Assembly: GCA_029861865.1 (NCBI GenBank)
Contig: JAOTYL010000015.1
Location: forward strand, 1-64,000
Direction: 5' to 3'
Source of the DNA: Myxococcales bacterium
GTDB lineage: Bacteria; Myxococcota_A; Polyangia; Polyangiales; Houyiibacteriaceae
Length of the DNA: 64,000 bases
In this document: positions 1-64,000 of the stretch, piece by piece
Layout: each line of letters starts with the position of its first letter
Numbering within the stretch: the first letter of the stretch is position 1
Made by a program: the position numbers and the translations under genes
The notes under the pieces: model-generated
Told to the model about the DNA's origin: nothing
What the model saw: the letters and a program-made list of their open reading frames with translations, nothing else
Databases searched by the model: none

Positions 1-486
1 TCTGGAATCACGGACGACGAGATACGGATGGCGGAAGTCCGCGATCACTTCGGCGTGAAGGGCATGCTTTCCGTTCACCGACAGACTACCTGCCCGCACG
101 GCAGCAACCAAAACCACTCGCTCCCCGACACGCGCGCGGCCACAGATCAGGGGCGCGTCGGCGGCCTCATCGAGGTCTTGGAGCCACGACTTGAAGCTTT
201 CGACCTCACCGACGACACCGAACTTCGCGTACACTGGATTCGCATCGACTCCGGCCTCTCGCGCGGCTCGAATCAGCTCCGGCGATGGCGGAATGGTTTG
301 GCGTTCGGCCAGTTGCTGGGCGACGACGACCAGCTTTGCGTCCCTCCGACAAACCGCGTTCGGCTTTGGAGCCACGGCCGCCTCCCCGGCAGGGGCAGGC
401 GTGTCGCTCTTTTCGTCTTCTTCAGCAACGGCGGTTGCGTGGAGCGTGAACAACACGGCGCATATTAGAATCGAATGGCGCTTCAT
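1..486 (-). CDS. Secreted protein, N-terminal part (runs off left edge)
   Basis: An ATG at 486 opens a frame with no stop down to base 1 (162 codons), so only the N-terminal part is visible. It begins with a signal peptide (MKRHSILICAVLFTLHATAVA), followed by an acidic, Ala/Pro-rich linker and then a folded-looking region ending HPYLVVRDSR. That layout recalls the region ahead of the CAP domain in secreted CAP proteins of myxobacteria, but the CAP domain itself would lie outside the window, so this is only a guess. It starts 8 bases after the argJ stop and is probably the last visible gene of the MG2-like/secA/argJ run. Function unknown. Confidence 0.6.
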   Translation of the reverse strand, partial: MKRHSILICAVLFTLHATAVAEEDEKSDTPAPAGEAAVAPKPNAVCRRDAKLVVVAQQLAERQTIPPSPELIRAAREAGVDANPVYAKFGVVGEVESFKSWLQDLDEAADAPLICGRARVGERVVLVAAVRAGSLSVNGKHALHAEVIADFRHPYLVVRDSR

Positions 487-494
487 CGTCTGAA

Positions 495-1685
495 TTACGT
501 CCGGTAATCGGCGTTGATCCGAACGTACTCGTGACCTAGGTCGCAGGTCCAATAATGTCCAATCCCCCGTCCCTTCCCGACGCGGATCGAGATCACGTAC
601 TCGTTCCGGCCCATCGTAGCCGTGGCCTCGGCCTCGTATTTTGCAGTCATCGTGGGGCGACCCTCCCGGAAAATCTCCACCTTCCCGATCCGCACGGAGA
701 CGTGATCAGGGTTGAGACGAGCCCCAGAGCGGCCCGCTGCCGCGAGGATTCGGCCCCAGTTCGGGTCACATCCATGGATTGCGGTCTTCACCAATTGAGA
801 ACAGGCGACGGTGCGGGCGATTTGAACTGCGTCCGTGTGGGTTCGTGCCCCCTCGACGTCGATCCGAACCAAGTGCTCGGCCCCCTCTCCGTCAGCGACG
901 ATCATCTTCGCGAGCGACTCGAGAACCTCCTCGAGCGCAGCGCCAAAGCGCTTTGCAGCGGCGTCGCGCGCGTCGATTCGCCGAGCGGTCGCTGACCCCG
1001 AAGCCAGCGCGTAAATCGAGTCGTTGGTGCTGGTGTCTCCATCGACGGTCGCGCGATTGAAAGTCTGCTCAGTCGCCTGCCCAAGGAAGCGCTGAAGTGT
1101 GCGTTGCCCGATGGCCGCGTCCGTGGTTACGAACGCGAGCGTGGTCGCCATGTTGGGGTGAATCATTCCAGCGCCCTTGGCGATTCCGAGCACGCGGCAG
1201 CTCGTCCTACCCACTCCGACCTTTGTCTCGGCGATCTTGGGACTGCGATCCGTAGTCATGATCGCACGCGAAAAGAGACTTGCTCCACGGGGCGACAAGC
1301 CTGACACCAAAGACGGGATGGCAGCTTCGATCGCCTTTCGGGGAAGCTGAACCCCGATGACGCCGGTCGAAGCGGGCACCACCAGCTTGGCTGCGGTCCC
1401 GAGAGCGCTTGCAGTTGCGCGGGTCAATGCAACGGCCGACTCTTGCCCCTCCTTGCCCGTGCATGCGTTGGCGTTGCCGCTATTGACGAGAATCGCCTGA
1501 CAGCGCCCTGCCCTCAACCGGCGCTCGCTGACGACGACGGGGGCGGCCCGCACTCGATTTCGGGTGAAGACCCCAGCCGCCACCGCAGGCTCGTCTGCCA
1601 CGAGTAGCCCGAGGTCGAGCCTGTCGTCGGGTTTGATCCCCGCGTGGACGCCCGAGAAGCGAAACCCCTTCACTGGCCGGCTCAT
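495..1685 (-). CDS. argJ: Bifunctional glutamate N-acetyltransferase / N-acetylglutamate synthase ArgJ
   Basis: ArgJ transfers acetyl between N-acetylornithine and glutamate in the cyclic arginine pathway, and in its bifunctional form also makes N-acetylglutamate from acetyl-CoA. The 396 residues match the family's usual length of about 400. The self-cleavage site is clear: KGAGMIHPNMATTLAF, with cleavage expected between Ala180 and Thr181, the Thr becoming the nucleophile. The GVFTRNRVRAAPV region near residue 40 and the NSGNANACTG motif at 68-77 are also typical. It lies 24 bases after secA and 8 bases before the next gene, so co-transcription is likely. Whether it is truly bifunctional cannot be read from sequence alone. 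Confidence 0.96.
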   Translation of the reverse strand: MSRPVKGFRFSGVHAGIKPDDRLDLGLLVADEPAVAAGVFTRNRVRAAPVVVSERRLRAGRCQAILVNSGNANACTGKEGQESAVALTRATASALGTAAKLVVPASTGVIGVQLPRKAIEAAIPSLVSGLSPRGASLFSRAIMTTDRSPKIAETKVGVGRTSCRVLGIAKGAGMIHPNMATTLAFVTTDAAIGQRTLQRFLGQATEQTFNRATVDGDTSTNDSIYALASGSATARRIDARDAAAKRFGAALEEVLESLAKMIVADGEGAEHLVRIDVEGARTHTDAVQIARTVACSQLVKTAIHGCDPNWGRILAAAGRSGARLNPDHVSVRIGKVEIFREGRPTMTAKYEAEATATMGRNEYVISIRVGKGRGIGHYWTCDLGHEYVRINADYRT

Positions 1686-1709
1686 CGCGCCCCTATTAGC
1701 AAATCTGGG

Positions 1710-4904
<3,195 letters not shown>

Positions 4905-4947
4905 TCGCTGCAATCTAAGTCGGCCCGACGAAGCGCGCAAACAAGGG

Positions 4948-6432
4948 TCAAAACCAGCCTTTCGACAGGGCCAGCGTGGCGATGAGCGCGAACACCAAGA
5001 ACACGAATACCCACAGCCAGCGCTCCAACGACGGTGCAGGCTCCGGGAGCGGCTCCGCATCCTCGAAGCTTTCCAGCAACTGTTGGGCGCGCGCCTGAGC
5101 GAGAAGCTCCAGACGCAAGAGCGCGAGGCTGACCAACACGCCAATGGCAAGGATGATCGCAGCGGCGATCCACCGCAGGATCCCGCGCCGACTCGAGCCC
5201 GAGTCGGACTCCAGATGAGACACCACCGTAGCGAGGGACACGACCCCGAAGTTCCGTGGGCCGAAAAGCGCACGGATCGCATCTTGGGTCTGATCCGAGG
5301 GCACCTGGCCATCGACGATTGCCATCGCGATCGGATCGAGACCTTCGCGCTGTGCATCGGCAAGCACCGCCCGGGCTGCGACCTCGAGGGCGGTATCGCT
5401 GGAGTCGTCGGAAATCACCACGTGGCTAACCCCTGTCGTATTCGTGGAAAAGAGGTCACCGCGCACCTGAAGCCGCCAGACGCCGGGGTCTAACGGAACC
5501 GGCAACCACGGCTCAGCCGGCGTCACCGAGAACGCGTAACTCCACTGGTTGCCGCGGTACACATCGACCAGCGCGGCCCCGCTGCCTCCGAGCTCGTCCC
5601 ACTCGACACGCACCCGCCCTCTGTCGACCGAGGCGCGCGCGTTGATGCCACCGGGAACCACTGGAAGCCGCACTTCGCGGGAGGCCACGACTCGATCGCG
5701 CTCACCCAGCGCTTGCACCTCGATGCGCGCTTCGTTGCCGACGACCACCAACGGAAATCGCAGGAACCCCTTGGCCGGACCGAGGTGGGTTTTCTCGAAA
5801 CGCACCCCCGCGATCGAAACGACACGCACGCGGGTCACCTCTTCGCCGACCCAAACCGAAAGCCAACATTGAAGCTCGGGAACACAAGCGCCACCTTCAA
5901 TTCGGGGGTCGAGCTGCTGAGGTGCGCCTGCCGAGTCCGCGACCCGCAGCGGGCCGAGCTCGTAGACCTGAAAAGGGCTCGTTTCGCGTCCCGGTTGGTA
6001 GGCGCCAAGAGCGTCGTCAGACTCGACGGAAACGCCGTACTTCACCGACACGTCGTTTCCTTCGATCTCGGTGCGCGCCATCAGGAATGCCGTTCCTTCG
6101 AAGTCCTCCGGCAACGAAACTTCGCCTTCCAAGCCCTGCACGAGAGAGGTCGTCAGGGTGGTGGTCGAGATCAAACCACCGCTTCCGTCCCAGAGCTCGA
6201 CTATCGTCGGCGGCGCATCGATGTCATGATCTGTCAAGTGCCACGCACGAAGCCCGACCGTCGTTCCTGGCGCGACGAGGCTTGGACCGGTGAGTGAAAA
6301 ACCGACCGTAGGATCCGGGCCTTCGCTCAACCAAAGCACGGCGAGGATCGCTGCAACGACCGACGGCGCGATGCGCACGGGCCACGCGAAACGCAGGAAA
6401 TCACGGCGTTGTCTTTCAGTGGGGATGGACAA
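4948..6432 (-). CDS. Membrane-anchored protein with MG2-like beta domain
   Basis: 494 residues. A hydrophobic segment near residues 22-36 acts as signal or anchor. Next comes a beta-rich segment (about 45-145, GPSLVAPGTTVGLRAWHLT) that reads like the MG2 fold of alpha-2-macroglobulins, then more beta-rich sequence with paired cysteines (CVPELQCW). The C-terminus carries two membrane segments (WIAAAIILAIGVLVSLALL and WLWVFVFLVFALIATLAL), with an acidic, Pro-rich loop between them. The gene ends 43 bases before the secA start on the same strand, so the two are probably transcribed together. The MG2 call is from pattern only; no enzymatic residues were recognised. Function unknown, probably at the cell envelope. 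Confidence 0.8.
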   Translation of the reverse strand: MSIPTERQRRDFLRFAWPVRIAPSVVAAILAVLWLSEGPDPTVGFSLTGPSLVAPGTTVGLRAWHLTDHDIDAPPTIVELWDGSGGLISTTTLTTSLVQGLEGEVSLPEDFEGTAFLMARTEIEGNDVSVKYGVSVESDDALGAYQPGRETSPFQVYELGPLRVADSAGAPQQLDPRIEGGACVPELQCWLSVWVGEEVTRVRVVSIAGVRFEKTHLGPAKGFLRFPLVVVGNEARIEVQALGERDRVVASREVRLPVVPGGINARASVDRGRVRVEWDELGGSGAALVDVYRGNQWSYAFSVTPAEPWLPVPLDPGVWRLQVRGDLFSTNTTGVSHVVISDDSSDTALEVAARAVLADAQREGLDPIAMAIVDGQVPSDQTQDAIRALFGPRNFGVVSLATVVSHLESDSGSSRRGILRWIAAAIILAIGVLVSLALLRLELLAQARAQQLLESFEDAEPLPEPAPSLERWLWVFVFLVFALIATLALSKGWF

Positions 6433-6475
6433 GACCCGGATGGTACCTTAGGACTGTCTGGGAACCAGAGCGCGT

Positions 6476-6937
6476 ATGGAAGCCCACGCGGAACAGGATG
6501 TCGAGCAACTCCGGGCTCGTTTGAACGACTACATGGCCCGTCACGGGTTACGGTCGACCGAGCAGCGGCGTGTCGTGACCGAGATGTTCTTCTCGAGTCG
6601 GGGTCACTTGTCGATCGAAGACTTGCTCGAGCAAGTACGCCTCGAAGAGCCGAAGATCGGCTACGCCACTGTCTACCGTACTCTCAAGCTGCTCAAAGAG
6701 TGCGGGCTGGCCTACGAACGGCACTTTGGGGACGGGGTTTCGCGCTACGAAGTAGCCTGGGAAGACGAGCACCACGACCATTTGATCTGCGCCGAGTGCG
6801 AAAAGATCATCGAGTTCGAGGAAGACAACATCGAGCAACTCCAGCGGAAGGTGGCGAGCAAGTACGGCTTCAAGCTCGTTCGACACAAGCTCGAGCTGTA
6901 CGGCATTTGCCCTGAGTGCCAGTCGAAGAAGGCCTAG
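6476..6937 (+). CDS. fur: Fur-family metal-responsive repressor
   Basis: 153 residues with the Fur layout. An N-terminal winged helix (RSTEQRRVVTEMFF to YATVYRTLKLLKECGLA) is followed by a dimerisation and metal-binding half. The metal ligands are visible: HHDHLICAEC (His cluster and first CxxC) and CPEC near the C-terminus (second CxxC, structural zinc). The HHDHLIC form fits an iron-type Fur better than Zur or Nur, but PerR cannot be excluded from sequence. It is divergent from the MG2-like/secA run and lies upstream of argS. Such regulators repress iron uptake or stress genes when metal-loaded; its targets here are not visible. Confidence 0.92.
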   Translation: MEAHAEQDVEQLRARLNDYMARHGLRSTEQRRVVTEMFFSSRGHLSIEDLLEQVRLEEPKIGYATVYRTLKLLKECGLAYERHFGDGVSRYEVAWEDEHHDHLICAECEKIIEFEEDNIEQLQRKVASKYGFKLVRHKLELYGICPECQSKKA

Positions 6938-7020
6938 GCCGCACAAGGCCTGCGGCGACGTTGACATCGACGCTAACTCTGACACTGGCGCTGTCGCTGC
7001 GCTTGGCGTATTGCTGCGCC

Positions 7021-8781
7021 ATGCTCGTCGAGCGCTACCTGGAGTCACTTGGCTCGCAGGCCATCGAAACCGCCCTGCATCTTGGGGAGCCTCGCCCGGC
7101 GATCGTGCGTCCGACGCAAGACCCGAAGTTTGGCGATTTTCAGCTCAACGGAGCGATGCCACTCGCCAAAGAGCTCAACAAGCCTCCGCGTGAGATCGCT
7201 GAGCCGATCGCAAACGCTCTTCGCCAGCTAGATGCTGTCGAACGGGCGGAAGTTGCCGGCCCGGGCTTCGTCAACATCCATCTCGCGCCGCAGTGGCTCG
7301 CCGCACGTCTCACCACCACGCTTCGCGACACGGAACGCGAAGGCGTTCCCGTGGTCGAACGTCCTCTGAAGACCGTCGTCGACTTTTCTGGCCCCAACAT
7401 CGCCAAGCAGATGCATGTCGGACATCTTCGCTCGACGATCATCGGCGACGCGATCTCACGCATCTTGGCCTTCATGGGCCACTCGGTGATCCGCGACAAT
7501 CACCTCGGCGACTGGGGGACCCAATTCGGACTTCTCATCGTCGGCATGCGGGAGTGGGGCTCGGAGGAGGCCCTCGAGCGCGAGCCGATCGCAGAGCTAG
7601 AGCGAGTTTACAAGCTCGCCTCCGAGCGCGCTAAAATCGAAGAGGCCTTCGCCGAACAGGCGCGAGCCGAGCTCGTGAAGCTTCAAGCGGGGGATCCCGA
7701 CAATCGCTCGCTTTGGGAGCATTTCGTCGAGGTCAGCCGGCGCGCGCTCGATGCCGTGTATGCGGAGCTCGGTGTCGAGTTCGATGCGTGGCTCGGGGAG
7801 AGCGCATACCACGACGCTCTTCCAGGCGTGGTCGATGATCTGCTCGTACGGGGAATCGGACGCGAAGACGACGGCGCCGTATGCGTTTTTTGGAACGAGA
7901 TCGATGGCGCGCCCAAAGCTCTCCGCAAACAAAAGACACCGTTCATCGTGCGCAAAAACGACGGTGCTTTTTTGTACTCGACGACGGACATTGCCACGGT
8001 CCTCTATCGTCGCGATTATTTCGCGGCGGATCGCGCCCTCTATATAGTCGACAGCCGGCAAGGGCTGCATTTTCAACAACTCTTCGCCTTGATGAAGCTG
8101 CTCGGGGTGGCGATGGAGCTCGAGCACATCGGCTTTGGGACGGTGCTCGGCAAAGACGGGAAGCCGCTCCGCACTCGAGACGCGAGCGGGAAGGTGACCA
8201 CCCTCACCTCTCTCCTCGAAGAATCGAAACAACGCGCGCGCCAACGTATCGAAGAGGGGATTGCCGAAGGCCGACTCCGCGTCCAACCCGAAGAGATCGA
8301 CGAGGTATCTAGGGTCGTCGGGATAGGCTCGGTCAAGTACGCAGACCTTCGGCAGAATCGACTGAGCGATTACCAGTTCGACTGGGACAAAATGATCTCC
8401 TTCCAAGGGAATGCGGCACCATATCTCCAGTACGCGTATGCCCGCTGTGCATCGATCTTCGCCAAGGGCGGCCTCGACATGGAAGTCATCGGCCCAGACG
8501 CTGAAATCGTGCTGGAAGCACCAGCAGAAGAGGTGCTCGGAAAACGCCTGATGCGTTTTGCCGACGTCGTCTACCAGGCGGGTGCGACGAGCCAACCCCA
8601 TCTGATTTGTGAGCACGTCTACGAGCTCGCGCGCGCGTTCAGCGGTTTCTACACCGAATGCCCCGTGCTCGACTCCGAAGGGGTCATGCGACGAAGTCGG
8701 CTCGGACTCACGGCGCTCACTGCGCGACAGATCCGACGAGGGCTCGGGCTCGTAGGGATCGGCGTCGTCGACCGAATGTAG
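7021..8781 (+). CDS. argS: Arginyl-tRNA synthetase
   Basis: Charges tRNA-Arg in the cytoplasm. 586 residues from ATG 7021 (MLVERYLESLGSQAIETAL), the usual family length. The N-terminal Add-1 domain is followed by the class I signature as HVGH in KQMHVGHLRSTIIGDAISR. Typical blocks GDWGTQFGLL and SDYQFDWDKM follow, then the DALR anticodon-binding domain (YLQYAYARCASIF). The open frame extends 35 codons upstream of ATG 7021, but that part has no family resemblance and overlaps the fur end, so the internal ATG is preferred. It follows fur by 83 bases. Confidence 0.96.
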   Translation: MLVERYLESLGSQAIETALHLGEPRPAIVRPTQDPKFGDFQLNGAMPLAKELNKPPREIAEPIANALRQLDAVERAEVAGPGFVNIHLAPQWLAARLTTTLRDTEREGVPVVERPLKTVVDFSGPNIAKQMHVGHLRSTIIGDAISRILAFMGHSVIRDNHLGDWGTQFGLLIVGMREWGSEEALEREPIAELERVYKLASERAKIEEAFAEQARAELVKLQAGDPDNRSLWEHFVEVSRRALDAVYAELGVEFDAWLGESAYHDALPGVVDDLLVRGIGREDDGAVCVFWNEIDGAPKALRKQKTPFIVRKNDGAFLYSTTDIATVLYRRDYFAADRALYIVDSRQGLHFQQLFALMKLLGVAMELEHIGFGTVLGKDGKPLRTRDASGKVTTLTSLLEESKQRARQRIEEGIAEGRLRVQPEEIDEVSRVVGIGSVKYADLRQNRLSDYQFDWDKMISFQGNAAPYLQYAYARCASIFAKGGLDMEVIGPDAEIVLEAPAEEVLGKRLMRFADVVYQAGATSQPHLICEHVYELARAFSGFYTECPVLDSEGVMRRSRLGLTALTARQIRRGLGLVGIGVVDRM

Positions 8782-8823
8782 CTGCAATCATGGGGGTTTC
8801 CTCAGCCAAGGCGCGAATGTGCT

Positions 8824-9834
8824 ATGCGAAGCGCGCCGATGCTGGGTGAGGTCGTTCGCACATCGCATGAGAGTCGTTGCCTACGGGACAATCCGCTGGG
8901 CGATCCGTACATGCGCGATCTCTACGTCTATCTGCCACCCGAGTACGACGGCAAGCAGCGGTTTCCAATCGTGATCCTGTTGGCGGGATTTGGGTCGACC
9001 AACCACTCGATCGTCGCCTGGAGCCCTTGGAAACCCAACACCATCCAGTGCTTCGACCAGCTCGTCTTCGAAAAACAGTGCGCTCCTGCGATCCTCGTGT
9101 TGCCCGACTGCTTCAACAGGTGGGGTGGTTCGCAGTTCCTCGATTCGCGGGGGACCGGACTTTACCAAACCTATCTCGCCGATGAGGTCATTCCGTTCGT
9201 CGACGCTGAGTTCAAGACGATCCCCGACCGGGAGGCGCGTGCCGTGGCCGGCCGTTCTTCCGGTGGCTTTGGGGCGCTTCGATTGGGGATGGATCGCCCT
9301 GAGGTGGTGTCGGTCATCGGGAGCCACGCGGGTGACGCTGCTTTCGAGATCAGCATGCGACCCATGCTCACCTCTGCGGCGATCGCGTTCGAGCAGGCAG
9401 GTGGCCTCGAAGCGTTCGCGCGGGAAGTTCCGGCCGCTGGCCCTCAAAACGCCTCGCAGTTCGACGCAATTTTCGTGCTGGCCGCAAGTGGTGCGTACTC
9501 GCCCGATCCTGAAGCCTTTCCGCATGCAACGCTGCCCTTCGAGCCCCGGACCGGAGCTCTTCGAGAAGATGTGTGGCGCGATTGGCTCGCCGAGGACCCC
9601 CTTTCGCGCATCGATGGCTCGGTCGCCGCGTTGAAAACGATGTCGCTCATCTATTTGGATGCGGGCAACCGGGACGAGCACGGGCTACACTTTGCCGCCC
9701 GGATGCTCGAAGAGGCGCTTTCCGTGCATCAACTTCGCGTACACTACGATGAATTTGAAGGGGGCCACCGTGGTACCTCATGGCGGTACGAGACGTCGCT
9801 GCCGCACATCATTCAAGCACTTGGGAAGGAATGA
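8824..9834 (+). CDS. Esterase D-like alpha/beta hydrolase
   Basis: 336 residues of the putative-esterase family (esterase D / antigen 85 fold). The N-terminus DLYVYLPPEYDGKQRFPIVILLAGFG is typical of the group, and the nucleophile elbow is GRSSGG (GxSxG). Downstream acid and His positions plausibly lie in YLDAGNRDEHG and EGGHRGTSWR. No signal peptide is seen, so it is probably cytoplasmic. An ATG at 8839 is an alternative start. It lies 42 bases after argS on the same strand. Substrate unknown; carboxylic or thio-esters are likely. Confidence 0.85.
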   Translation: MRSAPMLGEVVRTSHESRCLRDNPLGDPYMRDLYVYLPPEYDGKQRFPIVILLAGFGSTNHSIVAWSPWKPNTIQCFDQLVFEKQCAPAILVLPDCFNRWGGSQFLDSRGTGLYQTYLADEVIPFVDAEFKTIPDREARAVAGRSSGGFGALRLGMDRPEVVSVIGSHAGDAAFEISMRPMLTSAAIAFEQAGGLEAFAREVPAAGPQNASQFDAIFVLAASGAYSPDPEAFPHATLPFEPRTGALREDVWRDWLAEDPLSRIDGSVAALKTMSLIYLDAGNRDEHGLHFAARMLEEALSVHQLRVHYDEFEGGHRGTSWRYETSLPHIIQALGKE

Positions 9835-9897
9835 TTGAATGCTGCTCGACGCTTCGCCTATCTTGCCGACGCTCCGTCGCCCGATCCGAGGATCCGA

Positions 9898-10566
9898 ATG
9901 ACCACCAAGAAGAAGAGCACGAAGTCGGGGACGAAGGCTGACTCGACACGGTCGTCTGCCGCGAAGACATCCGGCGGGGCCGGTGCCGTCGCACGGAGGA
10001 TTCTCGTCGACGAAAACCCACAGTCCAAACTTGCCGAGCACGGCGAAACGATGATGGACGGACCGAGAACCGCCGCGACGCAATCAGCCCGTGTGCTCAG
10101 CGAAGTGCTCGCCGAAAAGCCCGAGTTGGTCGTGCCCCTCGTCGCCAAGTTTGCGAAGGGGATCTCGTCGTCAAACAAGCGCGTCGTGCAAACCTCTGCC
10201 GAAGCGCTACCTGCGATCGCACGCATTGCTCCAGCTCGAGTGGCGCGCCAACTCGACGTCCTCAAGACTTCTTTCGAAGGCGCGAGCGACGTTGGCAAAG
10301 ATGGGTTGGTCAAGACGTTTGCCGCACTCTGCACCGCTTCGGTTGCTTATCAAAAGCGCCTCGAACCAGTGCTGACACTCGCGCTCAATGGCGCCGATGG
10401 AAAGACTCTGCTTGCCTGGACCCAAATCGTGCTTCCCGCTCTGAAGGGCGAGCCACACGCCCGCGCACGCGCTGTGGTGGAAGGGCGCTTGAACTTGATT
10501 CCGCGTTCGTACGGCCAGCAGATCGCCGACTTCCTAGGAATCAAGCTGCGACTTCGCTACCGCTGA
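9898..10566 (+). CDS. Hypothetical helical (HEAT-like) protein
   Basis: 222 residues from ATG 9898, chosen because GAGG sits 6 bases upstream; the frame opens earlier but without support. The first 40 residues are Lys/Ser/Thr/Ala-rich and probably disordered (MTTKKKSTKSGTK). The rest is a series of amphipathic helices (VLSEVLAEKPELVVPLVAKFAKGI, SAEALPAIARIAPARVARQLD) resembling HEAT/ARM repeats. That suggests a scaffold or binding role rather than catalysis. Its stop overlaps the convergent DUF1571 gene by 10 bases. No known family recognised. Confidence 0.75.
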   Translation: MTTKKKSTKSGTKADSTRSSAAKTSGGAGAVARRILVDENPQSKLAEHGETMMDGPRTAATQSARVLSEVLAEKPELVVPLVAKFAKGISSSNKRVVQTSAEALPAIARIAPARVARQLDVLKTSFEGASDVGKDGLVKTFAALCTASVAYQKRLEPVLTLALNGADGKTLLAWTQIVLPALKGEPHARARAVVEGRLNLIPRSYGQQIADFLGIKLRLRYR

Positions 10567-11489
10567 TTCGAGAACTCATACTCCTTGTTTCTCGGGTTGA
10601 AGTCCCACTTGTCGAGCCCCGGGTTGAGCTCGAGCTCGGGGTATTCGTACGACTCATAGAGGCGCCCCTTATGGTCCCAAGACTTGGCCTTAACCAGCAT
10701 GTGGGTCGACTTGCTGAAGTAGTGTTCACCGCGACTACCGTAGTAGTGGGGGACGAATACCTCGTCTCCTTGCCTGACGTCCCTTGGCGAATCGATATCA
10801 TCGTTGTGGTGTAGGATGACGTACATGTTCTGACCGACGCGATCCGCGAAGCGCCAAAGGTTCTCGCCTTTCTTGACGGTGAACGTCCTACCACCTTTGC
10901 CGAACTTAGTGTCGATCCGCCAGACGGGCTCGCCATGCACGAGCCCACCATCCGACACGGCGACGGTGGTGTGTCCGCGTTTGATCCCTTTTCGAATGTT
11001 GCGCGTAGTGAGGCGTAGGATCGTCTCGATCCCGAACGAAGTGATCGGATGATGGTTGTTCTCCATCGCTCGGCGACCGATCGGATTCAGGTTGACTGGT
11101 ATGTCGGGAAACGAGCCTTTGTGCCCGCGAAGTTTGTTGTTGTTCCAACCCCGCACGTAGATCGCCTCTTGACCCGAAAGCGGCTTGAGGTACTTGATGT
11201 ACACCTTGAACGGTTTGGAGAACTTGAATCGGATCCACTGCGGGACGAGCTCGTCTCCGAACAGCTCCTGCTTGAACAACACACCTTGATAGTCACGGAC
11301 GCCGCCGATCGCTTTCTTCGCATTGGCGAGTAACCCCTCAACGCGTGCCTCCTGCTCCGCTTGGTCCCCAGCGAGCGCCTGATCGACGTCGGCAGTGACC
11401 GAAACACTCCCGACGACACCCCAAATCCCAGGCACCGCCGCCACCAGAAAAGGGGACAGTCCCCTTTTTGCATGGGTGATTCTCGTCAT
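10557..11489 (-). CDS. DUF1571 protein with LysM domain
   Basis: 310 residues. The N-terminus (LSPFLVAAVPGIWGVVGSVSVTA) is a signal-like hydrophobic segment. The middle (VRDYQGVLFKQELFGDELVPQWIRFKFSKPFKVYIKYL) matches DUF1571, an exported beta-rich family related in look to LolA/LppX folds. A LysM domain is inserted (FTVKKGENLWRFADRVGQNM to QGDEVFVPHYYG), which would bind peptidoglycan. The start ATG overlaps the gpmI stop as ATGA, so translation is probably coupled. A perfect 21-base palindrome (11448-11468) lies inside the signal-peptide coding region. Role at the envelope is inferred; function unknown. Confidence 0.85.
   Translation of the reverse strand: MTRITHAKRGLSPFLVAAVPGIWGVVGSVSVTADVDQALAGDQAEQEARVEGLLANAKKAIGGVRDYQGVLFKQELFGDELVPQWIRFKFSKPFKVYIKYLKPLSGQEAIYVRGWNNNKLRGHKGSFPDIPVNLNPIGRRAMENNHHPITSFGIETILRLTTRNIRKGIKRGHTTVAVSDGGLVHGEPVWRIDTKFGKGGRTFTVKKGENLWRFADRVGQNMYVILHHNDDIDSPRDVRQGDEVFVPHYYGSRGEHYFSKSTHMLVKAKSWDHKGRLYESYEYPELELNPGLDKWDFNPRNKEYEFSNQR
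11448..11468. repeat. 21-base perfect palindrome, copy 1
   Basis: Arms AAAAGGGGAC and GTCCCCTTTT around one central base. Read on the minus strand it shares the 19-base core AAAAAGGGGACTGTCCCCT with a second copy at 15040-15058 on the plus strand. This copy lies inside the coding start of the DUF1571 gene. As RNA it would fold into a stem with a 3-base loop. Confidence 0.8.
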
Positions 11490-13144
11490 TGCAGGAGTGA
11501 GGGTTCGTAACCCTCGGGCCGTTCGAAGCCGAGTAGCTCGAGCGTCGTGGCCGAGATATTCGCAAGGCCTGGGTTGGCCACGGAAGGGTCGAGTTGGAGA
11601 GTCCGGTTGCCCGGGACGTAGATGTAACAGGGCACCGGGTTTAACGTGTGACTCGTCTTGCTCTGCAAGTGCCCGGCTTCGTCCCGCTTGAAGTCCCGAG
11701 ACTTCTCGTCGACTTCGAACATCTCGTCGCAGTTGCCGTGGTCTGCGGTCACGATGATGGCACCATTGAGCTTCTCGATCACGGGGATGATTCGGCCGAG
11801 CGACAGATCGACCGCTTCCACCGCGATGACGGCCGCTTCCAGGTCACCCGTGTGGCCCACCATGTCCCCGTTCGCGTAGTTGATCCGGGCATGCCGGAAC
11901 TCGCCCCGTTGGAGGGCCTTGATGGTCGCGTCGGTGATCTCGGCCGCCTTCATCCAGGGACGCTGCTCGAAGGGAACGCGGTCGCTCGGGATTTCGACGT
12001 ACTCCTCGTAGGTTTCGTCGAACTTCCCTGTACGGTTCCCATTCCAAAAATAAGTCACGTGCCCGAACTTCTGCGTCTCGCTGCACGCGAATTGAGTGAC
12101 GCGGTTGCGGGCTAGGTATTCCCCGAGAGTGCGGTCGATCGCAGGGGGCTGCACGAGGTACTGCCGGGGAAGCTTGAGATCGCCATCGTACTCCATCATT
12201 CCGACGAACTCGACGTCCGGGATGGGACCACGATCGAACTCCGTGAGGTCGGGTTCGGTGAAGGCGCGCGTGAGCTCGAGCGCGCGGTCACCGCGAAAAT
12301 TGTAGAGGACCACGGCAGCGCCATCGCGGATGGGCCCGACCGGCTTGCCGTGATCATCGACGATCACGAAACCGAGGAGATCCTGATCGATCATGCCAGG
12401 GTTCTCCTCGCGGATCGTCTGAATCGCCTCGGTCGCGCTCCTGAAGCCCATGCCCTCACCGAGCACGTGGTGCTTCCAGCCGCGGTCGACCATCTCCCAA
12501 TTGGCGTTGTATCTGTCCATCGTGATGAACATCCGTCCGCCGCCCGACGCGATGCGGTAGTCACGGCCGCCACCTTCATTCAGCTCGTGCAGCAACTTCT
12601 CGAGTGCATCGACGTACTCGAGCGCGCTGGTCTCCGGCACATCACGACCGTCGAGCAAAACGTGTACACGGACGCGTTGCACATCTTCCTCGTTGCAACG
12701 GCGAAGCATCGCGAAAAGGTGCTCGATGTGGCTGTGCACGTTGCCATCCGACAGCAGCCCCATGAAGTGCATCGGCTCACCACTGGTCTTCACCCGCCGC
12801 ACGAGCTTCTTCCACGCTTCCCCTTCGAAGATCTCGCCGCTTTCGATCGCCATCTGGACCCGCTTGGCCCCCTGATCGAACACCCGGCCTGCACCGAAAG
12901 CGTTGTGTCCGACTTCGCTATTGCCCATGTCGTCGTCACTTGGAAGCCCCACGGCAGTCCCATGCGCCCTCAATCGTGTCGTCAGCGCAACCTGGGCCAA
13001 ATGGTGGAGCGTTGGCGTTCGGGCGAGCCAAACCGCATCGCCTTCGTTCGAGGCGCCGCAACCGACGCCATCCATCACGACGATCAGGACAGGACCCTCA
13101 ACCCCGGCAAAGGTCGGATCCCGCTTCAGCTTCCAATCGGTCAC
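11486..13144 (-). CDS. gpmI: 2,3-bisphosphoglycerate-independent phosphoglycerate mutase
   Basis: Interconverts 3- and 2-phosphoglycerate in glycolysis and gluconeogenesis; a cytoplasmic, metal-dependent member of the alkaline phosphatase superfamily. The first metal site is in VLIVVMDGVGCG and the phosphorylated Ser in DMGNSEVGHNAFGAGRV. Metal-binding histidines appear in YANGDMVGHTGD and IIVTADHGNCDEM. I chose GTG 13144 because AGGAAGG lies just upstream; GTG 13159 is also in frame. At 552 residues it is slightly longer than E. coli GpmI (514). Its stop overlaps the DUF1571 start. Confidence 0.95.
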   Translation of the reverse strand: MTDWKLKRDPTFAGVEGPVLIVVMDGVGCGASNEGDAVWLARTPTLHHLAQVALTTRLRAHGTAVGLPSDDDMGNSEVGHNAFGAGRVFDQGAKRVQMAIESGEIFEGEAWKKLVRRVKTSGEPMHFMGLLSDGNVHSHIEHLFAMLRRCNEEDVQRVRVHVLLDGRDVPETSALEYVDALEKLLHELNEGGGRDYRIASGGGRMFITMDRYNANWEMVDRGWKHHVLGEGMGFRSATEAIQTIREENPGMIDQDLLGFVIVDDHGKPVGPIRDGAAVVLYNFRGDRALELTRAFTEPDLTEFDRGPIPDVEFVGMMEYDGDLKLPRQYLVQPPAIDRTLGEYLARNRVTQFACSETQKFGHVTYFWNGNRTGKFDETYEEYVEIPSDRVPFEQRPWMKAAEITDATIKALQRGEFRHARINYANGDMVGHTGDLEAAVIAVEAVDLSLGRIIPVIEKLNGAIIVTADHGNCDEMFEVDEKSRDFKRDEAGHLQSKTSHTLNPVPCYIYVPGNRTLQLDPSVANPGLANISATTLELLGFERPEGYEPSLLQ

Positions 13145-13206
13145 GCCCCTTCCTAGCACAGCGGCTTGATCCTGACACTGGCGTGGCTCTGGCGTATGCT
13201 TGCCGC

Positions 13207-13566
13207 ATGATCGTCGTCACCAATCGCATTCCTGTCGCCGAAGGCTACGAAATCGACTTCGAGGATCGATTTCGAAAACGCGTTCACCTCGTCGACCAGG
13301 CCCCGGGCTTCATTCGGAACGAAGTGCATCGCCCTCGACCGATGAAGCTCGACCACCAAACCGGTACCTGGTCACCGGACCCCGACAAAGAGGGTTACTA
13401 CGAGGTGAAGACGTGGTGGAAGACCTTCGATGACTTCACGGCATGGACGATGAGCCCCGCATTCGCCGAGGCGCACAGGAATCGCCCCCCTAAGGACATG
13501 TTTCGTGGCCCGAACGTGCTCGAGATTCACGAGGTGTTCTTGAGCACCGACGACGGCACGGACTGA
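13207..13566 (+). CDS. Antibiotic biosynthesis monooxygenase (IsdG/HmoA-like) protein
   Basis: 119 residues with a single ABM ferredoxin-like fold. The pattern VTNRIPVAEGYEIDFEDRF, then PGFIRNEVHRP, then YYEVKTWWKTFDDFTAW and FAEAHR, follows heme-degrading monooxygenases of the IsdG/HmoA/HmoB type. Candidate catalytic residues are Asn6, the Trp pair in KTWW and the His in EAHR. The likely role is heme breakdown for iron recovery, but ABM proteins also act on other substrates, so activity is unproven. A 36-residue membrane peptide starts 5 bases downstream. Confidence 0.8.
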   Translation: MIVVTNRIPVAEGYEIDFEDRFRKRVHLVDQAPGFIRNEVHRPRPMKLDHQTGTWSPDPDKEGYYEVKTWWKTFDDFTAWTMSPAFAEAHRNRPPKDMFRGPNVLEIHEVFLSTDDGTD

Positions 13567-13571
13567 GCTCG

Positions 13572-13682
13572 ATGCCCCGTAGGCCGAAGGATGCGATCGA
13601 GAGGCGCCTTTGGGTCACGCTGATCGTCTTGCTGATCCTCCTGGCGGGGATCGCCATGGTGATCGTCTGGCTAGGGGATTAG
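13572..13682 (+). CDS. Small single-span membrane protein (36 aa)
   Basis: ATG 13572 to TAG 13680-13682. The peptide begins with charged MPRRPKDAIERRLWV and continues as one hydrophobic helix (TLIVLLILLAGIAMVIVWL) ending GD. The positive-inside N-terminus and clean membrane segment suggest a real small membrane protein. It starts 5 bases after the ABM gene stop, so it is probably translated from the same message. No family recognised. Confidence 0.5.
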   Translation: MPRRPKDAIERRLWVTLIVLLILLAGIAMVIVWLGD

Positions 13683-13748
13683 GCCCGGTTTGCCGGCGGG
13701 GTGGGTCGGCGATGACGGTCTTGTCCGGGTGTCGGACGACGATTGCCC

Positions 13749-13776
13749 TTGACCCTGATCAAACATCTTCTAGACT
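13749..13776 (+). promoter_or_regulatory. Putative sigma-70 promoter of the P450 gene
   Basis: TTGACC (13749-13754) as -35 and TAGACT (13771-13776) as -10, with a 16-base spacer. The predicted start is near 13783. Consensus match only. Confidence 0.4.
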
Positions 13777-13784
13777 GGAAGTAC

Positions 13785-13799
13785 TTTACAACGTGTAAA
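13785..13799. promoter_or_regulatory. Palindromic operator-like site upstream of P450
   Basis: TTTACA-ACG-TGTAAA, a perfect inverted repeat just downstream of the predicted transcription start and 29 bases before the P450 start. This form is common for TetR-type repressor sites. No cognate regulator lies next to it. Confidence 0.45.
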
Positions 13800-13828
13800 C
13801 TTATGTGGCCGGACTCTTGGAGGGACGA

Positions 13829-15031
13829 GTGAAAAACAGGTGCCCAGTACAGTTTCAAAACGTCGATTTTTGTGCGCCCTCGACGCACGACAATCCACAC
13901 GAGATGTACGACTACTTCCTCGAGCACGAGCCGATCTACTTCGACGAGAAGAATGACGTCTGGGAGGTATTTCGTTACGACGACGTCGTCGCCATCGAGC
14001 GCGACACCGAAACGTTCATCAACAGCGAGGGGGTTCGACCAAACATCCCCGGCGATCCTGCAATGATCTACCAAGACGGCGAGCAGCACAACAAGCAGCG
14101 AGCGCTCGTGTCCTCCGGCTTCACCCCGCGCCAGATGCGCAAGATGGAGCATCGTGCCAGGGAGATCGCCGTCGAGCTGGTCGACACCATGCTGCAGATG
14201 AGTGAGGTCGACATCGTACGGGATCTCGCTGCCCCTCTCCCGTTGCGCCTCATCTCGGACATGCTCGGCACTCCAGAAGAGAAGCGCGAGTCGGTTCGTC
14301 AATGGATCAGCACCATGATCCAAGGCGGAAACGGTCCCGACTACGTCACGGATGAGGTCAACGATTCGTTTGACCAGTTCATCGTGCTCCACGAGGAGAT
14401 GCATACGGCTCGACTCGAGGCCGGCTGCACGGGTAGCGACATCCTCACGATCTGGATGAACGCCGAAATCGACGGCGAGAAGCTCGACGAGTCACAGCTG
14501 TTGTTCGAGCACTTGCTGTTGAATACGGGCGGCGCGGAGACGACGCGGAACGCAATCGCAGGTGGGTTCGAGCGCTTGGCCAACGCGCCGGAACAGTACG
14601 ACGCGCTTTATGACAACCCCGATCTGATTCCGAATGCTGTCGAAGAGATCCTTCGCTGGGTGACGCCGTTCATCAACATGTACCGCACCGCGGCCCGCGA
14701 TTACGAACTGCATGGCAAAGTGATCAAAGCCGGCCAGCAGGTCGGTCTCACCTATCCGGCCGCCAATCGAGACCCACGCAAGTACAGCGATCCCCACAAG
14801 TTCGACGTTTTCAGGGATTTCACGAAAGAGGCGAAGCATCTCGCCTTCGGTCTCGGGCCCCACTTCTGTCTGGGTGCATCGCTCGCGCGGTTGGAAATCC
14901 GACTGTCTCTCGAGGAGATGACGAAGCGTGTCAAGCGCATCCGGATTCCCGAAGGCAAAGAGCTCGAATACATTTCGTCATCCTTCATTCGCGGCCTGAA
15001 GACCTTTCCGGCGATTCTCGAGCCACGCTGA
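13829..15031 (+). CDS. Cytochrome P450
   Basis: 400 residues. The start is GTG 13829 because GGAGGG lies just upstream; an earlier in-frame GTG (13805) has weaker support. The I-helix oxygen-activation motif is GGAETTRN (234-241), the K-helix ExxR is EILR (273-276), and the heme-thiolate loop is FGLGPHFCLGA with Cys347. There is no membrane anchor, so it is a soluble bacterial P450 that needs a separate ferredoxin and reductase, neither of which is adjacent. It resembles the CYP107/CYP125-like sterol, fatty-acid or polyketide hydroxylases; substrate unknown. A promoter and a palindromic site lie directly upstream. Confidence 0.95.
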   Translation: MKNRCPVQFQNVDFCAPSTHDNPHEMYDYFLEHEPIYFDEKNDVWEVFRYDDVVAIERDTETFINSEGVRPNIPGDPAMIYQDGEQHNKQRALVSSGFTPRQMRKMEHRAREIAVELVDTMLQMSEVDIVRDLAAPLPLRLISDMLGTPEEKRESVRQWISTMIQGGNGPDYVTDEVNDSFDQFIVLHEEMHTARLEAGCTGSDILTIWMNAEIDGEKLDESQLLFEHLLLNTGGAETTRNAIAGGFERLANAPEQYDALYDNPDLIPNAVEEILRWVTPFINMYRTAARDYELHGKVIKAGQQVGLTYPAANRDPRKYSDPHKFDVFRDFTKEAKHLAFGLGPHFCLGASLARLEIRLSLEEMTKRVKRIRIPEGKELEYISSSFIRGLKTFPAILEPR

Positions 15032-15039
15032 GTCGCGCG

Positions 15040-15058
15040 AAAAAGGGGACTGTCCCCT
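15040..15058 (+). repeat. Palindromic repeat, copy 2
   Basis: AAAAAGGGGACTGTCCCCT, identical over 19 bases to the minus strand of the copy at 11448-11468. It lies between the convergent P450 and SnoaL genes and touches the SnoaL stop codon. Confidence 0.75.
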
Positions 15059-15431
15059 AATCGGCGGGGGTGATGTTGGGTTCGTAGAAGAATTGCTCGA
15101 AGACCACCTTGCCATCGGCCCAGCGACGGGCGGAGATTTCGTGGTTTTGCATGCGGCTCCCATTCTTGAAGGTCACGTCGAACACCCATTCGGAAAATGA
15201 GCGGTCTCCCTCCACGGCACTGCCGAGCAGTGTGCCCTCGTGGAACTCCGCCACACGCTCGAAAAAGTCGATCTGGTACTGCCGGCATGCCGACTTGCCT
15301 TCGCGGGGCCTCTTGCGGTTCTCCTGCATGATGCAGTCATCGGCATAGAATTTCTCAAACGCCTCCATCGCCTGGCCCGACGCGATCATCGCGTTGAGCT
15401 CCCTGTCGAGGACGGCAACATCTTGCGACAT
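15057..15431 (-). CDS. SnoaL-like / NTF2-fold protein
   Basis: 124 residues with the cone-shaped NTF2 fold pattern. N-terminal helices (LDRELNAMIASGQAMEAFEKFYADDCIMQEN) are followed by beta strands (FSEWVFDVTFKNGSRMQNHEISARRWADGKVVFEQFFYEP). Members are polyketide cyclases, isomerases or binding proteins, so the activity is open. AAGGA lies upstream of the ATG. It is convergent with the P450, and the palindrome at 15040 touches its stop codon. Confidence 0.85.
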   Translation of the reverse strand: MSQDVAVLDRELNAMIASGQAMEAFEKFYADDCIMQENRKRPREGKSACRQYQIDFFERVAEFHEGTLLGSAVEGDRSFSEWVFDVTFKNGSRMQNHEISARRWADGKVVFEQFFYEPNITPAD

Positions 15432-15605
15432 GTGTATCCTTTCCGGCGGAGCCCTGAGTTTAGGGCCCTGACCTCAGGAACGGAAGCCTCGCGCAGCACC
15501 TGCGTGGCCCTCCCCCGCATTGCCAGGACGGCGTCGCCTTTTTTTTGGAAACTTCTTAGGCCCGTTGGCGTTAGTGGGGGAGAGCCTTAGATGAGAGGGG
15601 ACGGT

Positions 15606-16799
15606 ATGAGTAGTTTACGGACGATTCTTTTGGGCCTCCCGATCCTTGCTGTCGCAATCCTGATCGCGATTGGCGTCGCAACATCCGGCACCCATGCTCC
15701 ACCCGAGACGCAAGGCGACGACGCCGCTAAGCCTACGACCAAGACCGACGGATTAGCCAAGGCGACGTTCGCGGGGGGCTGCTTTTGGTGCATGGAGCCG
15801 CCGTTTGAAAAGCTCGATGGTGTCGTGAGCGTCACGTCGGGGTACACGGGCGGCAAGGAGACCGGGCCCTCGTACAAGGAGGTGAGCTCCGGCCGTACCG
15901 GGCACGTCGAAGCGGTTCAGGTCAAGTACGACCCCGCGAAGGTTTCTTACGACTATTTGTTGGAGGTCTTCTGGCGACAGATCGACCCGACCGACGACGG
16001 CGGTCAGTTTGCCGACCGCGGGAAGCAGTATCGCACCGGTATTTACGTGCACGGCCGCGAGCAGAGGAAGCTCGCCGAGGACTCAAAACGAGGGCTCGAG
16101 AAGAGTGGTGTTTTCAAAAAGCCGATCGTGACGCAGATTATCTCAGCAGGGGCCTTCTACCCAGCCGAAGAGTATCACCAGGACTACTACAAAAAGAATC
16201 CATCTCACTACAAGCGATACCGTCGCGGTTCGGGCCGCGAGGGTTTCCTCGAAAGCGTTTGGGGCAACAGGCCGCTCGAACCACCCAAGAAGCCCGAAGC
16301 TCGAAAGGCAGACACGAAGGGGAAATCGATGTCCGACAAAAGCAAGCACTACGACAAGCCACCCGAAGCCGAGCTTCGAAAGGAGCTGACTCCGTTGCAA
16401 TACACGGTCACGCAAGAGGAAGGCACGGAGCCGCCATTCCGCAATGAGTATTGGGACAACGACAGGGAGGGGATCTATGTCGATGTCGTCAGTGGCGAGC
16501 CTCTATTCAGCTCCCTAGACAAGTACAAGAGTGGAACGGGTTGGCCGAGCTTCAGCAAGCCTCTCGAAGATGAGAACATCACGCGCGACGTCGACTACAA
16601 GTTGCTGATGCCGCGCACCGAGGTTCGTAGCAAGCACGGTGACAGTCACCTCGGACACGTCTTCAAAGACGGCCCCGCGCCAACCGGTCTTCGATACTGC
16701 ATCAACAGCGCATCTCTTCGTTTCATTGCGAAAGAAGACCTCGAAAAGGAAGGCTACGGCGAGTACCTGGTGCTTTTCGAGAACAAAGCGGCGGAGTGA
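15606..16799 (+). CDS. msrAB: Membrane-anchored MsrA-MsrB fusion, methionine sulfoxide reductase
   Basis: Repairs oxidised methionine: the MsrA half reduces S-, the MsrB half R-methionine sulfoxide. An N-terminal membrane segment ([20 protein letters not shown]) places it outside the cytoplasm. MsrA carries GCFWC with the catalytic Cys at about 59. MsrB (from about residue 235) has [11 protein letters not shown] and the catalytic Cys in RYCINSASL; the zinc-binding CxxC pairs of many MsrB proteins are absent. ATG 15606 has GAGAGGGG upstream; ATG 15591 is a possible alternative with its own SD. The stop overlaps the next gene as TGATG. Confidence 0.94.
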
Positions 16800-17410
16800 T
16801 GGGGGTTCGCGAATGGATCAAACCGCGGGCACAAGACTGGGCCATGCGGTTCATGGACGACCTGAGACCCGAGGCTGTGATTGAAGCTAGCGGTGACGTT
16901 CTCGAGATCGGTTTCGGCACTGGGCTCAACTTGAAGCACTACGGTGAAAACGTCCGCGGCCTTTGGGGGCTCGATCCGATGAATACGCTAGGAGTCCCAA
17001 AGGTCGAAAGACGGATCGAAAGAGCGCCTTTCCCTGTGGAGCGGATGGCGCTGCGCGCCGATGGTCAGCTTCCGTTCGATGCGGGTCGGTTCGATTGTGT
17101 GGTCACGACCTGGACGCTTTGCTCGATCCCGGACGCGGAGGCGGCGCTTGCCGAAATGCGTCGCGTGCTCAAGCCGGGAGGCCGCTATCTGTTCATCGAG
17201 CATGGACGAAGTCGAGACCAGGGCACGATGCGTTGGCAGGACCGCATCAATCCTGTGTGGCGACGCTTCACCGACGGGTGCAACATCAACCGTCCAGTCG
17301 ACCGAATGGTGAAGGAAGGTGGCTTCGAGTTGACCGTCCTCGACGAGTTCGTCGGCAAAGGCCCCCGCCTGATTTCGAGCTTGTATCGGGGCATCGCCTT
17401 GAAGAACTGA
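16799..17410 (+). CDS. Class I SAM-dependent methyltransferase (METTL7/UbiE-like)
   Basis: 203 residues from ATG 16799, which overlaps the msrAB stop (TGATG). Motif I is VLEIGFGTGLN and the acidic loop after strand 2 is GLDPM. Later motifs are DCVVTTWTLCSI and LKPGGRYLFIEHG, as in UbiE and METTL7-type enzymes. The substrate is not evident. Tight coupling to msrAB and the following HELGH and radical SAM genes suggests a shared, possibly redox-related role, which is inference from position only. Confidence 0.88.
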   Translation: MGVREWIKPRAQDWAMRFMDDLRPEAVIEASGDVLEIGFGTGLNLKHYGENVRGLWGLDPMNTLGVPKVERRIERAPFPVERMALRADGQLPFDAGRFDCVVTTWTLCSIPDAEAALAEMRRVLKPGGRYLFIEHGRSRDQGTMRWQDRINPVWRRFTDGCNINRPVDRMVKEGGFELTVLDEFVGKGPRLISSLYRGIALKN

Positions 17411-17462
17411 GACAAAAACGTTCGCGTCTAACCTTTGCGTGCCCAGATGCTAGGCTCTCGGT

Positions 17463-17894
17463 ATGTCCTTGCTCCGCACGGGCCTATCGCTCTTGTGGGA
17501 GGCGCCGCAAACCGCGCTTGGGGTCGCCATCTTGGGCGTCGAAGCGGCGTGCAAGCGAATCCGAAACATCGAAGTCGTGAACGGGCGAATGGTCGTCGAA
17601 TCGCGCGGCACCGGGATATCGCTCGGGCATGTCGTGTTTTGGAGTCGTGAGAGCAGTCGTTGGCACGAGCTCGATGATCGAAACCGTGCTCATGAGCTGG
17701 GGCACACCAAGCAGTCACGCCTCTTCGGGCCGCTCTACTTGCCGATTATCGGGGTTCCGTCGATCTCGCGAGCGATCTATGCGTTGGCGTATCGCGAGAT
17801 CACCGGACGAGAGTGGACCCGGTACTACGACGGTTATCCCGAAAAGTGGGCGGACCGTTTGGGTGGTGTCGTCCGCGACGAGGAGCGTGCGTGA
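17463..17894 (+). CDS. HELGH-motif membrane-associated protein of unknown function
   Basis: 143 residues. After a short N-terminal hydrophobic region come beta strands, then RAHELGHTKQSRLFGPLYLPIIGVPS, where HELGH is a zinc-metallopeptidase-like HExxH. A C-terminal YPEKWADRLGGV follows. I recall the combination of HE-GH, a GPLYLP-type membrane re-entrant stretch and EKWAD from an uncharacterised bacterial family. It may be a short intramembrane metalloprotease-like protein, but that is unproven. Its stop overlaps the next start as TGATG, so translation with the radical SAM gene is probably coupled. Confidence 0.75.
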   Translation: MSLLRTGLSLLWEAPQTALGVAILGVEAACKRIRNIEVVNGRMVVESRGTGISLGHVVFWSRESSRWHELDDRNRAHELGHTKQSRLFGPLYLPIIGVPSISRAIYALAYREITGREWTRYYDGYPEKWADRLGGVVRDEERA

Positions 17895-19045
17895 TGGAGC
17901 TCCGCACGGTCGGCTCCAAGTATCAGGGGTTCATCTACGATCGTGCGCCCCGCAATGTGTACTGGGAGACGACGATTGCCTGTGATCTGGCTTGCCAACA
18001 CTGCCGCGCGAGCGCCATCCCACATCGCGATGCTGCCGAGCTCACCACCGAGGAGGGCAAGGCGCTGATGCGTCAGGTGCAAGAGCTCGGAAGCATGCTC
18101 GTGCTCACCGGAGGCGATCCGCTCAAGCGCCCGGACATCCGGGAGTTGATCGAGTACGGGCGAGGTCTTCCGATTCATGTGTCGATTACGCCAAGCACGA
18201 CCCCGATGCTTCAACGCGATACCGTGGCGAAGTTCCACGAGCTCGGGGTCACCGCCATGGGAGTGAGCCTCGACGGACCGACCGCAGAAATCCACGATGG
18301 GTTTCGCAACGTTCCAGGGACCTTCGACTACTCGATGCAAGCTCTCGAGTGGGCTCGCGAGTTCCGCATCCCGGTGCAGGTCAATACGACGGTGACGGCG
18401 CACACCCTTCCGCACGTGGCGGCGATGTACGAGCTTCTTCGTGACACTGCAGCGCCACCGGTCCGTCGCTGGAGCCTGTTTCTCTTGGTGCCTGTCGGCC
18501 GTGGAAGCGAGCTCGACACGCCGAGCGCAGACGACGTCGAAAAGCTTTTCGAATGGGTCTATGGGATCTCGGAGGAAGCTCCATTTCGCGTAGGCACCAC
18601 TGAGGCCCCGCACTATCGACGGTTTTGGATCCAGCAAAAACTCCTCGGAGGTATGGCCCTCGAAGACGTGCAAGCCCGCGCACGGCAGATGGCGTTCGGG
18701 ATCCGCGACGGGAACGGCGTGATCTTCGTCTCCCATCGCGGGGAGGTCTACCCAGCCGGTTTCCTTCCCCACCCGCTCCTCGGAAACGTGCGCAACCGGT
18801 CGTTGGTCGACATCTATCGCAACTCACCCGAACTTCGAGCGCTTCGCGACCCGGGCAATTACCGGGGGCGCTGCGGGCGTTGTGACTTCAAGTGGGTGTG
18901 CGGTGGATCTCGTGCTCGCGCGTACGCGATGACCGGAGACGCTCTCGGGGAGGATCCGCTCTGCGCCTATCAACCGGCCGTCGGGCCCCCCGACTTACCC
19001 CGTGGGGAGGCCGAGGACGCGGTCGGCGATGAGGTTCATCAATAG
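17894..19045 (+). CDS. Radical SAM / SPASM protein (TIGR04053-like)
   Basis: 383 residues from ATG 17894. The radical SAM cluster motif is CDLACQHC (CxxxCxxC), followed by TGGDPLKRPDI (SAM-binding GGE-like region). Further blocks, SLDGPTAEIHDGFR and TTEAPHYRRFW, match the TIGR04053 family, which is related to heme d1/AhbD-type and peptide-modifying enzymes. The C-terminus carries a SPASM auxiliary cluster region (CGRCDFKWVCGGSRARA, then a later Cys). It probably makes or modifies a tetrapyrrole or peptide; the substrate is unknown. It is coupled to the HELGH gene, and its 3' end overlaps the convergent dehydrogenase gene by 51 bases. Confidence 0.88.
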   Translation: MELRTVGSKYQGFIYDRAPRNVYWETTIACDLACQHCRASAIPHRDAAELTTEEGKALMRQVQELGSMLVLTGGDPLKRPDIRELIEYGRGLPIHVSITPSTTPMLQRDTVAKFHELGVTAMGVSLDGPTAEIHDGFRNVPGTFDYSMQALEWAREFRIPVQVNTTVTAHTLPHVAAMYELLRDTAAPPVRRWSLFLLVPVGRGSELDTPSADDVEKLFEWVYGISEEAPFRVGTTEAPHYRRFWIQQKLLGGMALEDVQARARQMAFGIRDGNGVIFVSHRGEVYPAGFLPHPLLGNVRNRSLVDIYRNSPELRALRDPGNYRGRCGRCDFKWVCGGSRARAYAMTGDALGEDPLCAYQPAVGPPDLPRGEAEDAVGDEVHQ

Positions 19046-20152
19046 ATTATTGAAGACGTACACGGTGCTCTCCCGAAGCTTGCGCTCGACGTGATAGTCA
19101 CCGGCCAAGCCCCAGCCGCCGAAGGTGGTGAGGGCCGCACGGGTGGTTTCCCACGCAGCCTCGGAGGCGAGCACTTTCGCCAGCGCAGACCGGGCGTTCG
19201 CTTCTTCGCCGCGCTCGATGAGGCCGAGGGCGTCCCAACGCATCAGGTCGGCGGCCTCGACTTTGGAGTACGCCTGGACGAGCGGGTACTGGATGCCTTG
19301 GTGCTCGCCGATCAGCCGATCGTTGGTCTCGCGGGTCTTCGCGTACTCGACGCTTCGGTCGAGCAAGAACCGGGCGTTCCCGATCGCCTCGGAGGCGGCA
19401 AGCACGCGCCGAATGGCGAACCCTTTCATCAGGCAAGCAAGCCCTTCGCCCGCAGGGCCGAGTCGAGTCGAGTCCGGGAGCCGCAACTCGTCGATGAAGA
19501 GCGTCGCAGTCATGCGGTTGGCGACCAGGTCGATCGGATGTCTTTCGACCTTGTCGCCGACCTGGTCGAGGTCTAGCAAGAACAACGTGGTTCCCTGCTC
19601 AGCCCGCGCCAGGAGGATCATCAAACGGGTTTCCTGGGCGAATGAGATCAGCACTTTTTGAGCATTGATCACCCAGTCGTCGCCGTCGCGACGCGCTGTG
19701 CTTGCCAGCTCAGTCATGTTGGCGCCGCTGTCGGGCTCGGTGGCTGCAACCGTCAAGAACCGAATGGCGCCACTTGCCACGCCGGGAAGATAGCGCGCCT
19801 TCTGCTCGTCGGTTCCATGAAGAACGAGCGTTCGGCAAATCGCCATCTGCGCGTTGACGCAAGCAGCATCGCCACCCGCCCTGTTGACCTCTTCGACGAG
19901 CACGCTCGCGATGACGGGGCCGGCATCTGCGCCGCCGTGGGCCTCTGGGATGAAGGTGCCGAAATACCCGGCGCCCCCGATCGTCTCGAAAAACTCGGTC
20001 GGGAAAGTCTTTTTTGCGTCTTGTTCCCGCCAATAGTCGGGGCCAAACCGTTCTAGGGTCGGTCGAATCGCCGAGCGGACTTCGTCGGCGGTGTCGGAGG
20101 GTCGATCGGACGCCATCGACCTCAGCTTGGCATCCGACGCCCGAGTACTCAA
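18995..20152 (-). CDS. Acyl-CoA dehydrogenase family protein
   Basis: 385 residues with the full flavin dehydrogenase fold: N-terminal helices with GYFGTFIPEAHGG, the FAD/substrate middle domain (TVAATEPDSGANMTELASTARRDGDDWVINAQKV) and the C-terminal helices. The usual catalytic region EGTSEI near the end is replaced by VYVFNNLLMNLIADRVLGLP, so the common glutamate is not at its usual place. A related subgroup ending in NNL..N-IA..VLGLP exists. It overlaps the upstream lipase-like gene as ATGA and is probably co-transcribed with it. The role is likely alpha-beta oxidation of an acyl-CoA; chain length unknown. Confidence 0.9.
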   Translation of the reverse strand: MSTRASDAKLRSMASDRPSDTADEVRSAIRPTLERFGPDYWREQDAKKTFPTEFFETIGGAGYFGTFIPEAHGGADAGPVIASVLVEEVNRAGGDAACVNAQMAICRTLVLHGTDEQKARYLPGVASGAIRFLTVAATEPDSGANMTELASTARRDGDDWVINAQKVLISFAQETRLMILLARAEQGTTLFLLDLDQVGDKVERHPIDLVANRMTATLFIDELRLPDSTRLGPAGEGLACLMKGFAIRRVLAASEAIGNARFLLDRSVEYAKTRETNDRLIGEHQGIQYPLVQAYSKVEAADLMRWDALGLIERGEEANARSALAKVLASEAAWETTRAALTTFGGWGLAGDYHVERKLRESTVYVFNNLLMNLIADRVLGLPTG

Positions 20153-21480
20153 CGAAATGGTGCGTCGGTAGGTCGTCGGGCGGGCTGGGCGCCGAGGAGG
20201 CCACGGAGCGCGGCGTACACGTCGGGATGATTGGCCAAGTGGACGTGATTCATGCCGGGAACGAACGCGCCGCCTCGAAACGGGATCCGTTGGGCCGGCT
20301 CGGGGGCGTGCCCGGAGGCGCTCGGAAGACGCACCAACAAGTCGCCCAGAAGCTCACCAACCGGGTGCTCCAGGTCACGTGAGATCGTCGCAGCCACGAA
20401 GTAGTACCCGACGCCGTCGACCAAAGGCACGTTGCGGCGCGCGTCGGCAAACACCGCATCCGGATCCTTGCCTGTCCATTCTTCGTCGAGAGTATAACCG
20501 TGGCGCAGATCTTTGATGCCGGAGCTCCGTGCATTGAGGAGGTCCGCCGGCACATCGGCGCCCGCGGCGTCGACCTTTCGCAAGAATCCCGTCAACAGAT
20601 TGACCGCTTTCTCAAGCGGCGCGCCGAGGTGCGGAGAACCAATGCAGGCAACATGACGAAGAAGCCCAACCCACGATTCGTCGTGCTCCCGCGCGTAGTG
20701 GGCGGCGCTTCGTGCGACGAGACCTCCCATGCTGTGGCCCACCAACGCGATCTCTTCGACCGGCACCGGGTACGCGTCGAGCAATTCGGTGAGGCGCTCT
20801 GCGAGCAAGCGCCCGTTCTCCGAAACGTGGCGACCGCTGTTGTAACGAATGTAGACCGGAGTGTATTGGAGATCCTCCCGAAGACGGGTGCCAAACGTGA
20901 CGTTGGGCGCGTCGTAGTGTCGATCCGAGGCGAGGCTCCAAAGCCACTCGGTTGCAGCGAGACCGTGCACGAAAACGCAAACCCTCGGCGTTGGGTTGGG
21001 GAACGCGGCCATGAAGGCCTCGCGGGTCGCGGGTAGTCGCCTCCCATCGTGGCGAAAGGTCATGTCGATGGCGAGCTTGTGGTTGCGTCGCCTCAAGTGG
21101 TCACCCCAAAAGCCGTTGATAGAGGACTGCGCGTGATCGATGACCCAACTGGCGGTGCCCGCGGCGGTCGCGTCGATCGGTGTCACGAGCTCGGATACTT
21201 CGAGATCGACGGCCCGCCCAAGCTCGGTCTCCGCTGCGTCGGCTGCGGTATTGACACCAAGACGCACAATCTCGTTGACGACGCGAATGGACTCGAAGAC
21301 GCCCGAAGAGATCGCAGTCTGAATGTTCGTGACGAGCTTGGCGGTCGTCTTGGCGGGCTCCACCGGTGCAAAGCGGCGGACCGTTCGTTGGACCGCGGCA
21401 TCGTGGATGCGCTCGACGAGGTTGGTGGTTTCTTCGACCACGTCGAACACCAAATCGATGAATCCCCTAGCCCGTCTCAT
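20149..21480 (-). CDS. Lipase-like alpha/beta hydrolase
   Basis: 443 residues from ATG 21480 (MRRARGFIDLVFDVVEETTNL); the frame opens further upstream over the divergent lipoprotein gene but is not supported there. The first 150 residues are helical. The hydrolase domain starts at RVCVFVHGLAATEWLW (oxyanion HG) and has the nucleophile elbow GHSMGG, as in PGAP1-like and triacylglycerol lipases. A His is likely in MNHVHLANHPDVY. No signal peptide is evident. It overlaps the acyl-CoA dehydrogenase start, which suggests release of acyl groups that are then oxidised (inference). Confidence 0.87.
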   Translation of the reverse strand: MRRARGFIDLVFDVVEETTNLVERIHDAAVQRTVRRFAPVEPAKTTAKLVTNIQTAISSGVFESIRVVNEIVRLGVNTAADAAETELGRAVDLEVSELVTPIDATAAGTASWVIDHAQSSINGFWGDHLRRRNHKLAIDMTFRHDGRRLPATREAFMAAFPNPTPRVCVFVHGLAATEWLWSLASDRHYDAPNVTFGTRLREDLQYTPVYIRYNSGRHVSENGRLLAERLTELLDAYPVPVEEIALVGHSMGGLVARSAAHYAREHDESWVGLLRHVACIGSPHLGAPLEKAVNLLTGFLRKVDAAGADVPADLLNARSSGIKDLRHGYTLDEEWTGKDPDAVFADARRNVPLVDGVGYYFVAATISRDLEHPVGELLGDLLVRLPSASGHAPEPAQRIPFRGGAFVPGMNHVHLANHPDVYAALRGLLGAQPARRPTDAPFR

Positions 21481-21565
21481 GGGCCGACGGTAACAGATAA
21501 TCACACTTAGGGCGCGTTGGCTGTCGGGGGCATGGATGTGTGCTACCCCAGTGCCGGTGAACAGA

Positions 21566-22237
21566 ATGCTCAATCGCAAAGCGATCATAGTCGGCGCGCT
21601 GCTACTGACGGCGTGCCAAAGCAAGGGTCCCACTCCCAACGAAGGCGCTGCCGCGGCGACTGAAGCACAGAAGCCCACGGCCGATCCCCACGCTGGCCTC
21701 GACCTGACACCCCAGCAGCAAACCGCCGTCGACGAGATTCCAAGACCCGAGCCGGATGCCTCTGGAAAAATCGACCTCGGTTCCGTCACCGTGCAGGTTC
21801 CAGAGGCCTGGACATTTCAGAAGCCGCGCGCACTCATGCGACGCGCACAGTTCAAGGTGCCGGGATCCAGCGGTGAGGCTGAGTCGATTGTGTTCTTCAT
21901 GGGCACCGCAGGCGCCGGCTCCGAGCAAGCCAACATCGATCGCTGGATCGCTCATTTCAGCCACAAAGACGGCAGTCGCATAGTCGACGTGAAACCGGTT
22001 GAAAAGAAGGTGTCCGGGTTCGACGTGACGCAGATCGAGGTCGCAGGCGACTACAGCGGAGGTATGACTCCGCGCGGCCAACCCGGTCAGGCCTCGTCCG
22101 ACCAGCGTTTGATCGCGGCCATCGTTGGAACGCCACAGGGTCCCTACTACATCAAGCTCCTCGGCCCGGACGCCACCGTCGCCGAGAACCGCAAGGCTTT
22201 CGACGACATGATCGCGTCGATCAAGCCGACACCTTAG
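21566..22237 (+). CDS. Lipoprotein of unknown function
   Basis: 223 residues from ATG 21566 with GGTGA upstream. The signal peptide ends in lipobox LTAC (MLNRKAIIVGALLLTAC). An Ala/Pro/Glu-rich tether of about 60 residues precedes a compact beta-rich domain (TVQVPEAWTFQKPRALMRRAQFKVPG to YYIKLLGPDATVAENRKAFDDMIASIK). The tail pattern is typical of small exported domains of Planctomycetes and Myxococcota. It is divergent from the hydrolase and convergent with the thiolase (2 bases apart). No function recognised. Confidence 0.85.
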   Translation: MLNRKAIIVGALLLTACQSKGPTPNEGAAAATEAQKPTADPHAGLDLTPQQQTAVDEIPRPEPDASGKIDLGSVTVQVPEAWTFQKPRALMRRAQFKVPGSSGEAESIVFFMGTAGAGSEQANIDRWIAHFSHKDGSRIVDVKPVEKKVSGFDVTQIEVAGDYSGGMTPRGQPGQASSDQRLIAAIVGTPQGPYYIKLLGPDATVAENRKAFDDMIASIKPTP

Positions 22238-22239
22238 CC

Positions 22240-23496
22240 CTACTGATCCCGTTCGAGGATCATCGCCTGCGCCGTGGCGCCCGCGGCACAGATACTGATC
22301 AATCCATAACGGGAGTTTCGACGCTTCATTTCGTTCGCCAGGGTGGTGGCGATCCGGATGCCGGTGGCGGAAAATGGATGGCCGATAGCGACCGAGCTCC
22401 CGAGCTGATTCAACTTCGACCGGTCGACCGTGCCGATCGGATCGCGCTTCCAGCCGCGCTCCCACGCTGCGATGTTGCTCAGCACCTGACCGGCGAAGGC
22501 TTCATGCATTTCGATCAGATCCATGTCGTCCAGGGTCAGCCCCGTCTCGGCGAGCAAGTCGGGCACGGCGATCCCCGGGCCCATCAGCAACCCGTCGCCG
22601 GGATCGATCGCGACTTTCTTGTAGCCACGAATGAAGGCCAGGGGTTCCCGCCCTTCCTTTCTCGCGCGTCCTTCGCTCATCAACGCGATCGCTGCTGCGC
22701 CGTCGGTCAGTGGGCTGGAGCTGCCTGCCGTGATGGTGCCGCTTCCCGACTTATCGAAGGCGGGCTTGAGCGAGGCGAGTTTTTCGAGTGTGGTATCCGG
22801 CCGAATGATCGTGTCGTGATCGATGTCGCCGAGCGGGATGATCTCGGCCTTGAGTCGACCGTCGTCTGTTGCAGCGGCCGCGTTCTTGTGGCTCGCGAGG
22901 GCGAGCTCATCTTGGGCCTCGCGGGCGATGTCCCATTCCTTGACGGTAATCTCAGTATGCTCGCCCATCGAAAGCCCGGTCGAGGGCTCGACGATGCCCG
23001 GTGCATTGGGCATCAGGTCTCTAGGACGAAGCGAGGACAGAATTTCGATGCGGTCCTTGAGCGTGCGTGCGTTGGAAAGGTCGACGAAGATGCGACTCGC
23101 GGCCGGAGAGAAAAGGACGGCCGGATTCGACATCGACTCGACGCCACCGGCGATCCCCACCTCGGCGCGGCCGGCTCGGATCGAGTCGGCAATGGCCATG
23201 ATCGCCGTGGTACCGGTGATGCAGTTATCGGTCACGGTCCATGCGACGGTGCTCGAAGGCAGTCGGCTCGCGAAAGCGACTTCTCGCGCGAACTGGGGCC
23301 GGCGCGGGTCGAGGACCACGATTCCAAACACCATCTCGTCGATCGTGGACGGAACAAGGCTTTGTCTGTCGAGCAGGCCGTCTACGGCATGGCAAGCGAG
23401 ATCGAGCGCCGAGTGCTCTTTTAGCGTGGTTCCGGCTTTTGCGAAAGGCGTACGCGCACCGGCAACGATCGCAACGCGAGGGGGGGAATCGGCCAT
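22240..23496 (-). CDS. Acetyl-CoA acyltransferase (thiolase, FadI-like)
   Basis: 418 residues of the thiolase superfamily. It catalyses thiolytic cleavage of 3-ketoacyl-CoA (beta-oxidation) or the reverse condensation. The nucleophile is Cys92 in TDNCITGTTAI, the catalytic His is in MHEAFAGQVLSN, and the second His is in GSSVAIGHPFSATG. The C-terminal acid/base Cys is in SICAAGATAQAMILER. The sequence resembles the beta subunit of the trifunctional complex (FadI), but no fadJ partner is adjacent. A perfect SD (GGAGGTGA) precedes the ATG. Confidence 0.94.
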   Translation of the reverse strand: MADSPPRVAIVAGARTPFAKAGTTLKEHSALDLACHAVDGLLDRQSLVPSTIDEMVFGIVVLDPRRPQFAREVAFASRLPSSTVAWTVTDNCITGTTAIMAIADSIRAGRAEVGIAGGVESMSNPAVLFSPAASRIFVDLSNARTLKDRIEILSSLRPRDLMPNAPGIVEPSTGLSMGEHTEITVKEWDIAREAQDELALASHKNAAAATDDGRLKAEIIPLGDIDHDTIIRPDTTLEKLASLKPAFDKSGSGTITAGSSSPLTDGAAAIALMSEGRARKEGREPLAFIRGYKKVAIDPGDGLLMGPGIAVPDLLAETGLTLDDMDLIEMHEAFAGQVLSNIAAWERGWKRDPIGTVDRSKLNQLGSSVAIGHPFSATGIRIATTLANEMKRRNSRYGLISICAAGATAQAMILERDQ

Positions 23497-23573
23497 GGGT
23501 CACCTCCAGGGACGATCCCTAGGTTGCTCGGCGGGCGGTCGCAAGGCGCACCGCTTCGGTGTAGGTTCGTTCC

Positions 23574-24638
23574 ATGACCACGGCCGAGACCAAGCGCCAA
23601 CGCGACACGGTGCGACCCACCGACCTTCGTAGGCGCTCACGCCTCGTGCAGGCGGTTGCCTTTTCGCATTCGGTCTCGACGACTTCGACGCTCCGAAGGA
23701 TGATGACCGTCACCACGTATTTCATCGCCTGGGTGCTGGTGACTTTGCTCGTTCCGGTATGGCTTCCGATAATGGGATTAGTGGGTCTGTTTCGAAAGCG
23801 CTCATTCATCGCGCTCCGGTTGTCTCTCTTTCTTTGGTCGTACCTGACGATTGAGTTGATGGGCCTCACTGTGGCGGCGGCGATCTACCTCGTGACGCCG
23901 GGGAACATCGCCAAGAGGCAGGAACTCTTCTTCCCGCTTTATTGCTGGTGGGGCACCGCGCTTTTCTCGGCGATCGCCCGGGTGCTGTCCCTGTCGGTGG
24001 AAGTCAAAGGTCAAGAGTTGGTGCTGCCCGGGCACGTTCTGGTGTTCATTCGCCATGCGAGCATCATCGACACCGCATTGCCGTTGGTGTTTCTCTCAGA
24101 CGCCAAGGGCTTGCGCCTTCGCTACGTCTTCAAGCGAGAGCTCTTGGTCGATCCTTGCATTGACGTTGCCGGCCATGTGTGGCCCAACTACTTCATCGAC
24201 CGCGGCGGCGACCCGCAAGAGGAGCTGGCCGGAGTTCGAAAGCTCGCCGAGGACCTTGGCGACGAAGGCGTGCTGCTCTACCCCGAGGGCACCCGCTTCA
24301 CCGAGCGCAAAAAGGCGATCGCCATCGAAAGGCTGGCACGCACGCACCCCGATCTCGTCCCGATCGCCGAGTCGTTCAAGCACTGCCTTCCCCCAAAGCC
24401 AGGAGGCGCACTGACACTCATGGATGCCGCTCCCGAAGCCGATATCCTATTCGTGGCCCACCGTGGCCTCGAAGGTCTCGCTGAAATCAACGACCTCTTG
24501 AGCGGCGATGTGGTCGGCAAGAAAGTGCAGATTCAGATCTGGCGAGTGCCCGCCGCCGAGATTCCCAAGGGGGAAGAGAGGCGGCAATGGTTGTTCGAAT
24601 GGTGGAAGCGCATCGACGATTTCGTCGACGAGGCGTGA
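23574..24638 (+). CDS. PlsC-type acyltransferase, membrane protein
   Basis: 354 residues. Two or three membrane segments near the N-terminus (TTYFIAWVLVTLLVPVWLPIMGLVG; LWSYLTIELMGLTVAAAIYLV) precede the 1-acyl-glycerol-3-phosphate acyltransferase domain. Its HX4D motif is RHASIIDT and the phosphate-binding block is YPEGTRF. This fits transfer of an acyl group to lysophosphatidic acid or a related lipid at the inner membrane. ATG 23700 is an alternative start nearer the first membrane helix. It is divergent from the thiolase gene. Confidence 0.88.
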   Translation: MTTAETKRQRDTVRPTDLRRRSRLVQAVAFSHSVSTTSTLRRMMTVTTYFIAWVLVTLLVPVWLPIMGLVGLFRKRSFIALRLSLFLWSYLTIELMGLTVAAAIYLVTPGNIAKRQELFFPLYCWWGTALFSAIARVLSLSVEVKGQELVLPGHVLVFIRHASIIDTALPLVFLSDAKGLRLRYVFKRELLVDPCIDVAGHVWPNYFIDRGGDPQEELAGVRKLAEDLGDEGVLLYPEGTRFTERKKAIAIERLARTHPDLVPIAESFKHCLPPKPGGALTLMDAAPEADILFVAHRGLEGLAEINDLLSGDVVGKKVQIQIWRVPAAEIPKGEERRQWLFEWWKRIDDFVDEA

Positions 24639-24654
24639 GCCGTGAAGCATGGTC

Positions 24655-25611
24655 CTACCTCTCCCGATTCGGAAACTGCGCCATTCGTTCGTGCACGCGA
24701 GCGTCGTGGGCGGGAACGATCACGAGCTCGGGATTCGTCGTCTGAAGTTTGTGGAGAAAGACGAGTTGGTCACGCACCATCGCCGCGTCGTCGTCGACCA
24801 TGTTACGGGTGACGAAAGGTTTTTCGGCCGGCCACTCGACCCCTTCTCGGGCCCATGCGGTGTCTCCGATGAAGAGATAACGCTTGCCCGACGCGAGATT
24901 GACCAAGATGCCCAAAGAGCCGGGAGTGTGTCCTTCCAACGGGACCAACACGACGCTGCCGTCACCAAAGTAGTCCCGGCTCCAAGGGAACGGACCGTAC
25001 GCGCCGTCGGTGAATCGGTGCTCCCGGAGCCGCGGCTTGGCCTGCGCTTGGAGCTCGCGGAAGAGACGCCCGCCGCCTTCGTCTCGCCACGCGTACTCGA
25101 TCTCTTGGTCGGTGAGCCACACCGGGACCTCGTCGGCGAGATCTGCCAGGCCGCTAACGTGGTCCCAATGACTGTGGGTCAACCACACCGCAGAAAGCCG
25201 ACGTGGGTCGAGCCCACCCGCCTTCAGCGCATCGACGGTCGGTTGGTGCAATGTCAGCTCAGACACGGCTCGCATCAAGAACGAAATCGTCTTCATGTGC
25301 GCATCGATCTCTCTGGCCGCGCCGGCGTCGATGAGCACCTTCCCGCGAGGGTGTTCGAGGAGAAACGCAGCGATCGCGCTCGTGAACCCATTCAGAAACG
25401 ATCCACCCCTGACGCTGAACGCTTCGAGGCTCGCGATCTCGGCGGTCGAGACGACCGACACGGAGACCCCTTGCACATTGGGCAAAGGCGGCAGCGGCAC
25501 ACCCGGAGTGTCGGGCACCGCGAGGGGACGCTTCGTGAATGTCCACCCGAACGCGACGATCAGCGCCAAGACCGAATAGACGACGATGCGCGTCTTCACC
25601 GTTTCACCCAC
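24655..25611 (-). CDS. MBL-fold metallohydrolase with N-terminal anchor
   Basis: 318 residues. An N-terminal membrane or signal segment (IVVYSVLALIVAFGWTF) is followed by a metallo-beta-lactamase fold. Metal ligands are THSHWDH (HxHxDH), the His of PLEGHTPGS, the Asp of FIGDTAW and the His of VPAHD. The pattern is closest to AttM/AiiA-like lactonases and related hydrolases. It probably acts in the periplasm or at the membrane; the substrate is unknown, and an N-acyl-homoserine lactonase role is possible but unproven. It is convergent with the acyltransferase gene (16 bases apart). Confidence 0.9.
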   Translation of the reverse strand: MGETVKTRIVVYSVLALIVAFGWTFTKRPLAVPDTPGVPLPPLPNVQGVSVSVVSTAEIASLEAFSVRGGSFLNGFTSAIAAFLLEHPRGKVLIDAGAAREIDAHMKTISFLMRAVSELTLHQPTVDALKAGGLDPRRLSAVWLTHSHWDHVSGLADLADEVPVWLTDQEIEYAWRDEGGGRLFRELQAQAKPRLREHRFTDGAYGPFPWSRDYFGDGSVVLVPLEGHTPGSLGILVNLASGKRYLFIGDTAWAREGVEWPAEKPFVTRNMVDDDAAMVRDQLVFLHKLQTTNPELVIVPAHDARVHERMAQFPNRER

Positions 25612-25663
25612 ATGGGGCGAACTCTACACGGTGCTCGGGAGTTGAGCCCGAAAATGGGAGTGC

Positions 25664-26245
25664 TCAAATCTGATCGAGGGGCATCTCGCATTCGTCGCGG
25701 AGGCGACAGTCTTTGCATTCGGCGCCGCGCCAGATGCGGTCGTAGCGATCTTGCACCTGGTCGATCGTGCGCTCGTCCGACGTGAGGATTCCCATTTCGA
25801 AGTTTCGGCGGCCGTCGCCTTTTGCGCCGAGGCCTGCGCCGGTCCAGTTCGCGCTTCCCAGATAAACGAGACGAGCGTCGACGATGACGGTCTTCAGATG
25901 CACGCGCGGACACTTTCGCATTTCGAGGCCGCCTTCGACGAGCTCGGGTCGGGCGTCGAAGCTTCGGCGAAATGCTCGCGACGGAGGCGCTGCATGCAAG
26001 AGCCGGAGCTCGACCCCTTGCGACGCCAGCTCGGCAAGCATGTCCAGCACGCTCCTGTAGTTGCCGCGACGCCCGCGACGGCGCCCGGGGATCGCGCGCG
26101 GGTCCTCGACCATCACGTCTTTCAGATTCGCCGTCGCGATCCACACGCTTTGCTGCGCCTCGAGCACCGCGCTCATCACCTGCTCGTAGTGCTCGCGATC
26201 GGCGACAACGCGCAGCGGCACGTCCCGGTCGATGAGGTCCTGCAT
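25664..26245 (-). CDS. Phospholipase D-like protein, single HKD motif
   Basis: 193 residues. One HKD motif is visible (HLKTVIVD, then GSANWTGAGLG), so an active enzyme would have to dimerise, as Nuc and BfiL-type PLD proteins do. An Arg-rich loop (PGRRRGRRG) may bind nucleic acid or phospholipid. The C-terminus has a Cys cluster (CKDCRLRDEC) that could hold a metal. No signal peptide is seen. Possible roles are nuclease or phosphodiesterase; none can be fixed from sequence. Confidence 0.85.
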   Translation of the reverse strand: MQDLIDRDVPLRVVADREHYEQVMSAVLEAQQSVWIATANLKDVMVEDPRAIPGRRRGRRGNYRSVLDMLAELASQGVELRLLHAAPPSRAFRRSFDARPELVEGGLEMRKCPRVHLKTVIVDARLVYLGSANWTGAGLGAKGDGRRNFEMGILTSDERTIDQVQDRYDRIWRGAECKDCRLRDECEMPLDQI

Positions 26246-26299
26246 CCGGACGAGAGTACGTCACCAGGAAGGCCGTTCCGAAAAAGGCGCCCTCGTGGC

Positions 26300-26419
26300 T
26301 CAGTGCGACCCAAACGCCGCTGCGAAAATCACAGGTTGGAGCTGCGTATCGTCAGCACGCTCACCCGTTCCGAGGTCAGTGCTCAGCCCGACGAGTGCGA
26401 GAACGAGAAGAAAAAGCAC
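26300..26419 (-). CDS. Possible small secreted peptide (39 aa)
   Basis: A frame from GTG 26419 to TGA 26300-26302 encodes a hydrophobic start (VLFLLVLALVGLS) and a short polar tail ending VIFAAAFGSH. It looks like a signal peptide with a small product. No ATG is present, though GGGGG lies about 11 bases ahead of the hydrophobic stretch. It sits 54 bases upstream of the PLD gene on the same strand. The rest of the 378-base gap between the PLD and LLM genes shows nothing else recognisable. Confidence 0.3.
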   Translation of the reverse strand: MLFLLVLALVGLSTDLGTGERADDTQLQPVIFAAAFGSH

Positions 26420-26623
26420 GTACCGAATGTCTACCCCCTTTCGCGGGCCAACACGGATGGCTTACGGGGATGATCCCACTTCAGCGGGCGAAGGTAAAGG
26501 AAGCGGAAATGTCCAGGTTCGCGGACGCCCAAGATTGGACTCTGGCATTCCGTCAACGGTTCCCACGTGGTACGAAACCGGTATGTCTCATGTGGAAACC
26601 GAAGAACAACAGGTTCGCCGCAA

Positions 26624-27682
26624 ATGAGGATCGACACCTTTTGTGGAGAGACCAACTGGAAGAAGCTGGCCGCGCACGCAGAGCGCGCCGAGGCGATCGG
26701 CTTTGATGGGTTCGCCATTCCCGAGATCACAGGCGATCCGTTCATTCATGCAGCGATGGCCTGCAATGCCACCGAGCGCATCCAGGCGCGCACGGCGATC
26801 GCAGTGGCGTTCCCGCGAAGCCCGATGGTCGTCGCGAGTCAGTCTTGGGCGATTCAGGTCAACTCGGGCGGGCGATTTGCCGTGGGCCTGGGCACGCAGG
26901 TCAAAGGTCACAACGAGCGTCGATTCAGCACACCGTGGAAGGCTCCGCGCAGCCGCATGGTCGAATACGTGAAAGCTCTCCGCGCGATTTGGCGCTGCTG
27001 GGAGCTCGGCGAGCCACTCGACCATCGCGGTGATCACTACCACTTCACCCTCATGACCCCCGAGTTCACGCCTCCGAAGTCCCACCTCCCGATGACACCG
27101 GTTTACGTTGCGGCAGTTCGGCCGAAGATGATCGAGTCGGCGGCCAGCATCGCTGACGGACTACGGCTACACGGCTTTTGCACCAAGAAGTACCTGCAGG
27201 AAGTGGTCATGCCAGCGATCGACCGCGGCCTCGAGGCGAGCGGGCGGTCCCGAAGCGAGATCGACATCTGTGGCGGCGGCTTCATCATGACCGGCCCCGA
27301 CGAAGAGGCCGTTGCCAAGAATCGCGAATGGGTCCGCTATCGGGTCGCTTTTTACGGATCGACCCGCACCTACGAGCCTGTCATGGCGCTCCATGGCTGG
27401 AACGACCTCGCCGCCAAGCTCCACCAAATGTCTAAGACCGGTCAGTGGAAAAAGATGGCGGCGGAAGTCCCGGACGAAGTGCTCGACGAGTTCGGCGTCT
27501 ACACGACGTATGATGGACTTCCCAAGGCGATCGAGGCGCGCTTTGGCGGCGTATCGGACACCGTCGAGCTCGGCTTCGAAGAGGACACCGACACCGACTT
27601 TGCCCGCGACATCCTTGAGGGCGTGCGAAACATCAAGGCGAGCTTCAGGGAGCCCCATGCCCACTACGCCGACGCGAGCTGA
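26624..27682 (+). CDS. LLM-class F420-dependent oxidoreductase
   Basis: 352 residues from ATG 26624 (MRIDTFCGETNWKKLAAHAERAEAIGFDGFAIPE), a luciferase-like TIM barrel. Typical blocks are VAFPRSPMVVASQSWAIQVNSGGRFAVGLGTQVKGHNERRF and TPVYVAAVRPKMIESAASIADG. It most resembles the TIGR03617 group of F420-dependent enzymes known from actinobacteria and other F420 users. Neither F420 biosynthesis nor the substrate is visible here. It lies 42 bases before the MMPL gene and may be co-transcribed with it. Confidence 0.87.
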   Translation: MRIDTFCGETNWKKLAAHAERAEAIGFDGFAIPEITGDPFIHAAMACNATERIQARTAIAVAFPRSPMVVASQSWAIQVNSGGRFAVGLGTQVKGHNERRFSTPWKAPRSRMVEYVKALRAIWRCWELGEPLDHRGDHYHFTLMTPEFTPPKSHLPMTPVYVAAVRPKMIESAASIADGLRLHGFCTKKYLQEVVMPAIDRGLEASGRSRSEIDICGGGFIMTGPDEEAVAKNREWVRYRVAFYGSTRTYEPVMALHGWNDLAAKLHQMSKTGQWKKMAAEVPDEVLDEFGVYTTYDGLPKAIEARFGGVSDTVELGFEEDTDTDFARDILEGVRNIKASFREPHAHYADAS

Positions 27683-27724
27683 TTCAAAAACCATGCAGCA
27701 CCAACCCCAACTCGAGAGATCGCC

Positions 27725-30094
27725 ATGACCGAACCGACTGTGCCGAGCAACGGCCGCCGTGTCCGCACTTATGTAGACTTTCTCTTCAAGTGGCGATGGC
27801 TGGTCCTCGTCGGCACGCTCGGCATCGCGGCAGTCGCGGCAAGCGGGGGCAGGTTCATCGAGTTCAAGAACGATTATCAATACTTCTTCCGCGAGGACAA
27901 TCCACAACTGCGAGCCTTCGAAGACTTGCAGGAGATCTATACCAAGAACGACAACACCCTGATCGTGGTCGCGCCGGAATCTGGCAAGGTTTTCGAGCCC
28001 GACACGCTCGCCGCCATCGGTGAACTCACCGACCGCGCATGGCAGCTACCGTTTGCAACACGGGTCGACTCGATCACCAACTTCCAATACTCGCACGCCG
28101 AGGAGGACGACCTGATCGTCGACGACTTGGTCGATCTCGAGCGAGACTACACTCGCGACGAGCTGGATGCGCTGAGAGCGATCGCGCTCACAGAGCCGCT
28201 TCTGAAACGCCGGCTGATCTCAGACGAAGCCCACGTCAGCGCCGTCTACGTCCGACACACCCTCCCCCGAAAGCGCTCCGACGAAGCGACCAAGGCTGCA
28301 CTGGCCGTCCGCGAGCTCGCAGCAGACATCGAGAACAAGTACCCGGGTCATGAGGTTCACCTGACAGGCAGCGTGATGCTTTCGAATTCCTTCTTCGAAG
28401 CTTCGGTTCAAGATCTTTCGAGACTCGTACCGCTCATGTACGGGGTGCTCTTGGTGACAGCGGTGCTGTTTCTGAGATCGTTTTGGGGGATGTTGATCAC
28501 GTTGGTGATCATCGTGCTTTCGGCGTCTACTGCGATGGGGATCGCCGGCTGGACCGGGATTCCGATCACCCCACCGAGCTCATCTGCGCCGACGGTCATC
28601 ATGACCCTCGCTGTCGCGGACAGCATTCACCTGCTCGTCACGCTTTTTCAATCCATGCGCAGAGGCATGTCCAAAAAGGAAGCGATGACCGAGAGTCTCC
28701 GCATCAATTTGGGGCCGGTATTTCTCACGAGCCTCACGACCGCGATCGGCCTCTTGGCGCTCAATCTGAGCGATGTTCGGCCGTTCAACGATCTCGGAAA
28801 CATCTCAACCATCGGTGTGACCGCGGCCTTTGTCTACACGGTCGTCGTGTTGCCTCCGTTGGTCGCGATCTTCCCCATTCGCGCCGGAAAGAAGTCGGCA
28901 AGCGAGCGCTCCAATGCAGTCGTGACCCTCGGCGAGTTCGTCATCTACAGACGAAAAGGCCTCTTGTGGTTCGGCGCCGCAGCGATCGTTTTTCTGAGCG
29001 CGATGGTCGCCCGCAACGAGCTCAACGACGAGTTCGTCAAGTACTTCGATGAAAGCTTTGCCTTTCGCACCGACACGGACTTTGCAAGCGAGAATCTGTC
29101 GGGCATCTACACGATGGAATTCTCTCTAGATTCCGGTGAAGAAGGTGGGATCTCGAACCCGAGCTTTCTCGAGGACGTGGACGCCTTCGCCGTATGGCTG
29201 AGAGAGCAGCCCGATGTGCACCATGTCTTCACGCTCACCGACACGTTCAAGCGTTTGAACAAGAACATGCACGCGGACGACCCCGAGTGGTACGCCCTCC
29301 CCAAGGAACGTGAGCTCGCCGCGCAGTACCTGTTGTTGTACGAGATGTCTCTCCCGTACGGGCTCGACCTCAACGACACGATCAACATCGAAAAGTCGTC
29401 AACTCGGTTGATCGTCACCTGCGACAACGTCACCGCCGTCCGCATGCGCGAGCTTCAGGCGCAGTCCGAGGCCTGGCTCCGCGCCAACACACCCGAGCAC
29501 ATGTGGACCGTCCCTGCCTCGACCAATCTCATGTTTTCTCACATCTCCGAGCGCAATATCAAGAGCTCGTTGCTCGGGGCATTCATTGCCCTTGCCCTGA
29601 TCGCGGTGATTCTCGGGATCGCTTTCCGCAGCGTGAAGTTTGGGGCGATCAGTCTCTTGCCAAACCTCGCGCCCGCCATGATGGCGTTTGGTATCTGGGG
29701 AATGACGGCCGGTAGAATCGACGTCGGGAACGCGATCGTGACCACCATGGCGCTTGGCATCATCGTCGATGACAGCGTCCACTTCTTGAGCAAGTACCTC
29801 CGCGCGCGGCGTGAGGGAGGCATGGCTACACAGGGAGCCGTTCGCTATGCATTCTCCACCGTTGGTTCCGCCCTGATCGTGACTTCGTTCATTTTGGTGG
29901 CTGGCTTCCTCGTGCTCACGCTTTCACCATTCGGTCTCAACGCCGGCATGGGGCTCTTGACGGCCATCGTGCTCTTGGTCGCGCTCGGCGCAGACCTCTT
30001 GTTCCTTCCGCCGTTGTTGATGCAAATCGACAAGGCTCCACGCTTACCGTCCGAGTCACAACTGCCCTCGCCTGCCGAGGCAGCCGCCCAATGA
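27725..30094 (+). CDS. MMPL/RND-family exporter
   Basis: 789 residues with the RND layout: an N-terminal membrane helix (WRWLVLVGTLGIAAVAAS), a periplasmic loop, five membrane helices, a second periplasmic loop and five more helices. The sterol-sensing/MMPL block (TALLFLRSF-like VLFLRSFWGMLITLVII, AVADSIHLLVTLF) and its second copy (MALGIIVDDSVHFLSKYLRARREG) are clear. Such short MMPL proteins move lipids or hydrophobic metabolites out of the inner membrane. Its 3' end meets the LolA-like gene, and an outer-membrane barrel follows, so the three probably form one envelope lipid-transport unit. Confidence 0.92.
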   Translation: MTEPTVPSNGRRVRTYVDFLFKWRWLVLVGTLGIAAVAASGGRFIEFKNDYQYFFREDNPQLRAFEDLQEIYTKNDNTLIVVAPESGKVFEPDTLAAIGELTDRAWQLPFATRVDSITNFQYSHAEEDDLIVDDLVDLERDYTRDELDALRAIALTEPLLKRRLISDEAHVSAVYVRHTLPRKRSDEATKAALAVRELAADIENKYPGHEVHLTGSVMLSNSFFEASVQDLSRLVPLMYGVLLVTAVLFLRSFWGMLITLVIIVLSASTAMGIAGWTGIPITPPSSSAPTVIMTLAVADSIHLLVTLFQSMRRGMSKKEAMTESLRINLGPVFLTSLTTAIGLLALNLSDVRPFNDLGNISTIGVTAAFVYTVVVLPPLVAIFPIRAGKKSASERSNAVVTLGEFVIYRRKGLLWFGAAAIVFLSAMVARNELNDEFVKYFDESFAFRTDTDFASENLSGIYTMEFSLDSGEEGGISNPSFLEDVDAFAVWLREQPDVHHVFTLTDTFKRLNKNMHADDPEWYALPKERELAAQYLLLYEMSLPYGLDLNDTINIEKSSTRLIVTCDNVTAVRMRELQAQSEAWLRANTPEHMWTVPASTNLMFSHISERNIKSSLLGAFIALALIAVILGIAFRSVKFGAISLLPNLAPAMMAFGIWGMTAGRIDVGNAIVTTMALGIIVDDSVHFLSKYLRARREGGMATQGAVRYAFSTVGSALIVTSFILVAGFLVLTLSPFGLNAGMGLLTAIVLLVALGADLLFLPPLLMQIDKAPRLPSESQLPSPAEAAAQ

Positions 30095-30111
30095 CGACAA
30101 GGAGACAACCG

Positions 30112-30894
30112 ATGAATCGTTTCGTTCCACTAGCGCTGGTCGCTGCGCTCGTCCCGGCCTTGGCCGTGGCCGGCCCCGCCGAAGACAAAGGGTTGGAGAT
30201 CGCCAAGGAGGCAGACCGGCGCGACACTGGCTTCGGCGACACCACAGCTGACATGATCATGATCCTGCGCAACAAGAGAGGTCAGGAAAGCAAGCGCGAG
30301 ATCGAGATCCGAACCCTCGAGGTCAAAGGGGACGGTGACAAGTCATTGACCGTGTTCCACAGCCCTCGCGACGTTCGTGGCACGGCGCTGCTGACCTACT
30401 CACACGGCGTAGCGCCCGATGATCAGTGGCTCTACCTTCCTGCTCTTCGGCGTGTCAAACGCATCGCCTCGAACAACAAGTCGGGCCCGTTCATGGGCTC
30501 GGAGTTCGCCTACGAAGACCTCTCCTCGCAAGAGGTCGAGAAGTACAAATACAAGTACATCAAGGATGACGAGATCGCGGACGTCGCGTGTTTCCTCATC
30601 GAGCGCTATCCGGTCGACAAGGACTCCGGCTACACCAAACAACAAGTGTGGCTCGACAAAGACGAATATCGCGCCCGAAAGATCGACTACTACGACCGCA
30701 AGGGACAGCTGCTCAAGACGTTCACACCGACCGAGTACAAACAGTTTCTCGGCAAATACTGGCGCGCGCACAAAATGATGATGGTGAATCATCAAAACGG
30801 AAAGAGCACCGAGCTCATTTGGAGTAACTTCAAGTTCAAGAACGGCCTCAAAGATAGCGACTTTACCCGCACGCGCTTGACGCAGGTGCTTTAG
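30112..30894 (+). CDS. Outer-membrane lipoprotein-sorting (LolA-like) protein
   Basis: 260 residues from ATG 30112, with AAGGAGA 8 bases upstream. The signal peptide MNRFVPLALVAALVPALAVA ends at an Ala-x-Ala type site. The mature part is the half-barrel LolA-like fold of PF17131 (ADMIMILRNKRGQESKREIEIRTLEVKG; WLYLPALRRVKRIASNNKSGPFMGSEFAYEDLSS), typical of periplasmic carriers encoded next to MMPL exporters. Lipid or lipoprotein binding is expected from the family. It sits between the exporter and the outer-membrane barrel gene. Confidence 0.92.
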   Translation: MNRFVPLALVAALVPALAVAGPAEDKGLEIAKEADRRDTGFGDTTADMIMILRNKRGQESKREIEIRTLEVKGDGDKSLTVFHSPRDVRGTALLTYSHGVAPDDQWLYLPALRRVKRIASNNKSGPFMGSEFAYEDLSSQEVEKYKYKYIKDDEIADVACFLIERYPVDKDSGYTKQQVWLDKDEYRARKIDYYDRKGQLLKTFTPTEYKQFLGKYWRAHKMMMVNHQNGKSTELIWSNFKFKNGLKDSDFTRTRLTQVL

Positions 30895-30919
30895 CTCGAG
30901 CGGGCGCGACGAAAAACGC

Positions 30920-32353
30920 ATGCCTGCTTCACTGGCCTCGTGGTTGCTGACGGCCCTCCTTTGCCTCGGGGGTGCAACGCGTGCGAGTGCTCAGGAAACG
31001 CCGGCGGAGCGCATGGAAGAAGCCGACGAGAAGGTGCGCGAGCTCCAAGAGCCGGCTCCCGAAGGCGTCGAGCTCGAGCTCACGAGCCCCGAAACGACCA
31101 AGGACGAAGCCGAATGGAAGGACGCGGAAGAACCGGCGGCGGAAGAAGCCCCAGCCGAAGAGGAGCCGGAGGAAGAACGCGAGACCTTTGGCGACCGCTT
31201 CAAGCGCGGAGACCTCTTCGGCTTCTTCGACGTCCAAGGGCGGTTCTTCCCACAGCCAGCGCTTCCCCCGGCGCCCGGAGCTCCCGTGCTGAACGACTAC
31301 TGGTTCAATGGCTCGCTCGCCTGGGAGCCGGGGTTTTTCATGAACGTAACCGACTACATGAACTTCGAGCTGATCTTGTTTGGCCGAGTCGACCAACACG
31401 ATCGGAACCGCACCCATGGCGACATCCGCGAGGCGTTCTTCGAGCTCTTCTTCAACGAGTGGACGTTCGGGTTCGGGGTGCACAAAGTTTTCTGGGGTGT
31501 TACCGAGTCGCGCCACCTGGTCGACATCATCAACCAGACCGATTTGGTCGAAGACTTCGACACCGACATCAAGCTCGGCCAGGCGATGATCACCACGTCA
31601 TATACGAGTGAGAAGGCCGGCACCTTCAGCCTCTTCGTGATGAGCTGGGAGCGCCCGTTGGTCTTCCCGGGGCCGTTCGGCCGCCCCACCCTTCCAATCC
31701 CAGTCGACAACGACATCCGCATCTACGAATCGCGCCTCAAACAAGGCCAGATCAGCACCGCGTTCCGATGGTCGTACGCTGTCGCCGGTCTCGACTTGGG
31801 CTTGAGTTATTTCTTCGGTACCGCGCGCGACCCCCAGCTCTTCCTGACTACGACCGGCGCGGGAGTACCGGTCTTCCAACCCGTTTACGCCCTGATCCAC
31901 CAGGGTGGCCTGGACGCGCAGTACACGATCGAAGGCTGGCTGCTCAAGGTGGAGTCGATCGTGCGAGGCGGCCAAGGCCCTACGTTCGGCGCGATCACCG
32001 GAGGTTTTGAATACACGTTCTTTCAGGCCAACGGGAGCGTCGTCGATGTCGGCGTGATCCTCGAGTACAACTACGACGGCCGCGACAACAACACCTTCAT
32101 CCTGTTCAACAACGACTTCTTCACAGGTATGCGTCTCACGCTCAACGACGTGGGAAGCACCGAATTCTTGATCGGCGCCTTCATCGACACCGAAGACGGC
32201 ACGGTTTTCATCGCTGCCGAAGCTGCACGTCGCTTCGGGGAAAACTGGAAAATCTTGCTCGAGGGCCGGGGTTATATCCCCCAAGGTGACAACGTCCTCG
32301 AATTCTTCCGCAACGACTCCCAAATCCAAGTCGATATCGAGTTCCGCTACTGA
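30920..32353 (+). CDS. Outer-membrane beta-barrel protein (DUF1302-like)
   Basis: 477 residues. The signal peptide (SWLLTALLCLGGATRASA) is followed by a Glu/Ala/Pro-rich stretch of about 65 residues, then repeated aromatic amphipathic strands ending FRY, as in outer-membrane barrels. The body (WFNGSLAWEPGFFMNVTDYMNFELILFGRVD; FGFGVHKVFWGVTESRHLVDIINQTD) resembles DUF1302-type proteins that accompany MMPL and LolA-like genes. It is the third gene of that set, 25 bases downstream, and plausibly forms the outer-membrane exit or acceptor for the exported lipid. Confidence 0.85.
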   Translation: MPASLASWLLTALLCLGGATRASAQETPAERMEEADEKVRELQEPAPEGVELELTSPETTKDEAEWKDAEEPAAEEAPAEEEPEEERETFGDRFKRGDLFGFFDVQGRFFPQPALPPAPGAPVLNDYWFNGSLAWEPGFFMNVTDYMNFELILFGRVDQHDRNRTHGDIREAFFELFFNEWTFGFGVHKVFWGVTESRHLVDIINQTDLVEDFDTDIKLGQAMITTSYTSEKAGTFSLFVMSWERPLVFPGPFGRPTLPIPVDNDIRIYESRLKQGQISTAFRWSYAVAGLDLGLSYFFGTARDPQLFLTTTGAGVPVFQPVYALIHQGGLDAQYTIEGWLLKVESIVRGGQGPTFGAITGGFEYTFFQANGSVVDVGVILEYNYDGRDNNTFILFNNDFFTGMRLTLNDVGSTEFLIGAFIDTEDGTVFIAAEAARRFGENWKILLEGRGYIPQGDNVLEFFRNDSQIQVDIEFRY

Positions 32354-32515
32354 CGAGCCCGGAAATCCTGCGAGTTCGTGTCCCAGCTCACAACTTTGTG
32401 GGAGCCCACCGCAGATCCTCGTGAGGTGTCGCGCGTCTTTGATGAAATGCGGACAAAACCCATGGGCAGCGGTCCTCCGGATTTGCCAGAATCAGTGAGG
32501 AGGCGGGAAACAACT

Positions 32516-33262
32516 ATGCCGGAACCGACGAGGTCTGATTCCCTCACGACACAATTGCGGGAGCTCGACAGTCTTCAGGAGACTCGAGTGCGCGAGGAAG
32601 AGGAAGCCCGAATCCAAGCGGCCGAGGAAGCCCGTCGTCGCCAGGAAGAAGCGACTCGACGCCGGCTCGAAGAAGAAGAAGCGCAGCGTCGCGCCGAGGA
32701 AGAAGCCCGGATGGCCGAAGAGCAGGCGCGCCGCGAGGAAGAAGCACGTCGACTGCAAGCCGAAAAGGAAGCCGAGCTCCGTGTCCAACTCCAAGAAGAG
32801 GCCAAGGCCCGCGCGGAGGAGCAAGAGCGCCTACACGCACACGAGCGAGAGATGGCCGCTATCCAAACGGTGGAAAGACGGAAGATCCGCAATCGACGTA
32901 TTCTGGTCGGCGGTCTGGCTGTTGTAATCGTCGGCAGCGCCGCGGGTTACTTGTTCGGAGTCAAGCCAGCGCTCGAAAACAAGGCACTCGAAGCCGAACG
33001 AGCACGCCAAGCCCAACAACTTGCGCTCGAGGACAAAGAGCGCGCCCAAGAAGGGCTGATCGACGCGCAGCGGCGTGCCGAGGAGGCCGAGCAGGCGACG
33101 GCGCAGCTCGAACAGACCCTCGAGGCGCGGGAGCAACGTCAAAAGGAGCGGGAGGCTCGTCAAAAGGAGCGAGCCAAGGCCGGGTCGACGCGATCTTCGA
33201 CCAGGAAAAAGAGCGAGACGTGCGCCCCCGATGACCCGCTCTGCGGCCTCAAGCTCGACTGA
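32516..33262 (+). CDS. Coiled-coil protein with one membrane span
   Basis: 248 residues from ATG 32516; a GTG at 32378 is in frame, and the choice is uncertain because the best SD (GAGGAGG) lies 12 bases upstream of the ATG. Residues 25-120 are a highly charged Glu/Arg/Ala coiled coil. One membrane helix follows (ILVGGLAVVIVGSAAGYLF), then a second coiled coil with Lys/Arg-rich repeats, and a tail with CAPDDPLCGL. It is likely an inner-membrane tether or scaffold. It follows the MMPL/LolA/barrel set on the same strand and may be part of it. No known family recognised. Confidence 0.75.
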   Translation: MPEPTRSDSLTTQLRELDSLQETRVREEEEARIQAAEEARRRQEEATRRRLEEEEAQRRAEEEARMAEEQARREEEARRLQAEKEAELRVQLQEEAKARAEEQERLHAHEREMAAIQTVERRKIRNRRILVGGLAVVIVGSAAGYLFGVKPALENKALEAERARQAQQLALEDKERAQEGLIDAQRRAEEAEQATAQLEQTLEAREQRQKEREARQKERAKAGSTRSSTRKKSETCAPDDPLCGLKLD

Positions 33263-33298
33263 CGCGCCCGGGAGTAGTTCAGGCGGCGAGATCAGTGA

Positions 33299-34138
33299 TC
33301 ACGGCAACCGGTACGGCTCCAGCTCGTCGCGGAAGTGGCCGTACAGCTTGCCCCAAAACCACAGGCTGAGGCTTGGAGAAAAGCGCTCGAACCACCAGAG
33401 TGCTTTCCAAAACGAGGGCACGATGATGATCGGCTTGTTACGCTCGATCTCCCGCAGCGCTTTGCCCGCAAACACGTCTACGTTCATCGGCCGCAACTTC
33501 TCCCAAAGCTCCATCACCTTGGTCTCGGCGCCTTCCTTGAGGTTCAGCCGTCCGTACTTCCCCGTGGTGAGGATCGGCGTGCGAATCGCGCCTGGACAGA
33601 GCGCGGACACCTTCACACCGTGCTCTTTGGCTTCGATCCGAAGCGTCTTGCTGAGCCCGACGACTGCGTGTTTGGTCGCCGCGTAACTCGCGGCCTCCCC
33701 TGTCGGCAAAAGCCCGGCTACCGACGCCGTATTGATGATGTGCCCCGAGCCCTGCCGACACATGATTGGATACACCGACTGAATGCCATGCGCGACGCCG
33801 CGGAGATTGACGTCGAACACGTCGTACCAATCGGGAAGCGTATAGCCGAGAATGGCGCCCCCGACCCCGATGCCCGCGTTGTTGAACAGATAGTCGATGC
33901 GCCCGGCGCGCGCGACGGTGTCGTCGACGACGCGTTCAAACTGCGAGGCGTCGCGCACATCGAGCTCTACTGCGGTCGCCTGGCCGCCGCCCTGCCGAAT
34001 CGCCGTCGCGATCTCTTCGGCGAGACCGATCTGGCGGTCGGCTAGGACCACTTCGACGCCTCGGCTTCCGAGCTGCCTGGCGAACGCGGCGCCTATTCCG
34101 GAAGCGCCGCCGGTGATGAACGCAACTTTGTCGGCCAT
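33299..34138 (-). CDS. Short-chain dehydrogenase/reductase
   Basis: 279 residues from ATG 34138, with GGAGGGCGAG upstream; upstream codons in the frame are not supported. The NAD(P)-binding motif is TGGASGIG, the structural motif NNAG, the catalytic Ser in NTASVAG and YxxxK as YAATK. This is the classical SDR catalytic set. The C-terminal extension (SFWKALWWFERFSPSLSLWFWGKLYGHF) is hydrophobic and could associate with membranes, as in some lipid or steroid SDRs. It is divergent from the monooxygenase gene, with 177 bases between them. Confidence 0.92.
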   Translation of the reverse strand: MADKVAFITGGASGIGAAFARQLGSRGVEVVLADRQIGLAEEIATAIRQGGGQATAVELDVRDASQFERVVDDTVARAGRIDYLFNNAGIGVGGAILGYTLPDWYDVFDVNLRGVAHGIQSVYPIMCRQGSGHIINTASVAGLLPTGEAASYAATKHAVVGLSKTLRIEAKEHGVKVSALCPGAIRTPILTTGKYGRLNLKEGAETKVMELWEKLRPMNVDVFAGKALREIERNKPIIIVPSFWKALWWFERFSPSLSLWFWGKLYGHFRDELEPYRLP

Positions 34139-34315
34139 GACTCGCCCTCCACTCGTCCGATCGATCGTACCGACGGCAACCTTAGCAGACGCAAGAGCTG
34201 CGCGACGCACGAGATGCACCGTTTCCGGGACGACGTTCCGCGCATTCTTTGCGCAAGTCCCGAATTGCGGCGGGGCATCGGGCGCAAGCATGCTCTAGTG
34301 GTTATTAGGGTAGTT

Positions 34316-35896
34316 ATGGGTGCGCCCGCGAGACATAGCGAAGCAGATTTCGAGGTCGCCATCGTTGGGGCGGGTTTCTCTGGCTTGTGCATGGCGATCA
34401 AGCTGAAACAGGCTGGGATCGATTCATTCGTCGTGCTCGAGAAAGCCGAAGAGGTGGGCGGAACCTGGAGAGTGAATACCTATCCTGGGTGTGCATGCGA
34501 CGTGCAATCGCACCTTTACTCGTATTCGTTCGATGGAAACCCCAACTGGTCACGCAAGTTCGCACCATGGAAGGAGATCTACGACTACATCCTCCGGTGC
34601 ACGGACGAGCACGAGCTCCGAAGGCACATTCGATTCGGCCACGAAGTCGATCAAGCGGTTTTCGATGCAGGCCCGGGGCTCTGGCGCATCCGGGCAAAGA
34701 ACGGCAGCACGGTCACCGCTCATGCCTTCGTCCTGGGCACTGGGCCGCTACACGTCCCGTTGAGCCCAAACGTGCCTGGGCTCGAAACTTTCCAAGGGAA
34801 GGTCTTTCATTCGTCGCAATGGGACCACGATTTCGAATTCGAAGGCAAGACCGTCGCCTCGATTGGGACGGGTGGAAGCGCAATTCAATATGTGCCCGAG
34901 ATCGCCCCTCGAGTGAAGCATCTCCATGTCTTTCAGCGGACCGCACCCTGGATTCTACCGAAGCCCGATCGCGAGTACACCAAGGTCGAGAAGCTCCTGT
35001 TCCGCCTCTCACCCAAGCTCCGAAAGCTGCATCGTGGATGGCTCTACGTTCGAAACGAGCTTCGTGTCTTGCCGATCATGAACCCCAGGCTCGCGAGGCC
35101 TCTCGAGAAACTTGCCGCGCTCTACATCAAGCACTGCGTCGACGACCCGGCGATCGTCGAACGGCTCACACCCGATTACACGATCGGCTGCAAGCGGGTG
35201 CTCCTCTCCAACAACTACTACCAGACGTTCAATCGCCCGAACGTCGAGCTGGTCACCGATGCCCTCACCGAGATCAAAGAGAACAGTGTGGTGACGAGCG
35301 ACGGCGTGGAGCGGCCGGTCGATGCGATCATCCTCGGCACCGGCTTCGAGGCCGACCCCAGAAACTACTTGGACAAGCTGACGATCAAGGGCCTTGGAGG
35401 GCGTGACCTGCTCACACGCTGGGAACATGGCGCGGAGGCCTACCTCGGGATCACGGTGGCGGGTTTTCCGAACATGTTCGAGCTCGTCGGACCGAATACG
35501 GGTCTTGGGCACAACTCCTTGCTGTTCATGATCGAGTCGCAGGTGCACTACATCGTTCAATGCTTGAAGCTCTTGCGAGAGAAGAAGGCCAAGTACATGA
35601 ACGTCCGCACCCCCGCGCTTCGGCGCTACAACGAAGAGCTCGAGCAAAGGCTCGAGAACACGGTTTGGACCTCGGGTTGCAAGAGCTGGTACACGCAGGA
35701 AGACGGCAAAAACATCGCGATTTGGCCCGGCTTTTCGTTTCGCTATCGCGCCCGCACCCGACGCGTCGAAGCAGACCACTACGTATGGACGCCGCACCTC
35801 GAAAGGACTACCGTCCAAAGCCATGGGCGAGACGCACATCCGCACCGAGATCAACATCGACGCCCCGCCTTCGGTGGTGTGGGCGGTGCTGACTGA
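34316..35896 (+). CDS. Flavin-containing Baeyer-Villiger-type monooxygenase
   Basis: 526 residues from ATG 34316. The FAD Rossmann motif is GAGFSG (18-23) and the NADPH motif is GTGGSA (about 184-189). The BVMO fingerprint FxGxxxHxxxWD is complete as FQGKVFHSSQWD (159-170). That supports insertion of oxygen next to a ketone, or a related oxidation. The last 24 codons overlap the start of the SRPBCC gene (74 bases, different frame) and read as an unstructured tail, so the original stop may have been lost. The neighbouring SDR could supply a ketone (inference). Confidence 0.93.
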   Translation: MGAPARHSEADFEVAIVGAGFSGLCMAIKLKQAGIDSFVVLEKAEEVGGTWRVNTYPGCACDVQSHLYSYSFDGNPNWSRKFAPWKEIYDYILRCTDEHELRRHIRFGHEVDQAVFDAGPGLWRIRAKNGSTVTAHAFVLGTGPLHVPLSPNVPGLETFQGKVFHSSQWDHDFEFEGKTVASIGTGGSAIQYVPEIAPRVKHLHVFQRTAPWILPKPDREYTKVEKLLFRLSPKLRKLHRGWLYVRNELRVLPIMNPRLARPLEKLAALYIKHCVDDPAIVERLTPDYTIGCKRVLLSNNYYQTFNRPNVELVTDALTEIKENSVVTSDGVERPVDAIILGTGFEADPRNYLDKLTIKGLGGRDLLTRWEHGAEAYLGITVAGFPNMFELVGPNTGLGHNSLLFMIESQVHYIVQCLKLLREKKAKYMNVRTPALRRYNEELEQRLENTVWTSGCKSWYTQEDGKNIAIWPGFSFRYRARTRRVEADHYVWTPHLERTTVQSHGRDAHPHRDQHRRPAFGGVGGAD

Positions 35897-36299
35897 CTTT
35901 TCCGGTTTCCACGAATGGAACCCGATGGTCGTTGCTGCCGAGGGGCCGGCGACCGAGGGAAGCACAGCAAAGCTTCATTACCGATCGAACATCGGTCTCC
36001 ATCTTCGTTTTCGTGTCCGCATCATGCGTTCCGACCCCGAGCGGGAGCTTCGGTGGGTCGGCTCGCGGCTCGGCGTCAGCGGCGAGCACTACTTTCTATT
36101 GATGGCGGAGGGATCGGGGACGCATTTCGTACACGGCGAGGTGTTCCGCGGGCTATTGGCGGGGCCCATGAGCTTCCTGTTCCGCGATCAAGTCCCCGTG
36201 TTCGACACCTTCAATCGTGCTCTCAAAGACGTTGCAGAGCATCGCTTCAAGACGGCCGGAGTCGCGCCTACGGATGGTACAGGGCAAGCCCGACCGTGA
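35823..36299 (+). CDS. SRPBCC-family (START-like) ligand-binding protein
   Basis: 158 residues with the helix-grip fold: TEINIDAPPSVVWAVLTDFSGFHEWNPMV at the start, then beta strands (LRFRVRIMRSDPERELRWVGSRL; HYFLLMAEGSGTHFVHGEVFRGLL) and a long C-terminal helix. Family members bind hydrophobic ligands or act as polyketide cyclases. It overlaps the monooxygenase 3' end by 74 bases and the convergent KASIII-like gene by 32 bases. Substrate unknown. Confidence 0.88.
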   Translation: MGETHIRTEINIDAPPSVVWAVLTDFSGFHEWNPMVVAAEGPATEGSTAKLHYRSNIGLHLRFRVRIMRSDPERELRWVGSRLGVSGEHYFLLMAEGSGTHFVHGEVFRGLLAGPMSFLFRDQVPVFDTFNRALKDVAEHRFKTAGVAPTDGTGQARP

Positions 36300-37260
36300 T
36301 GCCCGCTCCCACCATGACGAAGAGCACGTTGCGAGCGTCGCCAAACTGACCGGTTCGCATGGTCCCTTCGAGCGCAGCGATCGGGCCGGCCGTGTGCACC
36401 CGGGCGAAACTCTCGTCCACCTGCGCGACGCGATCGGCTGGCACCCCGAGCGCCTGACTGAAGGTGTCGGCAAAGCCTGCGGGCGTCGGGCTCGGAACGA
36501 CGAGGTCGATGTCCTTCACATTGAGCCCGGCGCTCTCGAGGAACGGGCCGGTGGAAGTCAGCGCACACTCTGCACACCGCGCCGCATAGCCCTCCCCTTG
36601 GTCGACCTGCAAGACATTTCTGCCGGGCTCCAACCCGGGAACCACGTCGGCAACCACGCGCGGAATCGGCCTTTCTTCCCAACTCATCTCGGCTTTGAGC
36701 AGATGCTTGAACTCGGAGAAGGTCGCAAAGGCGAACCGCGAGAAGCCCTGGTTTTCGTCGTCGCTCCGCGAGAGCAGCACCGCGCCGCCAAACGCGGCAA
36801 ACGGAAACCTAGAGGTCCCGCTTCGCGATATACGACCGGAGCTGCCGACTAGACCAAAGGGGAAGTCCCAGTTGCTGCCGCGTTCCGGGTCCGCATCGGA
36901 GGTCACGACGATGCCCACGTCGATCGCACCCGAGGTCAGGAACCCATCGAGGATGTGGATGCCTGTCAGAACGCCCACCGCACCATTGACGACGTCGAAC
37001 GAGAAGGTCCCGTGACCACCCTCTAGAGGGGGGTCTGGGTTAGCGCCGATGTCCTCTTGGATGATCGAGGCCACCGCCGGCTCACCGATGTTGTTATCCC
37101 GATAGATGCCGGCGTTGATCAAAAAGTCGATGTCGGCTGCAGTGCGACCCGCACGCTCGAGGCACGCTTGGGCGGCGGCGTCGGCAAGCTTGATCGCACC
37201 GGTCCCCCCTAGGCGTCTACGGGGGCGAGCCGTGCTGGCGGCCTCAATCTTCGTTCCCAT
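36268..37260 (-). CDS. KASIII-like protein lacking the catalytic triad
   Basis: 330 residues with the thiolase fold of 3-oxoacyl-ACP synthase III. The three catalytic positions seen intact in the neighbouring paralogue are all changed. The Cys of FDISNACAG corresponds to Ala94 in FDVVNGAVG, the His of IIPHQTS to Ser257 in VVPSPTP, and the Asn of FGNTSS to Arg (about 287) in FARVHT. It is therefore unlikely to be a condensing enzyme itself. It overlaps the active paralogue by 17 bases in the same direction, which suggests a heteromeric pair in the manner of PqsB with PqsC. Confidence 0.85.
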   Translation of the reverse strand: MGTKIEAASTARPRRRLGGTGAIKLADAAAQACLERAGRTAADIDFLINAGIYRDNNIGEPAVASIIQEDIGANPDPPLEGGHGTFSFDVVNGAVGVLTGIHILDGFLTSGAIDVGIVVTSDADPERGSNWDFPFGLVGSSGRISRSGTSRFPFAAFGGAVLLSRSDDENQGFSRFAFATFSEFKHLLKAEMSWEERPIPRVVADVVPGLEPGRNVLQVDQGEGYAARCAECALTSTGPFLESAGLNVKDIDLVVPSPTPAGFADTFSQALGVPADRVAQVDESFARVHTAGPIAALEGTMRTGQFGDARNVLFVMVGAGITVGLALYHP

Positions 37261-38374
37261 AGCGATCCAGAATCTCTTCGACGGGGAAGATCATGACACC
37301 TACCTCGAGCCCCGATGCAAACGAGATCAGCATGATGGTATCGCCCTTCTTGAAGCGCTTTTCACCGAGGTACTTCCGCAGCGCTACGAAATGAGTGGTC
37401 GACGACGTGTTGCCAAACTCATTGACCGTGACCACCACGCGCTTTGGCTGCACACCGAGACGCTCCCCGATCTCTCTTGCACCACGCTCGATGGCCCGTG
37501 CCGAGGTCTGGTGAGGGATGATGTAATCGATGTCGCCAAAGCTGTAGCCGGCGGCGTCCAGCGCCTCTTTCAGCAGTTGGGGGGACTCGGAGATGGCGAC
37601 CTGGTGAATTTGCCGTGCCTTGGTGAACATCGAAGCGCCGGGGCCCACCTTGCTGGGTGCCCCGAGGCATAGGCGACTATGTTCGGAAAGCGTGGTGAAG
37701 CCTGCTACGGCGATGTGATCGGTCTCGCTCTTTGTGCGCTCGACGATCACGGCCGTCCCTGCGTCGCCGAGGGTAAGGGAGGCGAGTTGATCGCTGAGTA
37801 CCCAGCGGACCTGCTTCGCGGCGTTCTGGCCTAGGTTCGAGATGCATTCGCCACTCACGGCCATGCCCCGCTGGATGACACCCCGTCGGATGAAATCGTG
37901 CAGAATGAAGACGCCGGTCATCATCCCTGCGCACGCATTCGAAATGTCGAAGCTGATCGCTCGGTGCGCGCCGATGGCATCCTTGATGCTCAAGCTCAGC
38001 GGCGCCTCCCACTGATGCCGAAGCCCCCCCTTGTACCGACTGATGCTGCAGTTGATCAGCATCTCCATGTCCTCGGGGCCGTGATGCGAGTGGTCGAGGC
38101 AATCCCTGGCCGCCCCAACGGCCAGAGTATACGAGTCTTCACCTTCCGAGCAGACGTGTCGCTGGTGGATCCCGGTCAGCCGTTCGAGCTCGATGTGGGT
38201 ATTGTGCGCGGTGCTCTCCATCAGCTCCCGCGTCGTCAGGATGCGCTCGGGGATCTTCCAACCGATGCTTTCGATTCGCGTCGGGATCGCCGGACTCCCA
38301 TCCGCGAGAGTCCCAACGCCTGCCTCGAGGATCATCCCGTGATCCATTGGAACTGCGTGCCGCTCCCTTGCCAT
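37244..38374 (-). CDS. 3-oxoacyl-ACP synthase III family protein (active member of a pair)
   Basis: 376 residues with an intact KASIII triad: Cys148 in SFDISNACAGMMTG, His288 in DYIIPHQTSARA and Asn322 in NEFGNTSST. The enzyme should condense an acyl thioester with a malonyl or similar partner, or transfer an acyl group. The spacing and sequence differ from housekeeping FabH, so a secondary-metabolite or unusual-lipid role is likely (inference). It is the first gene of an overlapping pair with a triad-less paralogue. A 171-base gap with nothing recognisable separates it from the divergent MBL-like gene. Confidence 0.92.
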   Translation of the reverse strand: MARERHAVPMDHGMILEAGVGTLADGSPAIPTRIESIGWKIPERILTTRELMESTAHNTHIELERLTGIHQRHVCSEGEDSYTLAVGAARDCLDHSHHGPEDMEMLINCSISRYKGGLRHQWEAPLSLSIKDAIGAHRAISFDISNACAGMMTGVFILHDFIRRGVIQRGMAVSGECISNLGQNAAKQVRWVLSDQLASLTLGDAGTAVIVERTKSETDHIAVAGFTTLSEHSRLCLGAPSKVGPGASMFTKARQIHQVAISESPQLLKEALDAAGYSFGDIDYIIPHQTSARAIERGAREIGERLGVQPKRVVVTVNEFGNTSSTTHFVALRKYLGEKRFKKGDTIMLISFASGLEVGVMIFPVEEILDRYGNED

Positions 38375-38545
38375 CAGGAGACCCTACCCCGAAAACTGCC
38401 TCTTCCAAAGGCCAAGGGTCCACGCCCATGAACGCGCCGAAACCAAGGTTACAATGGACGCGTACTGGGACGACCTCGGTGGTGAGAGCGGCTAGGCGGC
38501 ACCGGCGGTGTAGCGGACTGGCAGGCGACTCGATACCCTCTGCCC

Positions 38546-39139
38546 ATGCGCCAACTGCTGCCTGGTGTTCTCACTTGGTCGTGGTTTTCCGAGCCGCATG
38601 GCTATGATTTCAATGGAACGCTGTTCGTGCACGAGGCAGGAAACCTCTGTGTCGATCCGGTCCCACCGAGCGATGAGGTGCTCGATCGACTCGAGGAGCA
38701 GGGCGTCGCGCAGATTCTGATCACCAACCGCAACCACACCCGCGCGTCCAACCAGGTCGCCGAGCAAACCGGCGCACAAGTGGCCATTCACCCGGCCGAT
38801 GCAGCCCACGCGCGGGAACAGGGCACGCACATCGACGCAGCACTCGAGGTGGGACAACGCGTCGGCCCTTTCACCGTCATCGGCGTGCCCGGAAAGTCTC
38901 CAGGCGAAATCGCGTTGCATGACCCAGCGCGGGGGATCCTGGTCGTCGGCGATGTGGTGATCGGGAATCCGCCGGGAGCGCTCTCTTTCTTGCCCGATCG
39001 CGTAGTCGATGACCCGGCTCAGTTGCGGGCGAGCGTGCGCGAGTTGGCCGAGCTCGAGTTTGATGCGCTGATCGTCGGAGATGGGGTTCCGATTTTGGAA
39101 GGGGCGAAGGCGAAGCTGCGGGAGTTGGTCGGCTCATGA
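38546..39139 (+). CDS. MBL-fold-like hydrolase, short and metal-site poor
   Basis: 197 residues. The fold pattern of metallo-beta-lactamase proteins is visible (HGYDFNGTLFVHEAGNLCVDPV; ILITNRNHTRASNQVAEQTGAQVAIHPADA; GPFTVIGVPGKSPGEIALHDPARGILVVGDVVIG). The HxHxDH metal motif is reduced to NRNHTRAS, and the usual His before the second metal ligand is PGKSPGE. It may bind fewer metals or none. It overlaps the convergent hydrolase gene by 6 bases. Function unknown. Confidence 0.8.
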   Translation: MRQLLPGVLTWSWFSEPHGYDFNGTLFVHEAGNLCVDPVPPSDEVLDRLEEQGVAQILITNRNHTRASNQVAEQTGAQVAIHPADAAHAREQGTHIDAALEVGQRVGPFTVIGVPGKSPGEIALHDPARGILVVGDVVIGNPPGALSFLPDRVVDDPAQLRASVRELAELEFDALIVGDGVPILEGAKAKLRELVGS

Positions 39140-39961
39140 AACGAGAAACTCGTGGATCAGTTGGCCCACGCGTTGAGGCTCGTCTTCCTGCAAGAAGTGG
39201 CCGCAATTGGGTAGCGACGTGATCTGCGCCTGCGGGAGGTCGCCCTTCACGCGTCGCATGGTCTTGGCGATGTCGGGCAAGACGCGGTCGTTTTCGCCAT
39301 AGATGATGCGGACCGGTGCCTTGAGGCTTGGAAGCTTCTGCGCGATCTCGGCAAGGCCCTTGATGCCGAGGCCCGAACCCGCTTTGATCAATGCTTGGCG
39401 CGCCGCGGAATCGACGAAAGGCACCGTGTAAGGAGTGAGCGCTTCTCGGTTGAGGCGATCCTTGTGAACGACGCCAAACTTCATGGAGGCGACGAGCCCC
39501 TTCTGGCTCACCAGGTAGTCGCGCACCCCTGGCAATTTAAGGGCGATCAAGAAGAGCTTCACCGCCCACGAAGTTTCGGGGTAGACCAACGTGTTCAGAA
39601 TGACGAGCTGCGAGAGCCGCTCGGGATGGTGAACCGCCCAAAACAAGCCGACCGGCCCTCCAAGGTCGTGTACCGCAAGAGCGGTCTTGGTGATTCCAAG
39701 TGCGTCGAGAAAACCATCGAGCACTCTTTCGAAGAAGAAGAAGTTGTACTTGATGTCCAACGGCTTGTCGGAGAGGCCATAGCCCGGAAGATCGATCGCG
39801 ATCGCGCGGTGACTCTTGGCAATCGCTGGCATCACGTTGCGCCATAGATGCGACGACGTCGGAAACCCGTGAATCAACAAAACGGGAACACCTTCTCCGG
39901 CCGACAGGTAGTGAATGTTTAGCCCATCCACCTCGACGTACCGACTCGACATTTCGGTCAT
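39134..39961 (-). CDS. Alpha/beta hydrolase with Asp nucleophile (haloalkane dehalogenase/epoxide hydrolase type)
   Basis: 275 residues. HGFPTSSHLWRNVMP (oxyanion HG) and DLPGYGLSDKP are typical of the haloalkane dehalogenase/epoxide hydrolase branch. The nucleophile elbow is VHDLGGPVG, so the nucleophile is Asp99 rather than Ser. Haloalkane dehalogenases usually carry Trp right after this Asp; here it is Leu, which argues against simple dehalogenation. The acid is probably in YGENDRVLPD and the His in NCGHFLQEDE. The start overlaps the upstream GNAT gene as TGATG. Confidence 0.9.
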   Translation of the reverse strand: MTEMSSRYVEVDGLNIHYLSAGEGVPVLLIHGFPTSSHLWRNVMPAIAKSHRAIAIDLPGYGLSDKPLDIKYNFFFFERVLDGFLDALGITKTALAVHDLGGPVGLFWAVHHPERLSQLVILNTLVYPETSWAVKLFLIALKLPGVRDYLVSQKGLVASMKFGVVHKDRLNREALTPYTVPFVDSAARQALIKAGSGLGIKGLAEIAQKLPSLKAPVRIIYGENDRVLPDIAKTMRRVKGDLPQAQITSLPNCGHFLQEDEPQRVGQLIHEFLVS

Positions 39962-40272
39962 CAGAGCTCCAGCACGTCGCTGCTCGATGGGTCGCGGTCG
40001 AACATTCTGCTGACGAACGGGCAGGTCGACCGGATGCCGGTCCCAGTCTCTCGGGCCCAGGCGACCATTCCTTGAAAGAGCCGAAGCCCTCCTTTCTTGC
40101 CGCGAAGTGCATCATCGACCTCGGTGTGCTCGATGGTGATCGAATCGTCCGCCTCGCGGCTGAAGATCATCTCCCCAAGCACCTGACCCTCGTCGTTCAC
40201 CAATTTGAAGCGCCCCCGAGGCGGGTTCTCTTCGACTTCAAATCGAAGGTTGTCTGTTTCAATCGCGGGCAT
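39961..40272 (-). CDS. Small GNAT-like N-acetyltransferase (YidJ/COG2388 type)
   Basis: 103 residues from ATG 40272, with GAGGGAG upstream; in-frame codons before that are unsupported. The pattern GEMIFSREADDSITIEHTEVDDALRGKKGGLRLFQGMVAWARETGTGIRSTCPFVSRMFDRDP matches the short GCN5-like family represented by YjdJ/YidJ, including the RGKG-like acetyl-CoA loop (here RGKKGG) and the Cys-Pro-Phe segment. Substrate unknown. Its stop overlaps the hydrolase start, so the two are probably translated together. Confidence 0.85.
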   Translation of the reverse strand: MPAIETDNLRFEVEENPPRGRFKLVNDEGQVLGEMIFSREADDSITIEHTEVDDALRGKKGGLRLFQGMVAWARETGTGIRSTCPFVSRMFDRDPSSSDVLEL

Positions 40273-40352
40273 ACCGGCTCCCTCTAGCCGTACTATGCCC
40301 GCGACTTTGGAAAACCTCGACGCCACCCAGCGATCTTGCTATTTTAATCCCT

Positions 40353-41930
40353 ATGGGTCAGAGTCGTGCTTTGGGAAAGCAGCGGCAGGCGCGGCACCTG
40401 GTCGTCGCGAGCGCCACGCTGATGCTCTCGTTCCTGCTCGCGTCCTGCCAGGGTGACGCCACCGATGTTGGGGGGCCTAGCGCTTCCTGTGGTGACTCGG
40501 TTTGCAGCGCGGAGGAGACGTGCTCCTCGTGCGCGAGCGATTGCGGTGCATGTCCCATCGGTTGCGGTGACGAGGTGTGCGCCGGGGACGAGACCTGCAC
40601 TTCTTGCGCGACCGATTGCGGTTTATGTCCGGATCTTTGTGGCGACGGCACCTGCGATGCCTCCGAGCATTGCAGCACGTGTGACGCCGATTGTGGGACC
40701 TGCTCCGACGCTCCAGCCACCGTCACGCGTGGTCCGTATCTTCAGAGCGGGTCGAGCGACGGCGTGGTGATCCGGTGGCGCACTGACGAGGATACCGATT
40801 CCGTCGTGGCCTACGGGGCTGATCCGACTTCCCTCACCAACGTTGCTGCGTCTTCGGCGCCGACCGCAGAGCATGCGGTTCGCATCGAGGGCCTCGCAGC
40901 CGACACGCGTTACTATTATGCGATCGGGTCCTCCACCGCACCGCTCGTCGGCGCCGATGACGACCACTTTTTCACGACCGCCCCGCAGCCCGGCACCGCA
41001 CGGCCGACCCGGATTTGGGTGCTCGGCGACTCCGGTACCGCCAACGACAATGCGCGGTCGGTTCGCGACGCCTATGAATCCTTCACTGGATCGCGAGGAA
41101 CCGACCTGTGGTTGATGCTCGGCGACAACGCCTATTCGGACGGAACCGATAACGAGTATCAGGAAGCCGTCTTCGACATGTATCCCGACACGCTACGAAA
41201 CGCGGTGCTTTGGCCAACACTCGGCAACCACGACGGGCATAGCGCCGACTCCGCGACGCAGACCGGCCCCTACTACGACATCTTTACCCTCCCGACGGCC
41301 GCGGAAGCGGGCGGGGTGCCGTCTGGCACAGAGGCCTATTACGCATTCGACTACGCCAACGTGCACTTCGTCTGTCTCGACTCGTACGATTCGGATCCCG
41401 ATCCCGACGGGCCCATGATGACCTGGATGGAAAACGACCTCGCCGCCACGACTCAGCCGTGGATCGTCGCGTTCTGGCATCACCCGCCCTACTCGAAGGG
41501 ATCCCACGACTCGGACTCGGAAGGCAGCTTGGAGGACATGCGCGAGTTTGCCTTGCCGATCTTGGAAGCGTACGGGGTCGACCTCGTCCTTTCTGGGCAC
41601 AGTCATTCCTATGAGCGATCGATGCTGCTCAACGGTCACTATGGCCCGTCCGGCACCTTGACCGGCTCGATGATGATCGACAGCGGAGACGGACGCGAAG
41701 GCGGTGACGGTGCCTACCGCAAGCCTGGCGCGACGACCGAGGGGGCCGTGTACATTGTGGCCGGAAGCTCGGGCAAGACCAGCAGCGCGTCTCTTGATCA
41801 TCCCGCCATGTACATCTCTTTGCTCGAGCTAGGCTCCGTGGTGCTCGATGTCGATGACACACGCTTGGAAGCGACCTTCCTCGACGATGCGGGGAGCGCG
41901 CAGGATAGCTTCACCATCCAAAAGGACTGA
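40353..41930 (+). CDS. Purple acid phosphatase-like lipoprotein with three Cys repeats
   Basis: 525 residues. The lipobox is LASC (Cys32). Residues 46-120 are three tandem 25-residue repeats of the form CGDxxCxxxExCxxCxxDCGxC, each with six cysteines. A fibronectin-like N-terminal domain of purple acid phosphatases follows (TVTRGPYLQSGSSDGVVIRWRT). The metallophosphatase domain has its metal ligands in VLGDSG, LMLGDNAYSDG, TLGNHDGH, WHHPPYS and SGHSHSYER. It should be a surface phosphoesterase with a dinuclear metal site. The Cys module is common in myxobacterial surface proteins. Confidence 0.93.
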   Translation: MGQSRALGKQRQARHLVVASATLMLSFLLASCQGDATDVGGPSASCGDSVCSAEETCSSCASDCGACPIGCGDEVCAGDETCTSCATDCGLCPDLCGDGTCDASEHCSTCDADCGTCSDAPATVTRGPYLQSGSSDGVVIRWRTDEDTDSVVAYGADPTSLTNVAASSAPTAEHAVRIEGLAADTRYYYAIGSSTAPLVGADDDHFFTTAPQPGTARPTRIWVLGDSGTANDNARSVRDAYESFTGSRGTDLWLMLGDNAYSDGTDNEYQEAVFDMYPDTLRNAVLWPTLGNHDGHSADSATQTGPYYDIFTLPTAAEAGGVPSGTEAYYAFDYANVHFVCLDSYDSDPDPDGPMMTWMENDLAATTQPWIVAFWHHPPYSKGSHDSDSEGSLEDMREFALPILEAYGVDLVLSGHSHSYERSMLLNGHYGPSGTLTGSMMIDSGDGREGGDGAYRKPGATTEGAVYIVAGSSGKTSSASLDHPAMYISLLELGSVVLDVDDTRLEATFLDDAGSAQDSFTIQKD

Positions 41931-41940
41931 GGGGACGGAG

Positions 41941-42879
41941 ATGCGCAAGCGTTGGCAGATCGGCGTAACGGTGGTCATCGCGGTCCTGGTCCCGACCTCG
42001 ATCGCGCTCGGCCACGGGGACGTTCACGAGCGCATCGCGGCGCTGACCGAAGAGATCGAGCAACAACCGGGCGACGCAGCACTCTATGTCCGTCGGGGGT
42101 CACTCTACGCGCTCGACGAAAGCTGGGCGCAGGCACTTCTGGACTATGAATCGGCAGGTCGAGTCGAGCCGAGCGCACCCAACATCGATTTCCTCAAAGC
42201 CAAGGTCCTGGTCGAGCTCGAAGAGAACGAACGCGCCGTAGCGCTTCTCGATTCGGTGTTGTCGCAGGAGCCGGAGCATGCGGATGGCTACTTGATTCGG
42301 GCGCGGGCGCACGTCGCTCTGGGTCACATCGACGAGGGGACCGATGACTACACTCGCGCCATCGCCCTCTTCGAACGGCCCGCACCCCGCTATTATCTCG
42401 AGCGCGCACGAGCGCTGATCGATGCAGGGCGGGTAGACGAGGCGCTCGCGGCCCTTCGAGAGGCTGTGGCCGATCTCGGTCCGCTTCCATCGCTCGTCGA
42501 GCTTGCCGTCGAAGAGGAAGAGAAACGAGGGCATTACGAGGAGGCGCTCCGTTGGGCCGATCTACTCAGCCCCACCCTTCGACACTCGCCACGCTGGCGC
42601 GCGATCGCGGGAAACCTCGCTCACCAACTGGGACAAGCTTCACGCGCGGAGGACGAATACCGCAAAGCCCTCGCCGCGATCGACGCGCTCCCACCGGCGC
42701 GCCAGGGAACCGAGGCGATGACGGCATTGCGTACGGAGCTCACCAGCCGCCTCGAGACGCTCGCACCAAGCCTATCGACCGAGGCCGCATCCGCATACCC
42801 CACGGGTCTCGTGGGCCAAGGACTCGCGCTCGCAATCCTGGTCGCGCTAGGCATCTTGGTCGTTCGCGTGCGCAAGTAG
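41941..42879 (+). CDS. TPR protein with signal peptide and C-terminal membrane span
   Basis: 312 residues from ATG 41941, with GGAG just upstream and 10 bases after the phosphatase stop. The signal peptide (WQIGVTVVIAVLVPTSIALG) is followed by about five tetratricopeptide units (AALYVRRGSLYALDESWAQALLDYESA; ADGYLIRARAHVALGHIDEGTDDYTRAI; YLERARALIDAGRVDEALAALREAV). The C-terminus is one membrane helix (LVGQGLALAILVALGILVVRV) ending RK. It is probably a periplasmic scaffold working with the adjacent phosphatase, which is inferred from position. Confidence 0.88.
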   Translation: MRKRWQIGVTVVIAVLVPTSIALGHGDVHERIAALTEEIEQQPGDAALYVRRGSLYALDESWAQALLDYESAGRVEPSAPNIDFLKAKVLVELEENERAVALLDSVLSQEPEHADGYLIRARAHVALGHIDEGTDDYTRAIALFERPAPRYYLERARALIDAGRVDEALAALREAVADLGPLPSLVELAVEEEEKRGHYEEALRWADLLSPTLRHSPRWRAIAGNLAHQLGQASRAEDEYRKALAAIDALPPARQGTEAMTALRTELTSRLETLAPSLSTEAASAYPTGLVGQGLALAILVALGILVVRVRK

Positions 42880-42911
42880 ACGCAACGTCCATGCGCGGTC
42901 ATATCTGCGCC

Positions 42912-43406
42912 ATGGCTGACGCTCAGCGCTCGGTGTCCAAGCTCAGGAAGTGGGCAGACGTATTGGTCTCGTTGCTCGACGACCGGTTTCGCATCCCTGG
43001 CACCGACTTTCGTTTTGGGATCGACCCGATCATCGGGCTGCTCTTTCCGGGCATCGGCGACGCAGTCACGGGGGTAGGCTCGATCGGGCTCTTGACGCTC
43101 GCGCTCCGTCGGGGCGTGCCACGCGTGATCTTGGGACGAATGCTTCTCAACATCCTGGTCGATGTCGTCCTCGGCGCACTTCCCGTCGTCGGAGACATCT
43201 TCGACGCTGCCTGGAAATCGAACCGCCGAAACCTCGAGCTCATCCGCCAGCACGAAAGCCCGGAGTCAAAACCCGGCGCATGGGACTACGCGATCGTAGT
43301 CCTCGGCCTAATTCTCGCCATCCTCAGCATCATCGTGCCACTGGCTGCCGTATTCTACTTCGGCGTCCACTACGGACCGGAGATTTGGGATTATCTCGGT
43401 CGGTAA
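42912..43406 (+). CDS. DUF4112 membrane protein
   Basis: 164 residues from ATG 42912. The family signature is clear: LDDRFRIPGTDFRFGIDPIIGLLFPGIGDAVTG, then the Arg-rich loop and VLGALPVVGDIFDAAWKSNRRNLEL. Membrane helices lie at VGSIGLLTLAL, MLLNILVDVVLGAL and IVVLGLILAILSIIVPLAAVFYFGV. The function of DUF4112 is not known. It follows the TPR gene by 32 bases in the same direction. Confidence 0.93.
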   Translation: MADAQRSVSKLRKWADVLVSLLDDRFRIPGTDFRFGIDPIIGLLFPGIGDAVTGVGSIGLLTLALRRGVPRVILGRMLLNILVDVVLGALPVVGDIFDAAWKSNRRNLELIRQHESPESKPGAWDYAIVVLGLILAILSIIVPLAAVFYFGVHYGPEIWDYLGR

Positions 43407-43421
43407 CGAGGCACTAACCGT

Positions 43422-43619
43422 CTATGCTGCCGGCGCCGCCGCGGCGAGTAGGCCATCGTAGGCGGCAGGAAGCATTGCGCGCGGTCCCGTATGAAACAAT
43501 AGCGGCTCATCGGCGCGGATCAGGAACTGATTGAACGTGAACCCGGTCGGCCCAATCTCTGGAACGAACGTGCTGATGCGGAAGATATCGGACGCAATCT
43601 CGTGAGTCGTGGTGTCCAT
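43422..43619 (-). pseudogene. Truncated N-terminus of an oxygen-binding di-iron / MBL-fold protein
   Basis: 65 codons. The first 48 (MDTTTHEIASDIFRISTFVP through EPLLFHTGPRAML) read as the N-terminus of a flavodiiron-like MBL protein, which normally continues for about 200 residues through a metal-binding HxExDE region. Here the homology ends after the HTGPR motif and the frame stops 17 codons later in an Ala-rich stretch. Either a 3' deletion has removed the body of the gene, or a very short protein is made. The adjacent DUF4112 gene ends 15 bases away. Confidence 0.6.
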
Positions 43620-43698
43620 GGTTCCTCCTCTGCTGTGGCACGGCCCCTAGACCGAAATCCATCAACGAGAGTATCCTAACCGCCCAGCGGAGGGCACC

Positions 43699-44334
43699 AT
43701 GAACTATCGGCTCGCCTATTCGTTCGGCTTCCACCCTTGGGAGGACGCCGCCCATGATCCGCCGTTCGCCGAGAAGATCTCGGAGATGTTCGACCGCGAG
43801 GAGCGCGGCCGCGAGCCTCCGTACGGGACAGCGCTCGATATCGGCACGGGGAGCGGCATTTGGGGGATCGAGCTCGCCAAGCGCGGCTGGCAGGTCACCG
43901 GGATCGACTTCGTCGACAAGGCTCTTCGACGCGGCCGCGAACGCGGACACGACGCGGGCGTCGACATGAGGTTCGTGCGCGGTGATGTGACCGCGCTAGA
44001 GCGGGCGGACATCGGCGGCTCTTTTCGCTTGGTCCTCGATACCGGGACCTTCCACGATTTCAACGAGGAGCAGCGCAAGGCCATGGGCCGTGGAGTCAGC
44101 GCCATCGCTTCCCCGGACGCAACCGTCCTATTGCTCGTCTGGCCCAAGCGCAGAAGGCCGTTGATACGCGGCGCGAGCCGAGACGAGGTGGAGGAAGCAT
44201 TCCCGGGTTGGGAGATCACCCACGTGGAGCCCTCGCACTTCCGGTTGCCCAAGCCCATGCAACTCCTGCTTCGGCCCGATGAGCACTGGTATAGGCTGCG
44301 CCGCCGTAGCCCTGAAGCAACCGCTGCTAGGTGA
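43699..44334 (+). CDS. Class I SAM-dependent methyltransferase
   Basis: 211 residues with GGAGGGC before the ATG. Motif I is ALDIGTGSGIWGIELAKRGW, the ribose-binding acidic residue lies in TGIDFVDKAL, and motif IV-like FRLVLDTGTFHDF follows. The N-terminal cap (MNYRLAYSFGFHPWEDAAHDPPFAEKI) is shared by small-molecule methyltransferases of the thiopurine/UbiE type. The substrate is not evident. It is convergent with the short lipocalin-like reading frame. Confidence 0.88.
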   Translation: MNYRLAYSFGFHPWEDAAHDPPFAEKISEMFDREERGREPPYGTALDIGTGSGIWGIELAKRGWQVTGIDFVDKALRRGRERGHDAGVDMRFVRGDVTALERADIGGSFRLVLDTGTFHDFNEEQRKAMGRGVSAIASPDATVLLLVWPKRRRPLIRGASRDEVEEAFPGWEITHVEPSHFRLPKPMQLLLRPDEHWYRLRRRSPEATAAR

Positions 44335-44339
44335 CCTCG

Positions 44340-44591
44340 TTAGAGCTTCTCGAGGGTGGCTATGAGCTCGATCATCGGCGGAAACGGGCTGGTTATGGAA
44401 ACGGTCAGTGTGCTTCCGGCAACACTCCACATTGCACTCTCAGTCACCGGGGGGTCGATCGGTTGGAGACTGTTCTCGTCCTCTCCTTCCTGCCTATAGG
44501 TCAGGGTCAACGCGGTCCCCTGAGTCGACCAGGTGCCTTCCGACCGAAAGTTGAACAACCATCCCCGCTTCCAAGACCAGTGCTTCATCAC
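44340..44591 (-). CDS. Short beta-rich (lipocalin-like) protein or remnant
   Basis: 83 codons. The stretch EGTWSTQGTALTLTYRQEGEDE followed by SVAGSTLTVSIT is the repeated strand-turn pattern of small lipocalin-like lipoproteins. No signal peptide is present, and the reading frame continues a little upstream of the ATG (IFGKSSGSGRVV) before being lost, so this may be the C-terminal part of a broken gene. Function unknown. Confidence 0.35.
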   Translation of the reverse strand: MMKHWSWKRGWLFNFRSEGTWSTQGTALTLTYRQEGEDENSLQPIDPPVTESAMWSVAGSTLTVSITSPFPPMIELIATLEKL

Positions 44592-44675
44592 AACCCTCCC
44601 CGAACCGGATGACTTACCAAAGATCGGGGGCCTCGTCGAAATTGGCGCGGAAGCGCCGCCGCGGGGTCGAAGCCC

Positions 44676-45881
44676 CTACTTTAGCGTCACGACGAAGTCG
44701 CCTTCATTGCCCAAGGCCGGACCAGTCAGAATGGCATCCCATTCGGTTTGCCCGAGCACGTGGCGCCGGCCAAAGGCGAGCAAGTAGGCGGCGAGCACCG
44801 GAACCGCTTCTCTCGTATCGATGAAGTCCGGACTGCAACCGTCTTGATCGGCGCCGCTGATGAACAGCGCGAGAACGTCAGGGTCGAGGTCGTGGCAGAT
44901 CGTGACGAAGCTGTAGTGAGCGCCCAGAGGCATTTCGACCCAGATGTCGTCCGGATCGTCGATGCCGGCCCATGACGGGTCCGCCGATTCTTCTTGCGTA
45001 GTCGTCTGATCGAGACGCCCGGTCATCAGCATGGTGGGAATGGTGAGATCACCGAGCTCGCCGTCGGCAATAGCGACCAAGGCCGGTGCCTGCGGCGCGA
45101 TCGCCACGATACGCGGGTCCCCGAACCCGGCACGGTAGGCCGCCTCGACGTTTGGATCGGTGAGCACGTCACAGTTCTCGCTCATCATTCCTTCACAGTC
45201 GGCGGCGGCGGCAGCGGCATCGTAGTCGACATCGGCGCCGCCCGCGGTGAACGACGTGTAGCCGCCGAAGCTATGGCCAAAAAGGAAGACGCCCCGATCG
45301 ACGTCGGCCTTTCCCTCGAGGTCATCACCGCTCAAACCCGACTCGAACTCGTCGATGATGGCGGTGATGTCAGTGGGACGATTGAGCGCCACCAGCGCCG
45401 GAGGGTCCGCTGGACCGAACGCGAGATCCAACGCTGTGTTGCCCGTGTGGTTCGGCGCCACGAGCACCCATCCATATGACGCCATGAGCTCACCGTACGG
45501 ATAAGCCAGCAACCCCTCTCCGCCGTTGCCGTGCGAATAGATCACGAGCGACAGGTTGGACTCGTCGGTCACCGGCGGCGCGTCGAGCGCGGACCCCGCA
45601 GGCAGATCGACGACGCCCGCCACCGCGTATCGCGCAGGTGCCGCACCGGATTCGTCCTGCGCCGGATACCACACGCGCAACACCAGCTCGCGCGGCTCCA
45701 TGGAAGCCGCGGCGCTGTACGTCATCGTCATCTCGCGGTAGCCGACCTCGTACGGTCCTGACGAGAACAGCTCATCCGCAGGAGCGGTCGGAACCGAATC
45801 GCCATCGCATCCAGCAAGGCAAAGAGTGAATACCCATACGACCGCGCCGGCGGTCGCGCCCCATGAAGAAAGACTGCGCAT
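44676..45881 (-). CDS. Lipoprotein alpha/beta hydrolase (dienelactone hydrolase / PAF-acetylhydrolase-like)
   Basis: 401 residues from ATG 45881 (MRSLSSWGATAGAVVWVFTL), preferred because the signal peptide begins there; ATG 45902 is also in frame. The lipobox is LAGC. The hydrolase domain shows SLVIYSHGNGG (oxyanion), the nucleophile elbow FGHSFGG and a plausible His in PLGAHYSFVTICHD. The overall layout matches COG4188, predicted dienelactone hydrolases related to PAF-acetylhydrolase. It probably acts on ester or lipid substrates at the periplasmic membrane face. Confidence 0.87.
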   Translation of the reverse strand: MRSLSSWGATAGAVVWVFTLCLAGCDGDSVPTAPADELFSSGPYEVGYREMTMTYSAAASMEPRELVLRVWYPAQDESGAAPARYAVAGVVDLPAGSALDAPPVTDESNLSLVIYSHGNGGEGLLAYPYGELMASYGWVLVAPNHTGNTALDLAFGPADPPALVALNRPTDITAIIDEFESGLSGDDLEGKADVDRGVFLFGHSFGGYTSFTAGGADVDYDAAAAAADCEGMMSENCDVLTDPNVEAAYRAGFGDPRIVAIAPQAPALVAIADGELGDLTIPTMLMTGRLDQTTTQEESADPSWAGIDDPDDIWVEMPLGAHYSFVTICHDLDPDVLALFISGADQDGCSPDFIDTREAVPVLAAYLLAFGRRHVLGQTEWDAILTGPALGNEGDFVVTLK

Positions 45882-46070
45882 AGACGCGGGAGAGTAGTAC
45901 AATCGGCGGCTTCGCGCGAGTCGACTCTGCCGACTAAGGGGAAATGCAGTCGCTGAAGTCTAGCGATTGATCGAGGCACTCGGTCGAGCCGGATCGGCCG
46001 CAGTCGATGGTTTCGAGGCACTCGAGCACCGATACGGTTTCGGATAGGCAACCGTCGAGCCAATCTGACC

Positions 46071-46619
46071 CTAGTTGCCGAGCGGCGCGCGTAGCTCGCT
46101 CTTCAAGTAGAGCCCCCATGGTTCGCCGTAGGGATGAACTTGGTCGGTGGGCTCGCCGTCGCGGAAGATCGGACGGCCCCCGTTCGCCCAATCGAAAATC
46201 CCGCCTTCCAAGTTGTAGACCTTTGCGAATCCTGCAGCTACGAGCTCGTCGACGATGGCGGCACTGCGGGCGCCCACCGAGCAGTACACGACGACCGTCG
46301 ACTCCGCCCGGAGATTCAGCGCTGCGATATCCGGGTGGTCTGGGTCCGTACGCAGGGCGCCCCCGAGATGACTCACGTCGAACTCTTCCTTCGTGCGAAC
46401 ATCGAGGATGACCGGCCGCTCCGACGGTTCGCGGTTCATCCATCCGGAGAGCGTTTCCGCATCGACCCACGCAACCTCGGGAAACCAGGTGCCGATCAAG
46501 TGCTTGAGCGAGCTCGGGCTCCGAGCGCCGACGAACAGCAGCATCCCGAGCACGAGGCTCACCCCCGCCAGCCAAATCCACGGCTTCAGGCTCCCGGTTC
46601 CAGTCCCGCCAACACTCAT
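46071..46619 (-). CDS. Membrane-anchored rhodanese-domain protein
   Basis: 182 residues. An N-terminal membrane helix (KPWIWLAGVSLVLGMLLFVGA) precedes a single rhodanese domain (VDAETLSGWMNREPSERPVILDVRTKEEFDVSHLGGALR). The active-site Cys lies in VVVYCSVGARSA, so sulfur transfer is possible. It acts outside the cytoplasm if the helix is an ordinary signal anchor. Between its stop and the divergent hydrolase (45882-46070) lies a Cys-rich non-genic stretch. Confidence 0.9.
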   Translation of the reverse strand: MSVGGTGTGSLKPWIWLAGVSLVLGMLLFVGARSPSSLKHLIGTWFPEVAWVDAETLSGWMNREPSERPVILDVRTKEEFDVSHLGGALRTDPDHPDIAALNLRAESTVVVYCSVGARSAAIVDELVAAGFAKVYNLEGGIFDWANGGRPIFRDGEPTDQVHPYGEPWGLYLKSELRAPLGN

Positions 46620-46684
46620 GCTCTCCTCTCCTCAGCCGCTATACACCACCGAAAGCGCGCTGCATCGCCTTCTGGGGCAGGTAG

Positions 46685-48436
46685 GTGCCAAACACGCCGG
46701 CAGTCGCTCGATTTTTTCGCAATAATGGATCAGTGCGCACTTTAAGGGGGACTGGGGCGCAAGGGCTAACTGCGACCCAGGATTCTCAGACACCGCAGAT
46801 CGGGGACGTGTTGGATTCCCGTTACCGTATCACCGGGGTTCTCGGCTCCGGCGGGATGGGGTGCGTCTATCTTGCGGAGCACATCTCGATTCAGCGGCCA
46901 TTGGCGCTGAAGCTGCTGCATCCGGAGGTCGAGGACGTCGACGAGATGATCAAGCGCTTCGAGCGAGAGGCGTTTGCCATCGGGCGTATGGATCACCCGA
47001 ACTGCGTGAACGTCTCGGACTTCGGAAAGCTCAGCGACGGCACTTTCTACATGGTGCTCGAGCTGTTGGATGGCGTGTTGCTTTTCGATTTGCTCGAGCA
47101 AGAGACGCGAGTCGACTGGAAACGCGCGCTTCACATCGGCCGTCACGTGCTCAGCGCTCTCGATTACGCCCACGACGCTGGGATTATTCACCGCGACGTC
47201 AAACCGGAAAATGTGATCCTCGTCCAAGAGGACGGCGACCCCGATTTCGCCAAGATCCTCGATTTTGGAATCGCAAAGCTCTTGCACGATGAAGCGAAAC
47301 CCGAATCGGACACGCTGCTGCTGATCAACGACGCCAAGCTGACCCAGCAAGGCGTCGCCATCGGCACCCCGACCTACATCGCACCCGAGCAGGCGTATGG
47401 GCTCCCGATCGATGGGCGAGCCGACCTCTACTCCCTGTCGGTGATGCTGTACGAGATGATCGCGGGCGTCCCTCCGTTCGACACCCACGATGTGGGCGCG
47501 CTCCTGCGCATGCATATTTCGGAGAGAGTCCCGAGGTTCGCAGACGTGGCACCGGACGTGGACGTTCCCGACGCTGTGGAGCGCCTCATCCTCCACGGCC
47601 TCGAGAAAAAGCCGGACGACCGTATCGGCAGTGCCAAGGAGTACATCGGGCGAATCGACAAGATCCTGCTGGGCAAGGATGGACGCCGGTCGGGGCTTCG
47701 CGAGATCCCCCCTTTCGACATCCATCGCATTCGCGCCTTGCTGACGACTCGGTTTGCTCGGGTAGTCCCCCAAAAAAGGCCAACCAAGCGAATGCTCGCA
47801 GCTGCGATCGTGGTCATCGTCCTGACGGCCGGCCTTGCCCTTGCGTTCGGAAGCACGGGCCCCGACGCCCCGGCGCCCGAAGAGCCCTACGCGGTCATGA
47901 GCCTCGGTCATGCGCAGGCCAACAAGGAGCTCAGCATGCAGGCTCTGATCGCCTACGAAAAGGCCCTCTCTCTCGATCCCGAGCTCGCCAACAACAAGCG
48001 CATGCGCGCCAATGTCGAGCGAATGCTGGACAAGAAGGCTCCCCCTGATGTCGTCGATGCCGCGCTCGAGTTCCTCGGTACGTTGGTCTCTACGGCGGGC
48101 GACCAAACGGCGGCCGACCAGCTCATCGACTTCGCTTCATCGTCGAAGGTGCCACGTCGGCGGCACAAAGCCGTCAAGGTCGCCGAAGAGGTAGGCCTGA
48201 GCGATCGAATCGACCGCCTAGATTCCTATACGCTCGACCTGCAGCAGGGAGAAACCTGTCCGGATCGCAAGGAAGCCGTCGCAAACCTTCGCGCCCTCGG
48301 CAGCAAGAAAGCGATCCCCGCGCTGCGCAAAGCCAGAAACCGGCCCAGGGGTGGCCTCGGAAGAAAGAGGGTCAACACCAACGCTTGCCTCCGCGGCAGT
48401 GCAAACGAAGCGATTCGGTACCTGCAACGCCTGTGA
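46685..48436 (+). CDS. Hanks-type Ser/Thr protein kinase with membrane span and C-terminal repeats
   Basis: 583 residues from GTG 46685; GTG 46733 is an alternative. The kinase domain starts at YRITGVLGSGGMGCVYLAEH (Gly loop), with the AxK lysine in LALKLLHP, the catalytic loop HRDVKPEN and DFG in KILDFGIAK. The APE motif is IAPEQ. One membrane helix (MLAAAIVVIVLTAGLALAFG, about 375-394) places the C-terminal half outside. That half has one TPR-like unit (AYAVMSLGHAQANKELSMQALIAYEKAL) and HEAT-like helices with CPDR and NACL cysteines. Such receptor kinases are abundant in Myxococcota. Confidence 0.94.
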   Translation: MPNTPAVARFFRNNGSVRTLRGTGAQGLTATQDSQTPQIGDVLDSRYRITGVLGSGGMGCVYLAEHISIQRPLALKLLHPEVEDVDEMIKRFEREAFAIGRMDHPNCVNVSDFGKLSDGTFYMVLELLDGVLLFDLLEQETRVDWKRALHIGRHVLSALDYAHDAGIIHRDVKPENVILVQEDGDPDFAKILDFGIAKLLHDEAKPESDTLLLINDAKLTQQGVAIGTPTYIAPEQAYGLPIDGRADLYSLSVMLYEMIAGVPPFDTHDVGALLRMHISERVPRFADVAPDVDVPDAVERLILHGLEKKPDDRIGSAKEYIGRIDKILLGKDGRRSGLREIPPFDIHRIRALLTTRFARVVPQKRPTKRMLAAAIVVIVLTAGLALAFGSTGPDAPAPEEPYAVMSLGHAQANKELSMQALIAYEKALSLDPELANNKRMRANVERMLDKKAPPDVVDAALEFLGTLVSTAGDQTAADQLIDFASSSKVPRRRHKAVKVAEEVGLSDRIDRLDSYTLDLQQGETCPDRKEAVANLRALGSKKAIPALRKARNRPRGGLGRKRVNTNACLRGSANEAIRYLQRL

Positions 48437-48598
48437 TGGCAGGCGACGCTGGCAAGACCGTTTGCGACCACTACACCCGGTTGAAAGACTCCCCTATCAA
48501 CTCGCCGAGACCCCCCTAGGATCGCGCCTTTCTGGATGTTATGATTGACGGCGCGGTGCCCCCCAAGCACCGTCCTCGCCTCGACGTACTCCGCTAGC

Positions 48599-51500
48599 AT
48601 GACAAGCAAGACCTTCCATTCGCTCCGGCATGGCGCGCTGGGGTTCCTTTTCTGTTGTTCCGCAGCGTTGTTGTTCAACACAAGCAGTGGATCTGCACAA
48701 GGGCCGGAAATGGTTGGTGCGTGGAGTCCGGTGATCGCGTGGCCGCACATTCCCGTCTCCGCGGCGAATCTTCCGGATGGGCGCATTGTGACTTGGTCTG
48801 CAAGCAGGGAGACCGCGTTTCCAAACAACGGAGAGTTTTTCACGCACTCGGCCGTCTACGATCCTGTTTCGGCCAGCTTCACGACGACGAACAACCCTCA
48901 CAACGACATCTTCTGCGCTGGCATTTCGTTGATGGAGGATGGTGCGGTAATGGTGACGGGCGGCCGGCAAGTCAACCGACGGACGGCGGCGTTTGATCCG
49001 CAGAGTCTCGTGTGGTCCAGACGGTCGGACATGGGTTTCCCGCGTTGGTATGGCACGCAACTAACGCTGCCCAACGACGAAGTGATGGCGGTGTTTGCAC
49101 AAGGCGCCGGCCCAGTCGTGGAACGCTATTCGGCACCCATCGATCGGTGGACGGCTTTGCCTGGGATGGAGATGACGACGGCGGCCGCTGAGCAAGCTGC
49201 TACGAACTCCGGAAGCGCGAATAACGGCGGCACGAACTCGCAGTGGTGGTCGTTCCTGCACGTCGCACCGGATGGGCGTGTATTCCACTCCGGGCCATGG
49301 CCCAGCATGCATTGGTACGATGCGGTCGGCTCGGGCGATATCGAAGCCGCCGGCACACGACTAGGGGGAGACCAAACGCGCGGGTTCGGGACAGCGACGA
49401 TGTATGACGTCGGCAAGGTATTGGTGGTTGGTGGGCAGGATCGAAAAGCGCCAGAAGCCTCGTCGCGCGAAGTGATCAAAATCGACGTCAATGGCGCTGC
49501 CCCGCTAACGCAACAAGCCAGTGATATGGCGTACAAGCGTACCAATCACAATGCCGTCCTATTGCCGACGGGCCAGCTCATCGTCGTTGGTGGCAACGAG
49601 AACGCAAAGATCTTCAATGACCAAACCAGCGTTCTGGAGCCGGAGATCTGGGATCCACAAACCGATCAGTGGACCCTGATGGCGCCACACACGGTGCCGC
49701 GCAACTACCACTCTGTCGCGCTGCTACTCAAGGATGGACGCGTTCTGTCTGGGGGCGGTGGTCTCTGCGGGAATTGTCCGGAAAACCATCAAGACGCGGA
49801 GATCTTCTCACCGCCGTATCTGTTCTCCGCGGGCGGCGTGCCAGCAGTGCGTCCCGTGATCACGCAGAGTGCACCGAGCGCGCAAGCTGGCGATGAGCAT
49901 AGCGTCACTGCGAGCCCTGGAGTGCAGGCGTTCAATGTGATCCGGCTCGCCGGCGTGACACACTCCATCAACACCGATGCGCGATTCGTGCCGGTCGACT
50001 TCGTTGAAGACGCACCAGGCGAGTACACTCTCTTTTTCAATGACAACCCGAACGTGCTCGTTCAGGGGTACTACTGGCTGTTCGCGGTCGATGCGCAGGG
50101 TGTGCCGTCGATCGGTCACACACTTCAAGTGGTGCGTGATGTCGCACAACCAGACGTACCCATCAGCTACGAGGTATTTCACGGCATTTGGTCGTCGCTG
50201 CCTGACATGGACGCGTTGACGCCAGAAGCCACTGGCAACACAGACGATTTCACGTTGCAGGTTCGGCTCCGCGATACCGACTACGCGCTGCGGTTCCGTG
50301 CGCAGTTCTTTGTCGAGACAACGGGTGTCTACAATTTCGCAACGCTATCGGACGATGGCTCGAAGCTTCTGGTCGACAGCGCTTTGGTGGTCGACAACGA
50401 CGGGGTGCACGGGCTCTTGCGCGCAGACGGTTCGGTTTCGTTGACAGCCGGATACCACGATGTCGAGGTGCAGATGTTCAATGGCGGGGGACCCGCGCAA
50501 CTCGGCATTCGCTGGAGCGGCCCCACCTTCTCGGAGACGTCCTTCGATGGACGAGATGTGGGCGAAGTCAGCGTGCCGTTGGAGTTCACGTCAATCGTCC
50601 AGACCCAGCCACAACCGGTCGGCGTTAACGTGATGTGGTCAGCCCCAGCACAGGGCGCTGGCACGATCGACTACGAGTGGGCGTTCGGCGACGGCAACTC
50701 GACCACGACGACTAATTCAACCGTGGCGCACACCTATACGGAGCCTGGTCGGTACACGGTCATCGTTCTCGCCTCGGATCAAGCCGGCCGGCAGATCAGT
50801 CAGCAATTCGTACAGGTCATTCATGCGGCCGCGTTCTTGGCAGAGCCGCCGCGACATTCGTCGACCATCGCGCTCGATGCTGACGCAGGCGGGGATCGTG
50901 TTTGGAACGTAAACCCCGACCAAAACACCCTCACGGTGATCGACGCAGATGGGGCCCTTCTTGGTGAGCTTCCAACGGATGACAGGCCGTGGGCGATAGC
51001 CTTGCATCCAGCGGCACCTGAAGCCTGGGTGGTGAACAAGGGGAGCGCAACCATTTCCATTCACGACACAGGCACGTTCGAGCGCATCGATACGATTTCG
51101 CTCCCGCGTGGCTCGCAGCCGCACGGGATCGTGTTCTCGGAAAGCCGCGTGTTTGTCGCACTTGAGGCAACCGGCCAGGTCGCCCGTATCACGAACAGCG
51201 GAGTGGATCTCGTCAACGTGGGTCGGCGTCCACGGCACTTATCGATTGACCCACAGTCTGCACTTCTCTTGGTGTCGCATTTCGTGACGCCACCGCTTCC
51301 GGGCGAAGCGGGGACCGCGCCAGTGGTTGACGATGGCGTCCAGGAGTATGGCGGTTGGGTCACACCAGTCGACGCACAAACGTTGCAAGTGGACACGCCG
51401 ATCATTTTGGGCCACAGCAATGTCGCGCCGACCGAGCACAGTGGTCCTGGGATTCCAAACTATCTGGGCCCGGCGGTAATCGCCCCCACAGGTTCGATGG

Positions 51501-52837
51501 CGTATGTCCCTTCGAAGCAAGACAACGTTCTCGGAGGCGCGATGCGAAGTGGCGAGGCGCTTCGATTCGACCAGGCCGTACGCGCCGTGAGCTCGCACAT
51601 CGATCTCGCGACGTTGAGCGAGGTTCGCGGTGCCAGGGTCGAACATGACGATGCATCTATCGCGACCGACGCGGTGTTTGGGTCGCTTGGCGTTCATTTG
51701 TTTACGGCGCTCGAGGGCAATCGCCAGGTCGTCGTGAACGATGCGGTGTCTGGCATGGAGCTCGGCCGGATGCAGGTTGGGCGGGCACCCCAAGGGCTCG
51801 TTCGCTCTTCGGACAACCGTTTGTACATTCACAACTTCATGGATCGAACGATCACGATCATGGACGTCGACGCGATCATTCAGGGTGGTGCAGTGACCAG
51901 CGCTTCCGAGCTCGCGGTGGTTGGCACGAGCCAGTCAGAAGCCCTCGACCCCACCGTGTTCGTGGGCAAGCAGCTCTTCTACGACGCAGCAGACGATCGC
52001 CTCGCCGCGTTCGATTACATGAGCTGCGCGTCGTGCCACAAGGAAGGCGGACAAGACGGCCGAGTGTGGGATTTCGCTGCGGTCGGAGAGGGGTTGCGCA
52101 ACACGATCACGCTGGTCGGTCGCGGAAGACCGGCTCACGGCATGGTTCACTGGAGTGGCAACTTCGACGAGATCCAGGATTTTGAAGCGCAGATCCGCGC
52201 GTTTGCCGGTGGCACCGGCCTCATGGACGACGCGGATTTCTTCTCTGGAACACGCCAGGATCCACTCGGCGACCCGAAGGCAGGCATTTCCCCGGACCTC
52301 GATGCATTGGCAGCATACGTGCACTCGCTTACGGCCGTCCCGGAGAGCCCATTTCGCACGGTAGATGGCCCAGACCCAACTGTCGACAACGGAAGGATCG
52401 AGTTCTTAATTGCGGGCTGTAACGTCTGTCACGGTGGCTCGGCGATGACGGACAGCTGGACTGGCGCCCGCCATGACGTCGGAACGCTGGCTGCGACGTC
52501 CGGCCAACGCCTCGGCGAACCACTCGATGGGCTCGACACCCCATCGTTGCAGGGTGTGTGGGCAACTCCTCCATACCTGCATGATGGTTCTGCCGCGACG
52601 TTGGAGGAAGCGATCGAAAGTCACGACTCGACTTCGGAGCTTCCAACGGAAACCATCGATGAGATAGCGCGATACGTTCGCACCATCGAGGATGAACCGA
52701 TCCACTCGAGCGGTTGCTCTGTCAACGCGCCAAACACCGAGAATGCGCCGTTCAGCGTGTTCGCGGTGTTGATGCTGGCCGGGGTGCGTTCGCGACACCG
52801 CTCACGCCGTGGTCGAGATCTCGCTGCGCAATCGTGA
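48599..52837 (+). CDS. Copper-radical oxidase / PA14 / PKD / beta-propeller / diheme cytochrome c fusion
   Basis: 1412 residues from ATG 48599. The signal peptide is followed by a Kelch-type galactose/glyoxal-oxidase domain (about 40-515). Its copper-radical residues are in place: Cys106 (HNDIFCAGIS) to crosslink Tyr151 (PRWYGTQ), axial Tyr370-His371 (PRNYHSV) and His455 (VTHSIN). Next come PA14 (about 522-645), PKD (about 660-742; YEWAFGDGN), a YVTN-like propeller (about 750-1100) and a cytochrome c region with CASCH (1143-1147) and CNVCH (1274-1278). The tail SSGCSVNAPNTENAPF, a hydrophobic stretch and an Arg cluster resembles MYXO-CTERM. It should oxidise alcohols or aldehydes outside the cell; the coupled cytochrome suggests electron transfer in place of, or beside, H2O2 formation (inference). 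Confidence 0.88.
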   Translation: MTSKTFHSLRHGALGFLFCCSAALLFNTSSGSAQGPEMVGAWSPVIAWPHIPVSAANLPDGRIVTWSASRETAFPNNGEFFTHSAVYDPVSASFTTTNNPHNDIFCAGISLMEDGAVMVTGGRQVNRRTAAFDPQSLVWSRRSDMGFPRWYGTQLTLPNDEVMAVFAQGAGPVVERYSAPIDRWTALPGMEMTTAAAEQAATNSGSANNGGTNSQWWSFLHVAPDGRVFHSGPWPSMHWYDAVGSGDIEAAGTRLGGDQTRGFGTATMYDVGKVLVVGGQDRKAPEASSREVIKIDVNGAAPLTQQASDMAYKRTNHNAVLLPTGQLIVVGGNENAKIFNDQTSVLEPEIWDPQTDQWTLMAPHTVPRNYHSVALLLKDGRVLSGGGGLCGNCPENHQDAEIFSPPYLFSAGGVPAVRPVITQSAPSAQAGDEHSVTASPGVQAFNVIRLAGVTHSINTDARFVPVDFVEDAPGEYTLFFNDNPNVLVQGYYWLFAVDAQGVPSIGHTLQVVRDVAQPDVPISYEVFHGIWSSLPDMDALTPEATGNTDDFTLQVRLRDTDYALRFRAQFFVETTGVYNFATLSDDGSKLLVDSALVVDNDGVHGLLRADGSVSLTAGYHDVEVQMFNGGGPAQLGIRWSGPTFSETSFDGRDVGEVSVPLEFTSIVQTQPQPVGVNVMWSAPAQGAGTIDYEWAFGDGNSTTTTNSTVAHTYTEPGRYTVIVLASDQAGRQISQQFVQVIHAAAFLAEPPRHSSTIALDADAGGDRVWNVNPDQNTLTVIDADGALLGELPTDDRPWAIALHPAAPEAWVVNKGSATISIHDTGTFERIDTISLPRGSQPHGIVFSESRVFVALEATGQVARITNSGVDLVNVGRRPRHLSIDPQSALLLVSHFVTPPLPGEAGTAPVVDDGVQEYGGWVTPVDAQTLQVDTPIILGHSNVAPTEHSGPGIPNYLGPAVIAPTGSMAYVPSKQDNVLGGAMRSGEALRFDQAVRAVSSHIDLATLSEVRGARVEHDDASIATDAVFGSLGVHLFTALEGNRQVVVNDAVSGMELGRMQVGRAPQGLVRSSDNRLYIHNFMDRTITIMDVDAIIQGGAVTSASELAVVGTSQSEALDPTVFVGKQLFYDAADDRLAAFDYMSCASCHKEGGQDGRVWDFAAVGEGLRNTITLVGRGRPAHGMVHWSGNFDEIQDFEAQIRAFAGGTGLMDDADFFSGTRQDPLGDPKAGISPDLDALAAYVHSLTAVPESPFRTVDGPDPTVDNGRIEFLIAGCNVCHGGSAMTDSWTGARHDVGTLAATSGQRLGEPLDGLDTPSLQGVWATPPYLHDGSAATLEEAIESHDSTSELPTETIDEIARYVRTIEDEPIHSSGCSVNAPNTENAPFSVFAVLMLAGVRSRHRSRRGRDLAAQS

Positions 52838-52865
52838 TCCATCGCAACTACGGTACGCGTTGCTG

Positions 52866-54497
52866 ATGCGTCGACGAGCGACATGGTGCTGGGTCCCCGT
52901 CATGATGGCCATCGTGACAAGCGGTTGCAACTCCAAACCCATCAGGGGCGCGGACGCCGGTGTGGACGCAGCGCTGCAGGTCGAGACGCCTGCTTGGGGG
53001 TTTGTGGCGAACGCTCAGAGTGAAACCGGCGGAGTGCATGTGCTCGTTCACACCGATACGCTCCCAATCCCCGTCAACGTGATGCATCGGTGGCGCATTC
53101 AGGTGCTGCGCGGACCCGGCAAACTGACACCGTTCATGCCGGAAGCACTCGTGGTGAACGGTGGCATGCCCTCCCATGGACACGGTCTGCCAACCCAGCC
53201 TGCGGTCTCGCGGTATCTCGGCAAAGGCATGTTCGTCGTGAATGGCATGCGTTTCAACATGGGTGGCGAATGGGAGATGATCGTTCGCGTGCTCGAACAG
53301 GGTCGGTGGCATCGCACAGCCTTCACGATTGCACTGCAATCGGCAGGAGATCACGGGCATCACGGTTCGGTGTGGAATGAAACCGAGATGGGTTTGCTGC
53401 GAAGTCTGTCGTTGTCTGCCGCGGGCCCACGACCCCGCGATCGCACCAATCGCGTGCAAGATGACGCGCGTGCCGTTGAGCTTGGTCGCGCACTCTTCTT
53501 CGACAAGAAGCTAAGTGCCAACGGTGAGGTGTCATGTGCGACGTGTCACCGGGAGTCTTTGGCGTTCACGGACGGACGCAGAACGGGTAAGGGGCTCGCG
53601 GTTCTCGACCGCAATACGCCGAGTGTGGTCGGCGCGGCCTGGCAACGATGGTTCTATTGGGATGGTCGGCGTGACAGCTTGTGGGCGCAGGCACTCGTGC
53701 CGATCGAGGCCGCTCGTGAAATGGGCTCCAGCCGTCTGGCAGTCGTGCGTGCCATCCGGCAGGACGCGAAGTACGAGCGCGCCTACGAATCCCTGTTTGG
53801 CCCGCTGCCATCACTGGAGGGGTTGTCGGTGCCGCACGCCGGTCCCATCGGTCCGGAGGCACACCGTGTCGCATGGCGGCAAGTTCCCGTTCGGACGAGA
53901 CGGTCGATCAACGTGGCGTTTGCAAACGTCGGAAAAGCGATTGCAGCGTTCGAGTCGACGCTCGAGTTCGAGCCGACGCGTTTCGATCGCTACGTCGATG
54001 CACCCGCAGAAGGGGGGCTTCTGAACGACTCCGAGATCGCCGGACTTCGGCTATTCATCGATCCGAAAAACCAATGCCTAAAGTGCCACAACGGCCCGAT
54101 GTTCACCAACGGTGGTTTTCATAATATCGGAACGGGTTCGCCGGATCCGGCAAGCCTGGACGTGGGCCGCATCGCAGGTCTGCAGTCTGCGATCCTGGAT
54201 GAGTTCAATTGCCGCGGCCGCTATTCCGACGATCGGGAACGATGCAGCGAGCTCGAACACCTCGCGCCCGACGCGCACCTGGCAGGCGCGTTCAAGGTGC
54301 CGAGCATCCGGGGCGCAGCGAAGACGCCCCCGTACATGCACGACGGGCGCTTTTCGACCTTGCGCGAAGTGCTGGAGTTCTACCGAACGCCTCCAGCGCG
54401 GTCGAACGCCATGCCGCATGAGCTCGTGCCCTTGCCGCACCTGACGGACAGCGATCTAGACAGCCTCGAGGCGCTCCTGCGCATGCTTGGCGAGTAG
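52866..54497 (+). CDS. Lipoprotein with FixH/YtkA-like and MauG/cytochrome c peroxidase domains
   Basis: 543 residues from ATG 52866 with lipobox TSGC (Cys21); an in-frame GTG at 52809 would overlap the oxidase gene. The N-terminal domain (about 45-160) is FixH/YtkA-like, with PSHGHG at 102-107 that could bind metal. The C-terminal half is a diheme peroxidase of the CcpA/MauG/MbnH class: CATCH (224-228) and CLKCH (404-408), with FYWDGRRDSLWAQAL between the hemes. MauG-like enzymes can oxidise amino-acid side chains of partner proteins. It starts 28 bases after the oxidase stop, so a role in maturing or re-oxidising that oxidase is plausible but unproven. Confidence 0.9.
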   Translation: MRRRATWCWVPVMMAIVTSGCNSKPIRGADAGVDAALQVETPAWGFVANAQSETGGVHVLVHTDTLPIPVNVMHRWRIQVLRGPGKLTPFMPEALVVNGGMPSHGHGLPTQPAVSRYLGKGMFVVNGMRFNMGGEWEMIVRVLEQGRWHRTAFTIALQSAGDHGHHGSVWNETEMGLLRSLSLSAAGPRPRDRTNRVQDDARAVELGRALFFDKKLSANGEVSCATCHRESLAFTDGRRTGKGLAVLDRNTPSVVGAAWQRWFYWDGRRDSLWAQALVPIEAAREMGSSRLAVVRAIRQDAKYERAYESLFGPLPSLEGLSVPHAGPIGPEAHRVAWRQVPVRTRRSINVAFANVGKAIAAFESTLEFEPTRFDRYVDAPAEGGLLNDSEIAGLRLFIDPKNQCLKCHNGPMFTNGGFHNIGTGSPDPASLDVGRIAGLQSAILDEFNCRGRYSDDRERCSELEHLAPDAHLAGAFKVPSIRGAAKTPPYMHDGRFSTLREVLEFYRTPPARSNAMPHELVPLPHLTDSDLDSLEALLRMLGE

Positions 54498-54512
54498 ACC
54501 TGCGCAGGAGGC

Positions 54513-54600
54513 AGCGCGCGAACCAGTACGCGGCCGCATTCGGCTCCTGTCCCCGGATGGTGGCCGTGATTCCCTCTTGATGCTTTTCGACGGCTCTGGC
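54513..54600 (-). pseudogene. Relic of a TIGR01777-type epimerase gene
   Basis: On the minus strand this stretch translates as HQEGITATIRGQEPNAAAYW, which aligns with NDETTGIIGGQEPDVPAYW of the intact epimerase (61074-62024). At the DNA level 54529-54582 matches 61595-61648 at roughly 43 of 54 positions by eye. No open gene surrounds it. It occupies most of the 151-base gap before the DUF3303 gene. Confidence 0.5.
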
Positions 54601-54648
54601 ACGGTCTTATGCCTCACACACGACGGCCGCGCCGTAGGAGAATAAGCC

Positions 54649-54912
54649 ATGAAGTTCATCTCCAAATATACGATTCGCCCCGAGCACAGAAACGAAGCGA
54701 TCAAACGCTTCCTCGAGGGCGGGGGGCAACCACCTGAGGGCATCAAGTTGCTTGGCCGGTGGCACAACACGAGCGACCGCAGTGGCTATTCCCTCGTGGA
54801 GGCCGACGATGCAGTCGCGATGGGCCGATGGTCCCACCAGTGGTCAGACGTCCTTACCATCGAAACGTCCATCGTCATCGACGACGAGGAGTTCTTGAAG
54901 GTCCTCGGCTGA
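54649..54912 (+). CDS. DUF3303 protein
   Basis: 87 residues with AGGAGAA upstream of the ATG. The sequence MKFISKYTIRPEHRNEAIKR to GIKLLGRWHNTSDRSGYSLVEADDAVAMGRWSHQWSDVLTIE is the short ferredoxin-like dimeric fold of DUF3303. The family has no established biochemical role. It stands alone, followed by 182 bases in which nothing is recognised. Confidence 0.88.
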   Translation: MKFISKYTIRPEHRNEAIKRFLEGGGQPPEGIKLLGRWHNTSDRSGYSLVEADDAVAMGRWSHQWSDVLTIETSIVIDDEEFLKVLG

Positions 54913-55094
54913 TCCTCGGCGGAACTTCAATCGGTTCATAATGCCGGCTGCTCCTGGCACCGGCACAGGGACACAGGTGCGTCGCTTTCGCTATTGGCGG
55001 GCGAGCTTTGGTCCGCGTTGACCTAAGATGGAGGGTGTTCGTCCCGCCGATTGCGTCTGAGTAGAGTGAAAAGCAGCGCGGCGCCGGCAAGCGA

Positions 55095-55628
55095 CTAGCC
55101 GTTGGCGATCGTGCGGGCGAGGTCGGCTACGGCCGCTTCGAGGGCGGCCGATGGGAGAGTCGGTGGGAAGGTCAGGCCGATGAAGGCGGACACTTCGAAG
55201 ATGATGCCGTTTGCGCGCACGATCAATGAGCTTGGACCGGCGTCGTTCGGGTAGAACGCTTCGTCGCCAATGCCCGGGACATCGGTCGTGCCGCCGCGGT
55301 TGTCTTCAAACCCCTGGCGAACGCCGTCCCAAGACGAGTCCGCTCCGAAGTAAAAGACACTGACCGAGTCTGCTTCGCCATCTGTAATCTCGAACCTGCA
55401 GTTTCGCGCAATGTCAGGGACCCCTTCGCTGGCGGTACCCTCGAAGATTGAGGTCACGGTCGCTGCGTCGGTGAGTTGACACGCACGCTCTGCGTCGGTG
55501 AGGCCATTGCCCGTTCCGCCCGTCGCGCCCGTTCCGCCCGTATTGTCACCGCCACACCCGATACAAAGCGAGGCCGTGGCGATCGCGCTCGCAAAGAAGA
55601 GGACGAGGGAGTCGCTTTGAACCTTCAT
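55095..55628 (-). CDS. Lipoprotein (DUF3558-like)
   Basis: 177 residues from ATG 55628. The signal peptide MKVQSDSLVLFFASAIATASL ends at a Cys in CIGCGGDN, and a Gly/Thr-rich tether follows. The domain has paired cysteines (ACQLTDAATVTSIFEG and ARNCRFEITDG) and a pattern close to the DUF3558 lipoproteins (QGFEDNRGGTTDVPGIGDEAFY). It lies 50 bases after the TetR gene on the same strand and may be part of that operon. Function unknown. Confidence 0.8.
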   Translation of the reverse strand: MKVQSDSLVLFFASAIATASLCIGCGGDNTGGTGATGGTGNGLTDAERACQLTDAATVTSIFEGTASEGVPDIARNCRFEITDGEADSVSVFYFGADSSWDGVRQGFEDNRGGTTDVPGIGDEAFYPNDAGPSSLIVRANGIIFEVSAFIGLTFPPTLPSAALEAAVADLARTIANG

Positions 55629-55678
55629 GGCACGACAGTACCACGGGGGCAGCGCGACGAGGAAGGCTCGATGACCGA

Positions 55679-56251
55679 TCAGCAGAGGAGCGCACGGACC
55701 GCTCGCTCGACGCCCTCGGCCGCCCATTTCGGAACGGGTCGCCCGGCTCCGAGCGCTGGTCTCACCGCCGAATAGGGAATTCCGGCGACTGCCAGCGTCA
55801 CCAGGTCTACGGGACGGTTGAGTCGGTCGGCGAGTCGGGCGAGCGCCTTGTCGAGGCGGCGGGCCAGTGCCTTGGCGCGTCGAGCCTGCGCGACCGGGAC
55901 GTCCCGAGAGACCAGCTCTTGTCGGCGAAATCGGGTGAGGACGACCGCATCATCCGGATGCGCGACGCACCACTCGACCACTCCCCGGGCGGCCGAGACC
56001 GCAACTTCGATCGGGTCGCCTCCGGTGTCGAGCTGCTCGATGAACTCGTCCTGGAAGCGCTCGACCGTCCGCAGCCAAAGCTCGGCCGCCAGGTGATCGC
56101 GGCTCTCAAACCGATGGTACACAGAGCCGCTTGGTGCGCCGAGCCGGTCGGCCACCGCGGTCATCGTCAACGTCTGGGCGCCTCCCGATGCAACGAGCGA
56201 CCTCGCCGTGTCCAACATCTGTTCGGCGGAGAAGCGAGGCGGTCTACCCAT
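55679..56251 (-). CDS. TetR-family transcriptional repressor
   Basis: 190 residues from ATG 56251. The N-terminal helix-turn-helix is typical (TARSLVASGGAQTLTMTAVADRLGAPSGSVYHRFESRDHL), followed by a helical ligand-binding and dimerisation domain. It overlaps the SRPBCC gene stop by 8 bases, and a perfect 9-base inverted repeat lies just ahead of that operon, so it most likely represses its own promoter. The inducer is unknown; the co-encoded SRPBCC protein suggests a hydrophobic small molecule. Confidence 0.92.
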   Translation of the reverse strand: MGRPPRFSAEQMLDTARSLVASGGAQTLTMTAVADRLGAPSGSVYHRFESRDHLAAELWLRTVERFQDEFIEQLDTGGDPIEVAVSAARGVVEWCVAHPDDAVVLTRFRRQELVSRDVPVAQARRAKALARRLDKALARLADRLNRPVDLVTLAVAGIPYSAVRPALGAGRPVPKWAAEGVERAVRALLC

Positions 56252-56726
56252 GGCCCCGAAGCGCCCGACGCAGCAACCGGACCCACCATGACCATCGGGG
56301 GCGAGTGCCGTCGAGACCGAGCGTCGTAGCCGCCTTGGCGAAGGCGTCTTCCACCAGGGCGTCGTGGAGCGGGCGAATGACGACGGGCCAGGAGACTCGA
56401 GCCAGGCCGCGCGGGTCGATCGAAAGGGTATGGCGGAGGTCGCAGCCATCATGTGCCGGCACCACGGCCAGCTCGTGCCATCCCGAGAAGCCGCGCGGAC
56501 CCGAAAATCGGAATCGCACGCGCTGGCCGGGAACGTACTCGTCGATCGCGTAGCGGATGGGCCCATGCCCTCCAGCCGAACCCAGTCGCAGACCATTCTC
56601 GAGCCACATGGCCGGCCAGTGCTCGGACGGCCAGACGCTGTCTTCGTCACCTGCCAAGGATTCGATCAGAGCCCCGACCTGCTCGGGAGGAACCGGAAAG
56701 TGGCGTTCGTGTAGATTGACATCCAT
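56244..56726 (-). CDS. SRPBCC-family protein, first gene of TetR operon
   Basis: 160 residues of helix-grip fold type: ERHFPVPPEQVGALIESLAG, GPIRYAIDEYVPGQRVRFRFSGPRGFSGWHELAVV and the C-terminal long helix. It probably binds a hydrophobic ligand. The ATG at 56726 coincides with or lies next to the transcription start predicted from the -35/-10 upstream, so its message may lack a leader. It overlaps the TetR gene by 8 bases. Confidence 0.85.
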   Translation of the reverse strand: MDVNLHERHFPVPPEQVGALIESLAGDEDSVWPSEHWPAMWLENGLRLGSAGGHGPIRYAIDEYVPGQRVRFRFSGPRGFSGWHELAVVPAHDGCDLRHTLSIDPRGLARVSWPVVIRPLHDALVEDAFAKAATTLGLDGTRPRWSWWVRLLRRALRGHG

Positions 56727-56732
56727 GGTTGC

Positions 56733-56762
56733 ATATTAGAGAGTAATCTCTAATACTGTCAA
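56733..56762 (-). promoter_or_regulatory. Promoter with embedded TetR operator
   Basis: On the minus strand TTGACA (56762-56757) is a perfect -35, and TAATAT (56738-56733) is a -10 at 18-base spacing. Between and across them lies an inverted repeat of arms TATTAGAGA and TCTCTAATA with spacer GTAA (56734-56755). A repressor bound here would block RNA polymerase. The predicted start is near 56726, at the ATG of the SRPBCC gene. Confidence 0.65.
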
Positions 56763-56820
56763 GTGCTTTTTAAGGCGTCTCCGCGGCCGGTTTCCGGCTA
56801 CCCTCGGTCCGAGGTCACCG

Positions 56821-57126
56821 ATGAATCAAAGACTCAAAGCAGCCAGCATCATCCTGTGTGGCTTGTTCTTGCTCTCTTCGCTGCCGGAGCTCGCGTACGG
56901 ACAAACCACGGTAACGACTGACCCTCCAGCGGCAGAACAGCCTCGACCGTCGGAGCCGTGCCCGGAGGGGAAACGCGGCGGCGCGATCGGCGGCATAGTC
57001 GTCGGCAGCGTGTTTTGGTGGCTGCTACCGATGTCGATTCCCGTGCTCATCACCCAGACGAAGAAGCTCAAGGCACACAACAAGGCGAAATACGAACACC
57101 GGTGCCAGTACGCGCACGGGGGCTAA
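56821..57126 (+). CDS. Small exported membrane protein
   Basis: 101 residues. The signal peptide (IILCGLFLLSSLPELAYG) is followed by a Pro/Thr-rich stretch, then one hydrophobic segment (GGAIGGIVVGSVFWWLLPMSIPVLI) and a basic tail with a lone Cys. GGIVVGS and two Cys residues suggest a small envelope protein. No family recognised. It is divergent from the TetR operon across 94 bases. Confidence 0.65.
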   Translation: MNQRLKAASIILCGLFLLSSLPELAYGQTTVTTDPPAAEQPRPSEPCPEGKRGGAIGGIVVGSVFWWLLPMSIPVLITQTKKLKAHNKAKYEHRCQYAHGG

Positions 57127-57262
57127 GCCTTCGGCCGCTGTCGATAGCGCATCCAAGCAGGCCGCGCGGCCTGACCCGCCTTTTTGTAGAATCGGACTGC
57201 GGTCTCGCGGGCGTGAGCGTACAGCTCGGTAGCTCCCGTCTCCTTGGCGCATTTGTTAGTCG
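57123..57262 (-). pseudogene. Relic of a GNAT acetyltransferase (C-terminal part)
   Basis: The translation CAKETGATELYAHARETAVR then FYKKAGQAARPAWMRYRQRP carries the GNAT C-terminal motif (GA-L-L-AR--A--FY---G). The N-terminal acetyl-CoA-binding half is missing upstream. The palindrome at 57158 lies inside this stretch. The rest of the gap to 57407 holds only a doubtful frame. Confidence 0.45.
57158..57173. repeat. 16-base palindrome CAGGCCGCGCGGCCTG, copy 1
   Basis: Self-complementary 16-mer, identical to the stem of the terminator at 60246-60261. Here it lies inside the GNAT relic, and a T-run follows about 9 bases downstream on the plus strand (57180-57185). Confidence 0.6.
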
Positions 57263-57407
57263 GGCGCGTCTGCCTGGTGGCCGGGCTGCCAGGCGGATTG
57301 GGGCTCTCGCGCGCGTGGTGGCGGCAGTACAACGCGGTGGTGTACAAGGACGGCCAGACCCCTGACCACTTTGCAACGTGGGTCGACGCATGTGCTACAG
57401 AGCTTCT

Positions 57408-57803
57408 ATGATTGAAGACTTAACGACGCGCCAGGAGCTCGAAGCCCTGATGAGCGAGGACGGCGGTGCCGCCATCATCGACTTTTGGTCGCCCTCCTGC
57501 GGGCCGTGCATGGCAATGGCGCCGCACTTCGAATTGGTAGCCAACGAGCTCGAAGATGAGCCGATTCGCTTCGTTAAGATCAACACGGCAAGCCAGCCGT
57601 CGCTGGCCCAGCCTTTCAACATCCACTCGGTGCCCACGTTGCTGTTCGTGAACAACGGCGAGATCTTGGATGTGCGTGTTGGCGCGCTCCCCGGTTCGGC
57701 GTTGACCAAGAAGGCGCAGTGGCTACTTCGAAAGTCCCGAGGCGAAGGCTTATTCTCCGGCCTCTTCGGACGAAGCCGCGCTTCGGGCACCAAACCAGGA
57801 TAG
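57408..57803 (+). CDS. Thioredoxin-family protein
   Basis: 131 residues from ATG 57408. The active site is WSPSCGPCM (CxxC as CGPC), preceded by AAIIDF, with the cis-Pro region as NIHSVPTLLFVNNGE. This is a complete cytoplasmic thioredoxin fold with a C-terminal extension (KKAQWLLRKSRGEGLFSGLFGRSRASG) absent from classical thioredoxins. It should reduce disulfides. It ends 1 base before the convergent Kazal lipoprotein gene. Confidence 0.93.
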   Translation: MIEDLTTRQELEALMSEDGGAAIIDFWSPSCGPCMAMAPHFELVANELEDEPIRFVKINTASQPSLAQPFNIHSVPTLLFVNNGEILDVRVGALPGSALTKKAQWLLRKSRGEGLFSGLFGRSRASGTKPG

Positions 57804-57804
57804 C

Positions 57805-58854
57805 TCAGAAACAGAACCAGCAGCATTGGAACGCTGCCGGAGCGCAAAAGCCCGTCGAACCGACGAAGTCGGGCCGGTTGCATGTCGGCCGGCTCGAATC
57901 AGTGCAGTCGTCATCACTGTGGCAGGGCGTCGAGCAGAGACAGCTCTGTGCGGGACCGCCGATTGGGCAGCACTCGCAGCTCAGGCTTGGGTCTGCGCAT
58001 GTGCCCGTGTTGAAGCCACCGCACATCGGACCCGGGATACACTCCCCCTCATACGCGACCTCGACGCCATGGCAGTGCGCGTCAACGACGCCGCAACCGT
58101 AGGTGACGCCGTCCGTCCCGCACACCGGGTCATAACGGAAGCAGTAGATCTCGCAGCTCGGCTGGCAGGTCTTGGTCGGCGGGTAGCAGATCAAGCGGCC
58201 CGGGCAGTCGTCGTTGCTTTGGCACTCGCCGAACTGCTCGAGGCACTCGACCAGCTCGTGTGTGGGCGTGAATCCGCACTGTCCGTTGCGCTGACGCTCA
58301 CAAGTGGCTTCTTGGTAGCACTGGTACACGGGGCGCCACTCGCACGTGCTGGCGATGTCCATACCCTCTTCGACGCAGAGTTGGCCGCTGCATCCACCGC
58401 GGACGCAGGCACCTCCAGTCGGTTCCTCGCAATACCCCTCGTGCGCGATGCTGACCCCGGCGCAGGCGGCTTCACACGCGCTTACGTAGTTGCGGCCATC
58501 CGTGCCGCAAACCGGTTGGTACACGGTGGGACAATTGCAGTGCGTAGGGCCAGGAACACACCAGTGCGGGACGGGTTCATTCGCAAGCAACCCTGCTCCC
58601 CCTTCGTCTGCCGGGGCGACCGTCGGCATACACTGGTCACCGACGAAGCAATCGGTCGGCGCTTCGCAGTACATCGGATCGTCGCATCGCCCGCGGTGCC
58701 AGGCCTCGTGTCCCCCTTCAGCCGCTTCTTTGAGCGTGTAAGTGTTCCCGTCGATGCTGCAGATGAACCCCTCGGTGCCGAGAGCTTCCCCCGCCCCGCC
58801 ACAACCCCCAAGGGCAAGCGTGACAGCGATGATGGCTAGGCAAACTCGTTTCAT
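57805..58854 (-). CDS. Cys-rich lipoprotein with Kazal-type and eight-cysteine domains
   Basis: 349 residues from ATG 58854. The signal peptide [17 protein letters not shown] ends at a lipobox Cys. Two Kazal-type serine protease inhibitor segments are visible: [20 protein letters not shown] and [13 protein letters not shown] with EVAYEGEC. Between them lies an eight-cysteine cluster ([20 protein letters not shown] to [19 protein letters not shown]). About 12% of residues are Cys, so the protein must fold outside the cytoplasm. It could inhibit proteases at the cell surface, a role known for Kazal folds but not shown here. Confidence 0.9.
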
Positions 58855-59119
58855 GTCGCCCTCTCTGGACAAGAGACAACTACCGTTAAAGCAACATCGA
58901 TGCCAACGCGGGAACCGCGATACTTCAGCATTTCCAGGGTATGCGAGGGTATGAGGGTGTGCCATCGCGTGCCACGCCGCACACGAAAAAGTCATTGTGT
59001 GGGAGCATGGCATCGGCTGTGTATCGATCGCAGCCTACGCCCGTTGCGCGCTTCGTCCAAGGACATCCCCCCGACGCAACGATACTCGAGGGGCTCCCAG
59101 CCAGGTCGAGGTCCCAACA

Positions 59120-59255
59120 ACCCCTCTCAGGTTGGCGTCAAGCAGCGTTCGCGGCGGCGCGCGTGTAGCGAGGGGCGTCTATCGACCATCGGTACGCCAA
59201 CCCTCGTCATCCACGGAAAGGAAGACCCGCTCGTACCCGTGCTTTGTGGCTTCAG
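59120..59255 (+). pseudogene. Relic of an alpha/beta hydrolase gene
   Basis: GRLSTIGTPTLVIHGKEDPL then VPVLCGF is the strand 7-8 region with the catalytic Asp of alpha/beta hydrolases. Just before it, in another frame, PLSGWRQAAFAAARV matches the helix that normally precedes that strand in the same family (RQ-AA). The frame break and missing rest mark a decayed gene. It lies in the 411-base gap between the Kazal lipoprotein and the SDR; the remaining bases (58855-59119) show nothing recognisable. Confidence 0.55.
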
Positions 59256-59265
59256 GCCTTCTTGG

Positions 59266-60060
59266 TCACTCCGGCACGTGTTTGGGCACGATGCGCTCGA
59301 CCAGCTTCGGAAAGAATCGCTTCAGGTAGATGCCGTAGACTTCCTTGCCCCCGATGTAGATCTCGGAGCGGCCTTTTGCGATTGCGTCTGCGATCTTACG
59401 GGCGCAGTCGGTCGAATCCATGCCTGAGGCGACCGCCGCGTCGGCTTTGCCGTGCACCTGTCCATCGCTCGAGATGGCGTGCGTGGAAATCTCAGTGCGG
59501 ATGTAACCAGGGCAGACGATCGTGACCCCAACACCGGTATCGTGAAGCTCTGCGCGCAGCGAGTCGAAGTACCCGCGCACCGCGTGTTTCGACGCCGCGT
59601 AGCTCGAGCGGAAGGGAGTGCCGACGTAGCCCGCGACACTACTGATGACCACGATGCGCCCACTCCGGCGGGCCAACATCGAGGGCAGCACCGCATTGGT
59701 GAGTGCAATCGGTGCGAAGAAGTTGAGCTCCATCAGTCGACGCACGTCGGCCAGACGTGTGTCCTGGGCCGTTGCGCGCTGAGTCACGCCGGCGTTGTTG
59801 ACGAGCACGTCGATGGGACCTGCAGCGGCTTGCGCCTTGTTGGCGAGCCCGGTCCACGAGGTCTCGTCGAGCAGGTCTCCACCAAGGACGTGCACACGCT
59901 CCGGGTCGGGACATTTCGAGCGAAGCTCCTCGAGCCGGGCGGACCGTCGCGCCGTGAGCACGAGCGTCGCGTCTCGCTTGGCTAACTCGAGGGCCAGAGA
60001 TTCGCCAATCCCGGAGGAGGCCCCGGTAATCCACACCGTCTTTGCTTCGTATGAGGACAT
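59266..60060 (-). CDS. Short-chain dehydrogenase/reductase (DHRS7-like)
   Basis: 264 residues. The coenzyme motif is TGASSGIGESLA, structural VNNAG, the catalytic Ser in VISSVAG and YxxxK as YAASK. The C-terminal segment (EIYIGGKEVYGIYLKRFFPKLVERIV) is basic and amphipathic, as in DHRS7B-type enzymes that associate with membranes. The substrate is unknown; 3-keto lipid or steroid is possible. The 216 bases between it and HigA hold a short possible frame (60102-60236) and a terminator. Confidence 0.93.
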   Translation of the reverse strand: MSSYEAKTVWITGASSGIGESLALELAKRDATLVLTARRSARLEELRSKCPDPERVHVLGGDLLDETSWTGLANKAQAAAGPIDVLVNNAGVTQRATAQDTRLADVRRLMELNFFAPIALTNAVLPSMLARRSGRIVVISSVAGYVGTPFRSSYAASKHAVRGYFDSLRAELHDTGVGVTIVCPGYIRTEISTHAISSDGQVHGKADAAVASGMDSTDCARKIADAIAKGRSEIYIGGKEVYGIYLKRFFPKLVERIVPKHVPE

Positions 60061-60245
60061 CCCTGGCAGCTAGCTCGCATACGACTTAGTCGCAATGAAC
60101 ATTGCAGGCGTGTCGGTTTCAGCGGCTCGCGCTGACGGCCGACGTCCTGCCGAGGATTCGAAGCGAGCTGAACTTCATTACATTCGTTGCCGGGGCGATG
60201 CTGTTCGGCGGAGCACTTCTCGCACTCGCCCAATGACATCTTGCA

Positions 60246-60269
60246 CAGGCCGCGCGGCCTGTTGTTTTT
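60246..60269 (+). terminator. Rho-independent terminator
   Basis: CAGGCCGCGCGGCCTG folds into a 6-bp stem with a 4-base loop and is followed by TTGTTTTT. It points in the plus direction and lies 9 bases after a possible short frame ending at 60236. It shares the stem with the palindrome at 57158. Confidence 0.6.
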
Positions 60270-60276
60270 GCTGCGT

Positions 60277-60588
60277 TCAAGCGGCGTTCGCTGGATCGAT
60301 TTGGTCTAGGTCGGCCTTGTGCGCACGGGCGGCTTCCCAGAGATCAAGAGCTCGCTGGGCGTTGAGCCAAAACTCAGGCGTGTTGCCAAAGTAGCGGGAG
60401 AGCCGCAGGGCCATCGCTGGGCTCAAAGCACGCTGTTCATTGATCAACTCGTTGACCGTCTGACGGGACACCTTGATCGCCTTCGCCAACTCGGCCACCG
60501 AGAGGTCGTAGTCCGGCAGAAAGTCTTCCCTCAGCATCTCACCCGGATGCGTGGGCTTGATCATTCTCTTATTTACACGCTTCTTCAT
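60277..60588 (-). CDS. higA: HigA-type antitoxin, XRE family
   Basis: 103 residues from ATG 60588; ATG 60564 (MIKPTHPGEML) is the other likely start. IKPTHPGEMLREDFLPDYDL then SVAELAKAIKVSRQTVNELI then PAMALRLSRYFGNTPEFWLN is the addiction-module antidote form of the helix-turn-helix. It should bind and block HigB and repress the operon. It lies 14 bases after the toxin gene, in the toxin-first order typical of higBA. Confidence 0.93.
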   Translation of the reverse strand: MKKRVNKRMIKPTHPGEMLREDFLPDYDLSVAELAKAIKVSRQTVNELINEQRALSPAMALRLSRYFGNTPEFWLNAQRALDLWEAARAHKADLDQIDPANAA

Positions 60589-60602
60589 CGCTCTTTCCCG
60601 GA

Positions 60603-60884
60603 CTAGTGATAGTCGGCTACCTCGACGTCGTACGCATCGCCATCCTCGAAGCGAAAGCAGACCCTCCACTGGTCGTTGATGCAGATCGCGTGCTGACCCT
60701 TTCGATCTCCACGCAAGGCATGGAGTCGGTTGCTGGGGGGAACTCTGAGATCATCAAGCTGCGTTGCATGGTGAACATATTCCAATCGCCGAATCGACCT
60801 CCGCAGGAGGTCGGGCGGCAGTCGCCGAGATTTGCCCTTGGTGAACAAGTCGCTCGTGTGCTTGTCAGCGAACGTCTTGATCAC
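60603..60884 (-). CDS. higB: HigB-type toxin, RelE superfamily
   Basis: 93 residues from GTG 60884, which matches the usual start (VIKTFADKHTSDLFTKG); a further GTG at 60911 is in frame. The family blocks are RRLEYVHHATQLDDLRVPPSNRLHALRGDRKGQHAICINDQWRVCFRFEDGDAYDVEVADYH, including the conserved IN-QWRVCF stretch and the terminal YH. HigB cleaves mRNA on the ribosome. The complete length and intact C-terminus suggest an active toxin. Confidence 0.93.
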   Translation of the reverse strand: MIKTFADKHTSDLFTKGKSRRLPPDLLRRSIRRLEYVHHATQLDDLRVPPSNRLHALRGDRKGQHAICINDQWRVCFRFEDGDAYDVEVADYH

Positions 60885-61073
60885 TGGTAAACGTAACGCG
60901 TCACGTGACACGAGTCAACTCTTATGGGTTCTCGGAGAGATCCGGCCGGGTTCATACCTGGAGAGGTCGCAAGGTTCGTGCCGGGCAGTGGCGTCGTGAT
61001 TTCAGCGGGTTGGCAACGTGCGGCTGGCGGAGATTGGCGAGCCCGTTAGCGGGCGTTGCCCCCGTCGCCTTGC

Positions 61074-62024
61074 TCAAGGCGCCGAACGCCAGCGGGCGAC
61101 GAGGTCCTCCGCAGCCCCGGCCCAGCCAGGAACTTCAAACCGAAACCCCGCATCGAGGAGGCGCCCCGGAACTACGCGGCGGCTCTTCAAGACCAGCTCG
61201 GTATCGGTTCGCAAAAAGAAGGCTCCGATCTCGAGCATCCACTTGGTCGCGGGCAACCCGAGCCGGATGCCCCATGCCTTTCGCAGCGCTTGCATGAAGT
61301 CCCGATAGGGAAGCGGGTTGGGCGAAGCGAGGTTGACCGGGCCCGTCATGGTCTCGTGCTCGACCAGAAAGCGCACCGCGCAAACGAAGTCCTGATCGTG
61401 AATCCACGAGACGAATTGCCGTCCGCCTGCGACTGGGCCACCGAGCCCAAAGCGCACGAGGCGCAGCAGCGTGTCGAAGATGCCGCCGCGGTCCGGGCTC
61501 ATCACCATCGCCGTGCGCAGCGCCACCTGGCGTGTGTTCGGCGTGTTTGCGTCTGCCTGCGCTTGCTCCCAAGCCTTCGCGATCGCGACGCTCCGACCCC
61601 AGTACGCGGGCACATCCGGCTCCTGTCCCCCGATGATGCCCGTCGTTTCGTCGTTGGGCGCGTCGAACCGATGCGCATAGATCGTCGCCGTGCTCATCTG
61701 CAACCACGTCGCCGGCGGTCTTCGCGCAGCCGCAATGGCCTCCCCCACCACCCGCGTCGAATCCACCCGCGAATCAAACATCTCGCGCAAGTTCTTCTCC
61801 GTATACCGGCAGTTCACACTCCGACCCGCAAGATTGATGACCACGTCTGCCCCGTCCATCTCGGTCGCCCAATCGCCGAGCGAGCGCCCGTCCCATTCCA
61901 CCAGCCGCCCCGCCACCGGTTGCGCCGACCGCCCCAGGATCACCACCTCGTGCCCGTCGGCAAGGAACGCGCGCGCGAGCACCTGGCCGACTTGGCCGCT
62001 TCCGCCTGGAAGAACCAGTTTCAT
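61074..62024 (-). CDS. TIGR01777 family epimerase (extended SDR)
   Basis: 316 residues from ATG 62024 (MKLVLPGGSGQVGQVLA), a Rossmann-fold extended SDR. The family blocks are INLAGRSVNCRYTEKNLREM, the ATIYAHRFDAPNDE region and GGPVAGGRQFVSWIHDQDFVCAV. The C-terminal DUF1731-like part (WMLEIGAFFLRTDTELVLKSRRVVPGRLLDAGFRF) is complete. These proteins are predicted nucleoside-diphosphate-sugar epimerases of unknown substrate. A decayed copy of part of such a gene lies at 54513-54600. The 189 bases between it and HigB show nothing recognisable. Confidence 0.93.
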   Translation of the reverse strand: MKLVLPGGSGQVGQVLARAFLADGHEVVILGRSAQPVAGRLVEWDGRSLGDWATEMDGADVVINLAGRSVNCRYTEKNLREMFDSRVDSTRVVGEAIAAARRPPATWLQMSTATIYAHRFDAPNDETTGIIGGQEPDVPAYWGRSVAIAKAWEQAQADANTPNTRQVALRTAMVMSPDRGGIFDTLLRLVRFGLGGPVAGGRQFVSWIHDQDFVCAVRFLVEHETMTGPVNLASPNPLPYRDFMQALRKAWGIRLGLPATKWMLEIGAFFLRTDTELVLKSRRVVPGRLLDAGFRFEVPGWAGAAEDLVARWRSAP

Positions 62025-62154
62025 GGGGGGGACGCTGGGGTCAGGGGTGGACGGGGTCAATTATGTTGGTGGGGCGTCCAGTTGGAGGGGGCCGGAATCG
62101 GTAGATCGTCAAGCGCGCCGGCCTAATGCAGATTGACCGGTTATCTTGGAGTGG

Positions 62155-62970
62155 ATGGCACAGACAGCTTCGACCTCAACGAAGTCAATAGCAAGACAAC
62201 GGAAAGGTGACCCTGAACGCCACCATCTGATCTTCTGTGATGAGTCTGGTACCCACGGTGCGAAGTTCTTCGGCTTCGGTACGCTTTGGATGACCTGGGA
62301 GCGACGCGGCGATTTCCAGAAAATCTGGGCAATGCTACAAGCCGATTTCAAAGCGCCAAGCGAGGTGAAATGGACGAAGGTGAGTAGGCAGACCTTGCCA
62401 TTCTTTATGGCACTCGTAGACGAGTTCTTCGCGAGACCTTGGCTAACTTTTCATTGTATCGTCATCGCACGGACTGACGTCGACCTGAATCGCCATTCTC
62501 GAGACTGGGACCTAGCCCGTAGAAAGCACTTCACGATGCTGCTCGCGAACAAAATCAAACGCTTCGCGGCACCGGGCAAGGAGTATCGGATTCGGGTCGA
62601 CCCGATAGCATCAAGATACAGCAAGGCCGACGAAGCGGCCAAGATCATCCTTGAACACACGCTAAAGCGTGTTCCATCGGTGGATGGCGACGACACAATA
62701 CACAGCCTGCTTACGGTGGATAGTAAGAAGACACCGGGTATTCAGCTCAGCGACCTCCTACTGGGTGCGGTCATCGCGTCCAGACAGGGCAAGGTGACGG
62801 CTGAACCCAAGCGTCGGCTCATCGCGCACATTGCAGAGCACTTGGGCTGGGACGAACTCACACATGACACTTATCCCGGTGCCCGAAAATTCAACATTTG
62901 GCGCTTCTGGGACCCGAATTGTGGTACCGAACGCCCAGAGATAACCCGTTTGGCGACCCGAGTACGCTAG
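62155..62970 (+). CDS. DUF3800 protein (predicted RNase H-like fold)
   Basis: 271 residues from ATG 62155; a TTG at 62146 is in frame. DUF3800 motifs are LIFCDESGTHG near the N-terminus, WTKVSRQTLPFFMALVDEFF, and GIQLSDLLLGAV near the C-terminus, with acidic residues of an RNase H-like site. The family is commonly carried in phage and defence islands, and its exact role is unsettled. AGA/AGG and ATA codons are more frequent than in neighbouring genes, which suggests recent transfer. The HsdR relic lies immediately downstream. Confidence 0.87.
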   Translation: MAQTASTSTKSIARQRKGDPERHHLIFCDESGTHGAKFFGFGTLWMTWERRGDFQKIWAMLQADFKAPSEVKWTKVSRQTLPFFMALVDEFFARPWLTFHCIVIARTDVDLNRHSRDWDLARRKHFTMLLANKIKRFAAPGKEYRIRVDPIASRYSKADEAAKIILEHTLKRVPSVDGDDTIHSLLTVDSKKTPGIQLSDLLLGAVIASRQGKVTAEPKRRLIAHIAEHLGWDELTHDTYPGARKFNIWRFWDPNCGTERPEITRLATRVR

Positions 62971-62976
62971 AACCGC

Positions 62977-63153
62977 TCAGTAGTACTGCCGAATGTACCC
63001 GTACGCTTTGTCAAACAGGTCTTGGTCCTGATGCAACTTGTACTTGAACAAAGTCTTCCGCAGCGCCTTCTTCACTTCGCGCTCTCCCGCATGTGTGTTC
63101 TGCCACCCATCGAAACGGACGAGACGGACGATTTCGTCGATGTCGTTGACGAC
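62977..63153 (-). pseudogene. HsdR C-terminal relic (type I restriction enzyme)
   Basis: The frame VVNDIDEIVRLVRFDGWQNT then HAGEREVKKALRKTLFKYKL then HQDQDLFDKAYGYIRQYY matches the C-terminal helical tail of HsdR. The helicase and nuclease domains that should precede it are absent; a small zinc-ribbon membrane gene lies there instead. The relic ends 7 bases from the DUF3800 stop. Confidence 0.7.
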
Positions 63154-63161
63154 TCTCAAGC

Positions 63162-63494
63162 TCAATCCAACCCCGCCCCACACTTGCTGCAGAACTTCTG
63201 CGGGGTGATCAGGTTTTCTGGCTGGCACACCTTTCCGCACGCGAGGCAGACGCGAGTCCGGTAGATGGGGATCCACATTAAGGGCAGCATTGCCGCGCCG
63301 AGAATCGCGAACGGTAGCGACATCGGAATCGCCATTAGGACGATCATGCCGACGATGACGGTGACGTTGAACGCGGATACGCGGCGGTACCAACGCTTCT
63401 TGAAGGCCGAATCCCGTCCTCTGAAGAAGAGCCACGTTCCGATGACGAGAGCAAACCAAATGGGGAAATAGATCGCGAAGAGTGTTTCGTTCAT
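63162..63494 (-). CDS. Small membrane protein with zinc ribbon
   Basis: 110 residues. Two or three membrane helices (LFAIYFPIWFALVIGTWLFF; VTVIVGMIVLMAIPMSLPFAILGAAMLPLMWI) are followed by a C-terminal double-Cys zinc ribbon, CLACGKVCQPENLITPQKFCSKCG. The ribbon suggests metal-dependent binding of nucleic acid or protein at the cytoplasmic face. It is followed by the HsdR relic. The 196 bases upstream to the DUF4336 start hold nothing recognised. Function unknown. Confidence 0.75.
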   Translation of the reverse strand: MNETLFAIYFPIWFALVIGTWLFFRGRDSAFKKRWYRRVSAFNVTVIVGMIVLMAIPMSLPFAILGAAMLPLMWIPIYRTRVCLACGKVCQPENLITPQKFCSKCGAGLD

Positions 63495-63690
63495 ATGGCC
63501 CTAGGACCAACACTACCTAATGTGCTCGAGGTAGATCCAGGTAAGCGCCGCTGCGATGCCAGTAGGGACACCGGCCCGGGCCGGTGAGCTGGACCACCGC
63601 GAAGCTGGTTTCTCTTTTTCGGTTGTAGACCGGTTCACAGCTCGAATCAGGGCCTAGCCAGCCGCCCCCCAACGACCCTATACCCGCCCC

Positions 63691-64000
63691 ATGCTGAAAC
63701 TACTCACCGACAACGTCTGGGTCGCCGACACTCCCAACAGTTTCTATGGCCTGCAGTTTGGCGCGCGTATGACGATCGTCCGTTTGGGCGACGGCACGCT
63801 CTTCATGCATTCGCCAATCGCGATCGACGACACGATGAAGGCTGACATCGATGCCCTCGGGCCTGTCGGGCATATCGTCGCTCCTAATATCTTTCATCAC
63901 GTGTATGCAAAGCCGGCGAGCGAGCTCTATCCTTTGGCCAAGGTGCACCTTGCGCCCGGGCTCGAGAAGAAGCGCCCGGACTTGCGCGCGGATGCGATCC
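63691..64000 (+). CDS. DUF4336 protein, N-terminal part (runs off right edge)
   Basis: ATG 63691 opens a frame with no stop to base 64000 (103 codons). MLKLLTDNVWVADTPNSFYG then FGARMTIVRLGDGTLFMHSPIAIDDTMKADIDALGPVGHIVAPNIFHHVYAKPASELYPLAKVHLAPGLEKKRPDL is the N-terminal part of DUF4336, a metallo-beta-lactamase-like family. The HH in NIFHHVY sits where the family binds metal. The C-terminal part is outside the window. Confidence 0.85.
   Translation, partial: MLKLLTDNVWVADTPNSFYGLQFGARMTIVRLGDGTLFMHSPIAIDDTMKADIDALGPVGHIVAPNIFHHVYAKPASELYPLAKVHLAPGLEKKRPDLRADAI

Follow-up and report, generated by a model that had tools for sequence, protein, structure and literature searches.

Lipstatin synthase of Streptomyces toxytricini (LstAB) consists of LstA, which carries the triad Cys128/His271/Asn305, and a triad-less LstB; the two are soluble only together, the E60A variant of LstB is inactive, and counterparts of LstB have been reported to be widespread and always to adjoin LstA (PMC12141560, a 2025 review). 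In OleA, Glu117, which is followed by Pro, is the base donated by one subunit into the active site of the other, and the keto acids formed by OleA-type enzymes lose CO2 spontaneously and become ketones (PMC7064751). In Pseudomonas aeruginosa, the dyad Cys/His of PqsC is not accompanied by Asn, and the partner PqsB was reported to be without catalytic residues (PMC4807248).

The window analyzed here is a stretch of 64,000 nt at the start of a contig of a Myxococcales bacterium (GCA_029861865.1, JAOTYL010000015.1). Two of its genes, P0001 and P0002, lie in different frames of the minus strand and overlap by 17 bases (Table 1). Both proteins passed the Pfam cut-off for ACP_syn_III_C, and P0001 alone passed that for ACP_syn_III; the AlphaFold2 models of the two proteins, for which the alignments were built without plasmid sequences, have the KASIII fold (pLDDT 90.2 and 82.9, respectively). 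The overlap of two KASIII-fold genes, as described in an earlier note made from the sequence, was thus borne out by the ORF coordinates and Pfam. When the triad columns were read from an alignment of ~70 related pairs with FabH and OleA sequences, the Cys148/His288/Asn322 that the note had given for the first protein were recovered, and the Ala, Ser and Arg given for the second were identified as Ala94, Ser257 and Arg287. An intact Cys/His/Asn set elsewhere in P0002, a possibility raised in the same note, was not found in this alignment. No promoter was found when the region was scanned, and terminators and repeats were near chance, except for a weak internal similarity between the P0001 and P0002 genes.

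Table 1. Positions of the gene pair, its key codons and its neighbours in the window
Feature	Position	Strand	Length	Remarks
P0001, active subunit, LstA/OleA-like KASIII	37244..38374	(-)	376 aa	
P0001, Cys148 codon	37931-37933	(-)		triad
P0001, His288 codon	37511-37513	(-)		triad
P0001, Asn322 codon	37409-37411	(-)		triad
P0002, triad-less partner, LstB-like	36268..37260	(-)	330 aa	Ala94/Ser257/Arg287 at the triad columns
P0002, Glu60 codon	37081-37083	(-)		followed by Pro61
P0001/P0002 overlap	37244..37260	(-)	17 bases	ATGGGAACGAAGATTGA; contains the P0002 start and the P0001 stop
SRPBCC protein, polyketide cyclase/lipid-transport fold	35823..36299	(+)	158 aa	convergent; overlaps the 3' end of P0002
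Type-I Baeyer-Villiger monooxygenase (BVMO)	34316..35896	(+)		ORF opens at 34214; fingerprint FQGKVFHSSQWD present
Classical SDR	33299..34291	(-)		real start probably near 34138

To determine the distribution of the pair, one genome per species was searched. Of the 71 loci found, 69 were true pairs with a P0002 homologue directly after the P0001 homologue; of the other two, one was cut off by the end of its contig (L091) and one proved to be a plain FabH (L105). Additional pairs came from plasmids of Rhodococcus and Streptomyces and from another five genomes of the window's phylum. The homologues were adjacent in ~78 loci, and the partner was present wherever the contig was long enough. The hosts belong to the Myxococcota, Actinomycetota (Streptomyces, Nocardia, Rhodococcus and Pseudonocardia), Gammaproteobacteria, Aminicenantes and Bacteroidota, and the distribution is patchy, since a P0002-type partner was present in only 7 of the 379 genomes of the phylum. 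A gammaproteobacterial MAG (L041, 9923-11040) has a P0001 homologue split into three ORFs beside an intact partner, owing to sequencing error or decay.

All three triad residues were kept in P0001 and in the 78 relatives of it, apart from one gap at His; Asn was present in 78/78. Among 79 partners, Cys and His were missing from all and Asn was present in two. Purifying selection acts on both genes (dN/dS 0.05-0.12), and divergence within one family is matched by divergence within the other (r 0.937, a value reached in 0 of 2000 shuffles and to which shared descent contributes). The adjacency in relatives, the losses in 79/79 partners and the purifying selection argue that the missing triad of P0002 is not a matter of chance or decay.

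Only five columns were invariant in the 79 partners, and two of them are Glu60 and Pro61. Glu60 of P0002 aligned with the Glu-Pro motif of the same genome's own OleA as well as with Glu60 of LstB. The equivalent column of the active subunits (n = 78) held Glu in 66, Ala in 10 and Gln in 2, and in all 12 pairs in which the active subunit has no Glu of its own the partner retained it, as expected if the Glu of the partner alone serves the working site. Residues 54-59 of the P0002 model, the loop right before Glu60, were uncertain, which is compatible with a loop that may become ordered in the complex. Given that Glu60 of LstB is essential for catalysis, P0002 is probably not dead, and its Glu60 is probably catalytic here as well. 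The heteromeric condensing enzyme with a triad-less subunit put forward in the earlier note is retained, but the description of that subunit as dead does not agree with the invariant Glu60-Pro61 and the need for Glu60 in LstB.

Based on the conserved Asn, the invariant Glu60, its match to OleA Glu117 and LstB Glu60, and the pair of S. toxytricini itself (L087), in which Cys128/His271/Asn305 and a partner Glu60 matched the published numbering of LstA and LstB, P0001 and P0002 were assigned as an LstAB-type (split-OleA) acyl-CoA condensing enzyme, presumably a heterodimer, with a probability of about 0.8. The LstAB type is a known and widespread kind. As in LstAB, an active and a triad-less KASIII gene stand in tandem, with the triad in the first and the essential Glu60 in the second, and the homology extends over the full length of both proteins. 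However, the identity was ~34% between P0001 and LstA and ~27-29% between P0002 and LstB, so that the substrates of P0001/P0002 may differ from those of LstAB; moreover, the window pair has no adjoining LstC, LstD or NRPS gene, but a BVMO and an SRPBCC gene instead, together with the 17-base overlap. OleA of the X. campestris type shares the fold, the triad and the Glu-Pro base motif acting across the dimer, but it is a homodimer with both functions in one chain, whereas P0001 and P0002 split them over two genes. Because of this split, and because P0001 scored 68-70 bits against OleA while the genome's own OleA scored 378 bits against 3fk5, P0001 was ruled out as a homodimeric OleA orthologue.

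In the phylogenetic tree, P0001 was placed apart from both OleA, which is on a long branch, and FabH. It grouped with all pair-forming A proteins with moderate support (85/83), in a clade sister to the LstA clade. The phylogeny against OleA and PqsB/PqsC suggested earlier as a check was thus run for OleA, and P0001 fell outside it; PqsB and PqsC were compared by profile scores in its place.

The two sister clades differ in their gene context. Near the pairs of the LstA clade (58 loci), an OleC-like and an OleD-like gene were both found in 37, a match to the NRPS query in 38 (including cross-hits to AMP ligases) and a formyltransferase in 19. The clade of the window comprises its genus, L038, L039 and the Rhodococcus loci L126-L128, with L040 as sister (97/93), and it has none of these genes near the pair, except in the sister L040 (OleB-A-B-OleC-OleD). 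Exactly the same 17-base overlap was found in 13 loci of three phyla, namely four of the genus, L038, L039, L041, L126-L128, L149, L150 and L151 (L149-L151 are outside the tree; the contigs of L037, L149 and L150 are short). No OleC/OleD gene stands beside the pair in 12 of the 13, the exception being L151 (OleB, OleC and OleD). This subset with a 17-base overlap, spread over three phyla and mostly without neighbouring OleC/OleD, is new. Clusters of oleBCD in which the split pair replaces oleA were observed at L040 9093-14518 and L151 3283-9038; the split pair can thus occupy the place of OleA.

Beside the window pair no lipstatin-type OleC/LstC or OleD/LstD was found, and the best matches in the genome were on contigs C6 and C15. 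Contig C6 carries a complete canonical oleABCD cluster, including its own OleA (G000:C6 96775-101175; L106 5752-10416). An LstAB-type condensation could therefore be followed by transfer of the beta-keto acid to the OleD and OleC (and OleB) encoded in the same genome, giving a beta-lactone or an olefin, since this cluster could take the keto acid and since the pairs of L040 and L151 sit with oleBCD. Such a route is nevertheless unlikely: the cluster on C6 includes an OleA of its own, and in the same genus G014 (one contig) and G008 kept the pair, SRPBCC and BVMO with no OleC-grade match anywhere in the genome. Nor was such a match present in G329, G401 (L038), G402 (L039) or G403 (L041); the best E-values in these six genomes, all hosts of loci among the 12 without neighbouring OleC/OleD, were 1e-20 to 1e-27, compared with 1e-106 or better for true OleC, several of the genomes scored as OleC-less being incomplete MAGs.

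The best single-sequence matches of P0001 in the PDB were FabH (98 bits, versus 68-70 for OleA), as for a FabH-like homodimeric starter enzyme beside which P0002 would be a regulator or a remnant, but this reading is highly improbable, given that a separate FabH is encoded on contig C8 of the genome, that P0002 is under purifying selection, keeps an invariant Glu60 and is never apart from P0001, and that LstA requires LstB for solubility (PMC12141560). The AlphaFold2 model of P0001 was nearest to OleA (Z 40.2, versus 38.8 for FabH), a weak margin of 1.4 Z, and the model of P0002 tied between FabH, OleA and PqsBC chains.

The PqsC/PqsB layout chosen as comparator in the earlier note is likewise heteromeric KASIII with one triad-less subunit, but it has other substrates and a weaker profile score; PqsBC is not the closest system, because PqsC has no Asn and PqsB no catalytic residue, unlike P0001 with Asn322 and P0002 with Glu60, and its place as the closest characterized system is taken by LstAB. 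PqsB was absent among the best 60 of 77 PDB matches of the P0002-family profile, which was given no weight as evidence. A PqsBC-like decarboxylative condensation, joining acyl-CoA to a malonyl or beta-keto substrate and leading to a quinolone-like small molecule, is hardly credible, for although the pairing of one active with one triad-less subunit and the PqsBC chains among the structural matches of P0002 (Z 29.6) would fit it, PqsBC membership was ruled out by Asn322 (78/78 relatives) and Glu60-Pro61 (79/79 partners), and the P0001-family profile scored 132 bits with OleA versus 85 with PqsC.

The genes next to the pair were then compared between loci. In four genomes of the genus, the pair is followed by the convergent SRPBCC and BVMO genes. 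SRPBCC homologues adjoin the pair in six loci, namely those four, L149 (57%) and L150 (37%, also convergent), whereas in L038, L039, L041 and the Rhodococcus plasmids no SRPBCC gene was seen next to the pair. The start of the BVMO near 34316 is suggested by its relatives and the FAD motif. Both fingerprints, FxGxxxHxxxW(P/D) and [AG]GxWxxxx[FY]P[GM]xxxD, were present in the BVMO of the four genomes, and the nearest PDB matches were steroid and phenylacetone monooxygenases; in fingerprints and PDB matches it thus resembles the type-I BVMOs (steroid, phenylacetone and cyclohexanone monooxygenases). No steroid, phenylacetone or cyclohexanone monooxygenase is known to act next to an acyl-CoA condensing enzyme. 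A 60% homologue occurs without the pair in G022, and the BVMO need not act on the product of the pair. In three congeners without the pair (G002:C502, G005:C166 and G006:C400), the contig stops inside the BVMO, on the SRPBCC/pair side, as would be expected if strains vary at this site or if its assembly is faulty. The SDR was found in this position only in the window and its 95% relative L035; it was ruled out as a core partner and is optional. All three neighbours named in the earlier note are present, with the BVMO recurring in four genomes and the SRPBCC in six loci, but the SDR is confined to the window and L035.

Upstream of the pair (38546-39961), a metallo-beta-lactamase-fold gene and a haloalkane-dehalogenase-like alpha/beta hydrolase were observed; L035 lacks the hydrolase and has a shortened metallo-hydrolase. 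The hydrolase (39137-39961) was considered as an OleB, with 28% to the OleB of L040, but was rejected, as L035 has no such gene next to its pair. A run of genes at a distance of ~5 kb (27725-32353) encodes an MMPL-family exporter, a LolA-like outer-membrane lipoprotein-sorting protein and a putative outer-membrane barrel, possibly a lipid export route; MMPL homologues (34-35%) immediately precede the LstAB-type pairs of L042 and L043, and LolA-like and MMPL genes beside the pair of L151. Farther away (48545-54494) are a large Kelch/galactose-oxidase-like, PA14 and PKD protein with a RoxA/MauG-like haem region and, after it, a gene for a di-haem cytochrome c peroxidase (MauG).

Under the LstAB-type assignment, the overlapping genes, with probably coupled translation, would yield P0001 and P0002 in a 1:1 ratio, and the two would form one heterodimeric condensing enzyme. 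A fatty-acyl group would be loaded from acyl-CoA onto Cys148 of P0001. Glu60 of P0002 would cross the dimer interface into this site and, as a base, would activate a second acyl-CoA at its alpha-carbon, while His288 and Asn322 of P0001 would hold the thioester oxygens. A non-decarboxylative Claisen condensation would then join the two chains head to head into an alpha-alkyl beta-keto acid, with one working site per dimer because the active site of P0002 itself is lost. In the clade of the window, this acid would not be handed to a neighbouring beta-lactone synthetase OleC, but would most likely be decarboxylated to a long-chain internal ketone. Since the keto acids of OleA decarboxylate spontaneously, a ketone would be the default without OleD/OleC, and the chance that it is the product of the pair is put at about even. 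In the genus of the window, binding of the lipid may fall to the SRPBCC protein, and oxygen insertion by the BVMO may yield an ester, a step to which the gene context points and which is proposed only tentatively. Of the undescribed small-molecule or lipid pathway hinted at earlier, a lipid is probable and the gene context is new, but the kind of enzyme is known from LstAB.

The relatives of the pair in Pseudonocardia and Rhodococcus are found mostly alongside wax-ester synthases. One WS/DGAT gene was found in L039, one ~5 kb away in L126, and one on each side of the pair in L127, together with an alcohol dehydrogenase; no WS/DGAT was present among the genes listed for L128. Near the pair on the Rhodococcus linear plasmids (L126, L127 and L128), universal stress proteins (all three), CBS and flavodoxin-domain proteins were observed, and these regions look like a dormancy or stress island. 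A literature search for OleA together with BVMO or wax ester found nothing relevant. A speculative reading of these contexts is that the split-OleA branch left the olefin/beta-lactone path for ketones, which would be turned into long-chain esters by BVMO and SRPBCC in the genus and would be reduced and passed to WS/DGAT in actinobacteria.

The split-OleA pair would represent a complementary division of one active site over two genes. Selection never releases the Glu of the partner, while the same residue is dispensable in the active subunit, and the notion of a dead subunit has to be amended accordingly. The branch with the 17-base overlap would be one without a beta-lactone synthetase in three phyla, with a ketone, an ester or another neutral lipid as its product, and its hosts include soil Rhodococcus plasmids with stress and wax-ester genes. 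If the proposed fate of the product is true, the genus of the window would have a wax-ester route that needs neither a fatty alcohol nor a wax synthase, and in the actinobacterial relatives the ketone would be reduced to a secondary alcohol, which WS/DGAT would esterify.
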